A stretch of DNA of 37,942 nt from a virus. Below, one piece after another: positions 1-37,942 of this stretch. The stretch covers positions 1 to 37,942 of IMG/VR virus record IMGVR_UViG_3300007344_000079; one strand, written 5' to 3'. Numbering within the stretch: the first letter of the stretch is position 1; each line of letters begins with the position of its first letter. A model generated the notes under the pieces. The model worked only from the letters and a program-made list of their open reading frames with translations, made no database searches and was not told where the DNA came from. The translations under genes were made by a program, and so were the position numbers.

Positions 1-114
1 AGATTCGCTAAAATACAAGATGCAAATTTGAATGACTTGTTTTATCAAAAAAGATTAAATGAAAAAGTAATAAAGTTAAGAGATGGGTTAAAACAACTAT
101 TAAAAACTAAATAG
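1..114 (+). CDS. 3' end of a small ORF entering from the left edge
   Basis: Frame 1 is open from the first base and stops at 112-114, giving 37 residues rich in Lys, Leu and Asn with no start codon inside the window. The ORF at 37835 leaves the right edge after a whole codon, so joining the ends gives one continuous 73-residue protein. The joined sequence looks like a small helical protein. No family is recognised. The join is an inference; the open frame is directly visible. Confidence 0.6.
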   Translation, partial: RFAKIQDANLNDLFYQKRLNEKVIKLRDGLKQLLKTK

Positions 115-117
115 ATT

Positions 118-291
118 ATGAGTGATAAAAGAGAAATAAAGGAATTATTAAGAATGGATAGTTATATTCAATGTGATGAATGTAAAAGAAAGTCTTTTGG
201 TGGGGATTCAATAAATTCATATTGCAATATGAGGCAACCTAATGGCAAGATTTGTAAGGGCAAATTCAGAAGTAAAGATTTATTAACCTAA
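118..291 (+). CDS. 57-aa Cys-rich (zinc-ribbon-like) protein
   Basis: This short ORF starts at an ATG 3 bases after the preceding stop and stops at 289-291. It has a CxxC pair (C19, C22) and two further cysteines (C36, C46), spaced as in a small zinc ribbon. Lys and Arg dominate the rest. The close spacing suggests translation with its neighbours. No family is recognised and the function is unknown; nucleic acid or protein binding would be usual for such a fold. Confidence 0.5.
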   Translation: MSDKREIKELLRMDSYIQCDECKRKSFGGDSINSYCNMRQPNGKICKGKFRSKDLLT

Positions 292-301
292 TATAAAAAC
301 A

Positions 302-454
302 ATGAGTGAAGCAGAAAAAGAAGTTATTATAAAAATTAATTTAGAGTTGAACGGAGATACTGCAATTAAAATAATGAATTGTTTAAAGGAAAACGAGCCT
401 AAAATATGGCAAGAATTAAGAAGTGAATTAAAACAAATTAAAACAAATAAATGA
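302..454 (+). CDS. 50-aa hypothetical protein
   Basis: The ORF runs from ATG 302 to TGA 452-454. It encodes a charged, probably mostly helical protein with a hydrophobic strand near the N-terminus. It lies 10 bases after the upstream stop, in a run of very small genes all on the same strand. I do not recognise it. The support is position, AT-rich codon use like its neighbours and a clear ATG. Confidence 0.4.
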   Translation: MSEAEKEVIIKINLELNGDTAIKIMNCLKENEPKIWQELRSELKQIKTNK

Positions 455-494
455 TGAGTTAAACAAATAGGTTATAAACAATAAAAAAGAAGTT

Positions 495-689
495 ATGGAA
501 GGGGTTAAAATTATTTACAAAAACAATAAGCCTTACGGAATAAGGGATATTAATGGGTTTTTATTTTTCTTTAGTAATGTGAGTAAATTTGATAATCAAG
601 AAGAAAGATATAGAAAGGAATTAATGCAACAGTTTGAACTTGCAGATTTTTTAAAGTTGAAATTAGAAGAATTTAACCAAACAAGATAA
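495..689 (+). CDS. 64-aa hypothetical protein
   Basis: The ATG at 495 follows an A-rich leader. The product opens with short beta-prone stretches (VKIIYKNNKPYGIRD) and ends in an acidic helix. The opening resembles small phage proteins that begin with a KIIYKN-type strand pair, but I cannot assign a family. It belongs to the small-gene run before the terminase genes. Confidence 0.5.
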   Translation: MEGVKIIYKNNKPYGIRDINGFLFFFSNVSKFDNQEERYRKELMQQFELADFLKLKLEEFNQTR

Positions 690-700
690 ACAATAAGATT

Positions 701-901
701 ATGAAACATTTAGATAGATTAATAATTTACATTATTTATACGACAATATCTGGAGAAATACTTATTCATAAAGTATTAGATATTGCAAAACACCCTTGTA
801 ATATACATTGGAAAATATTATTCCCTTATATTATAATATTTGTAATGCTATTAATTATAACATACAAGAAATATAAAACATTTTCAGATAAAACAGATTA
901 A
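701..901 (+). CDS. 66-aa small membrane protein
   Basis: The product has two hydrophobic stretches, roughly residues 7-25 and 38-56, separated by a short polar loop, and ends in a basic and acidic tail. This predicts a two-pass inner-membrane protein. No family is recognised. It starts 11 bases after the previous stop and is followed closely by another membrane ORF, so the pair may act together. A holin-like or superinfection role would be speculation. Confidence 0.45.
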   Translation: MKHLDRLIIYIIYTTISGEILIHKVLDIAKHPCNIHWKILFPYIIIFVMLLIITYKKYKTFSDKTD

Positions 902-913
902 TAAACAAACAAG

Positions 914-1027
914 ATGAGTGAATGGACTAAATTAAAACTATCTGCTTTGTTTGGAATATTAACAGCTTTAGGAATATTTGCATTTGTAATTAATTTATTA
1001 TATTATTTAAAATTAGTATATTTGTAA
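914..1027 (+). CDS. 37-aa single-span membrane peptide
   Basis: ATG 914 to TAA 1025-1027. After a short polar head (MSEWTKLK) nearly the whole peptide is hydrophobic, predicting one membrane helix. Its last codons overlap the promoter-like TATATTTG before the terminase genes, so part of its 3' end may be conserved for regulation rather than coding. No family is recognised and it may not be expressed. Confidence 0.4.
   Translation: MSEWTKLKLSALFGILTALGIFAFVINLLYYLKLVYL
1017..1024 (+). promoter_or_regulatory. Bacteroidota-type -7 box before the terminase genes
   Basis: TATATTTG matches the Bacteroidota -7 consensus TAnnTTTG and ends 14 bases before the terS ATG. At the expected -33 position there is only a weak TTTA (about 994-997). 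It probably drives the packaging genes, but the weak -33 element lowers certainty. Confidence 0.5.
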
Positions 1028-1038
1028 AAAAAGATATT

Positions 1039-1371
1039 ATGCCAAGTGGTGGAAAAAGAGAAGGTGCAGGGAGACCAAAAGGTTCTCCAAATAAAAGCAC
1101 ACAAGAAATAAGAAACGCTTTTCAGATGTTTGTAGAAAACAATGTAGAGAATTTTGAAGATTGGATTGTGAGAGTTGCAGAAACAAATCCAGCTAAAGCA
1201 ATAGAATTAGTTACTAACTTAGGGGAGTATATACTTCCTAAATTATCAAGAACAGAAGTTAAAGCTGAAATAACAACAGATGAAATAGATTTAAGCAACT
1301 TACCACAAGAAACATTAGATAAACTAATAAATGAGAACGACACTAACGAAACTGAAAGCGGAGAGCTATAA
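1039..1371 (+). CDS. terS: terminase small subunit
   Basis: This 110-residue protein opens with the GGKREGAGRPKGSPNK-type motif seen at the N-terminus of many Bacteroidota phage small terminases. A predominantly helical middle and an acidic C-terminus follow. The small subunit recognises phage DNA and recruits the large subunit for packaging. It lies directly upstream of terL and overlaps it by 41 bases, implying translational coupling. The length is usual for the family. A gene-neighbourhood argument carries much of the call, because the G-R-P-K motif also occurs in other DNA-binding proteins. Confidence 0.75.
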   Translation: MPSGGKREGAGRPKGSPNKSTQEIRNAFQMFVENNVENFEDWIVRVAETNPAKAIELVTNLGEYILPKLSRTEVKAEITTDEIDLSNLPQETLDKLINENDTNETESGEL

Positions 1372-2770
1372 GCGTTCTTTTTATAAATTCAGTTTAGAAG
1401 CGTTTAAAGTTTTACATAATGGTCAGCCACTTGTAGAGAATTGGCATATTGAATATATCTGTAATGAACTTCAAAAAGAAGCAGAGAGAATAGTTAAAAG
1501 AGAACCAAGAAACAAACATCTTTTAATTAATGTACCACCAAGAACTTTAAAGAGTGAATTAGTTAATGTTTTCTTTAGTGTTTATTTATGGATTTTAGAT
1601 GACTCTATACAGTTTATCAGCTCATCTTATTCAGCTTCTTTATCAGTTGGACTATCAGTACAAGCAAGACGTTTAATTTTATCTGATTGGTTTCAAACTC
1701 ACTTTCCACATATACATCTATCAACAGATGAAAAACAAAAGAGTAAGTTTAGCACTCCTAAAGGTGGTTTAAGATATTGTACTTCTACTGGTGGTACTGT
1801 AACTGGTATGGGTGGGGATGTAATAGTGATAGACGACCCACAAAACCCACAATTAGCAAGAAGTGATATAGAAAGAGATAACGCAAACAGATTTTTCAAT
1901 CAAACATTAAGAAGTAGATTAAACGACCCTAAAGTAGGAATGTTTATCGTTATAATGCAAAGACTACACGAAAACGACTTGACTGGAATGTTGTTAAAAG
2001 AAGATGCAGATAATTGGCAACATATATGTTTACCAGCAGAACTAACAGAAAATGTAATTCCAAGCCGTTTAACGAAGTTTTATGATGATGGACTACTATT
2101 TCCACAAAGACTAAGTAAAAGTGTCTTAGATAGCTTTAAAATAGGTTTGGGAAGCTATGGGTATTCTGGACAGTATATGCAATTACCATCTCCAGCAGAC
2201 GGTGGAATGATTAAAAGAGATTGGTTTAACATTATAAACGAATTACCAAAAGACAATAACAACCAACCATTAAAAATGACTTGGGATTTCTTTTTAGATA
2301 CTGCATATACTAATAAAACTTATAATGATGCTACTGCTATGATTGCTGTTTCATATCATAATGAAAAGTTATACATTAAGAAAGTTGAGGCAGTACGTTT
2401 AGAGTTTCCAGAGTTAATTAAAAAGATTACAGAATTTACATCTGAAAACGGTTACACTAATTCAAGTAGAATATTTATAGAGCCTAAAGCAAGTGGTAAG
2501 TCAATAGTTCAACAATTAAAAAGAAATACTGGTTTAAATGTAATTGAAGATAAACCACCAACACAAGATAAAGTTAGTAGAGTAAATTCAGTAAGTGCAA
2601 TTATACAGAGTGGCAGAGTAAACTTATTAGACGGTAGATATATTGATAGCTTTTTAAATGAGTGTGCTTCTTTTCCTAATGGCAATCACGATGACCAAGT
2701 AGATGTATTAGTAATGGCTATTGATAAATACACAGCAAGAAGAAAAAATATTAAAGCATTTGCAATATAA
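1331..2770 (+). CDS. terL: terminase large subunit (packaging ATPase and nuclease)
   Basis: The 479-residue length is normal for a TerL. The ATPase half has a Walker-A-like VPPRTLKS (residues 68-75), a Walker B strand VIVIDD ending at D168-D169, and a coupling motif MQRLHENDLTG (209-219). The RNase H-like nuclease half has acidic residues at LDTAY (D323), IFIEPKASG (E384) and HDDQVD (D454-D455). TerL pumps DNA into the prohead at the portal vertex and cuts the concatemer. The ATG at 1331 lies inside terS. A shorter start is possible, but the region before W38 (NWHIEY) matches the usual TerL N-terminal segment. Confidence 0.95.
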   Translation: MRTTLTKLKAESYKRSFYKFSLEAFKVLHNGQPLVENWHIEYICNELQKEAERIVKREPRNKHLLINVPPRTLKSELVNVFFSVYLWILDDSIQFISSSYSASLSVGLSVQARRLILSDWFQTHFPHIHLSTDEKQKSKFSTPKGGLRYCTSTGGTVTGMGGDVIVIDDPQNPQLARSDIERDNANRFFNQTLRSRLNDPKVGMFIVIMQRLHENDLTGMLLKEDADNWQHICLPAELTENVIPSRLTKFYDDGLLFPQRLSKSVLDSFKIGLGSYGYSGQYMQLPSPADGGMIKRDWFNIINELPKDNNNQPLKMTWDFFLDTAYTNKTYNDATAMIAVSYHNEKLYIKKVEAVRLEFPELIKKITEFTSENGYTNSSRIFIEPKASGKSIVQQLKRNTGLNVIEDKPPTQDKVSRVNSVSAIIQSGRVNLLDGRYIDSFLNECASFPNGNHDDQVDVLVMAIDKYTARRKNIKAFAI

Positions 2771-2775
2771 TTTTG
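2768..2775 (+). promoter_or_regulatory. possible -7 box overlapping the terL stop
   Basis: TAATTTTG fits TAnnTTTG and includes the terL stop codon. No convincing -33 TTTG lies 19-21 bases upstream. It could start a transcript for the 2818 and 2888 genes, or be chance in AT-rich DNA. Confidence 0.3.
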
Positions 2776-2817
2776 TAGTTACATTTTTATTTATTAATAT
2801 TACAAAAAATATAAGTT

Positions 2818-2891
2818 ATGAAAAAGTACACAGAAGAAGAAGTAATAGAATATTTAAAGAATTAGGTTATAAAATTAAGATAGTAGAATGA
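2818..2891 (+). pseudogene. 24-codon gene interrupted by a -1 shift at T TTA AAG
   Basis: From ATG 2818 the zero frame stops at 2863-2865 after 15 codons. The -1 frame continues after the heptamer T TTA AAG (2853-2859), which sits in the correct zero-frame phase for a slippery site. It ends at TGA 2889-2891, overlapping the next gene's ATG as ATGA. The shifted product would be MKKYTEEEVIEYLK followed by ELGYKIKIVE. Either a base was lost from the A run and the gene is broken, or slippage is programmed. The coupled stop suggests the shifted frame is the functional or ancestral one. Confidence 0.45.
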
Positions 2892-3592
2892 TTAGCTTAG
2901 TAATAGAAAACAAAACTTATAAAATACCAAACGGATATAAAGATATAACACTTGGTAAGTTTAAAGCAGTACAAAGATTTTTAGACTCAGACTATAACAA
3001 AGAAATAGTAGAGAAAATAATCGAGGGTAAAGTAAAGAAAGATATTAAAGCCTTAGAGTTTTATATTGACTTTATAAACTATATTACTGGAATACCAACA
3101 AAACTATTAAGAAAGTGCCACCCATACGGTAAAGATAGCTTACAAGAGTCTTTTGAAGCATTAAGTTTCTTATTGTTTATGCCTAAGATAGATGAACCTA
3201 AACCAGCTTACAGAATTAAAGATTATTACTTTATAGATAAATTAGACTATGCAAACGCTATAATGAAAGATAATGATTTTATAGAGTATATGGAGTCAAG
3301 CGTTGTTAATTTAGCTTTTAATGACTTATCAAAAGGAGTAGCAAGATATGAGCAGTTAAACAATTTACTTGCTGTTATGTACAGACCTAAAGTAAAGAAG
3401 TATATCTGGTCTAAACCTAAAATAGAAGAATATGACGGAGATACTGCAATGCAAAGAGCTAAAGAGTTTGATGATATAGATATGGAAACAGTTTTTAATT
3501 GTCTATTTTTTTTTACTCAGTTGAAAGCAAAATCACTAAAAAATATAAATCTATCTTTAGAAAAGGAACTGGGAAAGGTTCGAAAAGACTAA
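2888..3592 (+). CDS. tail assembly chaperone-like protein, short (G-type) product
   Basis: A 234-residue protein. Its opening (IENKTYKIPNGYKDITLGKF) resembles N-termini of phage tail or baseplate assembly chaperones, followed by a long helical body. Near its 3' end, a run of nine T (3506-3514) and A AAA AAT (3538-3544) lie in slippery phase, and the -1 frame stays open to 3780. A G/GT chaperone pair made by -1 frameshifting is a hallmark of siphophage tails. The usual position is just upstream of the tape measure gene, whereas here it is next to terL. The family call rests on architecture more than on sequence recognition. Confidence 0.55.
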   Translation: MISLVIENKTYKIPNGYKDITLGKFKAVQRFLDSDYNKEIVEKIIEGKVKKDIKALEFYIDFINYITGIPTKLLRKCHPYGKDSLQESFEALSFLLFMPKIDEPKPAYRIKDYYFIDKLDYANAIMKDNDFIEYMESSVVNLAFNDLSKGVARYEQLNNLLAVMYRPKVKKYIWSKPKIEEYDGDTAMQRAKEFDDIDMETVFNCLFFFTQLKAKSLKNINLSLEKELGKVRKD

Positions 3593-3780
3593 AAGGATTA
3601 CATTGGCATATAATGAGGTATGATATTGCTGAAAGTGGTGTTTTTAATAAACAAGGATTAACGCCTTATGATAGTGTTGGATATGAACCTTTACACAATG
3701 TATTAAGATACGCTAATACAAGAGCAGAACAAATGTATCAACGTAATGAAGATGCAAAAAATAATAAAAGAAAAAAATAA
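3499..3780 (+). CDS. -1 frameshift extension of the tail chaperone (GT-type tail)
   Basis: This frame overlaps the end of the preceding gene and has only a TTG (3499) as initiator, so independent translation is less likely than entry by a -1 slip at the T9 run or A AAA AAT site. The fusion would be 297 residues. The extension is basic at first (Lys/Arg-rich), contains LTPYDSVGYEPLHNVLRYAN and ends in a Lys/Asn tail. In lambda-like systems the T part binds the tape measure protein. The stop at 3778-3780 overlaps the next ATG as TAATG. Confidence 0.55.
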   Translation: MSIFFYSVESKITKKYKSIFRKGTGKGSKRLKGLHWHIMRYDIAESGVFNKQGLTPYDSVGYEPLHNVLRYANTRAEQMYQRNEDAKNNKRKK

Positions 3781-4169
3781 TGGAAGCAAAAGAATTAAGG
3801 ATAGGGAATTTAATCAAGTATAAAAAGGGACATTTATCAAAAGTTAAATCTTTAGATAGTGATAATAGTTTGATGGTTGAAGGATTTGAAGATAATTATA
3901 TTAACGGTTATTATGATGTTTGTAATTTTGAACCAATACCACTAACAGAAGAATGGTTAATTAAGTTTGGGTTAAAAGAACATTCTAAATGGATATGGAG
4001 AATACCATTAAAAGGCAATATGTTTTTAATCTATGATGTAGGAACTAAAAGCGTTGAAATTGGAATTAATGATAGTAGAACGGGTATTGCTTTTAAATGT
4101 GAATATCCTCACCAACTCCAAAACCTTTACTTTGCATTAACAGGAGAAGAACTAACAATAAAAGAATAA
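3780..4169 (+). CDS. 129-aa conserved phage protein of unknown function
   Basis: The ATG overlaps the previous stop (TAATG). The sequence pattern, ELRIGNLIKYKKG at the start, PIPLTEEWLIKFGL in the middle and HQLQNLYFALTGEEL near the end, is one I recognise as common in Bacteroidota phages and prophages without an assigned role. It probably has an SH3-like beta start followed by an alpha/beta part. It marks the start of the accessory cassette rather than the tail module. Confidence 0.65.
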   Translation: MEAKELRIGNLIKYKKGHLSKVKSLDSDNSLMVEGFEDNYINGYYDVCNFEPIPLTEEWLIKFGLKEHSKWIWRIPLKGNMFLIYDVGTKSVEIGINDSRTGIAFKCEYPHQLQNLYFALTGEELTIKE

Positions 4170-4172
4170 TAT

Positions 4173-5027
4173 ATGAGTATTAAAATACTAATAGGAACTG
4201 TTACAGCACAAAATAAAGATTACTGCTGGAAAGATTTTAAAAAACAATTACTTGGATTACAGAAATTAGGACACGATGTTTTAATAGTTGATAACTCAGA
4301 TACAATAGTTAATAGACCACCGTTTAAGACTATTCATTACACTAAAGGAACTTTGTTGAGGAAAAAGTTCGATTTGATAAACAAACAGCAAAAATCAAAA
4401 GACAATTATCTTACAATAGTTACTAAAGACTGTATGAATATTATAAGAGATGAGTTTCTTAAAGGAGATTATACCCATTTATTTATATTAGAGTCTGATG
4501 TATTTTTAGATAAGGATTTTAAGTCTTTAGATAGACTAATAGAGCTTAATGCTGATGTTGCTAACTTTACTTATCCGATGAAGTTAACACGTAATAAAGG
4601 AGCTTTATCTTTATGTGTTCAATCAACAAACGCTAAAGGAGAAGCAAAGATGATAACACCAGACGAAAGTAAGACATTGTTAAATCAAGGTGTTAAAGTT
4701 TTAAATGTAGATGTACATAATGATAAGACGTTAACTCATTGTGGTTATGGTTGTACATTAGTAAAGCGTAGAGTATTAGAGGCTATTGATTTTAAAGCAG
4801 TAAGAACTTCTAATGGTGTTACCCCTTTTCCAGATAGTGTATTTCATTATGACGTTAATAAAGGCAATTTTTATAATGTTTTAGATACCGATTATATTCC
4901 TTATCATTGCAATATAAACAATGAAACAGAGAACTATATGAAGATAACCCAAATTAGAAACAATACAACAAGGAGACAAAGACGTGAACAAGATAAGATT
5001 AATAAGAAAATACAAAAAAGAGGGTAG
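4173..5027 (+). CDS. glycosyltransferase-like protein (GT-A fold)
   Basis: A 284-residue protein. It opens with a hydrophobic beta strand (IKILIGTVTA) and a second strand DVLIVDNSD like GT2-type nucleotide-sugar binding, and carries LFILESDVFLD around residues 105-115 as a likely DxD-type metal site. A later HCGYGCTLVKRRVLE segment fits the acceptor-side loop of such enzymes. It would transfer a sugar from a nucleotide donor. The C-terminus is very basic. The next gene overlaps its end by 44 bases. Donor and acceptor cannot be told from sequence. Confidence 0.65.
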   Translation: MSIKILIGTVTAQNKDYCWKDFKKQLLGLQKLGHDVLIVDNSDTIVNRPPFKTIHYTKGTLLRKKFDLINKQQKSKDNYLTIVTKDCMNIIRDEFLKGDYTHLFILESDVFLDKDFKSLDRLIELNADVANFTYPMKLTRNKGALSLCVQSTNAKGEAKMITPDESKTLLNQGVKVLNVDVHNDKTLTHCGYGCTLVKRRVLEAIDFKAVRTSNGVTPFPDSVFHYDVNKGNFYNVLDTDYIPYHCNINNETENYMKITQIRNNTTRRQRREQDKINKKIQKRG

Positions 5028-5256
5028 AGTTTTATTAGTTAGTTCTAACAGATATTATGATTGTTATTTCATTTCTAATAATAAAAGCTATAAGAAGCTA
5101 CTTGAAGAATTACAGATTAAATTAATAGGCTTAGATGTAGCAGAATGTGAACATCAAGACTTAACTGTACTTTTAGAAACTAAACACGCTAATAAATTAA
5201 TTGCTGATTTGTTTGAGTTGGCAAATGTAGTAAGATGTAAAATGATTAAGGTATGA
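4984..5256 (+). CDS. 90-aa hypothetical protein in the glycan cassette
   Basis: The likely start is GTG 4984, inside the 3' end of the preceding glycosyltransferase, and the stop overlaps the next ATG. The sequence is alpha/beta-like with a basic N-terminus and alternating strands and helices. No family is recognised. Tight overlap on both sides says it is translated with the two sugar-transfer genes. Initiation at an internal ATG would leave little protein, so GTG is preferred. Confidence 0.5.
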   Translation: MNKIRLIRKYKKEGRVLLVSSNRYYDCYFISNNKSYKKLLEELQIKLIGLDVAECEHQDLTVLLETKHANKLIADLFELANVVRCKMIKV

Positions 5257-5879
5257 AGAAAGTTTGTGTAGTACCAATATTCGGAGATTATGACAATCTA
5301 AAAGAGCCTACATTTATTAACGATGATTGGAAGTATATCTGTATATCTGATAAACACCATAAGTCTAATGTATGGAAAACTAAGATATTTAAAAACGATA
5401 CATTAACTAACAAACAAAAAAGTGGTTATGTATTAACTCAGCTTCATAGACTTTTAGATTATGATGTTGCTATTGTAGTCGGTGGACAAATACAAATCAA
5501 CACAGACTTAAATAAGTATATCTTTGATGAAGACTTTGTTAGCTTAGACCACCCAAGTAGAAACTGTATTTATAAAGAAGCTCAAGCGTGTATCTTATTA
5601 GACAAAGACAATCCAAAGGTTATAGCTAAACAGATGTATAAGTATTTAGAAGAAGGCTATCCAGTTAATAATGGAATGATACAAACTGGCATAACAATTA
5701 GAAAAGATAATAATTTAATTCGTACTTTTATGAATAGGTGGTGGTATGAGATACAGACGTATTCACAGAGAGACCAATTAAGCTTTAACTATGTGAAGCA
5801 TCAAATACCAATATCACATAGAGAGTTAAGTAGTAATTTATTAAATAAAGAATTTAAACTAAATAAACATAATGGGTGA
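5253..5879 (+). CDS. DUF616 / TOD1-MUCI70-like glycosyltransferase
   Basis: A 208-residue protein with the order of motifs I associate with DUF616: WKYICISDK, an HRLLDYDVAIVVGGQIQI strand, HPSRNCIYKEAQACI, EGYPVNNGMIQTGITIRK and a C-terminal FMNRWWYEIQTYSQRDQLSFNYV. Family members are GT-A-like glycosyltransferases. The strand that usually reads W-[IV]-D-G/S before N/Q-I reads VVGG here, so a normally acidic position appears to be Gly. The gene overlaps both neighbours by a few bases. Confidence 0.75.
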   Translation: MKKVCVVPIFGDYDNLKEPTFINDDWKYICISDKHHKSNVWKTKIFKNDTLTNKQKSGYVLTQLHRLLDYDVAIVVGGQIQINTDLNKYIFDEDFVSLDHPSRNCIYKEAQACILLDKDNPKVIAKQMYKYLEEGYPVNNGMIQTGITIRKDNNLIRTFMNRWWYEIQTYSQRDQLSFNYVKHQIPISHRELSSNLLNKEFKLNKHNG

Positions 5880-6027
5880 GATAAAAGAGTTATTAATTAA
5901 GAATGGTTGGATTGAAACGAATAACATAAAACCAACATTTAAAAAGGACGATGTATTTATAAGGGTTGAGGTGTGGGGCGTAACAGATAAAGGTGGTTGT
6001 ACAAAAGTAATTGATTTAACTAAATAA
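5872..6027 (+). CDS. 51-aa hypothetical protein
   Basis: ATG 5872 lies within the last codons of the DUF616 gene, and the stop is TAA 6025-6027. The product starts with a short helix (MGEIKELLIKNGW), then beta-prone segments DVFIRVEVWGV and TKVIDLTK. The pattern of a short helix ending in NGW then a beta sheet recurs in tiny Bacteroidota phage proteins, but no function is known. Too short for most ORF searches. Confidence 0.5.
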   Translation: MGEIKELLIKNGWIETNNIKPTFKKDDVFIRVEVWGVTDKGGCTKVIDLTK

Positions 6028-6038
6028 ACATAAGTAAT

Positions 6039-6212
6039 ATGAAAAAAGGAATAATATTTATAATGATTGCAGTAGCTCTTTTTTATGGGTTGACGTATTT
6101 AATGACTGAACTATCATTTGATTACTGGTGGCATTTTCCCACATATGTAGTTGGTGGTGTTTTAATGATATTATTTATTGTAATTGGGTGTTATAATATT
6201 TTATCAAAATGA
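6039..6212 (+). CDS. 57-aa two-span membrane protein
   Basis: ATG 6039 to TGA 6210-6212, the stop overlapping the next ATG as ATGA. Two hydrophobic helices (about residues 4-22 and 37-54) flank a short loop with FDYWWHFP. It is a predicted inner-membrane protein. Its place between two sugar-transfer genes could point to lipid-linked glycan handling, but no homology supports that. Confidence 0.5.
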   Translation: MKKGIIFIMIAVALFYGLTYLMTELSFDYWWHFPTYVVGGVLMILFIVIGCYNILSK

Positions 6213-6934
6213 AAATAACAATAGTGACAGCAATATGGCAACGTCCCGAAGTTTGGGATATGTTTAAACAAGGTGTAAGACGTTTAAGAAACCAATACAA
6301 CGATGTTGATGTTCAAGTCTGTGTTAGTGGTTCAGAGGGTGGAGCCTCTCAAAACAGATGTAAAGAAAAGTGGATTCACTATGTTGAAATAGAAAACAAT
6401 CCTTTAGGTAGAAAGATGAACGCTGCATTAACATTAGCAAAACAAACTAATGCAGATTATTATTTGTTAATGGGTAGTGATGATATTATCTGCAATAACT
6501 TATTTGATTTATATTTAGATTATATTGAGCAAGAGATTGACTACATTTATTTAATGGACGGGTACTTCTTTGACACAACAACTAAGCGTTCTTTATATTG
6601 GGGTGGTTATGCTGATAAATTAAACTTAGGCAGACCACTTGGAGCAGGTAGAATGTTAAGTAAAAGATTAGTAGAGAAAATGGATTATAAGTGTTGGTAT
6701 GATGTTAAACTAAGTGGATTATTAGACCAAGCAATGGATGAGAAGTTGGCAGAGATTGATTATACTAAGCAAGAAATATATTGCAGAGATAACGATTGTA
6801 TGTTGTTAGATATTAAGAGCAGTACTAATATGACAAAGTTTGCTAAATGGAATAATACAGAGTTTATACATACTGATATTATTAAAAATTATTTACCTAT
6901 ATTTGAATTTAATAAAATATATTATGTCAAATAA
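6209..6934 (+). CDS. glycosyltransferase family 2-like protein
   Basis: A 241-residue protein. It starts with the strand KITIVTAIWQRPE, has NNPLGRKMNAALTLAKQ typical of the helix before the DxD strand in GT-A enzymes, and then YYLLMGSDDI (about residues 84-93) with an SDD metal-binding motif. The WGGYADKL and LGAGRMLSKRLVEKM stretches fit the acceptor loop region. It probably transfers a sugar or decorates a surface structure. It is coupled to the upstream membrane gene by ATGA and overlaps the next gene. Confidence 0.75.
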   Translation: MKITIVTAIWQRPEVWDMFKQGVRRLRNQYNDVDVQVCVSGSEGGASQNRCKEKWIHYVEIENNPLGRKMNAALTLAKQTNADYYLLMGSDDIICNNLFDLYLDYIEQEIDYIYLMDGYFFDTTTKRSLYWGGYADKLNLGRPLGAGRMLSKRLVEKMDYKCWYDVKLSGLLDQAMDEKLAEIDYTKQEIYCRDNDCMLLDIKSSTNMTKFAKWNNTEFIHTDIIKNYLPIFEFNKIYYVK

Positions 6935-7109
6935 AACAAAAGTGTATTTAGTAAGTGAAAAAGAGCCTTCATTCAACACAATAATTGAGGCTAAGAAAGG
7001 AGTAAAAGGAAAATGGGAAAAGGTTAAAAGAACTTATCAAGGAGATAAACCCGAATACAATTTTCCTAAAGAAGATAACGGATTTACTCATTGGAGGTAT
7101 TTATTATGA
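6924..7109 (+). CDS. 61-aa hypothetical protein
   Basis: I place the start at ATG 6924, because an upstream in-frame start would overlap the glycosyltransferase by about 95 bases and add an unlikely hydrophobic head. The protein is basic and ends in GFTHWRYLL, faintly like the THW-x-PL ending of DUF551 proteins. Its stop overlaps the next start as ATGA. Function unknown. Confidence 0.5.
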   Translation: MSNKTKVYLVSEKEPSFNTIIEAKKGVKGKWEKVKRTYQGDKPEYNFPKEDNGFTHWRYLL

Positions 7110-7702
7110 ATAATAAAATAAGCCAATTTGCTTTTGTTTCTCCAAACGCTATTATAGGAGATAACAACATCATAGAGGAGGGTGTTGTGATAAAAGATAA
7201 TGTAGTAATAGGAGATAACAACCATATCTACCCATATACAACAATCGGATTAGCTGGAGAAGTTAGAGGAGATGACAATATAAAAGGCAAAGTAGTAATA
7301 GGTAATAACAATGTAATAAGAGAGTTTACAAGTATTCAATCCCCTCAAAGGTATGATTACACTCAAATAGGTAACAACTGCTTTATAATGGATAAAACGC
7401 ATATTGCACACGATTGTATTGTAGGAGATAATGTTACTATTGCACCAATGGTTACTTTAGGCGGTTGTGTTAATGTTGGCAACTATACTAACTTAGGCAT
7501 TAACTGTTCTATACATCAGAGGCTAACAATCGGAGAAAGTTGTATGATTGGAATGGGTGCTATAATAGTTAAAGATATACCTAACTATGAAAAGTGGGTT
7601 GGAGTACCTGCTAAGTGTATCGGTTGGAATTTACTTGGCTTAAGAAAGCGTTACCCAAATAAAACAGAAGAAGAAATTATAGAACTATGTGTGGTATCTT
7701 AG
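7106..7702 (+). CDS. LpxA-like left-handed beta-helix acyltransferase
   Basis: A 198-residue protein made almost wholly of hexapeptide repeats (I-G-D-N-N-V type) through about residue 165, so a trimeric left-handed beta-helix. The AHDC motif (A101-C104) carries the His used as catalytic base in LpxA, and the ending GWNLLGLRKRYPN resembles the LpxA junction to its C-terminal domain, which is mostly absent (LpxA is about 260 residues). It could O- or N-acylate a sugar nucleotide. ATG 7106 has a GGAGG at 7093-7097, a rare clear Shine-Dalgarno here; a TTG at 7091 is less likely. Confidence 0.8.
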   Translation: MNNKISQFAFVSPNAIIGDNNIIEEGVVIKDNVVIGDNNHIYPYTTIGLAGEVRGDDNIKGKVVIGNNNVIREFTSIQSPQRYDYTQIGNNCFIMDKTHIAHDCIVGDNVTIAPMVTLGGCVNVGNYTNLGINCSIHQRLTIGESCMIGMGAIIVKDIPNYEKWVGVPAKCIGWNLLGLRKRYPNKTEEEIIELCVVS

Positions 7703-8166
7703 CAGTCATAGGAGATTATAGGTATAAAGAAATACCAAAAGCATTATTAGAACGTGGTAGAGATGATAACGGTATCTATCAAGATAAACACGTTCAGCTA
7801 ATACAAACACGCTTAGAGATAACTAAGTGTAATATTGAGCTACCATATCAAACAGATAGATATGTATTGTTATTTAATGGAGAAATATACAACTATAAAC
7901 AGTTTGGAGATAATGAATATGAAGCAATATTAAATGTATATCAATACGGTGGAGAGTTAGACGGTCAATATGCTATTATAGTTTATGATAAACAAACTAA
8001 AGAAGTAACAACGCTTACAGATAGTTTTGGCATTCATTGCTTATACAAAGATGATTATAATGGTAGTAGGTTCTACTCATCTAATTTAAGAAGTTTACCA
8101 AAGATTGAATTTAAAGAAGCACAACATAGAGGATATGGAAACATTACCAAGCAAAGAGTTTTATAA
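7687..8166 (+). CDS. class II glutamine amidotransferase domain (AsnB N-terminal half)
   Basis: A 159-residue protein beginning MCGI, so Cys2 would be the N-terminal nucleophile of an Ntn glutaminase after Met removal. QTRLEI and LFNGEIYN match the glutamine-binding Arg and the N-G-E-I-Y-N motif of asparagine synthetases. TDSFGIHCLY corresponds to the usual RDRFGIKPLYY. It would release ammonia from glutamine for the synthetase encoded next. The downstream gene overlaps in the +1 frame, so the enzyme is split in two or a frameshift separates the halves. Compact compared with the roughly 200-residue domain of E. coli AsnB. Confidence 0.85.
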   Translation: MCGILAVIGDYRYKEIPKALLERGRDDNGIYQDKHVQLIQTRLEITKCNIELPYQTDRYVLLFNGEIYNYKQFGDNEYEAILNVYQYGGELDGQYAIIVYDKQTKEVTTLTDSFGIHCLYKDDYNGSRFYSSNLRSLPKIEFKEAQHRGYGNITKQRVL

Positions 8167-8884
8167 AGCATTTCTAAACGCTATAATTAAGAGAATGACT
8201 GATAATATAGTCGTTCCAGTTAGTGGTGGTTTAGACTCAACACTAATAGTTAAGGCTTTATATGATTTAGGATTAGAAAACGATGTTCAATATGTTACAA
8301 TGTATGGTAATGAGTATGCAGATAAGGTAGCAGAAACTTATAGTATCAAGTTAGATGTATTTACTCCAGACTATAAAGAAGAAGATTTAGTTAAAATGGT
8401 TGAGATATTAGAAGAACCTTTTTATTCTCCAAGCGTAAACTATTACTTATATGAAAAAATACATAGCATTGGTGGTCGAGTTTCTCTTAGTGGTTTGGGT
8501 GCTGATGAGCTTTTTGGTGGTTATGATTATTATAACACAAATAAATACCCTCGAGGTTTGTTTAAAGAAGTTGTGGCGATTTCTAACAAAGAAAAGAAAG
8601 CGCAAGATTTACACTTTCTAACTAATCATCATTTAAGAGAGAATGAGAAGTTAGGGTTATATTGGCAAGTAGAAGGACGTTATCCTTTCTTAGATAAAGT
8701 AGTAAGTAAGACTGATGACAATGGTAAGAGTTTAATAAAGGATATATTACTTAGAGATTTTAGTGATGACTTTGTTAATAGACAAAAAGAGGGTTTCAGA
8801 ATAGATGATAATAAAGATAGAGAACATCAAAAACAGCATTATATGAAACAATTAAATATTTGGAAGCAGATATTTATGAAATAA
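8135..8884 (+). CDS. asparagine-synthetase-like ATP-PPi domain (AsnB C-terminal half)
   Basis: From ATG 8135 the product is 250 residues. The PP-loop SGGLDS is at 30-35, SGLGADELFGGY (119-130) matches the AsnB motif normally S-G-E-G-A-D-E-L-F-G-G-Y, and VEGRYPFLD is at 179-187. The enzyme would adenylate a carboxylate and amidate it with ammonia from the partner glutaminase. AGAGGAT just before ATG 8135 supports separate initiation. The pair totals about 410 residues against about 554 in AsnB. In a glycan cassette the substrate may be a sugar acid rather than aspartate; that is inference. Confidence 0.85.
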   Translation: METLPSKEFYKAFLNAIIKRMTDNIVVPVSGGLDSTLIVKALYDLGLENDVQYVTMYGNEYADKVAETYSIKLDVFTPDYKEEDLVKMVEILEEPFYSPSVNYYLYEKIHSIGGRVSLSGLGADELFGGYDYYNTNKYPRGLFKEVVAISNKEKKAQDLHFLTNHHLRENEKLGLYWQVEGRYPFLDKVVSKTDDNGKSLIKDILLRDFSDDFVNRQKEGFRIDDNKDREHQKQHYMKQLNIWKQIFMK

Positions 8885-8897
8885 AGTACTTAATATC

Positions 8898-8930
8898 GTT
8901 GAGTTTACAATATAAAGTTTTGTAATTTTG
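8898..8930 (+). promoter_or_regulatory. promoter for the tail gene block
   Basis: A -7 box TAATTTTG lies at 8923-8930, with GTTG (8898-8901) 21 bases upstream as a near -33 element. The ATG of the first tail gene is at 8948. The location at the junction of cassette and tail genes makes a promoter plausible. Confidence 0.5.
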
Positions 8931-8947
8931 TTTAATTACTTAATTTT

Positions 8948-9427
8948 ATGGCAAGACTTAAAACTGTTGTTGACGAATCTCTAACTGTATCTACTGCTTT
9001 TACATCAATTAATTCACAAGCATACAATGAGTTAAGTGGTGTTAATTGGGCTGATAACGATAAAACATTCCCTTACTTACTTATTGATAAACGTAGCTTT
9101 GAAATGGTTGTAAACAGCTATACAAAGACTGGATTACCAAGACAAACAACTTATACTTCAAGATTTTACTTCTTTAATACTTATACAGAAACAGAAAAAG
9201 CGTCTACAACTTTACAAACAAAGCAAGATGAATTAATAGATATTGCATCTAAATATTTTGCAGAGTTAAAAAGTAGAAATGAAAGCGGTGCTAATGGTTT
9301 TTTCTTAGGCACAACTTCTTTTAACAGTTTAGATGAAATGCAAAACGGTGAGTTATTACAACTATCTTATAATGTTGAGTTTATTGTAAACTTAGAAAAT
9401 TGTACGCTTGGAACTTTTAACTACTAA
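8948..9427 (+). CDS. probable tail terminator or minor structural protein
   Basis: A 159-residue protein at the head of the tail block, with a strand-rich middle (TSRFYFFNTYTE), a helix TLQTKQDELIDIASKYFAEL and an ending LLQLSYNVEFIVNLENC. The size and strand-helix-strand pattern fit tail terminator or completion proteins. It precedes an HK97-gp10-like gene, and that pair commonly sits together between head and tail genes. Assignment is by context and fold pattern only. The TAATG junction couples it to the next gene. Confidence 0.45.
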   Translation: MARLKTVVDESLTVSTAFTSINSQAYNELSGVNWADNDKTFPYLLIDKRSFEMVVNSYTKTGLPRQTTYTSRFYFFNTYTETEKASTTLQTKQDELIDIASKYFAELKSRNESGANGFFLGTTSFNSLDEMQNGELLQLSYNVEFIVNLENCTLGTFNY

Positions 9428-9903
9428 TGATTAAAGAAAGAGATTTAGATAATGTAGGGCAGTTCATAATAAATGAGTTGGCTAAAGAATTGATTAAACA
9501 AGACCATTCTGCTACTGGTAAGTTAATAGATAGTTTAGATTACAGAACAACATCTTCATCAGTAGGAGATACCTTACTTATTGAAATGTTAGATTATGGT
9601 AAGTTTGTTAATACTGGTAGAAGAAAAGGAGCAAGGAAAGTACCAATACAAGCATTAGTTGATTGGATTAAGCAGAAAGGAATAGCAACAAACAATAAAA
9701 AAGCATTAGGAATAGCATTTGCAATACAAAAGACTATTGAAAAAGAGGGTAGTCCAACGGTAAGAAGTAGAAGAAGTGGTAAAAAAACAGAGTTTGTAGA
9801 TGATACTTTAGATAGAATTGGTGCTGAAATTAACAGAAGATTAGAAGAAGCAGCGTTCAAGACTATTGATATTGAGATAAGCAACTTAGTAAAAAGAATA
9901 TAA
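9427..9903 (+). CDS. HK97 gp10-like head-tail joining protein
   Basis: A 158-residue protein with YGKFVNTGRRKGARKVP followed by LVDWIKQKG. The Y-x-x-F/Y-V-x-x-G and R-K-x-P elements are typical of the HK97-gp10-like family of neck or tail-completion proteins. The rest is helical and basic. It would act at the junction of connector and tail tube. It is coupled upstream and downstream through TAATG junctions. Confidence 0.6.
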   Translation: MIKERDLDNVGQFIINELAKELIKQDHSATGKLIDSLDYRTTSSSVGDTLLIEMLDYGKFVNTGRRKGARKVPIQALVDWIKQKGIATNNKKALGIAFAIQKTIEKEGSPTVRSRRSGKKTEFVDDTLDRIGAEINRRLEEAAFKTIDIEISNLVKRI

Positions 9904-11051
9904 TGGCTATAACTATATACACAGAACCAAATCAAATAAGCACACCGTACAGACCTAATTACTTTGATGTATCGAGTGATTTAGGAACTATTATTAGAAT
10001 GATAGCAGATGTTTATGTTGACGGTACACTTGTAACAACAATAGACAAAGACCCTAAACTGGGGTTTAGTAATCAATTTAGATTTGAAGTGGGAGATGTA
10101 TTAAAAAAATATTTAACATCTGACTTTGTAACACTTAATGCAGAGGCAGATATTTCAACAGACTTAGCAAGTGCAAACAATTACTATATTAGAGCGTTTG
10201 AGGTATTAGATAATTCAAGTACATCTACATTCGATACTTCTTGGAGTGAAGCAGGAGCAGGAACTAATTACACTCAATCAAGTACTTTAAGCACGTTTAA
10301 CGGTGTTAATCAACATCAACAAACATTAAGCGACTATATAGCTTCAAGTGGTTCAAGTAAGTTTTTAACTAATAGACCTAATTTAACATACGTTCCTAGA
10401 AGTGATTTTAGAACGGGTATATTGACAGAAGCAAACGTAGTTGAGTTAAATCTATCTACTTTTACTGCTATTAATGGTGGTGGTTCACAAGTATCATCTA
10501 CTTCAAACTCCTTAACAGTAGTAGATAATAAAGTTTGGTTTGGTGTTCAAGTAGGTAATTTTGCATCTACAATAAAATCTTTTCAAATATCTGCATCTAA
10601 TAATACTCTTGGTACAGAAATAACAGAAACAATGACTTTCAATATAGTTGAAGCGTGTGATAATGACTTAACTGTATATTGGCAAAATCATTGGGGGGAG
10701 TTCGATAACTACTTATTTAAAGGTAAACAAGGTCAAAAGACTAAAAACAAAACAACAACAATAGATAATAGATTAACATTAGATTATAGTGTAGGAGATA
10801 GAGGAACTAAAGACTTATTAAAAGATAATACAAGAACATTTGATGCTTATACAAATACTGTTAAAGCGTCTGTTGTTGAGTGGTTAGCAGAGATAGGAGA
10901 AAGCGTTGATGTTAAAATTATTAAAGGTGGCGAAGTGATACCAGTAAATGTTAAAAAAGTAACAACTACAATAGAAGACTCTGAAAGAGCTGTATCACAA
11001 ATATCAATAACATTTGAAGAAGCAAATAAAAGGATAAATCAAATTGGATAA
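9903..11051 (+). CDS. tail structural protein (baseplate or tail-tip family)
   Basis: A 382-residue beta-rich protein with Ser/Thr/Asn-rich spacers, the look of a virion protein. The segment YWQNHWGEFDNYLFKG (about residues 257-272) recalls the W-x-N-x-x-G-x-x-D/E-x-x-x-F core of structural proteins that sit just before the large tail-tip protein in Bacteroidota phages. It overlaps the start of that large gene by 8 bases. A distal-tail-like role is inferred from position. Confidence 0.55.
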   Translation: MAITIYTEPNQISTPYRPNYFDVSSDLGTIIRMIADVYVDGTLVTTIDKDPKLGFSNQFRFEVGDVLKKYLTSDFVTLNAEADISTDLASANNYYIRAFEVLDNSSTSTFDTSWSEAGAGTNYTQSSTLSTFNGVNQHQQTLSDYIASSGSSKFLTNRPNLTYVPRSDFRTGILTEANVVELNLSTFTAINGGGSQVSSTSNSLTVVDNKVWFGVQVGNFASTIKSFQISASNNTLGTEITETMTFNIVEACDNDLTVYWQNHWGEFDNYLFKGKQGQKTKNKTTTIDNRLTLDYSVGDRGTKDLLKDNTRTFDAYTNTVKASVVEWLAEIGESVDVKIIKGGEVIPVNVKKVTTTIEDSERAVSQISITFEEANKRINQIG

Positions 11052-13953
11052 CGTACAAATTGAAATATTAGACTCTGCTAATAACATTGAAGGTGTTTTA
11101 GAAGTTGGAGATGTTAAAAACTTTCCATTATCATTAACTAATAGTATTGCTGAATTAGTAGATATTAATAAAAGTAATGGTAGTTACTCTGTGCCTTTTA
11201 AGATACCAAGCACAAAAGATAACGATGATTTATTAGACCATATATATTTAAGTCAACAAAAAAACTACAAAGATATTGACGCTGAAAAAGATTGTAGAAT
11301 TATCGTTAATGGTTTAAATATTGATAACGGGCGTTTAAAGATAACACGTATTAAAAGAGTTGGTCAAAGTGGTAATAATTATAGTTTTACTTTCTTTGGG
11401 GAAAATATGGATTGGGCTTTACAGATGCGAGGTAAAACAACGCAAGACTTACCATATTTAGATAATACATATACTTACGATACAACAACACAGATAGCAA
11501 GTTGGTCTAATGTAGGTGGTAGTGAGCAACCAGTATTTAGTTTAATCAATAGGGGTGTACGTTTACAATCTAATGTAGTTAATGTTGGTGATTTATACCC
11601 AGATTACTTTGCTTTAGACTACTTAAACAACGCTTTTAAATCTGTTGGTTATAACTTTGACAGTACACACTTTAATCAAACAACAGAAAAACAATTAATA
11701 ATACCTTTCTTTGGTAATAACTTTAGAGATGAAGCAAGGCAAGAAGATGAGAAAGCTGTTGTTAAAATGGATAGTTCAGCAACCAATTTCGATAATAGCT
11801 TTACTGTTGGTGGTACTGCTTTTAATACTGCTGATAAAATAAAGTTTTACGGTAAGTTATTAAACTATCAAGGGCTTACTTTTCCGACTGGATTAGTTGA
11901 TGATTTCTTAACAGAGAATAAAGTTGCTGATTATATAGAAACACCACTTCCATTAAAAGATGATGGTAATAACTTTGCTTCTAATCAATACGTAGTGCCT
12001 TATGCAACAGATTATAGAGCCGCTGGGACTATTGAACATACTTTAACATATAACCCTACTGAAAATTGGAATACATACAACATAGACTATAAAGTTAAAG
12101 TAACAAGAGGCTCAAGTGTATTTTATATAATTGCTTATTTATCTAATAAAGTAACTACAACTAATGTATTAAGTGCTTCACGTTCAGAAGATGTGACTGT
12201 CGCTACATTTAAAACTAATAACTTTGCTTTACAAGCAGGAGATATATTAGAGTTATCTTACTTTTTTAGTGTTAAAGCAGTATCAAATTTAGCTACTACA
12301 AGTTGGTATTTTAAATTAGAACACGAAAGTCATCCAATATTATTTAAACCCACAGCAGAAATTAAAGAGGGAGAAGTATTTAATTGGAAAGATGTGAGTG
12401 ATGATAAAATAAGTATGTTAGATATTGTTAGCGACATTGGTAAGACTGCAAATATTATATGGAGAGTAAACAAAAGAAATAAAACTGTATATGCAGAGCC
12501 AAGAGATGACTTTTATAATGCTTTAAATACTGCTACAAACTACACAGATAGAATAGATGAAAACAACCAAATAGAGTTAACTTATAATTCATTATATTAT
12601 AAACAAGGTCATAAGTTTAGCTACAAAGAAGATGGCAACGATAAGTATTTAAAGAAAAGAAATGAAGATGTAGGAGATGATTGGTTAAGCTATGAACATT
12701 CTTATCCAACAAAGTTTAAAAGTGGAACTACTAAGCTGGAAACAAAAGAAATAGCTGCAACATATACAATAGAAGATATTAACGGTGGTGGCTCTTACCC
12801 ATTTTTTACTGCAAGACTTTGGAATGATGAAACATCTCCGACTGCATCAACGGTATTTAAACCACGTTTATTATATTTTAACTATGCTGTTCAATCTACT
12901 TTAGATAGTAATACTCCGAGTTTTCAATATTCAACAGAGTCATCACAAAGAGCTACAATACCATACGCTTTACCGTTCTCTATAATTCAAGACGGTGTTA
13001 CTTTAGCAGGTGTTGATGGTGTTTTAAGTTTTAAAGATACTGAAACAGAAAACGGTATTTGGTCTAATCACTATTCGTTAACATCACGTGAAATAATAGA
13101 GGGTAAAAGAGCAAAGGTTAATTTTACTTTTGATTTAGTTGATTACAACGAATTAGATTTTAGAAAAATAATATACATAGATAATCGTTACCCAGAATTA
13201 GAGGGTTATTGGCGTATAGATAAAGTAAATGGTTTTAAACCAGCAGGTGGTAAAAAAAGCACAAAGTTTGAATTGAGTCAAGCAAAAAATTATGAACCTT
13301 TAGCACGTTTCCCACTTGGACCTATAAGTACAGAGATAGGAGATGACCCAATAAACGGTGGATATAATCTTAACTACGGTAATGGTGTAGACACTATCGG
13401 TGGTAATTCAAGAGTATATTCATCAACTAACTACGGTGTTAATAATACAGTCGCAGATGATAGTAATACAGTTATCGGTAATAATTTAAGAGTTAGTGGT
13501 GGTGGAGTTACTGCTTACGGTATGTATAATGCAGACGTTAGTAGTGATTTATTACAATTCGGAGTAGGTACAAATGAAAACAATACAAGAACATTAATAA
13601 GAGTAGATGAAGACGGTAATGTATATTTTAACGGCTCATTGTTAAATGAAAATGGAGATGGTACTGTTGTAACTGTTACTTCTGATATAACAGCAGATGA
13701 AAATGTAGATACATATTTAGTAGATACAACATCAGATATAACAATAACATTTGAAGAACCTACAACTTTAGGTAAAACTTGGAATTGTAAAAAGATAAAC
13801 GCTTCTAATACTATGACTTTGTTAGGTGGTAGTGATGGTTCTGGTGGTGTTTTAGAAGTAGATGGAGATGTTACTGGTGCATCTGCAACATCGTTAAATG
13901 ACAATTTACCAATTCAATGGTGTGGAGAAACAGAACAATTTAAAATATTATAA
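11044..13953 (+). CDS. large tail-tip or baseplate protein with fibre-like C-terminus
   Basis: A 969-residue protein starting at TTG 11044; no upstream ATG fits and the next Met would remove conserved sequence. The N-terminal part (SLTNSIAELVDINKSNGSYS followed by a PFKIPSTKDN segment) is a conserved opening of tail proteins in Bacteroidota phages. A central beta-rich body and then a Gly/Asn/Ser/Thr-rich region after about residue 770 (RVYSSTNYGVNN, NTVIGNNLRVSGGG) look like a trimeric fibre stalk. It would form the tail tip and contact the host. Confidence 0.65.
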   Translation: MDNVQIEILDSANNIEGVLEVGDVKNFPLSLTNSIAELVDINKSNGSYSVPFKIPSTKDNDDLLDHIYLSQQKNYKDIDAEKDCRIIVNGLNIDNGRLKITRIKRVGQSGNNYSFTFFGENMDWALQMRGKTTQDLPYLDNTYTYDTTTQIASWSNVGGSEQPVFSLINRGVRLQSNVVNVGDLYPDYFALDYLNNAFKSVGYNFDSTHFNQTTEKQLIIPFFGNNFRDEARQEDEKAVVKMDSSATNFDNSFTVGGTAFNTADKIKFYGKLLNYQGLTFPTGLVDDFLTENKVADYIETPLPLKDDGNNFASNQYVVPYATDYRAAGTIEHTLTYNPTENWNTYNIDYKVKVTRGSSVFYIIAYLSNKVTTTNVLSASRSEDVTVATFKTNNFALQAGDILELSYFFSVKAVSNLATTSWYFKLEHESHPILFKPTAEIKEGEVFNWKDVSDDKISMLDIVSDIGKTANIIWRVNKRNKTVYAEPRDDFYNALNTATNYTDRIDENNQIELTYNSLYYKQGHKFSYKEDGNDKYLKKRNEDVGDDWLSYEHSYPTKFKSGTTKLETKEIAATYTIEDINGGGSYPFFTARLWNDETSPTASTVFKPRLLYFNYAVQSTLDSNTPSFQYSTESSQRATIPYALPFSIIQDGVTLAGVDGVLSFKDTETENGIWSNHYSLTSREIIEGKRAKVNFTFDLVDYNELDFRKIIYIDNRYPELEGYWRIDKVNGFKPAGGKKSTKFELSQAKNYEPLARFPLGPISTEIGDDPINGGYNLNYGNGVDTIGGNSRVYSSTNYGVNNTVADDSNTVIGNNLRVSGGGVTAYGMYNADVSSDLLQFGVGTNENNTRTLIRVDEDGNVYFNGSLLNENGDGTVVTVTSDITADENVDTYLVDTTSDITITFEEPTTLGKTWNCKKINASNTMTLLGGSDGSGGVLEVDGDVTGASATSLNDNLPIQWCGETEQFKIL

Positions 13954-13955
13954 TA

Positions 13956-14735
13956 ATGGCTTATATAGGTAATAGAGAGTTTTTAATAGAAGTAGCAAAA
14001 GGCAATATTGCTGGACATTCAATTATACATAAATTTGGTAAAAACATAAGCACAAATACATCTTTCACACCAGTTTCTGTTGGTGGTATATATCAAACAC
14101 CACAAACTGGTAGTGCTACAACTTTAAGAATAAAATCTGGTGGTAATGCAAATGATACTGCTGCTGGTAGTGGTGCAAGAAAGGTTATGTTGGAAGGAAT
14201 TGACGAAACTGGAGCTATAGTAACAGAAGAGCTAACAACGGCTGGAGCGTCTGCAAGTTCAACAACAACGACTACATTCATAAGATTATATAGAGCTTAT
14301 GTGTCCGAGTCTGGTACGTACGGCACATCTTCAACTGGCTCTCATAGTGGAGCTATCGTTATTGAGAATGGCGGGGGTGGTACTGATTGGGCTGAGATAA
14401 GTGTAACTAACTACCCAAAAGCTCAAACTGAAATAGGTGTTTATACTATACCAAATGGATATACTGGTTATTTAATAAATGCATTCGGTTTTACTGATAG
14501 CTCTAAGACTACGGAATTAATTTTCTTTAAAAGAACTGGCATATTAGATACTTCAGCCCCTTACGATGCAGTTAGAATAGTGTTTGAAGAAAGAGTAGAA
14601 GGTGGGGAGTTTAAAGTTGACCCTAAAGCACCGATATTGTTGGGAACTGCTTGCGATTGTGGGTTTATGGCTAAAGTAGGTACTGGTAGTGCCGAAGTAG
14701 ATGTTGATTTTGAAATATTGTTAATAGAAAATTAG
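13956..14735 (+). CDS. virion structural protein (marine phage type)
   Basis: A 259-residue protein whose pattern, HSIIHKFGKN near residue 25, LRIKSGGNANDTAAGSGARKVM, LEGIDETGAIVTEEL and FIRLYRAYV, matches a family common in marine cyanophages and pelagiphages. There the family is annotated as a structural, decoration or tail-associated protein. Its body is beta-rich and Gly/Thr-rich. It sits between the tail-tip gene and the tape measure gene, so tail or fibre decoration is plausible. Confidence 0.65.
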   Translation: MAYIGNREFLIEVAKGNIAGHSIIHKFGKNISTNTSFTPVSVGGIYQTPQTGSATTLRIKSGGNANDTAAGSGARKVMLEGIDETGAIVTEELTTAGASASSTTTTTFIRLYRAYVSESGTYGTSSTGSHSGAIVIENGGGGTDWAEISVTNYPKAQTEIGVYTIPNGYTGYLINAFGFTDSSKTTELIFFKRTGILDTSAPYDAVRIVFEERVEGGEFKVDPKAPILLGTACDCGFMAKVGTGSAEVDVDFEILLIEN

Positions 14736-14740
14736 AAAAT

Positions 14741-17203
14741 ATGGCAACAAAAACGATAGCAATAGCCGTTCAGATTGAGGGCGATGCACAACTAAGACAA
14801 TTACAAGCTAATTTTGACCAAGTAAGAAGGGCAAGAATTGAGTTAAATAAAGCAGAAAAAGCTGGTACTGTAACTGCTAAACAAGCAAATGCAGAAAGAG
14901 CAAAGTTAAATGTTCAGTTAAAAGCAAATAGAAATGCTTTAACAGACCACCAAAACGCTTTACTTAAAAACAATAACGCTCTAAAAAAGAATAGTGGATT
15001 TGTTTCTGGTGTTAAAAAAGGAATGGGACAATGGGCTACTTCAATGATTGGAGTAACTGCTGCTATTGCTGGTGTAACAAGATTAGTAAGTGGAGCAGTT
15101 AAAATATTTGTAGATTTTCAAAAAGCTAATAGTGAGTTAGCAGCCGTTTCAAGAGCATCAGCAGAAGAAATGAAAGCAATGAGTACCCAAGCAAAAGAAT
15201 TAGGAGCTTCTACTGCTTTTACTGCATCACAAGTTACAGAATTACAAACTAACTTTGCTCGTTTAGGTTTTCCAACACAAGATATACAGAATATGACAGA
15301 GGCTACCTTAAATGGTGCTGCTGCATTAGGTTCTGATTTAGGAGAACAAGCAGCATTAACTGGAGCTTTATTAAAACAGTTTGGTTTAGATAGTGAGGAA
15401 GCTGGTAGAGTTAATGATGTATTAGCTGAAAGTGCTGCTAAATCTGCATTAGACTTTAGTAAGTTATCGACTGCTTTACCTATTGTTGGTGCAACTGCTA
15501 ATACTGCTGGTGTAAGTATAGAGAGAACAACGGCTTTATTAGGTACTTTATCAGATAGAGGTTTAGACGCTTCAACTTCTGGTACTTCTTTAAGAAACAT
15601 ATTTTTAGAATTGTCTAAGAAAGGATTAACTTTTGATGAGGCAATGAAACAAATAAACGACTCTACCGATAAGAATAAAACAGCAATGGATTTATTTGGT
15701 AAGCGTTCTGCAACTGCTGGAATTATATTAGCTGAAACTGGTCAGAGTGTTGATAGTTTAGAGGGTTCTTTAATTAATGCAGAGGGAGCAGCTAAGAAAA
15801 TGGCTGATACTATGCTTGATAATGTTAGTGGAGATGTTACAAAAGCACAATCTGCTTATGAGGGTTTTATATTATCTTTAGAAGACGGTAACGGAGTTAT
15901 ATCAGATGTTATTAGAAATGTAACACAATTAGCAACATCTTATTTAGGAATAGCAACAGCAATAAATGAAGCAGAAACAGCACAAGAGGCTTTTAATGCT
16001 ATCGGTTCTATATGGGGAGAAGAAATAGGTGTATTTAATGAACAGACTGCTGAATACTCAAAAAACTTAGCAGATAACGCTAATAACATTGCTGTATTAG
16101 ATGAGAGATTAGCCAACAACAAAATAACACAAGAGCAGTATAATTTAGCAATTCAAAAGTTAGCTACTGGTTGGAAAAGAGCAAGTAAAGAAATCAAAGA
16201 AGCTGATGATACTATAAGTGGTGTTACAGATACAGTAACAGAGTCAACAGAATTAACTCCAGAACAAGTAACAAGAATTAACGATAAAGCAAAGAAAGCA
16301 GCAGAAGTAAAAGCACAAGCACAAAAAGACGCTTTAAAAGCTATTGAAGAACAAGAAGCAGCAGATACAGAGGGAGAACAAGGTGTTTTTGATGCTGAAA
16401 TACTTAAAAATGAAAACCTTTTAGCAATAGATAAAGAATATTTAGACGCTAAAAAATTACAATTAGATGAGTCAATAGCAGCAGAAATAGCAGCAGAAGA
16501 AAAGAAAGCACAAGATTTAGCAACTATTGAACAACTTAAAAGAGATGCAAGACAAGCAACATTTGGATTAACTGCCGATTTATTTAATTTAGGTGCAAGT
16601 TTAGCAGCAGAGGGAAGTAGAGAGCAAAAGGCTTTAGCAAGTGCAGCAGCATTAATACAAACATATCAAGCAGCACAAGCAGCTTATTTAAGTCAATTAT
16701 CAATACCAACTCCAACAGCACCAATTAGAGCAGCAGCAGCAGCATCAATAGCAGTCGCAAGTGGTCTTGCTAATGTGGCAAAAATTAATTCAACTAAATT
16801 TGAAGGTGGTGCAATTCTTCAAGGTGCTTCCCACGCTAACGGTGGGATACCATTTACGATAGATGGTCAAGCAGGTTTTGAAGCAGAGGGTGGAGAAGCA
16901 ATAATAAATAAAAGAAGTACAGAAATGTTTGCACCGTTATTAAGTGCAATAAATGAAGCTGGTGGTGGTGTTGCTTTTGGACGTGGTGGTCGTTTAACTA
17001 AGTTTCAAAACGGTGGTTCTTTACCAACTAATGTAGGTGTTACTGCATCTCAACAAGGATTTGCAAGTGGTGTAATAGATTTAGAAGAATTTAGTTCTGC
17101 AATAGTTGACGGTATTAATGATAAAGAAGTTATTAATGTTGCTACAAACACAACAGACTCAGCAAGTGAAGTATTAAACATTGCAAGTGAGGCTACTTTC
17201 TAA
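14741..17203 (+). CDS. tail tape measure protein (TP901-like core)
   Basis: An 820-residue protein with an N-terminal coiled coil (to about residue 85), a hydrophobic stretch after GMGQWATSMI, then the TP901 core: NSELAAVSRASAEEMKAM, AKELGASTAFTASQVTEL and RTTALLGTLSDRGLDASTSG. Ala/Glu/Lys-rich coiled coils and an Ala-rich hydrophobic region near residue 660 follow. The C-terminus has the common GGIPFTIDG and EGGEAIINKRSTEMF segments. The protein sets tail length and passes through the tube during infection. By the usual 0.15 nm per residue, 820 residues implies a tail of roughly 120 nm. Confidence 0.92.
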   Translation: MATKTIAIAVQIEGDAQLRQLQANFDQVRRARIELNKAEKAGTVTAKQANAERAKLNVQLKANRNALTDHQNALLKNNNALKKNSGFVSGVKKGMGQWATSMIGVTAAIAGVTRLVSGAVKIFVDFQKANSELAAVSRASAEEMKAMSTQAKELGASTAFTASQVTELQTNFARLGFPTQDIQNMTEATLNGAAALGSDLGEQAALTGALLKQFGLDSEEAGRVNDVLAESAAKSALDFSKLSTALPIVGATANTAGVSIERTTALLGTLSDRGLDASTSGTSLRNIFLELSKKGLTFDEAMKQINDSTDKNKTAMDLFGKRSATAGIILAETGQSVDSLEGSLINAEGAAKKMADTMLDNVSGDVTKAQSAYEGFILSLEDGNGVISDVIRNVTQLATSYLGIATAINEAETAQEAFNAIGSIWGEEIGVFNEQTAEYSKNLADNANNIAVLDERLANNKITQEQYNLAIQKLATGWKRASKEIKEADDTISGVTDTVTESTELTPEQVTRINDKAKKAAEVKAQAQKDALKAIEEQEAADTEGEQGVFDAEILKNENLLAIDKEYLDAKKLQLDESIAAEIAAEEKKAQDLATIEQLKRDARQATFGLTADLFNLGASLAAEGSREQKALASAAALIQTYQAAQAAYLSQLSIPTPTAPIRAAAAASIAVASGLANVAKINSTKFEGGAILQGASHANGGIPFTIDGQAGFEAEGGEAIINKRSTEMFAPLLSAINEAGGGVAFGRGGRLTKFQNGGSLPTNVGVTASQQGFASGVIDLEEFSSAIVDGINDKEVINVATNTTDSASEVLNIASEATF

Positions 17204-17239
17204 ATAATATTTTGTAATTTTATAACAAATCAAAATAAA

Positions 17240-17428
17240 ATGTTTGTAAGTGAAATTAAAAGAAAATATAGAAGAAGTGTTTGTAACATTTGTCCAAACA
17301 AAAGAGGAAACTTTAAGTTATTCGGTTTTACTATCTTCAAAAGAGTTGACCAATGTAGAATTTGTAAGTGTTCTTTATTGTTAAAAACGTCTTTAAAAGA
17401 CTCTAAATGTCCACGAGGTTTATGGTAG
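17240..17428 (+). CDS. 62-aa Cys-rich zinc-ribbon protein
   Basis: Cysteines at 15, 18, 39, 42, 44 and 57 form CNIC, CRICKC and the ending KCPRGLW. I recognise this C-x2-C ... C-x2-C-x-C ... CP-x-x-x-W pattern as a small conserved protein of Bacteroidota phages, usually among structural genes and without a known role. It probably binds zinc. A promoter-like but non-consensus AT-rich stretch precedes it. Confidence 0.65.
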   Translation: MFVSEIKRKYRRSVCNICPNKRGNFKLFGFTIFKRVDQCRICKCSLLLKTSLKDSKCPRGLW

Positions 17429-17655
17429 CACCAAAACATAAAGCAGCAGCATATCAAGACAGAGAAAGCGTTATAGATGCTTTCAATGAGATTGGTAAGA
17501 TACGACCAGATAAGAATAAAATAATATTCTTAATTAATCTATTTAATGAAGTTCATAATAATAATGCTTTAAATTGGAATAGCTATGCAACTTGTGGGGA
17601 TTGTCAGCGTGCATTATGTAATTTTTTTAAACACGTTATAAACGAATGGAGATAA
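17422..17655 (+). CDS. 77-aa conserved hypothetical protein
   Basis: I prefer ATG 17422 (MVAPKHKAAAYQ), which gives a 7-base overlap with the previous gene; ATG 17407 in the same frame would add five residues. The C-terminal half has CGDCQRALCNFFKHVINEW, three cysteines that do not make a full ribbon. Overlapping junctions on both sides imply joint translation with the zinc-ribbon and HTH-like genes. Function unknown. Confidence 0.55.
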   Translation: MVAPKHKAAAYQDRESVIDAFNEIGKIRPDKNKIIFLINLFNEVHNNNALNWNSYATCGDCQRALCNFFKHVINEWR

Positions 17656-17903
17656 TAAAAGAATTATTAGTTAGTTATGGTTTAACACCAGATGAAAAAA
17701 CTATTCAAGTTGTTCAAAGAATTATTGAATTAGGTTTTGATAATTGCTGGTTAAGAAATATGTGTATAATAAAAGAGTTTGATGAGCTTTATAAAACAGA
17801 TATAAGCCAAACAGAAATATACTTAGAGTTAGGAGATAAACACAAAATTCATCACGATAGCATTAGACGAATAGTCGCTAATCGTAGAAAATACGAAATT
17901 TAG
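17646..17903 (+). CDS. 85-aa HTH-like protein
   Basis: A small mostly helical protein. Its C-terminal third, TEIYLELGDKHKIHHDSIRR followed by IVANRRKYE, reads as a helix-turn-helix ending in a basic recognition helix. That suggests a DNA-binding regulator or a packaging accessory factor. It is the last gene before the capsid-block promoter, a suitable place for a late regulator. No named family is recognised with confidence. Confidence 0.5.
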   Translation: MEIIKELLVSYGLTPDEKTIQVVQRIIELGFDNCWLRNMCIIKEFDELYKTDISQTEIYLELGDKHKIHHDSIRRIVANRRKYEI

Positions 17904-17910
17904 TTTTAAA

Positions 17911-17955
17911 GTACAATGTTTGTACAACATATTATACTGCAAGTATTTAATTTTG
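17911..17955 (+). promoter_or_regulatory. promoter and palindrome before the capsid genes
   Basis: TAATTTTG at 17948-17955 matches the -7 box. TTTG at 17919-17922 is the nearest -33 match, but the 25-base spacing is long. The TTTG lies inside the perfect palindrome GTACAA-TGT-TTGTAC (17911-17925), which could be an operator. The protease ATG is at 17974. Confidence 0.45.
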
Positions 17956-17973
17956 TAGTATAACTATTTGTAT

Positions 17974-18993
17974 ATGACAATATTTAATAAAGTAGAAAAC
18001 GGTTTTCAAATCAATATTGATGATGAAATCGGCTTTTGGGGTATTACTCATCAAGACTTTACAAATCAACTTAACGAAATCGGAGAGCAAGACGTTCAAC
18101 TTAATATAGCTTCATACGGTGGGGCTGTTTCCGATGCTTTTGCAATTTACAACTCTTTAAAATCTCACAAAGGCAGAATAGTAGCAAACATCTACGGAGA
18201 TAGTGCTTCTTCTGCAACATTTATAGCTATGGCAGCAGATGAGATTAGAATTGTAGATAATGCTTTGTTTTTGATTCATAATGTTTGGGGTGGTGTTACT
18301 GGTGAAGCTGATGATTTAAGAAAGGCAGCAGATGATATGGATAAAGTAAACTCTAATATTATTGATGTTTATAAGAAAAGAACTGGTTTAAACAAAAACA
18401 CTATTAAGTCTTTAATGAATAAGGGCGACTGGTGGACAGCAAAAGAAGCTAAAGCTAATGGTTTTGTTGATGCAGTTGTTGAGCCAAGTGAAATAATCAA
18501 TAGAAGCGAAACTGTTTTAATGAATTGTGCTAATGAAGAAATGAAAGAAGCACTAAAAGAAAAAGTAAATCAATTAAATAATAATAAAAATCAAATCAAA
18601 ATGACAGAAGAAAACAAGTCGTGGTTCTCTGGAAAGTTTGACGAGTTAATGAACTCTTTCAATAAGAAAGAAGAAGTTGCTCCGATAGTTGACGAGCAAC
18701 CAAAAGAAGAAACTATTTCAAAAGAAGAAGTTTCTGAAATGCTTAATTCAGTTAAAGATGAGATTTCTAAATCTAAAGAAGAAAACGAAGCTATCGTTAA
18801 TTCTAAAGAAGAAGAAATTAAAAACTTAAAAGCTGAATTAGAAAAATTAAACGCTAAGGCAACAGAGCCAAAAGCAGAAAACAAATCTCCAGAGGGAGAT
18901 AGTAAAAAAGAAGTTGAAACGACTTCACCGTTTATCAACAAAACTGTTGCAAGGTTAAATAATAAGTATAAAGGAATTTTAAAAATTAAATAA
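17974..18993 (+). CDS. ClpP-like prohead protease fused to a scaffold-like domain
   Basis: From ATG 17974 the product is 339 residues (a TTG at 17968 is less likely). The S14 ClpP fold is clear: GDSASSATF with Ser79, LIHN with His102 and, by alignment to ClpP, Asp152 before the TAKEAKANGFVDAV segment. After about residue 200 comes an acidic/Lys-rich coiled coil, then a basic ending LNNKYKGILK, as in protease-scaffold fusions that chaperone capsid assembly and are then cleaved. It stands directly before the major capsid gene, as expected. An in-frame ATG at 18601 could give a separate scaffold product. Confidence 0.9.
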   Translation: MTIFNKVENGFQINIDDEIGFWGITHQDFTNQLNEIGEQDVQLNIASYGGAVSDAFAIYNSLKSHKGRIVANIYGDSASSATFIAMAADEIRIVDNALFLIHNVWGGVTGEADDLRKAADDMDKVNSNIIDVYKKRTGLNKNTIKSLMNKGDWWTAKEAKANGFVDAVVEPSEIINRSETVLMNCANEEMKEALKEKVNQLNNNKNQIKMTEENKSWFSGKFDELMNSFNKKEEVAPIVDEQPKEETISKEEVSEMLNSVKDEISKSKEENEAIVNSKEEEIKNLKAELEKLNAKATEPKAENKSPEGDSKKEVETTSPFINKTVARLNNKYKGILKIK

Positions 18994-18996
18994 ATT

Positions 18997-20028
18997 ATGG
19001 CTGATGTAATTGCTGCGTCAATGACGCACTCATACGCTGGAGAAGAACTAATTAATGAATTGTTCTATCAACCGCAAGAAAACGTACCTGCTTTATCAAG
19101 TATGTATCGTTTTATACCAGTTAGAGGGGATAAAGTAAATGTTTATTTACCACAAACTCTATCTAAAATATTAAGAAAATACTCAACTTGTGGATTTAGT
19201 GCTGCTGGTGGTACTACGACAATCGTTGATAAGACTTTATCTGTTGAAAAGATTAAAGCAAACTTAGAGGAGTGTGTTGATGCTTGGGATGACACTATCT
19301 TTGCTGAATTAATGAAAGGTGGAGTTAATAGAGATGATTTAAGTGGAACTGTTATTGATAATGTTATCAGAACACAATACTTAAAAGCTGCTGTTTCTGA
19401 CATTCATAGAATTGCTTGGTTTGCTGATGCAAATGATGCTGATAATGACTGGAACCAATTTGACGGTTGGATTACCAACTTCACAGATAGCTCTGCTACA
19501 ATCGGAACTACTCGTTTTATTGATATGGATGCTACATCTTTTGAAACTGGAGATGCTTTAGCTACTGATGGTGCTTTAGGTATTTTAAGACAAATATGGT
19601 CAGCTCAAACTGCTACATTAAGAGCAGTGCCAAATATGGATAAAAAATTCTATGTAACTAATACAGTTATTGATAACTATGCTACTACTTTAGAAAATCA
19701 AGGAAACATTGAGGGACAAAGATACATTCAAGATGGTGTTGCTAAATATATGTTTAGAGGTGTTGAATTAGTTGCTGTACCAGAATGGGACACTAACTTA
19801 GCTGACTCAACTAACCCACACTACACGGGAAGTGGTCTTGGTATCGGTTCAAACTTAATTGTTTATACTGCTAAAGATAACTTAGTATTTGGTTCTGATG
19901 TTGTTGAAGGTTCTACTTCATTTAAAGTAAGATATGCTGATGATGATGATGAGAAAATGAAAGTAACAACTAAATTCAAGTTAGGAGTTCAGACTATGCA
20001 TTACGAATATGTTTGTGTAGCATACTAA
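18997..20028 (+). CDS. major capsid protein (HK97 fold)
   Basis: A 343-residue protein directly after the protease-scaffold gene and followed by a strong hairpin. The opening (MADVIAASMTHSYAGEELIN), the VPALSSMYRFIPVRGDKVNV segment and the ending TTKFKLGVQTMHYEY fit HK97-fold major capsid proteins of Bacteroidota phages. No long delta domain precedes it, consistent with the separate scaffold part of the upstream gene. Cys residues are few. It would form the icosahedral shell. Confidence 0.85.
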   Translation: MADVIAASMTHSYAGEELINELFYQPQENVPALSSMYRFIPVRGDKVNVYLPQTLSKILRKYSTCGFSAAGGTTTIVDKTLSVEKIKANLEECVDAWDDTIFAELMKGGVNRDDLSGTVIDNVIRTQYLKAAVSDIHRIAWFADANDADNDWNQFDGWITNFTDSSATIGTTRFIDMDATSFETGDALATDGALGILRQIWSAQTATLRAVPNMDKKFYVTNTVIDNYATTLENQGNIEGQRYIQDGVAKYMFRGVELVAVPEWDTNLADSTNPHYTGSGLGIGSNLIVYTAKDNLVFGSDVVEGSTSFKVRYADDDDEKMKVTTKFKLGVQTMHYEYVCVAY

Positions 20029-20037
20029 TATAATTAT

Positions 20038-20061
20038 AGAGGGGGTTTAAATACTCCCTCT
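20038..20061 (+). terminator. hairpin after the major capsid gene
   Basis: AGAGGGGGT (20038-20046) pairs with ACTCCCTCT (20053-20061), 9 pairs including one G-U, with loop TTAAAT. It starts 10 bases after the capsid stop. No long T run follows, so it may be a partial terminator or an RNA-stability hairpin. Confidence 0.7.
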
Positions 20062-20082
20062 TAACTTAAAAAATTAATAAAA

Positions 20083-20649
20083 ATGGCAGAATTATCTAAT
20101 GATATTCTTATAACGTGTGATGATGAAAACAGACGTGGTGGAATTAAGCGTTTATTTGTTATAAACAGAGAAAACGTAACTTCTTTTACTGCTGGTGCTT
20201 CTCACGACTATACTGCTGTTACTTTAGATGCTACTTCTGATGTTTGGTATGAAATCCAAATTGATGACGAAAGTGGAAGTTACAATGCAGAAGGGTCAAG
20301 AGAAAACGGAAGTTCTTTACAAGAACATACTGTTGAAGCAATGACACCAAGAATAGACAAAGCAAAAGCTAAAACTTTACAAGAATTATTTACTTCGTGT
20401 AAATTGATTTGTTTAGTTGAAACTTATATTTCTACTGGAACTTATAACCAATCTTTTATTGTAGGTTATGATGAGATATTAGGAAGTGATGCAGCTTTAA
20501 GAGCAAATATCACAACAATATTAGAGGCTGAATTACAAGGTCAAAATGCATATATGATTACAATGAGTGGTAAATCTGGCGAAATTGCTAGAGAATACGT
20601 TGGCGACATTGACACTAATGCAAGTGGTACAGTTAGCTTCGGAAGTTAA
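20083..20649 (+). CDS. major tail (tube) protein
   Basis: A 188-residue beta-rich protein with the layout of Bacteroidota tail tube proteins: an N-terminal CDDENRRGGIKRLFVINREN, a central strand ending in ...RIDKAKAKTLQEL, and the final AYMITMSGKSGEIAREYVG that corresponds to the G-Y-x-I-x-x-x-G-x-E segment. It stands alone between two look-alike hairpins, which fits a protein needed in high copy. Its position between capsid and portal genes is unusual. A decoration protein is the main alternative. Confidence 0.6.
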   Translation: MAELSNDILITCDDENRRGGIKRLFVINRENVTSFTAGASHDYTAVTLDATSDVWYEIQIDDESGSYNAEGSRENGSSLQEHTVEAMTPRIDKAKAKTLQELFTSCKLICLVETYISTGTYNQSFIVGYDEILGSDAALRANITTILEAELQGQNAYMITMSGKSGEIAREYVGDIDTNASGTVSFGS

Positions 20650-20654
20650 TAATT

Positions 20655-20676
20655 AGAGGGGTTTAAAATCCCCTCT
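20655..20676 (+). terminator. hairpin after the tail tube gene
   Basis: AGAGGGG (20655-20661) pairs with CCCCTCT (20670-20676), loop TTTAAAAT, followed by TTATT. Its sequence closely resembles the hairpin at 20038-20061. Confidence 0.75.
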
Positions 20677-20694
20677 TTATTAAAACAAAAATTT

Positions 20695-20964
20695 ATGTAT
20701 AGAATTAAAGAGAGTGGTTTGGGTAAAAAGTGGTGTGGAGATGGTATAATCATTTTAACACACGAATTAAGCCAAAGAAAACTAAAAAAATTATTCAACG
20801 CAAGATGCGAATTTATAGAAGAATATGAACAAGAAACCACAAGCGAGGAAACCGAGACATCGAGCAGTACCGCAAAAGAAAACACCGCAGATAAAAGCAA
20901 TGGCGGTAACAACGGACATAAATCAAACACAAGAAAAGGAAGCAAAAAGCACAAAGCAGACTAA
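20695..20964 (+). CDS. 89-aa conserved phage protein with low-complexity tail
   Basis: The first 45 residues carry GDGIIILTHELSQRKLKKLF and CEFIEEYE, a pattern shared by small proteins near portal genes in Bacteroidota phages (a strand, then an S-Q-x-x-L-x-x-L helix). The remaining half is Ser/Thr/Glu and then Lys/Gly/Asn-rich and appears disordered. That half overlaps the start of the portal gene in another frame by up to 140 bases. Function unknown; possibly structural. Confidence 0.6.
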   Translation: MYRIKESGLGKKWCGDGIIILTHELSQRKLKKLFNARCEFIEEYEQETTSEETETSSSTAKENTADKSNGGNNGHKSNTRKGSKKHKAD

Positions 20965-22132
20965 GTGGTTTCCATTTTTCAAGGATAGTGATAATATCTA
21001 TATTAATGATTTAGCAGCAAGGGCTAAAAGAAGTCCTACTCACGGTGCTATATTACAATCTAAAGCAGTTTATACTGCTGGACAAGGCTTTTCGTATAAA
21101 GTTGATGGAGAAGATAAGCAGGAAGAAGATTTAGACGTTAAAACTCTTGATTATCTAAACGAAGTAAATAACAAAAGACAATCTTTACATTGGTTATTTA
21201 GCAAATCTGCTTATGACTTTATTTATAGTGGTAACGCTTATATTGAAGTTCATAAAGGTAATGAGTTTACAAGTCTATTTTATCAAGATGCAAGTAAGGT
21301 AAGAATAAGTGAAGAAACGGCTTATATTAGTGCTTATTGGCGTGATATTGAAAACCAACCAACTTATAATGATAAAGACTACCCAGTTGAAACATTAGAG
21401 CTTTGGAATGGAGAATTAGACACAACACAAAAAAAGTTTATTATACATCTTAAAAACGATGTACCCGAATACGATTATTATGGTTTACCAGAACATTTAC
21501 AAATACTAAAATGGGCTGATGTAGAATATAAAATTGTACAATTCAATCTTGACAAACTTAAAAACGGTTTCTTTCCAAGTGTTGCTATGGATATTGTTGG
21601 ACAAGCTCCAGAGGGAATGACAGAGCAAGAATATGTTGATAAGATTAAAGACAGTTTTACAGACGAGGGTAACAATCACAAAATGTTAATTCAATTAGTT
21701 GATAGTTTAGACCAAGCAACTAATATAACTGAATTTACAACGGCAAGAGAGGGAGAATTATTAGAACTACAAAATTTAGCCACACAAACTATAATTGCAG
21801 GTCATAGATGGTTTGCAAGTTTAGCTGGTATATCTCAAGCAGGTAGTTTAGGTAGCAATCAACAAATAAGAAACGAGTACAATATAGCTTTAAAAGGTGT
21901 TGTTGTGCCACAATTTCAAAACCCATTATTAAGAATGTTTAACGACTTACTTACAATAGCAGGGTTTGAGAATGTTAAATTAGGTGTCTTAAATGTTGCT
22001 CCAGTAGGAATAGAAGATAAAATTGAGCCTAAAGAAGTATTATCAATTAATGAGCAACGTGAGTTGCTTGGGTATGAACCAATAGAAGAAAAAGAAGATG
22101 AGCCGAACAACGGAGATGATAACAACGACTGA
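20825..22132 (+). CDS. portal protein
   Basis: A 435-residue protein. DLAARAKRSPTHGAILQSKA, YDFIYSGNAYIEV, the WADVEYKIVQFNLDKLKNG-type stem and the helix-rich C-terminal part (MFNDLLTIAGFENVKL) fit a phage portal, the 12-subunit ring through which DNA passes. Size is normal. The ATG at 20825 gives a basic N-terminal tail overlapping the previous gene; ATG 20900 is an alternative that would remove 25 of those residues. It is not next to terL as in most siphophages. The acidic C-terminus overlaps the connector gene. Confidence 0.85.
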   Translation: MNKKPQARKPRHRAVPQKKTPQIKAMAVTTDINQTQEKEAKSTKQTKWFPFFKDSDNIYINDLAARAKRSPTHGAILQSKAVYTAGQGFSYKVDGEDKQEEDLDVKTLDYLNEVNNKRQSLHWLFSKSAYDFIYSGNAYIEVHKGNEFTSLFYQDASKVRISEETAYISAYWRDIENQPTYNDKDYPVETLELWNGELDTTQKKFIIHLKNDVPEYDYYGLPEHLQILKWADVEYKIVQFNLDKLKNGFFPSVAMDIVGQAPEGMTEQEYVDKIKDSFTDEGNNHKMLIQLVDSLDQATNITEFTTAREGELLELQNLATQTIIAGHRWFASLAGISQAGSLGSNQQIRNEYNIALKGVVVPQFQNPLLRMFNDLLTIAGFENVKLGVLNVAPVGIEDKIEPKEVLSINEQRELLGYEPIEEKEDEPNNGDDNND

Positions 22133-22589
22133 GATTAAAAGTTTAGCTATTGTTGATGCAAATATTGATACGGCTTACTTTGACCAGTATATCTTAATGA
22201 CTCAAAGAAAGTATATAAAACCTTTTTTGGGTGTTGATTTTTATGATGAATTAACTACACAAATTGCAGGAGCTTCTTTAACTACTGCAAATGATACTTT
22301 GTTAGATGACTATATAAAACCAGCATTAGCTCACTATGTAGTATATGTTTCTTTACCACAATTAAGAAGTCAAGTAGCTAAAGGTGGTGTGTTTTTAAAT
22401 TTATCTGATACTGCTGATGCGGTTAGTGATTTAGGTTATGGACAAATAAGAGATGATTATTTAGCTAAAGCAGAAACTTTTATAGATGAAATAGATAATT
22501 ATATTAAAGAATACAGAAAAACAAATACTAACGCTTATCCGTTATATTGTGGTAAACAATCACAAAACGGTGGGATAATATTATATTAA
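22116..22589 (+). CDS. head-tail connector (DUF6712-like)
   Basis: A helical protein of 157 residues from ATG 22116 (MITTTEIKSLAIVDANID), the start that matches the family opening; an in-frame ATG 22098 would add six residues. QRKYIKPFLGVDFYDEL and YIKPALAHYVVYVSLPQL are the characteristic segments of DUF6712-type connector or adaptor proteins of Bacteroidota phages. It directly follows and overlaps the portal gene, where an adaptor is expected. It would dock below the portal ring. Confidence 0.75.
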   Translation: MITTTEIKSLAIVDANIDTAYFDQYILMTQRKYIKPFLGVDFYDELTTQIAGASLTTANDTLLDDYIKPALAHYVVYVSLPQLRSQVAKGGVFLNLSDTADAVSDLGYGQIRDDYLAKAETFIDEIDNYIKEYRKTNTNAYPLYCGKQSQNGGIILY

Positions 22590-22590
22590 A

Positions 22591-22872
22591 ATGGATGATA
22601 ATAGTAAATTAATAGGAGAAAACGGTTGTATGTTTGTTGATAATTCAGCAACAAATCAAGATATTTATATGATTACAGTTTTAGAAGCTGCAACATTTAC
22701 GACTTTAAAAGAAGGCTCTAACAAGTCTGTAACTGGTACAGATGTTATGAGTGATATTAACTTGACTGGGAAAACTATACCAGCAGGAGCAATATTGACA
22801 CCTTATGATGAAGTTTTTACAGATGTGACGGTTTCTGGTGGTAGTTTAATGGTTTATAAACTTGGGAAGTAA
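22591..22872 (+). CDS. 93-aa virion protein (small beta domain)
   Basis: A small beta-rich protein with ITVLEAATFTTLKEG, GKTIPAGAILTPYDEVFTDV and an ending GGSLMVYKLGK. The pattern (a strand, FTTL, G-x-T-I-x-A-G, F-x-x-V, SGGxxxxYK) is recurrent in phage structural genes near fibres and capsid decoration proteins. It starts one base after the connector stop and its own stop overlaps the next ATG. A precise role cannot be given. Confidence 0.55.
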   Translation: MDDNSKLIGENGCMFVDNSATNQDIYMITVLEAATFTTLKEGSNKSVTGTDVMSDINLTGKTIPAGAILTPYDEVFTDVTVSGGSLMVYKLGK

Positions 22873-23579
22873 TGCCTAGTATATATAAATTTTTAAGTCC
22901 TTTCGGAGTAAATAATACACCTTTCAACCCTTTAAGTGTTAGTGGTCTTCAATTATATTTAGCCAAAAACAATGCAACGGCTTCAAGTTGGTTAGACCAA
23001 AGCCCTAATGCTTTTGATTTTGTGCAGGGTACAGCAATACAACAACCTACAGTAAGTGCTAATTCAGTAGATTTTGACGGTGTAAATGACATAATGGTTA
23101 AATCAGTAGCTAATGCTTATAGCGGAGATAGTGGTGGTATTATTTTTTTTAGTGGTTATAATACTGGAAATACACAGCGTTATTTATCTTCTTCTGATAC
23201 TGCAACAGCTAATAATTGGCTTGGTTTTTCGGTGTTTAATAATAAGATTGGAATTTTCACAGATATTGGTGGAACAAGTAATTTTTGCCAGTGCGATACG
23301 GTTATTCCATTAGGCTATTTTTACGGATATATTGAGTCTGATGGCTCAAGTTATGAAATGAGTGTTAACGGAGCAATAAATACATTCTCTGGTACAGATA
23401 ACGGTAATTGGTTTGCAGATGTTGCAGGTAGAGATGCTTTAGAGATAGGTGGTGTTTTAAGAAATTCACCTTTATACGGAGATGGGCAATTAAACAAAAT
23501 ATTATATTCCAATGCATCTCTAACAACATCTGAAAAAGCTGCTATAAATAGCTTTATGAGAGTACCAACAAATTATTAA
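22872..23579 (+). CDS. LamG/concanavalin-like virion protein
   Basis: A 235-residue protein with LQLYLAKNNATASSWLDQSPNAFDF, then VDFDGVNDIMV and the ending LTTSEKAAINSFM, hallmarks of LamG/concanavalin-A-like jelly-roll domains in Bacteroidota phage and surface proteins. Such domains bind carbohydrate. A receptor-binding or capsid-decorating role is likely. The N-terminal 20 residues are Pro/Asn-rich and may anchor it to the virion. It is coupled to the small virion gene upstream. Confidence 0.7.
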   Translation: MPSIYKFLSPFGVNNTPFNPLSVSGLQLYLAKNNATASSWLDQSPNAFDFVQGTAIQQPTVSANSVDFDGVNDIMVKSVANAYSGDSGGIIFFSGYNTGNTQRYLSSSDTATANNWLGFSVFNNKIGIFTDIGGTSNFCQCDTVIPLGYFYGYIESDGSSYEMSVNGAINTFSGTDNGNWFADVAGRDALEIGGVLRNSPLYGDGQLNKILYSNASLTTSEKAAINSFMRVPTNY

Positions 23580-23580
23580 A

Positions 23581-23832
23581 ATGAAAGCAATTATATTTAA
23601 TACAGAAAATGAAGCAATAGAGCTTAACAACAATCTAACTGAATGTTGTTTAAAGTTGTTTGATAAAAAGACAACAAGTTATTCATATATTTTAAAACAT
23701 CCATCTAAAGAATTATTTTGTGTTCCTATTGACGATAAAGGTATTTATTCTGATGTAGTAAAAAAAATAACTAAGGCTTATGATGTTGATGAGTTAACTA
23801 AAGATTGGTTACCAAAAGAAGATGAATTTTAA
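23581..23832 (+). CDS. 83-aa hypothetical protein
   Basis: The ATG follows the LamG gene stop with one base between. The alpha/beta-looking protein opens with the strand KAIIFNTENEAI and ends in the acidic WLPKEDEF. Small proteins of this kind often follow fibre genes in Bacteroidota phages, but no family or role is known. Confidence 0.55.
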   Translation: MKAIIFNTENEAIELNNNLTECCLKLFDKKTTSYSYILKHPSKELFCVPIDDKGIYSDVVKKITKAYDVDELTKDWLPKEDEF

Positions 23833-23855
23833 ATAGTTATATTAAAGTAATTGTA

Positions 23856-24062
23856 ATGCAACAACAACTAAACGATATGGAGAAAAAGCTGGATAGCATA
23901 CACGATGCTTTAGTAGGCTCTAAATTAAACCCTAAAGGTGTGATTAAAAGAGTTGAGGAAGTTGAAGCATATCAAAGTAGAGATAAAAAGCAGAAATGGA
24001 TGGTTGCAGGTGGTTTTATAGTTATTAGTGCTGTTGTTAAATTTTTTAAAGATATATTCTAA
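23856..24062 (+). CDS. holin-like / XhlA-like membrane protein
   Basis: A coiled-coil N-terminus (MEKKLDSIHDAL) is followed by a basic stretch and a C-terminal membrane helix (about residues 48-64). This is the architecture of XhlA-type lysis accessory proteins and some holins. ATG 23877 (61 residues) is preceded by AAACGATATG, the leader found before three early genes, and may be the real start. The stop overlaps the next ATG. Position before the DUF5675-like gene supports a lysis role. Confidence 0.55.
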   Translation: MQQQLNDMEKKLDSIHDALVGSKLNPKGVIKRVEEVEAYQSRDKKQKWMVAGGFIVISAVVKFFKDIF

Positions 24063-24469
24063 TGGAATTATTAAAAAAGAATGTAGTATCAATAGTTTTG
24101 TTTTTAATTACCTCTTTGGGTGGTTTATGTTGGGCTTTAATACAAAAAGGGGCAGAAGTAGAGTTCAAAGACAAAGTTGCTAATGTAATTGAAGAAAAAA
24201 TCAATTCTAAAGACTTTATGGATAAAGTAATGACTTCTAATTATATGAAAGAGTACAAAGTTATTCAAAGAAAGCAAATGATAACAGTAATGTTAAACAG
24301 TAATGACAGTGCAAGAGTTAAGTTTTCAGCTAAATTAAGTGCTAAAACTGGTTTAACAGTTGATGCTTTAGTAGATAGTTTAGCAGCAAGAGTACAAGAA
24401 AAGCAATGGACAGAAAGAGAGATAGTTGAATTAATAAGAATGTATAATCGTAGAATAGCTATATTATGA
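24062..24469 (+). CDS. 135-aa membrane-anchored protein in the lysis cluster
   Basis: One N-terminal hydrophobic segment (about residues 8-27, VVSIVLFLITSLGGLCWALI) is followed by a charged, helical domain. It would be anchored in the inner membrane with the rest probably in the periplasm. No family is recognised. Overlaps with the neighbours on both sides place it in one translation unit with the holin-like and DUF5675-like genes, so a lysis function is likely but unproven. Confidence 0.5.
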   Translation: MELLKKNVVSIVLFLITSLGGLCWALIQKGAEVEFKDKVANVIEEKINSKDFMDKVMTSNYMKEYKVIQRKQMITVMLNSNDSARVKFSAKLSAKTGLTVDALVDSLAARVQEKQWTEREIVELIRMYNRRIAIL

Positions 24470-24936
24470 GTAAGTTAGATTTTGACGCTTTAATACAAAG
24501 ACCTAACCCAATTTCAACAGTTCAAAACATTGGAGAGTTAACCATATATGAAGATATGGAGAAACCAATATTTGATTGTAAAACGGTTGAGTTAGGATGG
24601 CACGATAATGTAAGAAAAATTAGTTGTATTCCTAATGGCTATTATGAAGTAGTAAAAAGAACTACTGCAAAACGTGGCGACCATTGGATATTAAAAAACG
24701 TACCTAATAGAACTTATATTTTATTTCACGACAAAGTTAATTTTGTGGGAAGTAAAAACCCCAAAACTGGTCACTCAGATATAATGGGATGTATAATACC
24801 AACATTTGAGTTAATTGATTTGAATAAAGACGGCATTTTAGATATTGCACCACGTTCAAGCACAAAGGCTTTAAAAAAGATGAATGAAGCATTAAAATAC
24901 ATAGGTAAAGATAAATTTATTTTAAAAATTATATAA
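24466..24936 (+). CDS. DUF5675-like protein, candidate endolysin
   Basis: A 156-residue protein with ISCIPNGYYEVVKRTTAKRG, HWILKNVPNRTYILFHDKVN and a later DIMGCIIPTF. The C-I-P-x-G-x-Y, V-P-x-R-x-x-I-L-x-H and G-C-I spacing is that of DUF5675, frequent beside holins in Bacteroidota phages. His and Cys residues in these motifs could be catalytic, but activity is not established for the family. No other endolysin candidate is visible in the window, which strengthens the suggestion. ATGA junction with the gene before. Confidence 0.65.
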   Translation: MSKLDFDALIQRPNPISTVQNIGELTIYEDMEKPIFDCKTVELGWHDNVRKISCIPNGYYEVVKRTTAKRGDHWILKNVPNRTYILFHDKVNFVGSKNPKTGHSDIMGCIIPTFELIDLNKDGILDIAPRSSTKALKKMNEALKYIGKDKFILKII

Positions 24937-24937
24937 G

Positions 24938-25135
24938 ATGACTGAAACAATTAAAAACGCAAAAACAAGACTATTTAAAAACTATGCAACTACGATAGTA
25001 GGATTAATTCTAATGTTAGGTGCTGGATATTTAGCAGTAATTGAAAAAGATAATGTTAATGCCTCTTTTATTGGTGGTTATGCTTTAATATTTTTAAGAA
25101 GTAAAGACAGTTTGATAGGGTTGAGTGCTAAATAA
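24938..25135 (+). CDS. 65-aa small membrane protein (holin candidate)
   Basis: Two hydrophobic segments (TTIVGLILMLGAGYLAVI and FIGGYALIFL) are separated by a short charged turn. Both ends are polar and the C-terminus carries RSKDSLIGL. This matches small two-span proteins that follow lysis genes in Bacteroidota phages. It could be the holin, with the 23856 product as accessory, or the other way round. Confidence 0.55.
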   Translation: MTETIKNAKTRLFKNYATTIVGLILMLGAGYLAVIEKDNVNASFIGGYALIFLRSKDSLIGLSAK

Positions 25136-25142
25136 AGTTTTA

Positions 25143-25173
25143 TTTGCAAATTAATTTATTTTGTTTATCTTTG
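25143..25173 (+). promoter_or_regulatory. Bacteroidota promoter, nearly leaderless
   Basis: TTTG (25143-25146), 19 bases, then TATCTTTG (25166-25173) is an exact -33/-7 pair. The gene's ATG is at 25178, only 4 bases after the -7 box, so transcription would begin at or very near the start codon. Confidence 0.75.
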
Positions 25174-25177
25174 TTTT

Positions 25178-26149
25178 ATGGCAAAAACTAAAGGAGCAAA
25201 AAACATTAAACTTTCTACAAGTCAAAACCAAAGACTTATCGACTTATACCAAAGCTCAAAGTCTAAGAAAGAAGTTCAGAAAATTTTATCAAAAGAGTTT
25301 GGTTGTACAGAGAGAACTATAAGAGATTTAGCAAGTAAATTAAATCTCAATCAAATAGCATCGAATATATCCAACGATAAAATAATGGTTTACGATATTG
25401 AAACAAGTCGTGTAACTGCTGATTTATGGTGGACTGGTAAACAATATGTAAATTATAAACAAGTAAGCTCAGAGCCAAAGATAATTAGTATATCTTGGAA
25501 GTGGTTAGGAGATGATAAAGTTCACGCTTTAACTTGGGATAAAGACCATTGTGACAAAGCAATGTTAGAAAAGTTTGTGCCAGAGTATAATAAAGCACTA
25601 ATGGTTATCGGACAAAACAATAATATGTTTGATAACAAGTGGATAAAAACAAGAGCTGCCAAACATCGTATTCACGTTAATAGATTTGTAAAGAGTTTTG
25701 ATATTTACAGAATGGCTAAAAGTACATTTAGGCTAATAAGTTATTCAATGGATTATATGGCTATGTACTTCGGTTTAACACCTAAACAATCACACGAAGG
25801 TATTTTAATGTGGGAGATGGTTGAGAAAGGCAATCCAAAAGAGCAAAAAGAGTATTTAAAAAAGATGGTAAATTATAATGTAGGAGATATTATAACTACT
25901 GAAGAACTTTACTTAACTTTACAACCGTACTTTAACAATCAGACTAATGTAGCAGTAAAGAAAGGATTACCAAAATGGGCTTGTCCAGTTAGTGGTTCTT
26001 TAAATGTTAAATTACAGAATACAATATATAGTTCAATGGGTACAATACAAAGAATATTATATTGTGAAGAAAGCAAACAGCAATTTAAAGTAAGTAATAA
26101 GACTTACCAAGATTTTTTACAAAGAGCATCAACTAAATACTGGGAATAA
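25178..26149 (+). CDS. DEDDy 3'-5' exonuclease with N-terminal HTH
   Basis: A 323-residue protein. Residues 1-60 form an HTH-like region (STSQNQRLIDLYQ, CTERTIRDLASKLNL). The RNase H-like exonuclease follows: Exo I VYDIETS (D73, E75), Exo II GQNNNMFDNKW (D152) and Exo III YNVGD (Y233, D237), a full DEDDy set. It would degrade single-stranded DNA or RNA in a metal-dependent way and may aid host DNA breakdown or repair. It has its own promoter between the lysis genes and the spanin. A specific target is not evident. Confidence 0.75.
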   Translation: MAKTKGAKNIKLSTSQNQRLIDLYQSSKSKKEVQKILSKEFGCTERTIRDLASKLNLNQIASNISNDKIMVYDIETSRVTADLWWTGKQYVNYKQVSSEPKIISISWKWLGDDKVHALTWDKDHCDKAMLEKFVPEYNKALMVIGQNNNMFDNKWIKTRAAKHRIHVNRFVKSFDIYRMAKSTFRLISYSMDYMAMYFGLTPKQSHEGILMWEMVEKGNPKEQKEYLKKMVNYNVGDIITTEELYLTLQPYFNNQTNVAVKKGLPKWACPVSGSLNVKLQNTIYSSMGTIQRILYCEESKQQFKVSNKTYQDFLQRASTKYWE

Positions 26150-26421
26150 TGAAAATAAGTAAATTAGAAGTAAATAAGTTAATATCTGATGAATTAGACT
26201 TATTTAAAGCTGAGTTAATACAAAAGAATGATGATTATAACAATAGTTTGCACCGTCCTAATATATTTAAACAAGAACCAATAGAGGGTTTAAAAGCTCG
26301 TATGAGTGATAAACTTAATAGAATAATATCTAAAGGCTTAGATGATAAGACAGAGGACAGTTTAAGAGATTTATTCGGCTATTATATTCACTATAAAATT
26401 ATGACTAAAGATGTTGTTTGA
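26149..26421 (+). CDS. DUF1599-like (Nmad1-like) nucleotide-associated protein
   Basis: A 90-residue all-helical protein with QKNDDYNNSL, GLKARMSDKLNRIISKGL and EDSLRDLFGYYIHY. The K-N-x-D-Y, R-x-x-D-K-x-x-R and D-S-x-x-D-L-x-x-Y series is what I associate with DUF1599, described as a nucleotide-modification-associated domain in phages. It may bind or hydrolyse a nucleotide linked to modified DNA. The ATG overlaps the exonuclease stop. Identification is from motif memory only. Confidence 0.55.
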   Translation: MKISKLEVNKLISDELDLFKAELIQKNDDYNNSLHRPNIFKQEPIEGLKARMSDKLNRIISKGLDDKTEDSLRDLFGYYIHYKIMTKDVV

Positions 26422-26608
26422 GTGTTTTGTACCATATAGCCAAGCAGATGTAACAGTTATTGAAGCAAACGGTGGAGAAATAGAAGAATTTTACTTTAGT
26501 TTAGAGGAATTAATAGAGTATTGTGGGGAAGTAGAATATACTAAAATGTCAATAGATGTAGATATGAGTGGTTTAGGCGTTGATATGACAACTTTAAAAG
26601 ATAATTAG
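26411..26608 (+). CDS. 65-aa acidic hypothetical protein
   Basis: The ATG lies inside the end of the previous gene. The product is strongly acidic (many Glu and Asp) with strands at both ends and a central helix FSLEELIEYCGEVEY. It could mimic nucleic acid or be a small inhibitor, but nothing in the sequence establishes this. Its stop immediately precedes the spanin ATG. Confidence 0.45.
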   Translation: MLFECFVPYSQADVTVIEANGGEIEEFYFSLEELIEYCGEVEYTKMSIDVDMSGLGVDMTTLKDN

Positions 26609-27073
26609 ATGAAATACTTAATAATAATATTAGCATTGCTTATAACGTCTTGTAACCCGTTTATTTCAAAAGAGCTTAGAAGAAAAAACAAAGTAAACAG
26701 AAAATTAGAAAAGTTTGTAAAGAAGTTCCCAGAAGTATTAAAAAAAGACACTTTAATAGTAAACTTAGACACAACAATAGTAACTAATGAAGTTAGAGTT
26801 GATACTTTAGTAAGTACTAATTTTGATACTTTAGAAATAATTAAAGATAAATTCCATTTAAAACTTATTAAAACTACTGATACATTAATTATAGACGGTG
26901 GGTGTGATGCTGATACAGTTTATGTAAATGTAATTAAGAAAGTACCTTATAATGTAGTTAAGCCAGTGCAGTTAACAATATTAGACCATATATCTAATTG
27001 GTTTAGTCGTTTTTGGTGGTGGTTAATCATTGCTTTTCTTTTATATATAGCTTATAATAAGTTATTGAAGTAA
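26609..27073 (+). CDS. unimolecular spanin (u-spanin) candidate
   Basis: A 154-residue protein whose N-terminus is a lipoprotein signal with lipobox LITSC (lipidated Cys15). The middle is a basic, then Thr/Val/Asp-rich periplasmic domain with repeated T-D-T-L-type strands. The C-terminus has a membrane helix (WWWLIIAFLLYIAY). An outer-membrane lipid anchor plus an inner-membrane helix in one chain is the u-spanin topology, used to fuse the two membranes in the last step of lysis. Position near the lysis cluster agrees. Confidence 0.75.
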   Translation: MKYLIIILALLITSCNPFISKELRRKNKVNRKLEKFVKKFPEVLKKDTLIVNLDTTIVTNEVRVDTLVSTNFDTLEIIKDKFHLKLIKTTDTLIIDGGCDADTVYVNVIKKVPYNVVKPVQLTILDHISNWFSRFWWWLIIAFLLYIAYNKLLK

Positions 27074-27133
27074 AATTAAATTACTTGTAAATCAACAAGT
27101 TAAGTATTTATTTTAATATTTGTTTGCAAAAAG

Positions 27134-27164
27134 TTTGCAGATTAAAAATAAAGGTATATATTTG
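27134..27164 (+). promoter_or_regulatory. promoter of the presumed early region
   Basis: TTTG (27134-27137), 19 bases and TATATTTG (27157-27164) form a perfect Bacteroidota promoter. A 25-base leader ending AAACGATATG leads to ATG 27190. A weak hairpin ACTTGT/ACAAGT (27083-27100) lies just upstream and may end the preceding transcript. Confidence 0.85.
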
Positions 27165-27189
27165 TACTATAAATTTAAAACAAAACGAT

Positions 27190-27315
27190 ATGAAAAACTT
27201 ATTAAACAAAATTGAAAACTTAGAAAACAAACAAGAAAACGGAACTATAACAATGAGTGAAGAAACTCAACTTTGTAGATTAATAGAAATAGTTGAAAAA
27301 TCTTTATACAAATAA
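27190..27315 (+). CDS. 41-aa hypothetical protein, first gene of the early operon
   Basis: A start further upstream would fall within the promoter, so ATG 27190 after AAACGAT is correct. The peptide is helical and charged (NLLNKIENLENKQ, SEETQLCRLIEIVEKSL). No family is recognised. Early position and the strong promoter suggest a host take-over or regulatory function, without direct evidence. Confidence 0.6.
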   Translation: MKNLLNKIENLENKQENGTITMSEETQLCRLIEIVEKSLYK

Positions 27316-27316
27316 T

Positions 27317-27511
27317 ATGAGAATATTCAAACATAAGCTAAACGGTAAACACTACCGTTTAGTTATTAAACGAAAAAGTAATGTTAATACTTATGTTGAG
27401 GTTGACAATAATAATAATGTAATATTAAGAACTGGGTTTTGGACTGATAAAGAATATGAGCAGGAGGCTATAATTTATGGCTTTGATAAATTAATAGAAC
27501 TAAAAAAATAA
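27317..27511 (+). CDS. 64-aa hypothetical early protein
   Basis: ATG 27317 follows the previous stop by one base; a TTG further upstream would overlap that gene. The protein is beta-rich (HYRLVIKRKSN, NNNVILRTGFW) with a basic N-terminal half and a C-terminal helix. It may be a small SH3- or OB-like domain. Function is not known. Confidence 0.55.
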   Translation: MRIFKHKLNGKHYRLVIKRKSNVNTYVEVDNNNNVILRTGFWTDKEYEQEAIIYGFDKLIELKK

Positions 27512-27528
27512 CAAATAAAACAAACGAT

Positions 27529-27885
27529 ATGAAAGTAATAAAAAACATAGATTGGGATATAGATAGAGATTTTCCAGATACTAACGATATGAAAGATGAA
27601 ACATATTTTGCAGATGATTGTTGGAGTGTAAAGTTTGATTGGAATGGATATGATGTAACTGCAATAGTAGATTTAGAATTGACTTTAGCAACAACTTCTG
27701 AAACTGGTGCAAGAGGTCTTTATAACTATGATGATAGTGAAGTACTTTACAATGTTGAAGTAGTAGGAACTCATTTAGAATTAAAAGAGTTGTATTATAA
27801 AGATGGAGAAGATTTTATTGTAGATGCTAAAGAGTTTCACGAAATACAAACTCAATTATTAACAGAGTTAAATATTTTAGTATGA
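27529..27885 (+). CDS. 118-aa hypothetical early protein
   Basis: The ATG is preceded by CAAACGATATG, the same leader as gene 27190. The product is acidic, with VKFDWNGYDVTAIVDLELTL, a central YNVEVVGTHLELKELYY and a C-terminal helix. I recognise the general strand pattern as one seen in small Bacteroidota phage and mobile-element proteins but cannot name it. Its stop overlaps the next ATG. Confidence 0.55.
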   Translation: MKVIKNIDWDIDRDFPDTNDMKDETYFADDCWSVKFDWNGYDVTAIVDLELTLATTSETGARGLYNYDDSEVLYNVEVVGTHLELKELYYKDGEDFIVDAKEFHEIQTQLLTELNILV

Positions 27886-28127
27886 AAAACGAATACAAAA
27901 AAAGAGATGCTAAAGGCAACAAACTACCAGAGCAAATCGGTAAAGGATTAAATTTAGAACATTGTAATAAAGTACTAAAAGAAAGAGAAAACCTCTCAGA
28001 AACAGTATCATTTAGGGTTACTAAAGTAGATAAAGAGAACTTCTTAAAACAATGTAAAAAGAATAATCTTGACCCTACATTAGTAAACAGAGAATTATAT
28101 AAAAATTTCGCTAACAATAAAATATAA
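27882..28127 (+). CDS. ribbon-helix-helix-like DNA-binding protein
   Basis: An 81-residue basic protein. The C-terminal half ETVSFRVTKVDKENFLKQCK, followed by NNLDPTLVNRELYKNF, is a strand followed by two helices in the arrangement of ribbon-helix-helix (CopG/Arc) proteins. It would bind DNA as a dimer and could regulate the early promoter. The N-terminal 40 residues are a flexible Lys-rich extension. It starts 4 bases before the previous stop. Confidence 0.6.
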   Translation: MKNEYKKRDAKGNKLPEQIGKGLNLEHCNKVLKERENLSETVSFRVTKVDKENFLKQCKKNNLDPTLVNRELYKNFANNKI

Positions 28128-28131
28128 TAAA

Positions 28132-28590
28132 ATGAAATTAAAAGATTTAAAAAAAGAAATTCCATTTCAATGGAGAGTTCAACAAGCAACAGAATATGGA
28201 GCTAATTGTGTAGCATATATTGATGCAAGAGATGTTCAAGATTTGTTAGATGATGTTTGTGGTCAAGATGGATGGCAATGTAAATATGAAGAACATAAAG
28301 GTAATTTATTTTGTAGTATAGGCATAAAAATAGGAGATACTTTTGTATGGAAGTCAGACTGTGGAACTGAAAGCAATATAGAAAAACAAAAGGGAGAAAG
28401 TTCTGATGCTTTTAAACGTGCTGCTGTAATGTGGGGAATAGGTAGGTTTTTGTATTCTAAAGAGATTATAAAATTAGACTCAATGAAAAATAAAGCTGGT
28501 AAATGGGTAGCAAGTTATAACGGTAAAATACTTTATGGAAAACAAGTTTCTAAGGCTTGTAACTATATACTTGAAAATAAAGAAATATGA
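28132..28590 (+). CDS. Rad52/Rad22-like single-strand annealing protein
   Basis: A 152-residue protein with VAYIDARDVQDLLDDVCGQD, GWQCKYEEHKGNLFCSIGIK, DCGTESNIEKQKGESSDAFK and AAVMWGIGRFLY. These are the core motifs of the phage Rad52/22 superfamily, including the ESSDAFKRAAVxxGIGRxLY helix. It would coat single-stranded ends and promote annealing during phage recombination. A DUF3127 SSB-like protein and nucleases lie downstream in the same operon. Compact size agrees with phage members. Confidence 0.9.
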   Translation: MKLKDLKKEIPFQWRVQQATEYGANCVAYIDARDVQDLLDDVCGQDGWQCKYEEHKGNLFCSIGIKIGDTFVWKSDCGTESNIEKQKGESSDAFKRAAVMWGIGRFLYSKEIIKLDSMKNKAGKWVASYNGKILYGKQVSKACNYILENKEI

Positions 28591-28829
28591 AAACAAGTAA
28601 AGAATTTTTTGAAGAACTAAGAGAGGGGGATGAATACCTTTCTTGTATGATGACTAAAGAAGTTTATAACGGTATAGATTTAGAAAACAGAGAAAGAATA
28701 GTTGTTAATACAGTAAGACAAAAAAACTCTAAGTTTAAAAATGATGAAGTTCATAAAGCATTAGTTAAGAAAGTAACTAAAGTAAATAAAGAGTTAAGAG
28801 ATTATGAATTTGAAAATAACCATAAATGA
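28587..28829 (+). CDS. 80-aa hypothetical protein
   Basis: A highly charged helical protein (ERIVVNTVRQKNSKFKNDEV) between the Rad52-like gene and another replication-region gene, joined to both by ATGA overlaps. It could be an accessory of the annealing system. No family is recognised. Confidence 0.55.
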   Translation: MKTSKEFFEELREGDEYLSCMMTKEVYNGIDLENRERIVVNTVRQKNSKFKNDEVHKALVKKVTKVNKELRDYEFENNHK

Positions 28830-29182
28830 AAAATTTACTAAAACAAGTTACATTAGATAGATGTAATAGAAAAAAGGATAAAAGCGTTTCAATGACTTTT
28901 ATAACACAATTAGAACAAAGCCCAGAGGAATTAATGGAAATAGACAAACTTTTAAACGACTCTGGTGTACTTTACTTTAAGTCTAATGGTAATTTAACAA
29001 AAGAAGAAATTAAAGAGCTTGAAAGCGTTGAAATAGAAGTTGAGGGTAAAAGTAAAAGTCAAAGATTAAGAAATGTTTTATTTATTTATTGCAAACAATT
29101 AGGAAAAGAAAAAAGTTTTTCAGACTTTTACGCTAACGAAATGGAAAAGATAATTGAACACTACAAAACTAAATTAGATTAA
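28826..29182 (+). CDS. 118-aa conserved phage protein of the recombination region
   Basis: The opening VTLDRCNRKKDKSVSMTFIT is familiar from Bacteroidota phage recombination operons, where the protein has no assigned role. The rest consists of a short strand (GVLYFKSNG), an acidic helical part and a long C-terminal helix. It is coupled to the preceding gene by ATGA. A function in recombination or replication is suggested by position alone. Confidence 0.6.
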   Translation: MKNLLKQVTLDRCNRKKDKSVSMTFITQLEQSPEELMEIDKLLNDSGVLYFKSNGNLTKEEIKELESVEIEVEGKSKSQRLRNVLFIYCKQLGKEKSFSDFYANEMEKIIEHYKTKLD

Positions 29183-29184
29183 TT

Positions 29185-30480
29185 ATGAAGATTTATAATA
29201 AAAATAAAAATGTTTATGATGCTGCTAATGAAAGAATTGAATTTATATTTAAAAACTTTAAAAGAATATATGTTTCATTCTCTGGTGGTAAAGATTCTGG
29301 TATAATGTTAAACTTATGTTTAGACTATATGAGAAAAAACAACATAACTGAAAAGATAGGATTAATGGTTATGGATAATGAAGCTAACTATGAGTATTCT
29401 CTAAAGTTTATGCACGAAATAGTACAAGAAAACTTAGATTTATTAGATGTTTATTGGTGTTGTCTACCAATAACACTTCCTTGTACAGTTAGTAGTTATG
29501 AGATAGATTGGCAATGTTGGGGTGTTAATGATGAGAGTAGATGGATTAGACCAATGCCAAAACAAGATTATATAGTGAATATAGATAATCATAAATTTGA
29601 TTTCTTCCAAGAGAATATGGGATATGATGAGTTTTGGGATAAATTTGGTGATTGGTTTGCACAAGGCGAAAGTTGTGCTTGTTTGATTGGTATTCGTACT
29701 GATGAAAGTTTGAACAGGTATAGGGCTATTATGAATAAAAAGAAAGGAATGATTAATAACTTATGTTGGACAAAGAAAAATACTGAATATGTTTATAATT
29801 GTTACCCTATTTATGATTGGAGAACTGATGATGTTTGGGTTGCAAACGCAAAGTTTGACTGGAAATATAACGAGCTTTATGATATATTTTGGAAGGCTGG
29901 TTTAACAGTAGCACAAATGAGAGTTGCAAGTCCATTTATGAGTGAAGCTAAGAGTAGTTTGAATTTATACAAGGTTATCGATTCTCACGTGTGGGCAAGA
30001 CTTTGTGCAAGAGTTTCTGGAGCTAACTTTATGGCTACATATGGTAAACAGCTAAACTATCGTTCATTTTCTTTGCCAGAAGGACACACTTGGAAGAGTT
30101 TTACAAAGTTCTTGTTAGATACTTTACCTAATGAGTCTGGAGAAAATTTTAAGAAACGCTTTATTCAGTCAATTAAGTACTGGTGGAGAATAGGGCGTGG
30201 GTTGCCAGATAATGTTATTGAAGATATGAAGGAAAATAAAATAGAATTTATTGAGGGTGAAAAAACAAGGCACGGAAATAAGGATAAAACGTGTGTAAGA
30301 ATGTTGCCCCCAGACCACCTTGATATGTTGAAATGTCATAATTCGGATGTTACAAGCTGGAAAAGATTTGCTATAACTATATTAAAAAATGACCATACTT
30401 GTAAATATTTAGGGTTAGCACCAACACACGAACAAGCAAAAAGACAAAGAGAAATACAAACTAAATATAAAAACATATAA
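29185..30480 (+). CDS. ibrA: IbrA-like PAPS-reductase-family protein (DUF3440)
   Basis: A 431-residue protein with SGGKDS (residues 33-38), the PP-loop that binds ATP or PAPS. The characteristic IbrA/DUF3440 segments CACLIGIRTDESLNRYRAI, YPIYDWRTDDVWVAN, QMRVASPFMSEAKSSL and ARVSGANF follow. The last 45 residues hold a small domain (WKRFAITILKNDHTCKYLG) also found as a separate gene at 31822. In E. coli IbrA and IbrB raise expression of eib prophage genes by an unknown mechanism. The fold activates ATP or sulfate donors, so a nucleotide or sulfur chemistry role is possible. Cofactor-binding cysteines of assimilatory reductases are not evident. Confidence 0.85.
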   Translation: MKIYNKNKNVYDAANERIEFIFKNFKRIYVSFSGGKDSGIMLNLCLDYMRKNNITEKIGLMVMDNEANYEYSLKFMHEIVQENLDLLDVYWCCLPITLPCTVSSYEIDWQCWGVNDESRWIRPMPKQDYIVNIDNHKFDFFQENMGYDEFWDKFGDWFAQGESCACLIGIRTDESLNRYRAIMNKKKGMINNLCWTKKNTEYVYNCYPIYDWRTDDVWVANAKFDWKYNELYDIFWKAGLTVAQMRVASPFMSEAKSSLNLYKVIDSHVWARLCARVSGANFMATYGKQLNYRSFSLPEGHTWKSFTKFLLDTLPNESGENFKKRFIQSIKYWWRIGRGLPDNVIEDMKENKIEFIEGEKTRHGNKDKTCVRMLPPDHLDMLKCHNSDVTSWKRFAITILKNDHTCKYLGLAPTHEQAKRQREIQTKYKNI

Positions 30481-30491
30481 AAACAAATAAG

Positions 30492-30959
30492 ATGAAAGTA
30501 AGAACTATTAAAGAAATTGAAAACACAGAAAGAGATGTTAATTTTAAGGAGGGTAAAAGTTTGAGAATTGTATTAGCTAAAGATAATATGGGATTCTCAA
30601 TACATAAAACAATAATACCAAAAGGGCAAAAAGGTCATTGGCATTATAAACATCATTTAGAATCTTGTTACTGTATAAAAGGTAGTGGAATTTTAACCAA
30701 CTTAAACACAAAAGAAGTTTTTAATATAAATGTTGACACCGTATATTCTTTAGATGATAATGATAATCACACATTTGAAGCTCTTGAAGATGTTGTTTTG
30801 ATAAGTGTTTTTAATCCACCAGTTACTGGAAATGAAATACACCAAAAAGATGGTAGTTATTCTATGAATAAAGCTAAAGATATTGTTTACTCAATAAGTG
30901 AATGCACAAATGATTATGATGCAATAGAAAAAGTTAATGAATTATTAATGAAAAAATAA
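30492..30959 (+). CDS. ectC: ectoine-synthase-like cupin (EctC family)
   Basis: A 155-residue protein aligning with EctC from end to end. Residues recalled from the Paenibacillus lautus enzyme occur at identical numbering: iron ligands E57, Y85 and H93, and substrate-site R25, T40, Y52, H55, G64, L87, F107, E115 and H117. Only the Trp expected at 21 and the Asn at 38 differ (Gly, His). VFNPPVTGNEIHQKDGSY is the family signature. EctC cyclises N-gamma-acetyl-diaminobutyrate to ectoine. No ectA or ectB is visible, so the substrate must come from the host or be something else. It sits between ibrA-like and ibrB-like genes. Confidence 0.85.
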   Translation: MKVRTIKEIENTERDVNFKEGKSLRIVLAKDNMGFSIHKTIIPKGQKGHWHYKHHLESCYCIKGSGILTNLNTKEVFNINVDTVYSLDDNDNHTFEALEDVVLISVFNPPVTGNEIHQKDGSYSMNKAKDIVYSISECTNDYDAIEKVNELLMKK

Positions 30960-30965
30960 AAAGAA

Positions 30966-31487
30966 ATGGAAAAGTTTATGTCACCAGTCTATAACGTACT
31001 TAGAGTTCCAATAGACAAAATACAAGCAAATGATTATAACCCTAATAGTGTTGCTCCACCAGAAATGGAACTACTTGAAACATCAATTTGGGAAGATGGA
31101 TATACTATGCCAGTTGTATGCTTTAGAGATGAAGAAAATGATAAATACATTGTTGTTGATGGATTCCACAGATATACAGTATTAAAAAACTCAAAAAGAA
31201 TATTTGATAGAGAAGAAGGGATGCTTCCAATATCTGTAATTGATAAGGAGCTTGGCGATAGAATGGCTTCTACTATTCGACATAATAGAGCAAGAGGTTC
31301 TCACAATTTAGAACTTATGAGTACTATAGTTAGTGAATTGGTTGAGATGGGGAAGGGTGATGCTTGGATATGTAAGCACGTTGGTATGTCTCCAGATGAA
31401 CTACTAAGAATGAAGCAAATAACTGGTTTAGCCTCATTATTTCAAAATAAAGATTTCTCAGATAGCTGGGATGCTGAAATGGTATGA
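30966..31487 (+). CDS. ibrB: IbrB-like ParB-domain protein
   Basis: A 173-residue protein. The N-terminus PVYNVLRVPIDKIQANDYNP, SIWEDGYTMPVV, VVDGFHRY (63-70) and RHNRARGSHN (105-114) are typical of IbrB and other ParB/Srx-like nuclease-fold proteins. The C-terminal part (WICKHVGMSPDELLRM) is an HTH. ParB-fold proteins bind CTP or DNA, and some act as nucleases. IbrB normally partners IbrA. It overlaps the next gene by 4 bases. Confidence 0.85.
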   Translation: MEKFMSPVYNVLRVPIDKIQANDYNPNSVAPPEMELLETSIWEDGYTMPVVCFRDEENDKYIVVDGFHRYTVLKNSKRIFDREEGMLPISVIDKELGDRMASTIRHNRARGSHNLELMSTIVSELVEMGKGDAWICKHVGMSPDELLRMKQITGLASLFQNKDFSDSWDAEMV

Positions 31488-31921
31488 TTCAAGTTTATCA
31501 TCCATATTGGAAGTGGGAATGCTATAAAAATGGTATGTGGTTAAAATCAAGTGACTATGATAATCAACTAAAAGAGGCTATCAAATTTACTGGAAACCAC
31601 ATACTTTATGGTAACGCAATGAATGAAGTTATTTATTCTTGGAGATACACAATAGAACACCACTTATCAAATAAATCAATTAATAGAAGAGCTTTTATTG
31701 GTCATTGTGCTGTATTTTATAAAAAATTAATACCTGAATATATTGTTAGGGATGCTTGGAAACATCTAAGCGACAAGCAAAGAACATTAGCAGACAATGA
31801 AGCAGAAAAAGCTATTAAAGAATGGGAATTATGGTACACAAAAAAGTTACAGATTATATCAAAACTTGGGAGTCAAGAGGATATAAAGAAGGGATACCAG
31901 ATGAAGCTCCTTTTGAGTTAA
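31484..31921 (+). CDS. 145-aa conserved phage protein
   Basis: Trp- and Tyr-rich at the start (HPYWKWECYKNGMW), then INRRAFIGHCAVFYKKLIPE and IVRDAWKHLSDKQRTLADN. I recognise this pattern from phage proteins of unknown function in marine and enterobacterial genomes, often near DNA metabolism genes. The last 30 residues overlap the next gene in another frame. ATGA coupling puts it in the IbrAB-like unit. Confidence 0.65.
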   Translation: MIQVYHPYWKWECYKNGMWLKSSDYDNQLKEAIKFTGNHILYGNAMNEVIYSWRYTIEHHLSNKSINRRAFIGHCAVFYKKLIPEYIVRDAWKHLSDKQRTLADNEAEKAIKEWELWYTKKLQIISKLGSQEDIKKGYQMKLLLS

Positions 31922-32091
31922 AAGATAAAGTTCCTTCATATAAAAATATATGTATAGCTTTATTAAAAAATGATATGAATTTAACTTCATTAGGATATAA
32001 GCCAAAATATACTAAGTATTATTCTGTTTTAAAAAGAATAGAAATAGATGCCAGACCAACAAAGTATAAACAACTAAAGTTAAAAATATGA
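31822..32091 (+). CDS. stand-alone DUF3440 C-terminal-domain protein
   Basis: 89 residues from ATG 31822, or 86 from the in-frame ATG 31831. It overlaps the preceding gene by about 100 bases. The core YKNICIALLKNDMNLTSLGY parallels the C-terminal WKRFAITILKNDHTCKYLGL of the IbrA-like protein, and TWESRGYKEGIPDEAP precedes it as in the longer protein family. It may be a detached accessory domain for IbrA or a duplicate. The stop overlaps the next ATG. Confidence 0.65.
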   Translation: MGIMVHKKVTDYIKTWESRGYKEGIPDEAPFELKDKVPSYKNICIALLKNDMNLTSLGYKPKYTKYYSVLKRIEIDARPTKYKQLKLKI

Positions 32092-32705
32092 ATTTACCTA
32101 AAAAAGATAAAAACGGCAATAGTTATTTAAGCTATTCACAAATATCACTATTTAAAAGAGATAAAGACGAATACTACCAAAACTATATTATAGGTAAAAA
32201 GTTTGAGGGTAATGAATATACTGATTTTGGAAGCAAGGTTGGTGAGGCTTTAGAAAAAAATGACTTTACAAGTTTTAGCGAACAAGAAAGTAATATATTA
32301 AAACAAGTTACAAGGTTAGATGAATTTGAAAGGCGTGTAATACTAAAGTATGAAGGTTTTTATATTGTCGGATATGTTGACACAAATAAAAAAGACTTAA
32401 CAAGAATAATAGATTATAAAACTGGAGGATTAAAAAAGGAGTGGCAATATGTTAAACCAGAGTATACACAGCTACATATTTACGCTTTATCAATAAGGCA
32501 AGAAACTGGAATAACGCCGACCAAAGCAAGTGTTGAATTTATAAGAAGAACTGGAAATGCTTATAAAGGTCAAAAACTTAAAGTTGCAAATGAAAGTCCT
32601 ACAACAATAGAAGTAGATGTTAGTATTAATAAATTAAAAAGAGTTTACTGGGAAACATTAGAAACAGCAAAACAGATAGAAAAATTTTATAAAAAAACAT
32701 TATGA
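32088..32705 (+). CDS. Cas4/RecB-like PD-(D/E)XK nuclease
   Basis: A 205-residue protein with YLSYSQISLFKRDKDEYY at the N-terminus (RecB-nuclease-type start), D98 in IVGYVDTN, the DYK triad residues D109 and K111 in IIDYKTGG, and QLHIYAL (128-134) as the Q-x-x-x-Y motif. It would be a metal-dependent DNA exonuclease used in phage recombination with the Rad52-like protein. The cysteine cluster of iron-sulfur Cas4 proteins is absent. Confidence 0.85.
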   Translation: MNLPKKDKNGNSYLSYSQISLFKRDKDEYYQNYIIGKKFEGNEYTDFGSKVGEALEKNDFTSFSEQESNILKQVTRLDEFERRVILKYEGFYIVGYVDTNKKDLTRIIDYKTGGLKKEWQYVKPEYTQLHIYALSIRQETGITPTKASVEFIRRTGNAYKGQKLKVANESPTTIEVDVSINKLKRVYWETLETAKQIEKFYKKTL

Positions 32706-32899
32706 ATTGGAAAGTATTAAAACAAACTTTAATTGCTCTTACGCTAATATTTTTAATCGGTTGGATAACTATATCGGAAAATAAAAGAAAGTCGCTTAGA
32801 AGTGAGATAAAGAGCCTTAAAAAGCACATTGAAGTATTAAAAACAATTAACAATAAAAATATATGGGCATACACAAATGTAAGGGCAGAAGAAAAATAG
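32702..32899 (+). CDS. 65-aa membrane protein with coiled coil
   Basis: One N-terminal membrane helix (about residues 8-25) is followed by a basic coiled coil (SLRSEIKSLKKHIEVLKTI). It would be anchored in the inner membrane, with the coil outside or inside. Such proteins resemble i-spanins or phage membrane tethers, but the recombination-gene context argues against lysis. Its 3' end overlaps the following HTH gene by 37 bases. Confidence 0.55.
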   Translation: MNWKVLKQTLIALTLIFLIGWITISENKRKSLRSEIKSLKKHIEVLKTINNKNIWAYTNVRAEEK

Positions 32900-33165
32900 A
32901 GGCGCTAACAAAGCAAGAACAAATTAAACTATTAAATAATAATTCGCTTTATGAAGTTGCTGGAGTTTATAATGTATCTTATCAAACAGTTAAGACTATT
33001 TATGATAAATTATTTGAAAATAGAGATATTGGATTTGGTGATGCCGATTTAAAAAAAGAATTAATAGAAGAAAAAGATTTAATTATTCCAAAAGATATTT
33101 GGATGAAATCAAAAGAAAGACTATATTTACAAACAATTAAAAAAACAATAAATTATGAACATTAA
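32863..33165 (+). CDS. 100-aa helix-turn-helix protein
   Basis: A helix-turn-helix is clear: TKQEQIKLLNNNSLYEVAGV followed by YNVSYQTVKTIYDKLFE (residues about 16-52), preceded by a basic segment with two cysteine-flanked lysines. The C-terminal part is acidic, then basic. It may be a transcription factor for the replication genes. It overlaps the membrane gene upstream and the DUF3127 gene downstream. Confidence 0.65.
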   Translation: MGIHKCKGRRKIEALTKQEQIKLLNNNSLYEVAGVYNVSYQTVKTIYDKLFENRDIGFGDADLKKELIEEKDLIIPKDIWMKSKERLYLQTIKKTINYEH

Positions 33166-33490
33166 AGGAAAATTAAGTAAAAAATTGCCAATAGAAAGTG
33201 GTACAACTAAAGCAGATAAAGAGTGGAGAAAGCAAAGTATAGTGATAGATACAGAAGCTCAATATAATCCATTAGTAGCAATATCATTTTTTGGAGATGA
33301 TAAAATTAAGATGCTTGAAAAGTATAAAGAAGGGCAAAGTGTAGATGTAGGAATTAATATTTCAAGTAGAGAATTTAATGGTAAATGGTATCATTCAATT
33401 GATGGTTGGAAAATTGATAATGTTGGAGAAAGTAAACCAGCAAAATTAAATAATAGTGATGAAGATTTAGAAGATGATTTACCATTTTAA
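33155..33490 (+). CDS. DUF3127 single-strand-binding-like protein
   Basis: A 111-residue protein with ESGTTKADKEWRKQSIVIDT, PLVAISFFGDDKI, VDVGINISSREFNGKWYHSI and DGWKI. The SGT-x-x-x-x-W-x-x-Q and S-R-E-x-x-G-x-W-Y pattern is that of DUF3127, an OB-fold family of Bacteroidota. The ending EDDLPF copies the acidic tip of SSB proteins that recruits partner enzymes. It would coat single-stranded DNA during phage replication. A structured stretch follows its stop. Confidence 0.8.
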   Translation: MNIKGKLSKKLPIESGTTKADKEWRKQSIVIDTEAQYNPLVAISFFGDDKIKMLEKYKEGQSVDVGINISSREFNGKWYHSIDGWKIDNVGESKPAKLNNSDEDLEDDLPF

Positions 33491-33500
33491 ATAATATAAG

Positions 33501-33590
33501 CCCCACTCAAATTAATTAATTTATTATAAACTTTAAACAAGCGAGTGAGGACTCGGATTCGGTTAATAAATACTTAAAGAGTGGGGTTTT
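33501..33590 (+). ncRNA. structured element with an 8-bp closing stem
   Basis: CCCCACTC (33501-33508) is perfectly complementary to GAGTGGGG (33579-33586), followed by TTTT. Inside, CTTTAA (33531-33536) can pair with TTAAAG (33574-33579) and CGAGTGAGGACTCG (33542-33555) forms a 5-bp hairpin. CACTC (33504-33508) could pair alternatively with GAGTG at 33543-33547, so two exclusive folds are possible. It may be a regulated terminator or a small RNA for the SSB-like gene. The GC-rich stems stand out in AT-rich DNA. No known RNA family is recognised. Confidence 0.55.
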
Positions 33591-33602
33591 AAAAACTAAA
33601 AT

Positions 33603-33776
33603 ATGAAGATATCAATAACTGAGAATGAATTATCAACTTTAGAGCAAGAAAAAGACGGCTTTAGTTATCGTTTAAACGGAGATTTTAAAAGAAGTGGTTT
33701 TAAGACTAAGGAAGATGCAATAAAAGATGCTGAACATCATTTAAAAAAGTTTGTTTTACAAAGAATTAAAAAATAG
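33603..33776 (+). CDS. 57-aa hypothetical protein
   Basis: ATG 33603 to TAG 33774-33776. The product has a YRLNGDFKRSGFKTKEDAIK core: two strands and a helix that resemble the fold of small DNA-binding or integrase N-terminal-like domains (S-G-F-x-T-K-x-E-A). It lies between two structured RNA-like stretches. Too short for a confident call, but the ATG and codon use are like its neighbours. Confidence 0.55.
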   Translation: MKISITENELSTLEQEKDGFSYRLNGDFKRSGFKTKEDAIKDAEHHLKKFVLQRIKK

Positions 33777-33782
33777 AAAAAT

Positions 33783-33944
33783 ATGGAATTAATAAGCACA
33801 GTAATAGGTTTAATAGTATTAATAATTATACTAACCTTACCAAGTAAACTAAACAAGATTTTAACTAATCAAAAGAACTTAGATAAGAAATTAGATATTA
33901 TTTCTAAAAATCAAGGTGTAATTGAGGGTAAGTTAAAAAAATAA
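33783..33944 (+). CDS. 53-aa membrane peptide
   Basis: ATG 33783 follows the previous stop by 6 bases. Residues 4-20 (ISTVIGLIVLIIILTLP) form one membrane helix; the rest is a Lys/Asn-rich coil (NQKNLDKKLDIISKNQ). Single-span membrane peptides of this type are common in phages but without assigned roles. Its stop is just before the next promoter. Confidence 0.5.
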   Translation: MELISTVIGLIVLIIILTLPSKLNKILTNQKNLDKKLDIISKNQGVIEGKLKK

Positions 33945-33948
33945 TTAG

Positions 33949-33956
33949 TATATTTG
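33949..33956 (+). promoter_or_regulatory. -7 box before the pseudoknot element
   Basis: TATATTTG is an exact TAnnTTTG match; the -33 region has only ATTG (33921-33924) at 24 bases. Transcription would begin near 33960 and first copy the structured stretch 33976-34071. Confidence 0.55.
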
Positions 33957-33975
33957 TATTTTATAAAACAATAAA

Positions 33976-34071
33976 AACGACCAAATGAAAAGCAAAATTA
34001 AATAATTAAAGCACCCTTTAGCAAGTTTCGGTTTCTTGGTCGTTACCTATGTCTTGTTGATGTGGTGCTTT
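33976..34071 (+). ncRNA. candidate pseudoknotted leader or small RNA
   Basis: Two perfect complementary pairs interlock. AACGACCAA (33976-33984) pairs with TTGGTCGTT (34036-34044). AAAGCACC (34008-34015) pairs with GGTGCTTT (34064-34071). The order A-B-A'-B' is an H-type pseudoknot with loops of 23, 20 and 19 bases. A 6-codon ORF (ATG 33985, stop 34003-34005) lies inside. The element stands between a promoter and the nuclease gene at 34088. It may regulate translation of that gene, act in trans or mark an origin. No known family is recognised. Confidence 0.55.
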
Positions 34072-34087
34072 ATAATATACGGAATGT

Positions 34088-34612
34088 ATGAAATTTTTAG
34101 AAAAAGATTTGGAACAAATCATTTATGAAACAGAGCCATTGGAATTATGTAAAAGAGGGATTTATTTTTTAGATGGTAAGGCTTTAAGACAATTAAGGAT
34201 TGGAAATTATGGTGTTGCTGATTTAGTTTATTTTAATAGGGAATTAACAACAATGGATAATAAATTTGAACCGTTTCTTAATATAAATATAGTTGAGTTG
34301 AAAAAAGATAAGATTGGTATATCTGCTTTATTACAATCAGTAAATTATTTAAAAGGAATTAAGAGTTATATTGAACAAAGAAAACCTAAATTACATGTAT
34401 CTTATAACATCACTTTAATAGGAAAAACAATAGATACATCTGGTTCTTTTATATATCTAACAGATATTATTAATGCTGGTGATTGTTTTGGGTTTAATGA
34501 ATTTAATAGCTTATCAAAATTGAGTTATTATACTTATGATTATAATATTGATGGGCTGAAATTTAAATCTCATTGTAATTACACACTAAAAGATGAGGGT
34601 TTTAAATTATGA
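34088..34612 (+). CDS. PD-(D/E)XK nuclease-like protein
   Basis: A 174-residue protein. EKDLEQII gives the N-terminal Glu helix. GNYGVADLVYFNRE (D45), INIVELKKDK (E70, K72) and ALLQSVNYLKGI (Q83, Y87) follow the order of a PD-(D/E)XK fold with Q-x-x-x-Y, as in NucS-type and other endonucleases. It may cut or process DNA at the replication stage. ATG 34088 lies just after the pseudoknot element. A second out-of-frame ATG is at 34084. Confidence 0.7.
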   Translation: MKFLEKDLEQIIYETEPLELCKRGIYFLDGKALRQLRIGNYGVADLVYFNRELTTMDNKFEPFLNINIVELKKDKIGISALLQSVNYLKGIKSYIEQRKPKLHVSYNITLIGKTIDTSGSFIYLTDIINAGDCFGFNEFNSLSKLSYYTYDYNIDGLKFKSHCNYTLKDEGFKL

Positions 34613-35388
34613 GAATTAACGGATTTACACAGATAAAAGCGTTTTATTCTTGGACTTTTAGTCATCAAGAAAAACAAATAAAACCACAACATATTAGTTT
34701 ATACTTATTCTTACTTAATCAAAACAATCGTAATAATTGGATTGAGTGGTTTAAATGCCCTTTTGATTTAGCTATGACTGGTAGTTGTATTTCAAGCAAA
34801 AAAACTTATTATAAGTGCTTAAACGAGCTACAAGAGTGGAAGTTAATACAATATCAAAAAGGTAGTAATAATTGGAAAGCTCCACTAATAAAAATAGAGG
34901 TACTAAAAGACGCCTCTACTGTACCTCAAAGTGAACCTCAAGTGTTACAAGCAGACGAACCTCTACTTACCCTACTACCTACCCATATATATAAACTAAT
35001 AACAGATAACATAGAACGTGTAAGTAAACATCTCCCGCAATGGATTTCTAATTTAGACGGTGAGCCTATAAAAAATGATTTAGATTCTAATGAAAAATTT
35101 TTAAGCTGGTTTAATAAAGGTAGAACTTTATATTTAGAAATACCATCAAATGTTAATAGATTAACTCAAATAGATAAATCTAATCTACATAAACTTAAAG
35201 AAAGTTATTCTAAAGAAGATTTTAATATAGCTCTACATAATATCTGTAATGATAAGTGGGCTAATGAAACTAATAACATAATGCCTAAACACTTTCTAAA
35301 TGAAGATAATTTTGCTAAATATCTAAATATGGAAAAGAAGCCGTTAATATCTAAGTCTAAAAAAGTGAGGTTAGGATGGAAAATATAA
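34609..35388 (+). CDS. replication initiator or helicase loader
   Basis: A 259-residue protein. The N-terminal domain has a winged-helix arrangement with SCISSKKTYYKCLNELQEWK followed by LIQYQKG (about residues 59-86), as in phage replication initiators of Bacteroidota. A Pro/Ser/Gln/Leu linker (about 100-125) follows, then a C-terminal helical part with ICNDKWANETNNIMPKHFLN. It directly precedes the helicase-like ATPase gene. The linker is encoded by a C-rich repeat block that may be the origin. It overlaps the genes on both sides. Confidence 0.7.
   Translation: MRINGFTQIKAFYSWTFSHQEKQIKPQHISLYLFLLNQNNRNNWIEWFKCPFDLAMTGSCISSKKTYYKCLNELQEWKLIQYQKGSNNWKAPLIKIEVLKDASTVPQSEPQVLQADEPLLTLLPTHIYKLITDNIERVSKHLPQWISNLDGEPIKNDLDSNEKFLSWFNKGRTLYLEIPSNVNRLTQIDKSNLHKLKESYSKEDFNIALHNICNDKWANETNNIMPKHFLNEDNFAKYLNMEKKPLISKSKKVRLGWKI
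34913..34984 (+). other. candidate replication origin (repeat block inside the initiator gene)
   Basis: The + strand here is C-rich and unlike its surroundings. CCTCTACT occurs at 34913-34920 and 34960-34967. ACCTCAAAGTG (34923-34933) and ACCTCAAGTG (34935-34944) are near-copies, and a run of TACC/CTAC units lies at 34968-34983. In lambda and related phages the origin iterons lie in the linker part of the initiator gene, as here. This is inference from position and repeats. Confidence 0.45.
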
Positions 35389-36299
35389 CAAAACAAGATA
35401 GCATAAACGAATATTTACAAGACTATCACGCTGGTAAAATATCTAAAGGCTTAGATACTGGATTATCTAAATTAGATGATTCAATAAGATTTAAAGATGG
35501 TCAATTAGTTATTATAAATGGGTTAGATAATGTTGGTAAAACAATATGGATGCTATGGTATTTTCTTTGTTTATCAATTAAACATAATCTTAAATGGTGT
35601 ATTTATAGTGGAGAGAATAAAGCTGGTCAATTAGTTAGGCAATTAATACAGTTTAAGACTGGTAAGAGATTAAAAGATTTACAGTTAAGTGAAGTTTTTA
35701 GACACGAAATAGAAATAAAAGAATGGTTTACTTTTGTAGATAATTCTAACTTATACAAAACAAAAGACTTGTTTAAGATTTATAAGTCTGGAGATTTTAA
35801 CGGTTGTTTAATAGACCCTTTTACTGGATTAGATAGAGAATTTACTCACGCTGCAAATTATCAGTTTTTAAATGAATGTAGAGATTTTTGTAATCAAACA
35901 AATAAAACTCTTTATGTTAATACACACGTAGTAAGTGAGGCAGCACGTAGAACTTATGGAGAGGGTCACGAATACGCTGGTTATCCATTCCCACCAAGTA
36001 AAGCACAAAGCGAGGGTGGTCAACCATTCGGTAATAGAACAGATGATTTTATTACAATTCATAGATTAGTAGGGCATCCAATTAAAAACTATATTACAGA
36101 TGTTTACATAAGAAAAATAAAAGATACTGAAACTGGTGGAATGGTAACTTCAATAGAAGACCCGTTAGAATTTAATTTTAATGCTGGATTAGGTTTTACT
36201 TTAGATGGAATTAACCCATTGAGTGAAACTAAAAAAGATGATTTAGAATTAAGCAGTTTAGAAACAAATAAAGATTTTGACAATGAGTGTCCTTTCTAA
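35376..36299 (+). CDS. DnaB/RecA-like replicative ATPase (helicase)
   Basis: A 307-residue protein with Walker A GLDNVGKT (49-56), CIYSGENKAGQLVRQLIQFKTGK as the following helix, Walker B GCLIDPFTGL (D147), and an NTHVVSEAARR sensor-like segment, all in the RecA fold of DnaB-family ATPases. The N-terminal primase-binding domain of DnaB is missing, so it would work with the initiator encoded upstream. The acidic C-terminus ends in ECPF, a possible protein-binding tip. Overlaps both neighbours. Confidence 0.8.
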   Translation: MENITKQDSINEYLQDYHAGKISKGLDTGLSKLDDSIRFKDGQLVIINGLDNVGKTIWMLWYFLCLSIKHNLKWCIYSGENKAGQLVRQLIQFKTGKRLKDLQLSEVFRHEIEIKEWFTFVDNSNLYKTKDLFKIYKSGDFNGCLIDPFTGLDREFTHAANYQFLNECRDFCNQTNKTLYVNTHVVSEAARRTYGEGHEYAGYPFPPSKAQSEGGQPFGNRTDDFITIHRLVGHPIKNYITDVYIRKIKDTETGGMVTSIEDPLEFNFNAGLGFTLDGINPLSETKKDDLELSSLETNKDFDNECPF

Positions 36300-36504
36300 A
36301 GACGATATAACTAAATTAAAAATAAACGATAGTATTCAATTTTTACAAGGTCAATTAGAACTTTATAAGATAGAATTTGCTAATACTGGAGATAATAAGT
36401 ATATTGCTACAATGAACGATATTAAAAAGTCTATTGAAGTTATTGATTTTTTAGATAGGGCTTTAATGTATAGGACTAAGCAATATATAAAACTAAAAAG
36501 ATAA
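36283..36504 (+). CDS. 73-aa helical hypothetical protein
   Basis: ATG 36283 is preferred to a TTG six bases earlier. The product is mostly helical with SIQFLQGQLELYKIEFANTG and IDFLDRALMYRTKQY. It overlaps the helicase gene by 17 bases. It may be an accessory factor of the replisome, but there is no recognised family. Confidence 0.55.
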   Translation: MSVLSKDDITKLKINDSIQFLQGQLELYKIEFANTGDNKYIATMNDIKKSIEVIDFLDRALMYRTKQYIKLKR

Positions 36505-36513
36505 AAACAAATA

Positions 36514-36741
36514 ATGAAACCAATAAACAAACATCTTGTATCAATAAACACTATATTCACAATACACGAAAAGAAGTATAAGGTGATAACAATAGGTAAA
36601 TTAAGAGGAACTAAAAGAGGTTGGTTTATTAGACCTTTATCTGGTGGTAGAGATTTCTTTAAAGACGCTTATGAATTAGATAAAATACTAAGAAAGCATA
36701 AGGCAGAAAATCAACATCTTTTGTATGATGTAAATTTATGA
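36514..36741 (+). CDS. 75-aa hypothetical protein
   Basis: A small basic alpha/beta protein (FTIHEKKYKVITIGKLRGTK, WFIRPLSGGRDFF, then a helix AYELDKILRKHK). The stop overlaps the next ATG. I do not recognise it. Its neighbours are DNA-processing enzymes. Confidence 0.5.
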   Translation: MKPINKHLVSINTIFTIHEKKYKVITIGKLRGTKRGWFIRPLSGGRDFFKDAYELDKILRKHKAENQHLLYDVNL

Positions 36742-36983
36742 AGAAATATAAAAAAATATATATTGACTATTATGATTATTGCGAAAGTGATGTAATACTT
36801 TGTGAGATTTGTAAATCTGTTGCCGTTGATATACACCATTTAATAGCTAAAGGAATGGGTGGTAGTAAAACAAAAGATTATATTGAAAACTTAATAGCAG
36901 TTTGTAGAGATTGTCATAACAAATGCCACGCAAGTATAGAGTTTAATAGTAAAGCCAAAGAGATACATAAAAACAATTTATGA
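36738..36983 (+). CDS. HNH endonuclease
   Basis: An 81-residue protein with zinc-binding CEIC (C22, C25), the HH pair in VDIHHLIAKG (H33, H34), ENLIAVCRDCHNKCH with N51, C56, C59 and H60, all in HNH order. Such small HNH proteins of phages cut or nick DNA, sometimes in packaging or recombination. It is coupled to the RusA gene by ATGA. Confidence 0.85.
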   Translation: MKKYKKIYIDYYDYCESDVILCEICKSVAVDIHHLIAKGMGGSKTKDYIENLIAVCRDCHNKCHASIEFNSKAKEIHKNNL

Positions 36984-37303
36984 AAGTAAACATTAAACCA
37001 CTATCAGTTAATCAATGTTGGCAGGGCAAAAGATATAAGACACCAAAGTATAAGGCTTATGAAACTGAATTAATGTATTTATTGCCTAATATAAAGCTAC
37101 CTAAACCACCTTATGAGATAAAGTTTACATTTGGTTTCAGTAGTAAGTTAAGCGACTGGGATAACCCTATAAAACCGTTTCAAGATATACTTCAAAAGAG
37201 ATATAATTTTGATGATAGAGATATATTTATAGCAGTAATTGAAAAAAAGATTGTTGCTAAAGGTAGTGAGTTTATTGAGTTTGATATAAAAAGCATAAAA
37301 TAA
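36980..37303 (+). CDS. rusA: RusA-family Holliday junction resolvase
   Basis: A 107-residue protein. The KPLSVNQCWQGKRYKTPKYKAY start and LSDWDNPIKPFQDIL (D59, D61, D69) followed by YNFDDRDI (D78, D79, D81) match RusA, which needs several Asp residues to cleave Holliday junctions. It would debranch recombination and replication intermediates before packaging. The length is a little short of E. coli RusA (120). Confidence 0.9.
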   Translation: MKVNIKPLSVNQCWQGKRYKTPKYKAYETELMYLLPNIKLPKPPYEIKFTFGFSSKLSDWDNPIKPFQDILQKRYNFDDRDIFIAVIEKKIVAKGSEFIEFDIKSIK

Positions 37304-37324
37304 ATTAAAAAAGATTGATAAAAG

Positions 37325-37355
37325 TTTGTATATATAAAATATATATGTATCTTTA
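37325..37355 (+). promoter_or_regulatory. promoter before the last small genes
   Basis: TTTG (37325-37328), 19 bases and TATCTTTA (37348-37355, one mismatch to TAnnTTTG) form a good promoter, followed by a leader ending CAAACGATATG at ATG 37379. Confidence 0.65.
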
Positions 37356-37378
37356 CATTATAATTTAAAACAAACGAT

Positions 37379-37609
37379 ATGAAAAATTTAGAAACTTACA
37401 AAAAAGCAAACTTAGAAACTTTAATACCTACAACTATTAGATTAAAAGATAATAGCACTGAAATAGTAATGATACCAAAAAAAGAATTATGGTACGAAGC
37501 TACTGCTTTTAGTGGACATAAATCATCTGGTTTTAGATTGGATAAATTACAAATAGCATTAGACAATAGAGATGTAAATTATAAAACTGCTTTTTATGCG
37601 TTCATCTAA
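37379..37609 (+). CDS. 76-aa hypothetical protein
   Basis: Has its own promoter and the shared leader CAAACGATATG. The protein has TTIRLKDNSTEIVMIPKKE and LWYEATAFSGHKSSGF, an alpha/beta mix of unknown family. The layout (own promoter, hairpin terminator after it) marks it as an independently expressed small gene, likely early. Confidence 0.6.
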   Translation: MKNLETYKKANLETLIPTTIRLKDNSTEIVMIPKKELWYEATAFSGHKSSGFRLDKLQIALDNRDVNYKTAFYAFI

Positions 37610-37655
37610 AAAGAAACTAATTGAAGTTTCAGAAATTTTTAAGTAAATAATAAAT

Positions 37656-37678
37656 AAAGGGGAGTGAAATTCCCCTTT
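37656..37678 (+). terminator. hairpin terminator
   Basis: AAAGGGGA (37656-37663) pairs perfectly with TCCCCTTT (37671-37678) around loop GTGAAAT. It follows the 37379 gene and may end its transcript. Confidence 0.75.
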
Positions 37679-37692
37679 AAAAATATTGAACT

Positions 37693-37827
37693 ATGAAAGA
37701 CAAAACAAAAGGCAAGATACTAAACTTAAAAATAAGCTGGTGGGAAGCATTAGAAAAGCTATCTAAAGAAAAGAGTACTAATGTAACAATAGAGATAAGA
37801 GAAGCTATAAGAAAACATCTAAAATAG
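37693..37827 (+). CDS. 44-aa ribbon-helix-helix-like protein
   Basis: ATG 37693 to TAG 37825-37827. The sequence LNLKISWWEALEKLSKEK followed by STNVTIEIREAIRKHLK has the strand-helix-helix order of Arc/CopG-type ribbon-helix-helix proteins (a strand with alternating residues, then E-A-I-R at the second helix). It could be a small repressor. It is close to the hairpin of the preceding gene. Confidence 0.6.
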   Translation: MKDKTKGKILNLKISWWEALEKLSKEKSTNVTIEIREAIRKHLK

Positions 37828-37834
37828 ATTAGTT

Positions 37835-37942
37835 ATGAGTATAGAAGAAATAAAAATACATAATTGCAATAATAATACAACAATTTTTAATACGGATGAT
37901 TGGATTAAGAATGATGATTTTATAAAATTTGCTAAGTCTAAA
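37835..37942 (+). CDS. 5' part of a small ORF leaving the right edge
   Basis: ATG 37835 opens a frame that is still open after 36 whole codons at the last base. Joined to base 1 it continues in frame to 114. The product is Asn-rich (HNCNNNTTIFNTDDW) and then basic. No family is recognised. Confidence 0.6.
   Translation, partial: MSIEEIKIHNCNNNTTIFNTDDWIKNDDFIKFAKSK

Follow-up and report, generated by a model that had tools for sequence, protein, structure and literature searches.

Five adjacent genes in a 37,942-base virus record, encoding an IbrA-like protein, an ectoine synthase-like cupin, a ParB-like protein with a helix-turn-helix (HTH), a helical protein and a DUF3440 tail, almost certainly form a single module. 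This module is conserved far beyond chance, and the bacterial viruses that carry it are very different from each other. The gene families and an EctC/ParB fusion label were already known, and the module itself is a new variant on the IbrA/IbrB pair. The entire record, which also contains terminase, head protease and tape-measure genes, is hereafter referred to as the window.

Genomic organisation and protein families

Five open reading frames (ORFs) on the plus strand were confirmed at positions 29185–32091. The first (29185..30480, +) encodes an IbrA-like PP-loop ATP-pyrophosphatase of 431 aa with a C-terminal DUF3440, recognised by its SGGKDS and GIRxxESxxR motifs and by domain searches, and is followed after 11 nt by the gene for a 155-aa cupin of the EctC (ectoine synthase-like) family (30492..30959, +), which was assigned using family models and solved structures. 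After a further 6 nt, the third ORF (30966..31487, +) encodes an IbrB/ParB-like protein of 173 aa that combines a ParB-N/sulfiredoxin NTPase core (VVDGFHRY, RHNRARG) with an HTH. It overlaps by 4 nt (ATGA) with gene 4 (31484..31921, +), the product of which is a conserved module protein of 145 aa, all-helical in its AlphaFold2 model. Gene 5 (31822..32091, +), encoding a stand-alone DUF3440 C-terminal-like domain of 89 aa (DUF3440, phrog_15645), overlaps gene 4 by 100 nt in a different frame and the downstream exonuclease gene by 4 nt. The initial annotation had described five genes in this order on one strand with short gaps or overlaps, and all of its ORFs and domains were recovered. Domain searches identified an Erf/Rad52-like annealing protein upstream of the module (28132–28590) and a PD-(D/E)XK exonuclease downstream (32088–32705), and these flanking genes place the module in a recombination region. 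Related modules in other phages were also located near replication or recombination genes. The window contained no tRNA genes.

The window IbrA scored 190.9 bits against DUF3440 (cut-off 25) and 41.1 bits against PAPS_reduct, and matched phrog_2302 (E = 2e-110). It retains SGGKDS in its PP-loop as well as the motif IRxxESxxR. The ECG(L/I) catalytic motif of true PAPS reductases was missing from this protein and from 200 of 205 relatives, and was present in 5 of the 205. An IbrA without this motif is unlikely to reduce sulfate. The original assignment of the gene to the PP-loop PAPS-reductase family was correct as regards family membership; judging from the motif content, ‘PAPS reductase’ is a family label only for this protein. 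It failed the DndC equivalog model (23.2 bits, cut-off 290.4), and DndC, TilS, TtcA and LarE were found among its distant or weak relatives. According to their annotation, IbrA and IbrB co-activate the expression of prophage genes.

The ParB-like protein matched phrog_2159 (E = 8e-79) and has more than 590 viral relatives. Its structural model, of moderate confidence (pLDDT 76.5), showed a ParB-N domain followed by an HTH region and matched KorB, Noc and ParB–DNA structures, followed by SbnI, free serine kinase and sulfiredoxin. The first two of these three were also hit by the profile search, and the protein could be an amino-acid kinase (SerK/SbnI-like) or a regulator.

Gene 4 belonged to no family in Pfam, PHROG, NCBIfam or PADLOC. 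Its AlphaFold2 model consisted of a confident helical domain (mean pLDDT 92.9), for which no significant Foldseek match was found in the PDB (best E 0.68; Z below 4 on a second look), and its single clear match in BFVD, A0A649V0K8, apparently represents its own family. A relationship to DarA_C was unsupported, with only 1 of 12 members matching (E = 0.0088). Gene 5 scored 24.6 bits as a C-terminal piece of DUF3440, just below the Pfam cut-off of 25, and matched phrog_15645 (E = 3e-8), as did 11 of 12 relatives. Since the frame relation of genes 4 and 5 varies among relatives (−1 in close and +1 in distant ones, derived by hand from coordinates), a programmed frameshift joining them was rejected. 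Gene 4 and the DUF3440 tail also occurred in cupin-less modules and were missing from simple IbrA–ParB pairs; their presence without the cupin indicates that they are part of the IbrA/ParB core of this branch.

Conservation of the module among viruses

IMG/VR was scanned with short conserved peptides and the best 80 matches per scan were considered; the resulting counts are of samples and not totals. Seeding with the cupin only gave 82 distinct loci among the matches listed, in which IbrA was always present (82/82) and ParB was present in 81, the lone ParB-less locus being a contig that ended directly after the cupin. Conversely, seeding with ParB only gave 66 further loci among the matches listed, 65 of which contained the cupin. 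Thus, the cupin does not lie at random, unrelated places in these viruses. Wider scans, with duplicates removed by ParB sequence, gave 219 distinct IbrA/ParB loci among the matches listed; the cupin was found in 120 of these, mixed strands occurred in none and many gene orders were observed. Such shuffling of the order with content and strand held constant points to a functional unit. The cupin was fused to ParB in 48 of the 120 cupin-bearing modules, with a linker of no more than five residues in 47 of the fusions. Furthermore, Mantel tests on 104 complete loci showed correlated divergences among the five genes (r 0.39–0.77, with none of 999 permutations as high). Co-occurrence, constant content despite shuffled order, EctC–ParB fusions and correlated divergence all lend strong support to the proposal of the initial annotation that these genes form a single coupled module.

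The closest phages in the databases were Pseudoalteromonas phage XCL1123 and Mycobacterium phages Gaia and Nebkiss, in all of which an IbrA 63% identical to that of the window is followed by a cupin with 44%–48% identity. XCL1123 and Gaia additionally possess a ParB gene or domain 77%–78% identical to the window ParB, together with the other two genes. Gaia gp104 unites cupin and ParB in one protein and is annotated as an ‘ectoine synthase/ParB multidomain protein’. Gaia has a soil rather than a saline origin, and its host, M. smegmatis mc2 155, may itself produce ectoine.

The EctC-family cupin

The window cupin passed the curated models PF06339 Ectoine_synth (154.1 bits, cut-off 27) and NCBIfam PRK13290 (157.9 bits, cut-off 128) and matched solved EctC structures (E = 5e-26). 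Residue mapping in Paenibacillus lautus EctC identified the iron ligands as Glu-57, Tyr-84/85 and His-92/93 (PMC6344544). These ligands were kept in the window (E57, Y85 and H93), in 113, 113 and 112 of 113 viral cupins, respectively, and in all 76 cellular sequences. The viral cupins also keep Arg-25, Thr-40, Tyr-52 and mostly Phe-106/107, and overall the iron ligands and most of the substrate residues were conserved in 112–113 of the 113. Trp-21 is reported to be fully conserved in 437 EctC proteins from ect clusters and to be retained in 145 orphan EctC proteins as well, where it sometimes lies two residues away; its mutation is reported to leave 9.7% of the EctC activity (PMC6344544). The segment around this position contained Trp in 76 of 76 cellular sequences and lacked it in 112 of 113 viral cupins; the one remaining viral cupin had its Trp at another position within the segment. 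About half of the viral cupins have Phe at the place of Trp-21, which might serve as a substitute, and most others, like the window cupin, have Gly.

Cys-59 and Phe-95, both found in the window, were phage-specific residues. Cys-59 belongs to one of the scan patterns, and it was also found in the ParB-seeded loci, which were chosen without that pattern. His-51 was rejected as a further phage-specific change, as it also occurs in 40 of 76 cellular EctC proteins. In a phylogeny built from 96 viral cupins and 53 from outside the module, most of them cellular, a branch with support of 100/99 set off the viral sequences as a single clade of their own apart from the ectoine synthases. The whole module was also found on a contig from a Planctomycetota MAG (L166), the cupin of which grouped with the viral ones; this contig may represent a prophage or contamination.

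No EctA or EctB homologues were found by BLAST of the fetched flanks of the viral module loci, whereas 51 of 79 cellular EctC genes had an EctB in their vicinity in the same comparison. With the core of the active site kept, Trp-21 lost and ectA/ectB not nearby, the sequence features suggest that the viral cupin probably performs chemistry similar to that of EctC on a different substrate.

Tailoring enzymes associated with the module

Two modules (L056 and L058) encoded a homologue of ectoine hydroxylase (EctD) between IbrA and the cupin. These two proteins share a mutual identity of only 36%, and the WHSDFETWH signature was found in both. With 173.2 bits (L056) and 285.0 bits (L058), they scored below the TIGR02408 equivalog cut-off of 336.5, and are by these scores homologues of EctD not reaching the equivalog level; the L058 protein matched the solved EctD structure 3emr with E = 9e-77. 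A scan of IMG/VR with exact EctD signature patterns, which would miss some EctD variants, returned L056 and L058 only, and no EctD match was obtained among GenBank phages. In L056, the cupin and ParB belong to a triple fusion in which the roughly 195 residues between EctC and ParB match the O-methyltransferase MycE (3ssm, E = 5e-30). As predicted from these matches, the L056 module encodes cyclisation, hydroxylation and O-methylation side by side.

In cupin-less relatives, the slot between IbrA and ParB was occupied by other genes, including a cluster of seven putative GNAT acetyltransferases (of three members, two matched GNAT and one matched nothing in Pfam), a gene in L269 outside this cluster that also matched GNAT, and class I methyltransferase-like genes in five relatives. 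One slot methyltransferase weakly resembles the tRNA enzyme CmoB. The slot gene of L093 encoded a peroxiredoxin, and a search for further phages with a peroxiredoxin in the slot found none. PD-(D/E)XK and homing-endonuclease-like genes were also present inside some modules; they were regarded as adjacent genes or mobile insertions and were not counted among the enzymes of the module. Known phage base-hypermodification pathways combine an invariant core with interchangeable enzymes for small-molecule tailoring. The IbrA/ParB core with its exchangeable slot enzymes appears, by analogy, to resemble these pathways.

Possible function of the module

We propose a phage modification system built around the IbrA/ParB core. 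By analogy to PP-loop enzymes such as TilS, IbrA would adenylate a carbonyl of the target in an ATP-dependent reaction, and an amino-acid-like amine would then be attached at the adenylated carbonyl. The cupin, which is often covalently tied to ParB, would close the resulting side chain into an ectoine-type ring (a cyclic amidine); where present, EctD would hydroxylate this ring and the O-methyltransferase would cap it. ParB, with its HTH and NTP-binding core, would tether the enzymes to nucleic acid; the likeliest candidate is the phage's own DNA while it is being replicated. The products of genes 4 and 5 would act as subunits of the complex, and the resulting modification might shield the viral genome or change processes in the host. 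Ectoine-type ring chemistry is a likely activity of the module, and a nucleic acid is its somewhat favoured target, which could alternatively be RNA or a free metabolite. The HTH and the replication/recombination neighbourhood favour DNA over RNA. A link to nucleic acid is further suggested by the matches of the ParB model to KorB, Noc and ParB–DNA structures and by the weak relationship of IbrA to DndC. The full model with DNA as the target is put forward tentatively, as a possibility falling somewhat short of probable. It is rather doubtful, if conceivable, that phage DNA carries a hypermodified base with an ectoine-type ring, placed there by IbrA/ParB together with EctC and further elaborated in some phages by EctD and O-methylation. 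The presence of EctD in only two modules and of the O-methyltransferase in only one counts against the modification model, as does the failure to find, in the fetched flanks of the viral modules, an ectA/ectB-like gene that could supply an acylated diamine. The module had earlier been suggested to be a modification, anti-defence or regulatory system. The EctD, O-methyltransferase and GNAT proteins point to chemistry more than to regulation alone, and the HTH and neighbourhood to nucleic acid.

Several other explanations were considered. The same enzymology could act on tRNA or another RNA, for example, shielding tRNAs from host anticodon nucleases or retuning translation, as might be expected from the weak matches of IbrA, a PP-loop enzyme, to TilS and TtcA and the weak CmoB likeness of one slot methyltransferase. 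However, ParB resembles the DNA-binding proteins KorB, Noc and ParB, genes for replication and recombination surround the module and the window has no tRNA gene; an RNA target is considered unlikely. Sensor domains are common among cupins, and a cupin acting as a non-catalytic ligand sensor within a transcriptional or partition-like regulator would suit both the HTH of ParB and the co-activator role in prophage gene expression that is annotated for IbrA/IbrB. Such a role appears improbable given that the 113 viral cupins hardly vary in their iron ligands and in most residues of the catalytic core and that the partners are enzymes (EctD, a MycE-like methyltransferase, GNAT and peroxiredoxin).

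Virome papers have treated viral ectoine genes as osmolyte or salt-stress genes (PMC13079714, PMC13288924), and auxiliary metabolism of this kind, in which phage-made ectoine aids the host in salt, would be in line with the family membership of the cupin by sequence and with the EctD homologue in two modules. Nevertheless, ectA and ectB were not found nearby, 112 of 113 viral cupins lack the Trp-21 reported to be invariant in EctC-type proteins and needed for activity (PMC6344544), and neither near-obligate linkage nor fusion to ParB is expected of an osmolyte enzyme. Together with the soil, non-saline origin of Gaia, these features make osmolyte production very unlikely. The matches of the ParB profile and model to SbnI and free serine kinase raise the further idea that ParB is a SerK/SbnI-like small-amino-acid kinase in a module making a free metabolite that diffuses, akin to a siderophore, a signal or an inhibitor, with the cupin cyclising a diamino acid. 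We give this idea little credence, as ParB also has an HTH region and neither an exporter nor an amine-forming PLP enzyme was noticed among the recurrent neighbours.

Comparison with known systems and implications

The prophage IbrA/IbrB pairs of Streptococcus phage CHPC877 and Escherichia phage PhiR5_2 have the same IbrA architecture of PP-loop and DUF3440 followed by a ParB-like partner, and the Streptococcus phage IbrB is 64% identical to the window ParB over nearly its whole length. However, these pairs lack the cupin, the helical protein and the extra DUF3440 tail, all of which are present in the window, with the cupin lying between IbrA and ParB or, in relatives, fused to ParB. Compared with ectoine synthase (5bxx, 5onm) and the ectABC(D) pathway, the window cupin shares the family, the iron ligands and most substrate residues, and the EctD homologue beside the cupin in two phages is a further likeness. 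In contrast, the phage module has no ectA/ectB, has lost Trp-21 and is characterised by a separate cupin clade, a near-obligate IbrA/ParB context and fusion to ParB. Gaia gp104 and the protein of XCL1123 bearing the same label are direct homologues from the module, flanked upstream by a PAPS-reductase-like gene and downstream by those for the helical protein and the DUF3440 tail, and their entries consist of an annotation label only. The Dnd phosphorothioate system likewise combines a PP-loop ATP-pyrophosphatase (DndC) with a ParB-superfamily protein (DndB), but it uses sulfur-transfer partners, whereas the phage module has ectoine-type and other tailoring enzymes. No paper on this module was found in the literature searches made.

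To our knowledge, the biochemistry of IbrA/IbrB pairs is not known, and we know of no class of nucleic-acid modification bearing an ectoine-type ring; if the product of the module is of this type, it would be categorically new. Viral ‘ectoine synthase’ calls in viromes, which have been read as salt-stress genes, may derive from this module instead. IbrA/IbrB pairs occur widely among phages and prophages, and the present variant offers a chemical handle on their biochemistry, in which ectoine-type cyclisation, hydroxylation and O-methylation are tied to a predicted DNA-binding ParB and which can be tested using the homologous modules of cultured phages.

Fused and interrupted modules

In one compared locus (L056), the EctC-family cupin, a MycE-like O-methyltransferase and the ParB-like protein were encoded as a triple fusion (L056:6001-7497), with a homologue of the ectoine hydroxylase EctD directly upstream. 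Separately, putative GIY-YIG homing endonuclease genes, their resemblance judged by eye, were noted inside the module in L069, L075, L078, L052 and L139, and one of them lay within the module of Mycobacterium phage Gaia; the single such gene tested gave no Pfam match.

Genes 4 and 5

The start of gene 5 shares 100 nt with the end of gene 4 (window:31822-31921), each gene being read there in its own frame, and close relatives showed protein-level conservation in both frames of this overlap. The homologue of the helical gene 4 product in Microcystis phage Mwe-JY13 (L236:4567-4992) is annotated as 'ParB/sulfiredoxin'; it gave no ParB match, and this label is probably a misannotation.

Records at the edge of the viral set

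The human faecal 'Bacteriophage sp.' record MT835761.1 (L019) carried an ordinary EctC that retained Trp-21 and adjoined EctB, without IbrA or ParB, and is probably bacterial DNA. The sole complete module from the genome scan, on a Planctomycetota MAG contig (L166), may represent a prophage or contamination.

Enzymes replacing the cupin

Among cupin-less modules, the slot between IbrA and ParB was occupied by GNAT-type acetyltransferases in L284, L285, L421, L430, L330, L363, L435 and L269, the majority of which fell into a single cluster; the proteins of L284, L269 and L430 matched GNAT models, and a Pfam search with that of L363 gave no match. A class I methyltransferase-like gene with weak similarity to CmoB and WbdD filled the slot in L257, L263, L344, L382 and L387. 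On one contig, a peroxiredoxin gene (L093:3868-4617) stood there in place of the cupin. Because ParB folds show kinship with sulfiredoxin, the repair partner of peroxiredoxins, this pairing of peroxiredoxin and ParB may not be accidental.

Follow-up and report, generated by a model that had tools for sequence, protein, structure and literature searches.

What is an ectoine synthase (EctC) doing in a phage that shows neither ectA nor ectB? The window analysed here is the whole of record IMGVR_UViG_3300007344_000079, 37,942 bases that are possibly a fragment, and neither of these genes was found anywhere along it. Terminase, portal and tape-measure genes identify the record as a phage. As the terminase has its closest relatives in Croceibacter, Chryseobacterium and Cellulophaga phages (39-44% identity), a host among the Flavobacteriia is plausible, albeit unproven. 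A first-pass annotation, made from the sequence alone, had offered three roles for the orphan enzyme: completing ectoine from a host precursor, helping a marine host against osmotic stress, or closing a ring on a new substrate connected with a neighbouring PP-loop protein. We conclude that the protein is very probably an enzyme belonging to a conserved phage gene module, and not an ectoine maker.

The gene is real and it is a homologue of EctC, as had been proposed. On the forward strand, it runs from ATG to stop at exactly 30492-30959 and codes for 155 residues that score above the curated cut-offs of Pfam Ectoine_synth (PF06339; 154 bits, E 2.9e-45, cut-off 27) and of the NCBIfam ectoine synthase family (NF009806; 158 bits, cut-off 128). 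Its AlphaFold model (pLDDT 89) has a cupin fold with 5bxx_B as the top PDB match (Z 20.6, 0.8 A over 113 residues), other cupins following far below at Z ~14. The overlay on EctC that the first-pass annotation had put forward as a check is therefore passed at the level of the fold. Alignment with the S. alaskensis EctC 5bxx is free of gaps over residues 2-125 (E 5e-26) and, like the alignment with 5onm, leaves the iron ligands in register. All three of them (E57, Y85 and H93) are there, and so are the substrate residues S23, R25, T40, Y52 and F107, in agreement with the early reading of the site. The source of the numbering has to be amended, Y85 and H93 being S. alaskensis positions that correspond to Y84 and H92 in P. 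lautus (PMC6344544, PMC5924519). It follows from the ungapped alignment and from the overlay of the model that the ligands should cluster as they do in the enzyme.

That ectA and ectB are missing holds for the record; what had been understated is a conserved context of five genes, all on the forward strand. The first (29185-30480) encodes an IbrA-like protein of 431 residues, a PP-loop ATP pyrophosphatase with a PAPS reductase domain and a DUF3440 region (Pfam PAPS_reduct E 2.5e-10, DUF3440 E 2e-56; PHROG 2302 E 2e-110). Its PP-loop motif SGGKDS is intact, cysteines C92, C93, C100, C274 and C406 are invariant, and a search of the PDB for solved relatives returned weak PP-loop matches only. The EctC-like gene starts 11 nt past the IbrA stop, and 6 nt past its own stop begins the gene of an IbrB-like protein of 173 residues (30966-31487; PHROG 2159, E 8e-79), where a ParB/sulfiredoxin-type domain with a DGFHR motif is followed, judging from its sequence, by an apparent ParB-like helix-turn-helix region. 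The two make an IbrA/IbrB-type pair, in which a PP-loop protein with DUF3440 has a ParB-like neighbour, comparable to that encoded by the adjacent same-strand genes of YbdN and YbdM in E. coli K-12 (PHROG 2302/2159; 31% identity for IbrA, 47% for IbrB). Next comes protein X (31484-31921), all-helical and 145 residues long, whose start overlaps the IbrB stop (ATGA). It has no match in Pfam or PHROG, and its AlphaFold model, at pLDDT 95, found no PDB counterpart (Foldseek best E 1.5; best VIA Z 3.9). The last gene (31822-32091), its start overlapping the end of X, encodes protein Y, whose 89 residues are similar to the C-terminal end of DUF3440/IbrA (E 2e-5 for positions 138-175 of Pfam DUF3440, slightly under the cut-off). 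Rad52/Erf-like, exonuclease-like and SSB-like genes lie near the module.

Is this arrangement a peculiarity of one genome? EctC queries and, in a separate search, an IbrB query were used to gather viral loci, which were then screened for EctC, IbrA and IbrB by profile. Once duplicates are removed there are 124 viral EctC loci, the window included, and IbrA and IbrB stand beside EctC on the same strand in 120 of them. Gene order in these is IbrA-EctC-IbrB in 112 cases, IbrB-IbrA-EctC in 5 and EctC-IbrB-IbrA in 3, while EctC and IbrB are fused in one reading frame in 48. Among the four loci that remain, three are truncated where the contig stops (L059, L099, L140) and L141 is a separate case, with no IbrA within 3.6 kb upstream and a contig that ends shortly past IbrB. 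Neighbour clustering revealed X, and profiles then counted it in 118 of the 124 loci, with the short Y in 111. Chance adjacency is rejected by the 120 loci, the shifting gene order and the fusions, and a linkage that is kept while the order varies points to function rather than to a frozen block. The five-gene set IbrA, EctC-like, IbrB, X and Y is conserved, and its EctC is not an isolated metabolic gene. As for the idea of a cyclising substrate tied to the PP-loop neighbour, the association behind it holds and is stronger than supposed, a ParB-like gene and two further genes being linked as well. The IbrA-EctC-IbrB set is found in the Pseudoalteromonas phage XCL1123 and in the mycobacteriophages Nebkiss and Gaia; in the record of the latter, the protein is named 'ectoine synthase/ParB multidomain protein'. 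It is also present on a 59.7-kb Planctomycetota MAG contig that bears a phage portal gene, and overall it is spread over phages of Flavobacteriia type, of Pseudoalteromonas and of Mycobacterium. The one candidate for a phage EctC devoid of the module, MT835761 (L018, 'UNVERIFIED: Bacteriophage sp.'), was rejected: labelled as a phage, it is bacterial chromosome-like, with a canonical EctC that has Trp21 and follows an EctB-like gene.

Compared with the enzyme of ectoine synthesis (PF06339, NF009806; 5bxx, 5onm), the module proteins share the cupin fold, the iron ligands (E57 and Y85 in 125/125, H93 in 124/125), the lid residues Glu and His at the C-terminus and most substrate contacts, but they differ in the pocket. 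Trp21, found in 95 of 96 cellular EctCs, is absent from all 125 module members; the window protein has Gly there, so that this departure, noticed at the outset, is both real and general. Cys59 replaces Val59 in every module member, against 1/96 of the cellular proteins, and the pair of Trp21 with Val59, kept in 95/96 of the latter, has lost both residues in 125/125 of the former. Further features are Phe95 in place of Leu (124/125) and Trp50 (110/125). The change of Asn38 to His, which had also been taken for a departure, is none: His is the usual residue (80 of the 82 cellular EctCs compared), and we reject it as a functional change. In P. lautus EctC, Trp21 shifts upon substrate binding, the W21A mutant has 9.7% of its activity left, and the residue is fully conserved among 437 cluster-encoded EctCs (PMC6344544). 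Residues 57 and 59 share one strand, two positions apart, so that the side chain of Cys59 would, by strand alternation, probably face the iron.

The 125 module EctCs also form a clade of their own. In trees of 207 and 221 proteins, quick ones built on 130 columns and without bootstrap, they make up one side of a single branch (SH-aLRT 100, and 99 in the wider sample). Bacteria, too, have solitary EctC-like proteins encoded without ectAB (PMC5924519), but these are different, 29 of the 30 sampled keeping Trp21 and Val59, and none of those scanned has IbrA/IbrB nearby. In a further set of EctC genes, mostly from Marinobacter and relatives (L178, L179, L181, L182, L186-L195 and others), no ectB lies within about 5 kb and IbrA/IbrB are missing; most of the proteins fall in one tree group. 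Only one cellular EctC combines Cys59 with the lack of Trp21: a divergent orphan from a Kiloniellaceae MAG (L204, 1680-2078), whose short contig (3.8 kb) shows no IbrA/IbrB.

Could the phage nevertheless complete ectoine from the N-gamma-acetyl-diaminobutyrate of its host, and thereby provide osmotic protection to a marine bacterium? Membership of the EctC family, the intact iron site and a marine Flavobacteriia host, plausible from the terminase relatives, would fit, and a virome paper published in 2026 interprets viral ectoine synthase in this manner, as an aid under variable salinity (PMC13079714). Furthermore, an EctC mutant that has lost Trp21 keeps some activity, so that ectoine formation is conceivable. 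To be weighed against this are the lack of ectA and ectB in the record, a separate clade in which Trp21 is gone in 125 proteins out of 125, and a constant linkage with IbrA/IbrB that goes as far as EctC-IbrB fusions. In addition, the module occurs in phages of soil mycobacteria, and an EctC-like gene is already present in most genomes of that family: 252 of 301 Mycobacteriaceae genomes match the Gaia fusion protein and, among the matches listed, it is mostly the EctC part that is matched, at about 26-38% identity, with no intact EctC-ParB fusion among them. Ectoine completion and osmoprotection, the first two roles once offered, find no support in these comparisons, and we consider them very improbable. 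The module data suggest that the salinity reading of the virome paper (PMC13079714) be taken with caution.

If not ectoine, what does the cupin contribute? A scan seeded with X, an entry independent of EctC, covered 80 loci and a Microcystis phage locus. Complete five-gene sets were found in 41 cases, and EctC without a detected Y in one. In another 34 loci there is IbrB, X and a shorter, lower-scoring IbrA match, without EctC or Y and mostly in the order IbrB-X-IbrA; L281 and L292 exemplify this second arrangement, as does Microcystis phage Mwe-JY13 (L266), where X is annotated 'ParB/sulfiredoxin'. X is alone on a short piece once, and in four loci IbrA, IbrB, X and Y come without EctC. Two of these four have no insert, while the other two, a single contig each, have a different gene: at 3256-4002 of L102 (IMGVR_UViG_3300049489_000692) a 1-Cys peroxiredoxin (AhpC-TSA E 2.6e-24) replaces EctC, X and Y being retained, and at 5890-6435 of L269 a methyltransferase-like ORF, called by eye from the sequence, lies between IbrA and IbrB. 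A search for a second peroxiredoxin module found none. The place between the two genes may thus hold EctC, a peroxiredoxin or a methyltransferase-like ORF, and it has the look of a tailoring-enzyme slot that is filled most often by EctC. Moreover, many IbrA/IbrB pairs, in Streptococcus, Lactobacillus and Fusobacterium phages and as ybdNM in E. coli, have neither EctC nor X nor Y, and EctC is therefore unneeded for the basic role of the pair. In one of these, Fusobacterium phage phiFN37 (L254), about 3 kb beyond the pair, a second ParB-like gene adjoins the gene of a queuine tRNA-ribosyltransferase.

The module might also be regulatory. Annotations of IbrA and IbrB, like the name they bear, make them co-activators of prophage gene expression, IbrB is ParB-like, and the E. 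coli pair ybdNM is under CitR control; in a module that activates genes, the EctC-like cupin would act as a ligand sensor devoid of catalysis. However, its iron ligands and catalytic-lid residues are conserved as in enzymes and the SGGKDS motif of IbrA is intact, which argues for catalysis; we regard the regulatory reading as quite improbable.

The main rival is a pathway that makes a soluble metabolite, be it a signal, a cofactor or a counter-defence molecule. IbrB would be a kinase of free amino acids similar to SbnI or SerK, IbrA would activate the substrate or add sulfur or nitrogen to it, and the cupin would cyclise the resulting amino-acid derivative. The PDB matches of IbrB, all weak, are to ParB, Noc and the serine kinase SbnI, the last one local, over residues about 28-74 around the DG-HRY motif (E 0.014). 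The substrate of EctC is itself a diaminobutyrate derivative, and a solitary EctC of Rhizobium gallicum (plasmid pRgalIE4872a; L358, 1-3399) is encoded in an operon of comparable content. This EctC has Trp21, and ahead of its gene lie those of an alanine racemase, an adenylating (adenylate-forming) enzyme and a carrier protein, a setting reminiscent of a small non-ribosomal pathway. Yet the ParB and Noc matches of IbrB and its ParB-like C-terminal region suggest DNA binding, and neighbour clustering displayed no recurrent transporter or extra pathway enzymes next to the module. A soluble product is, in our view, rather unlikely.

PP-loop enzymes use ATP to activate their substrates. In the scheme that we prefer IbrA would do this, and the EctC-like iron cupin would tailor the substrate or the product of IbrA rather than N-gamma-acetyl-diaminobutyrate, through ring closure by water loss or through thiol chemistry involving Cys59. 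IbrB, with its ParB/sulfiredoxin fold and a C-terminal region akin to DNA-binding ones, would hold EctC and confer NTP-dependent action or targeting. The simplest reading of the EctC-IbrB fusions is indeed that IbrB holds a cupin acting on a substrate activated by IbrA and, as ParB, Noc and SbnI are its nearest solved relatives, weak as the matches are, IbrB may bind or use an NTP and bind DNA. The likeliest end product would be a modified phage nucleic acid or nucleotide. To this statement as a whole, a cupin that is the third component of an IbrA/IbrB module and tailors what IbrA activates, with such a product as its likeliest outcome, we give even chances.

That the target is a nucleic acid is, taken by itself, possible rather than probable, and comes from the neighbours and from analogies. 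ParB-superfamily or ParB-like proteins are partners of DNA-modifying enzymes in the Dnd and Dpd systems (PMC12839542), and a PAPS-reductase-like gene in a M. abscessus prophage has been compared with DndC (PMC8092301); these parallels favour a nucleic-acid target by analogy only. With DndC/DndB phosphorothioation of DNA, the module shares the association of a ParB-superfamily protein and a PP-loop protein resembling PAPS reductase. It differs in that its IbrA, with 23.2 bits against a DndC cut-off of 290.4, falls outside the DndC family, and in the additional presence of an iron cupin and of X and Y. A more specific proposal has IbrA attaching an amino-acid-like group to a nucleobase or nucleotide, the cupin performing ring closure or thiol chemistry on that group, and IbrB serving as an NTP-dependent carrier or DNA-targeting subunit. 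We see it as doubtful; if true, it would amount to a new kind of nucleic-acid hypermodification, produced by a five-gene phage pathway.

No description of EctC joined with IbrA/IbrB, or with X and Y, was found in the open-access literature searched. The Gaia protein, IbrA/IbrB and orphan EctC had been annotated before; a role of EctC in an IbrA/IbrB module appears to be new. One group of the EctCs that lack ectAB, proteins of interest to the ectoine field, gains fixed partners and a signature, namely Cys59 and no Trp21, and the label 'viral ectoine synthase' should be checked before osmoprotection is derived from it. The poorly understood IbrA/IbrB pair, for its part, gains three components, and its function can be tested with a laboratory phage, Gaia grown on M. 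smegmatis mc2 155. Elsewhere in the window, within the structural region (5253-8884), there is a run of glycosyltransferase-like and hexapeptide-transferase genes with a split glutamine amidotransferase/asparagine-synthase-like gene.
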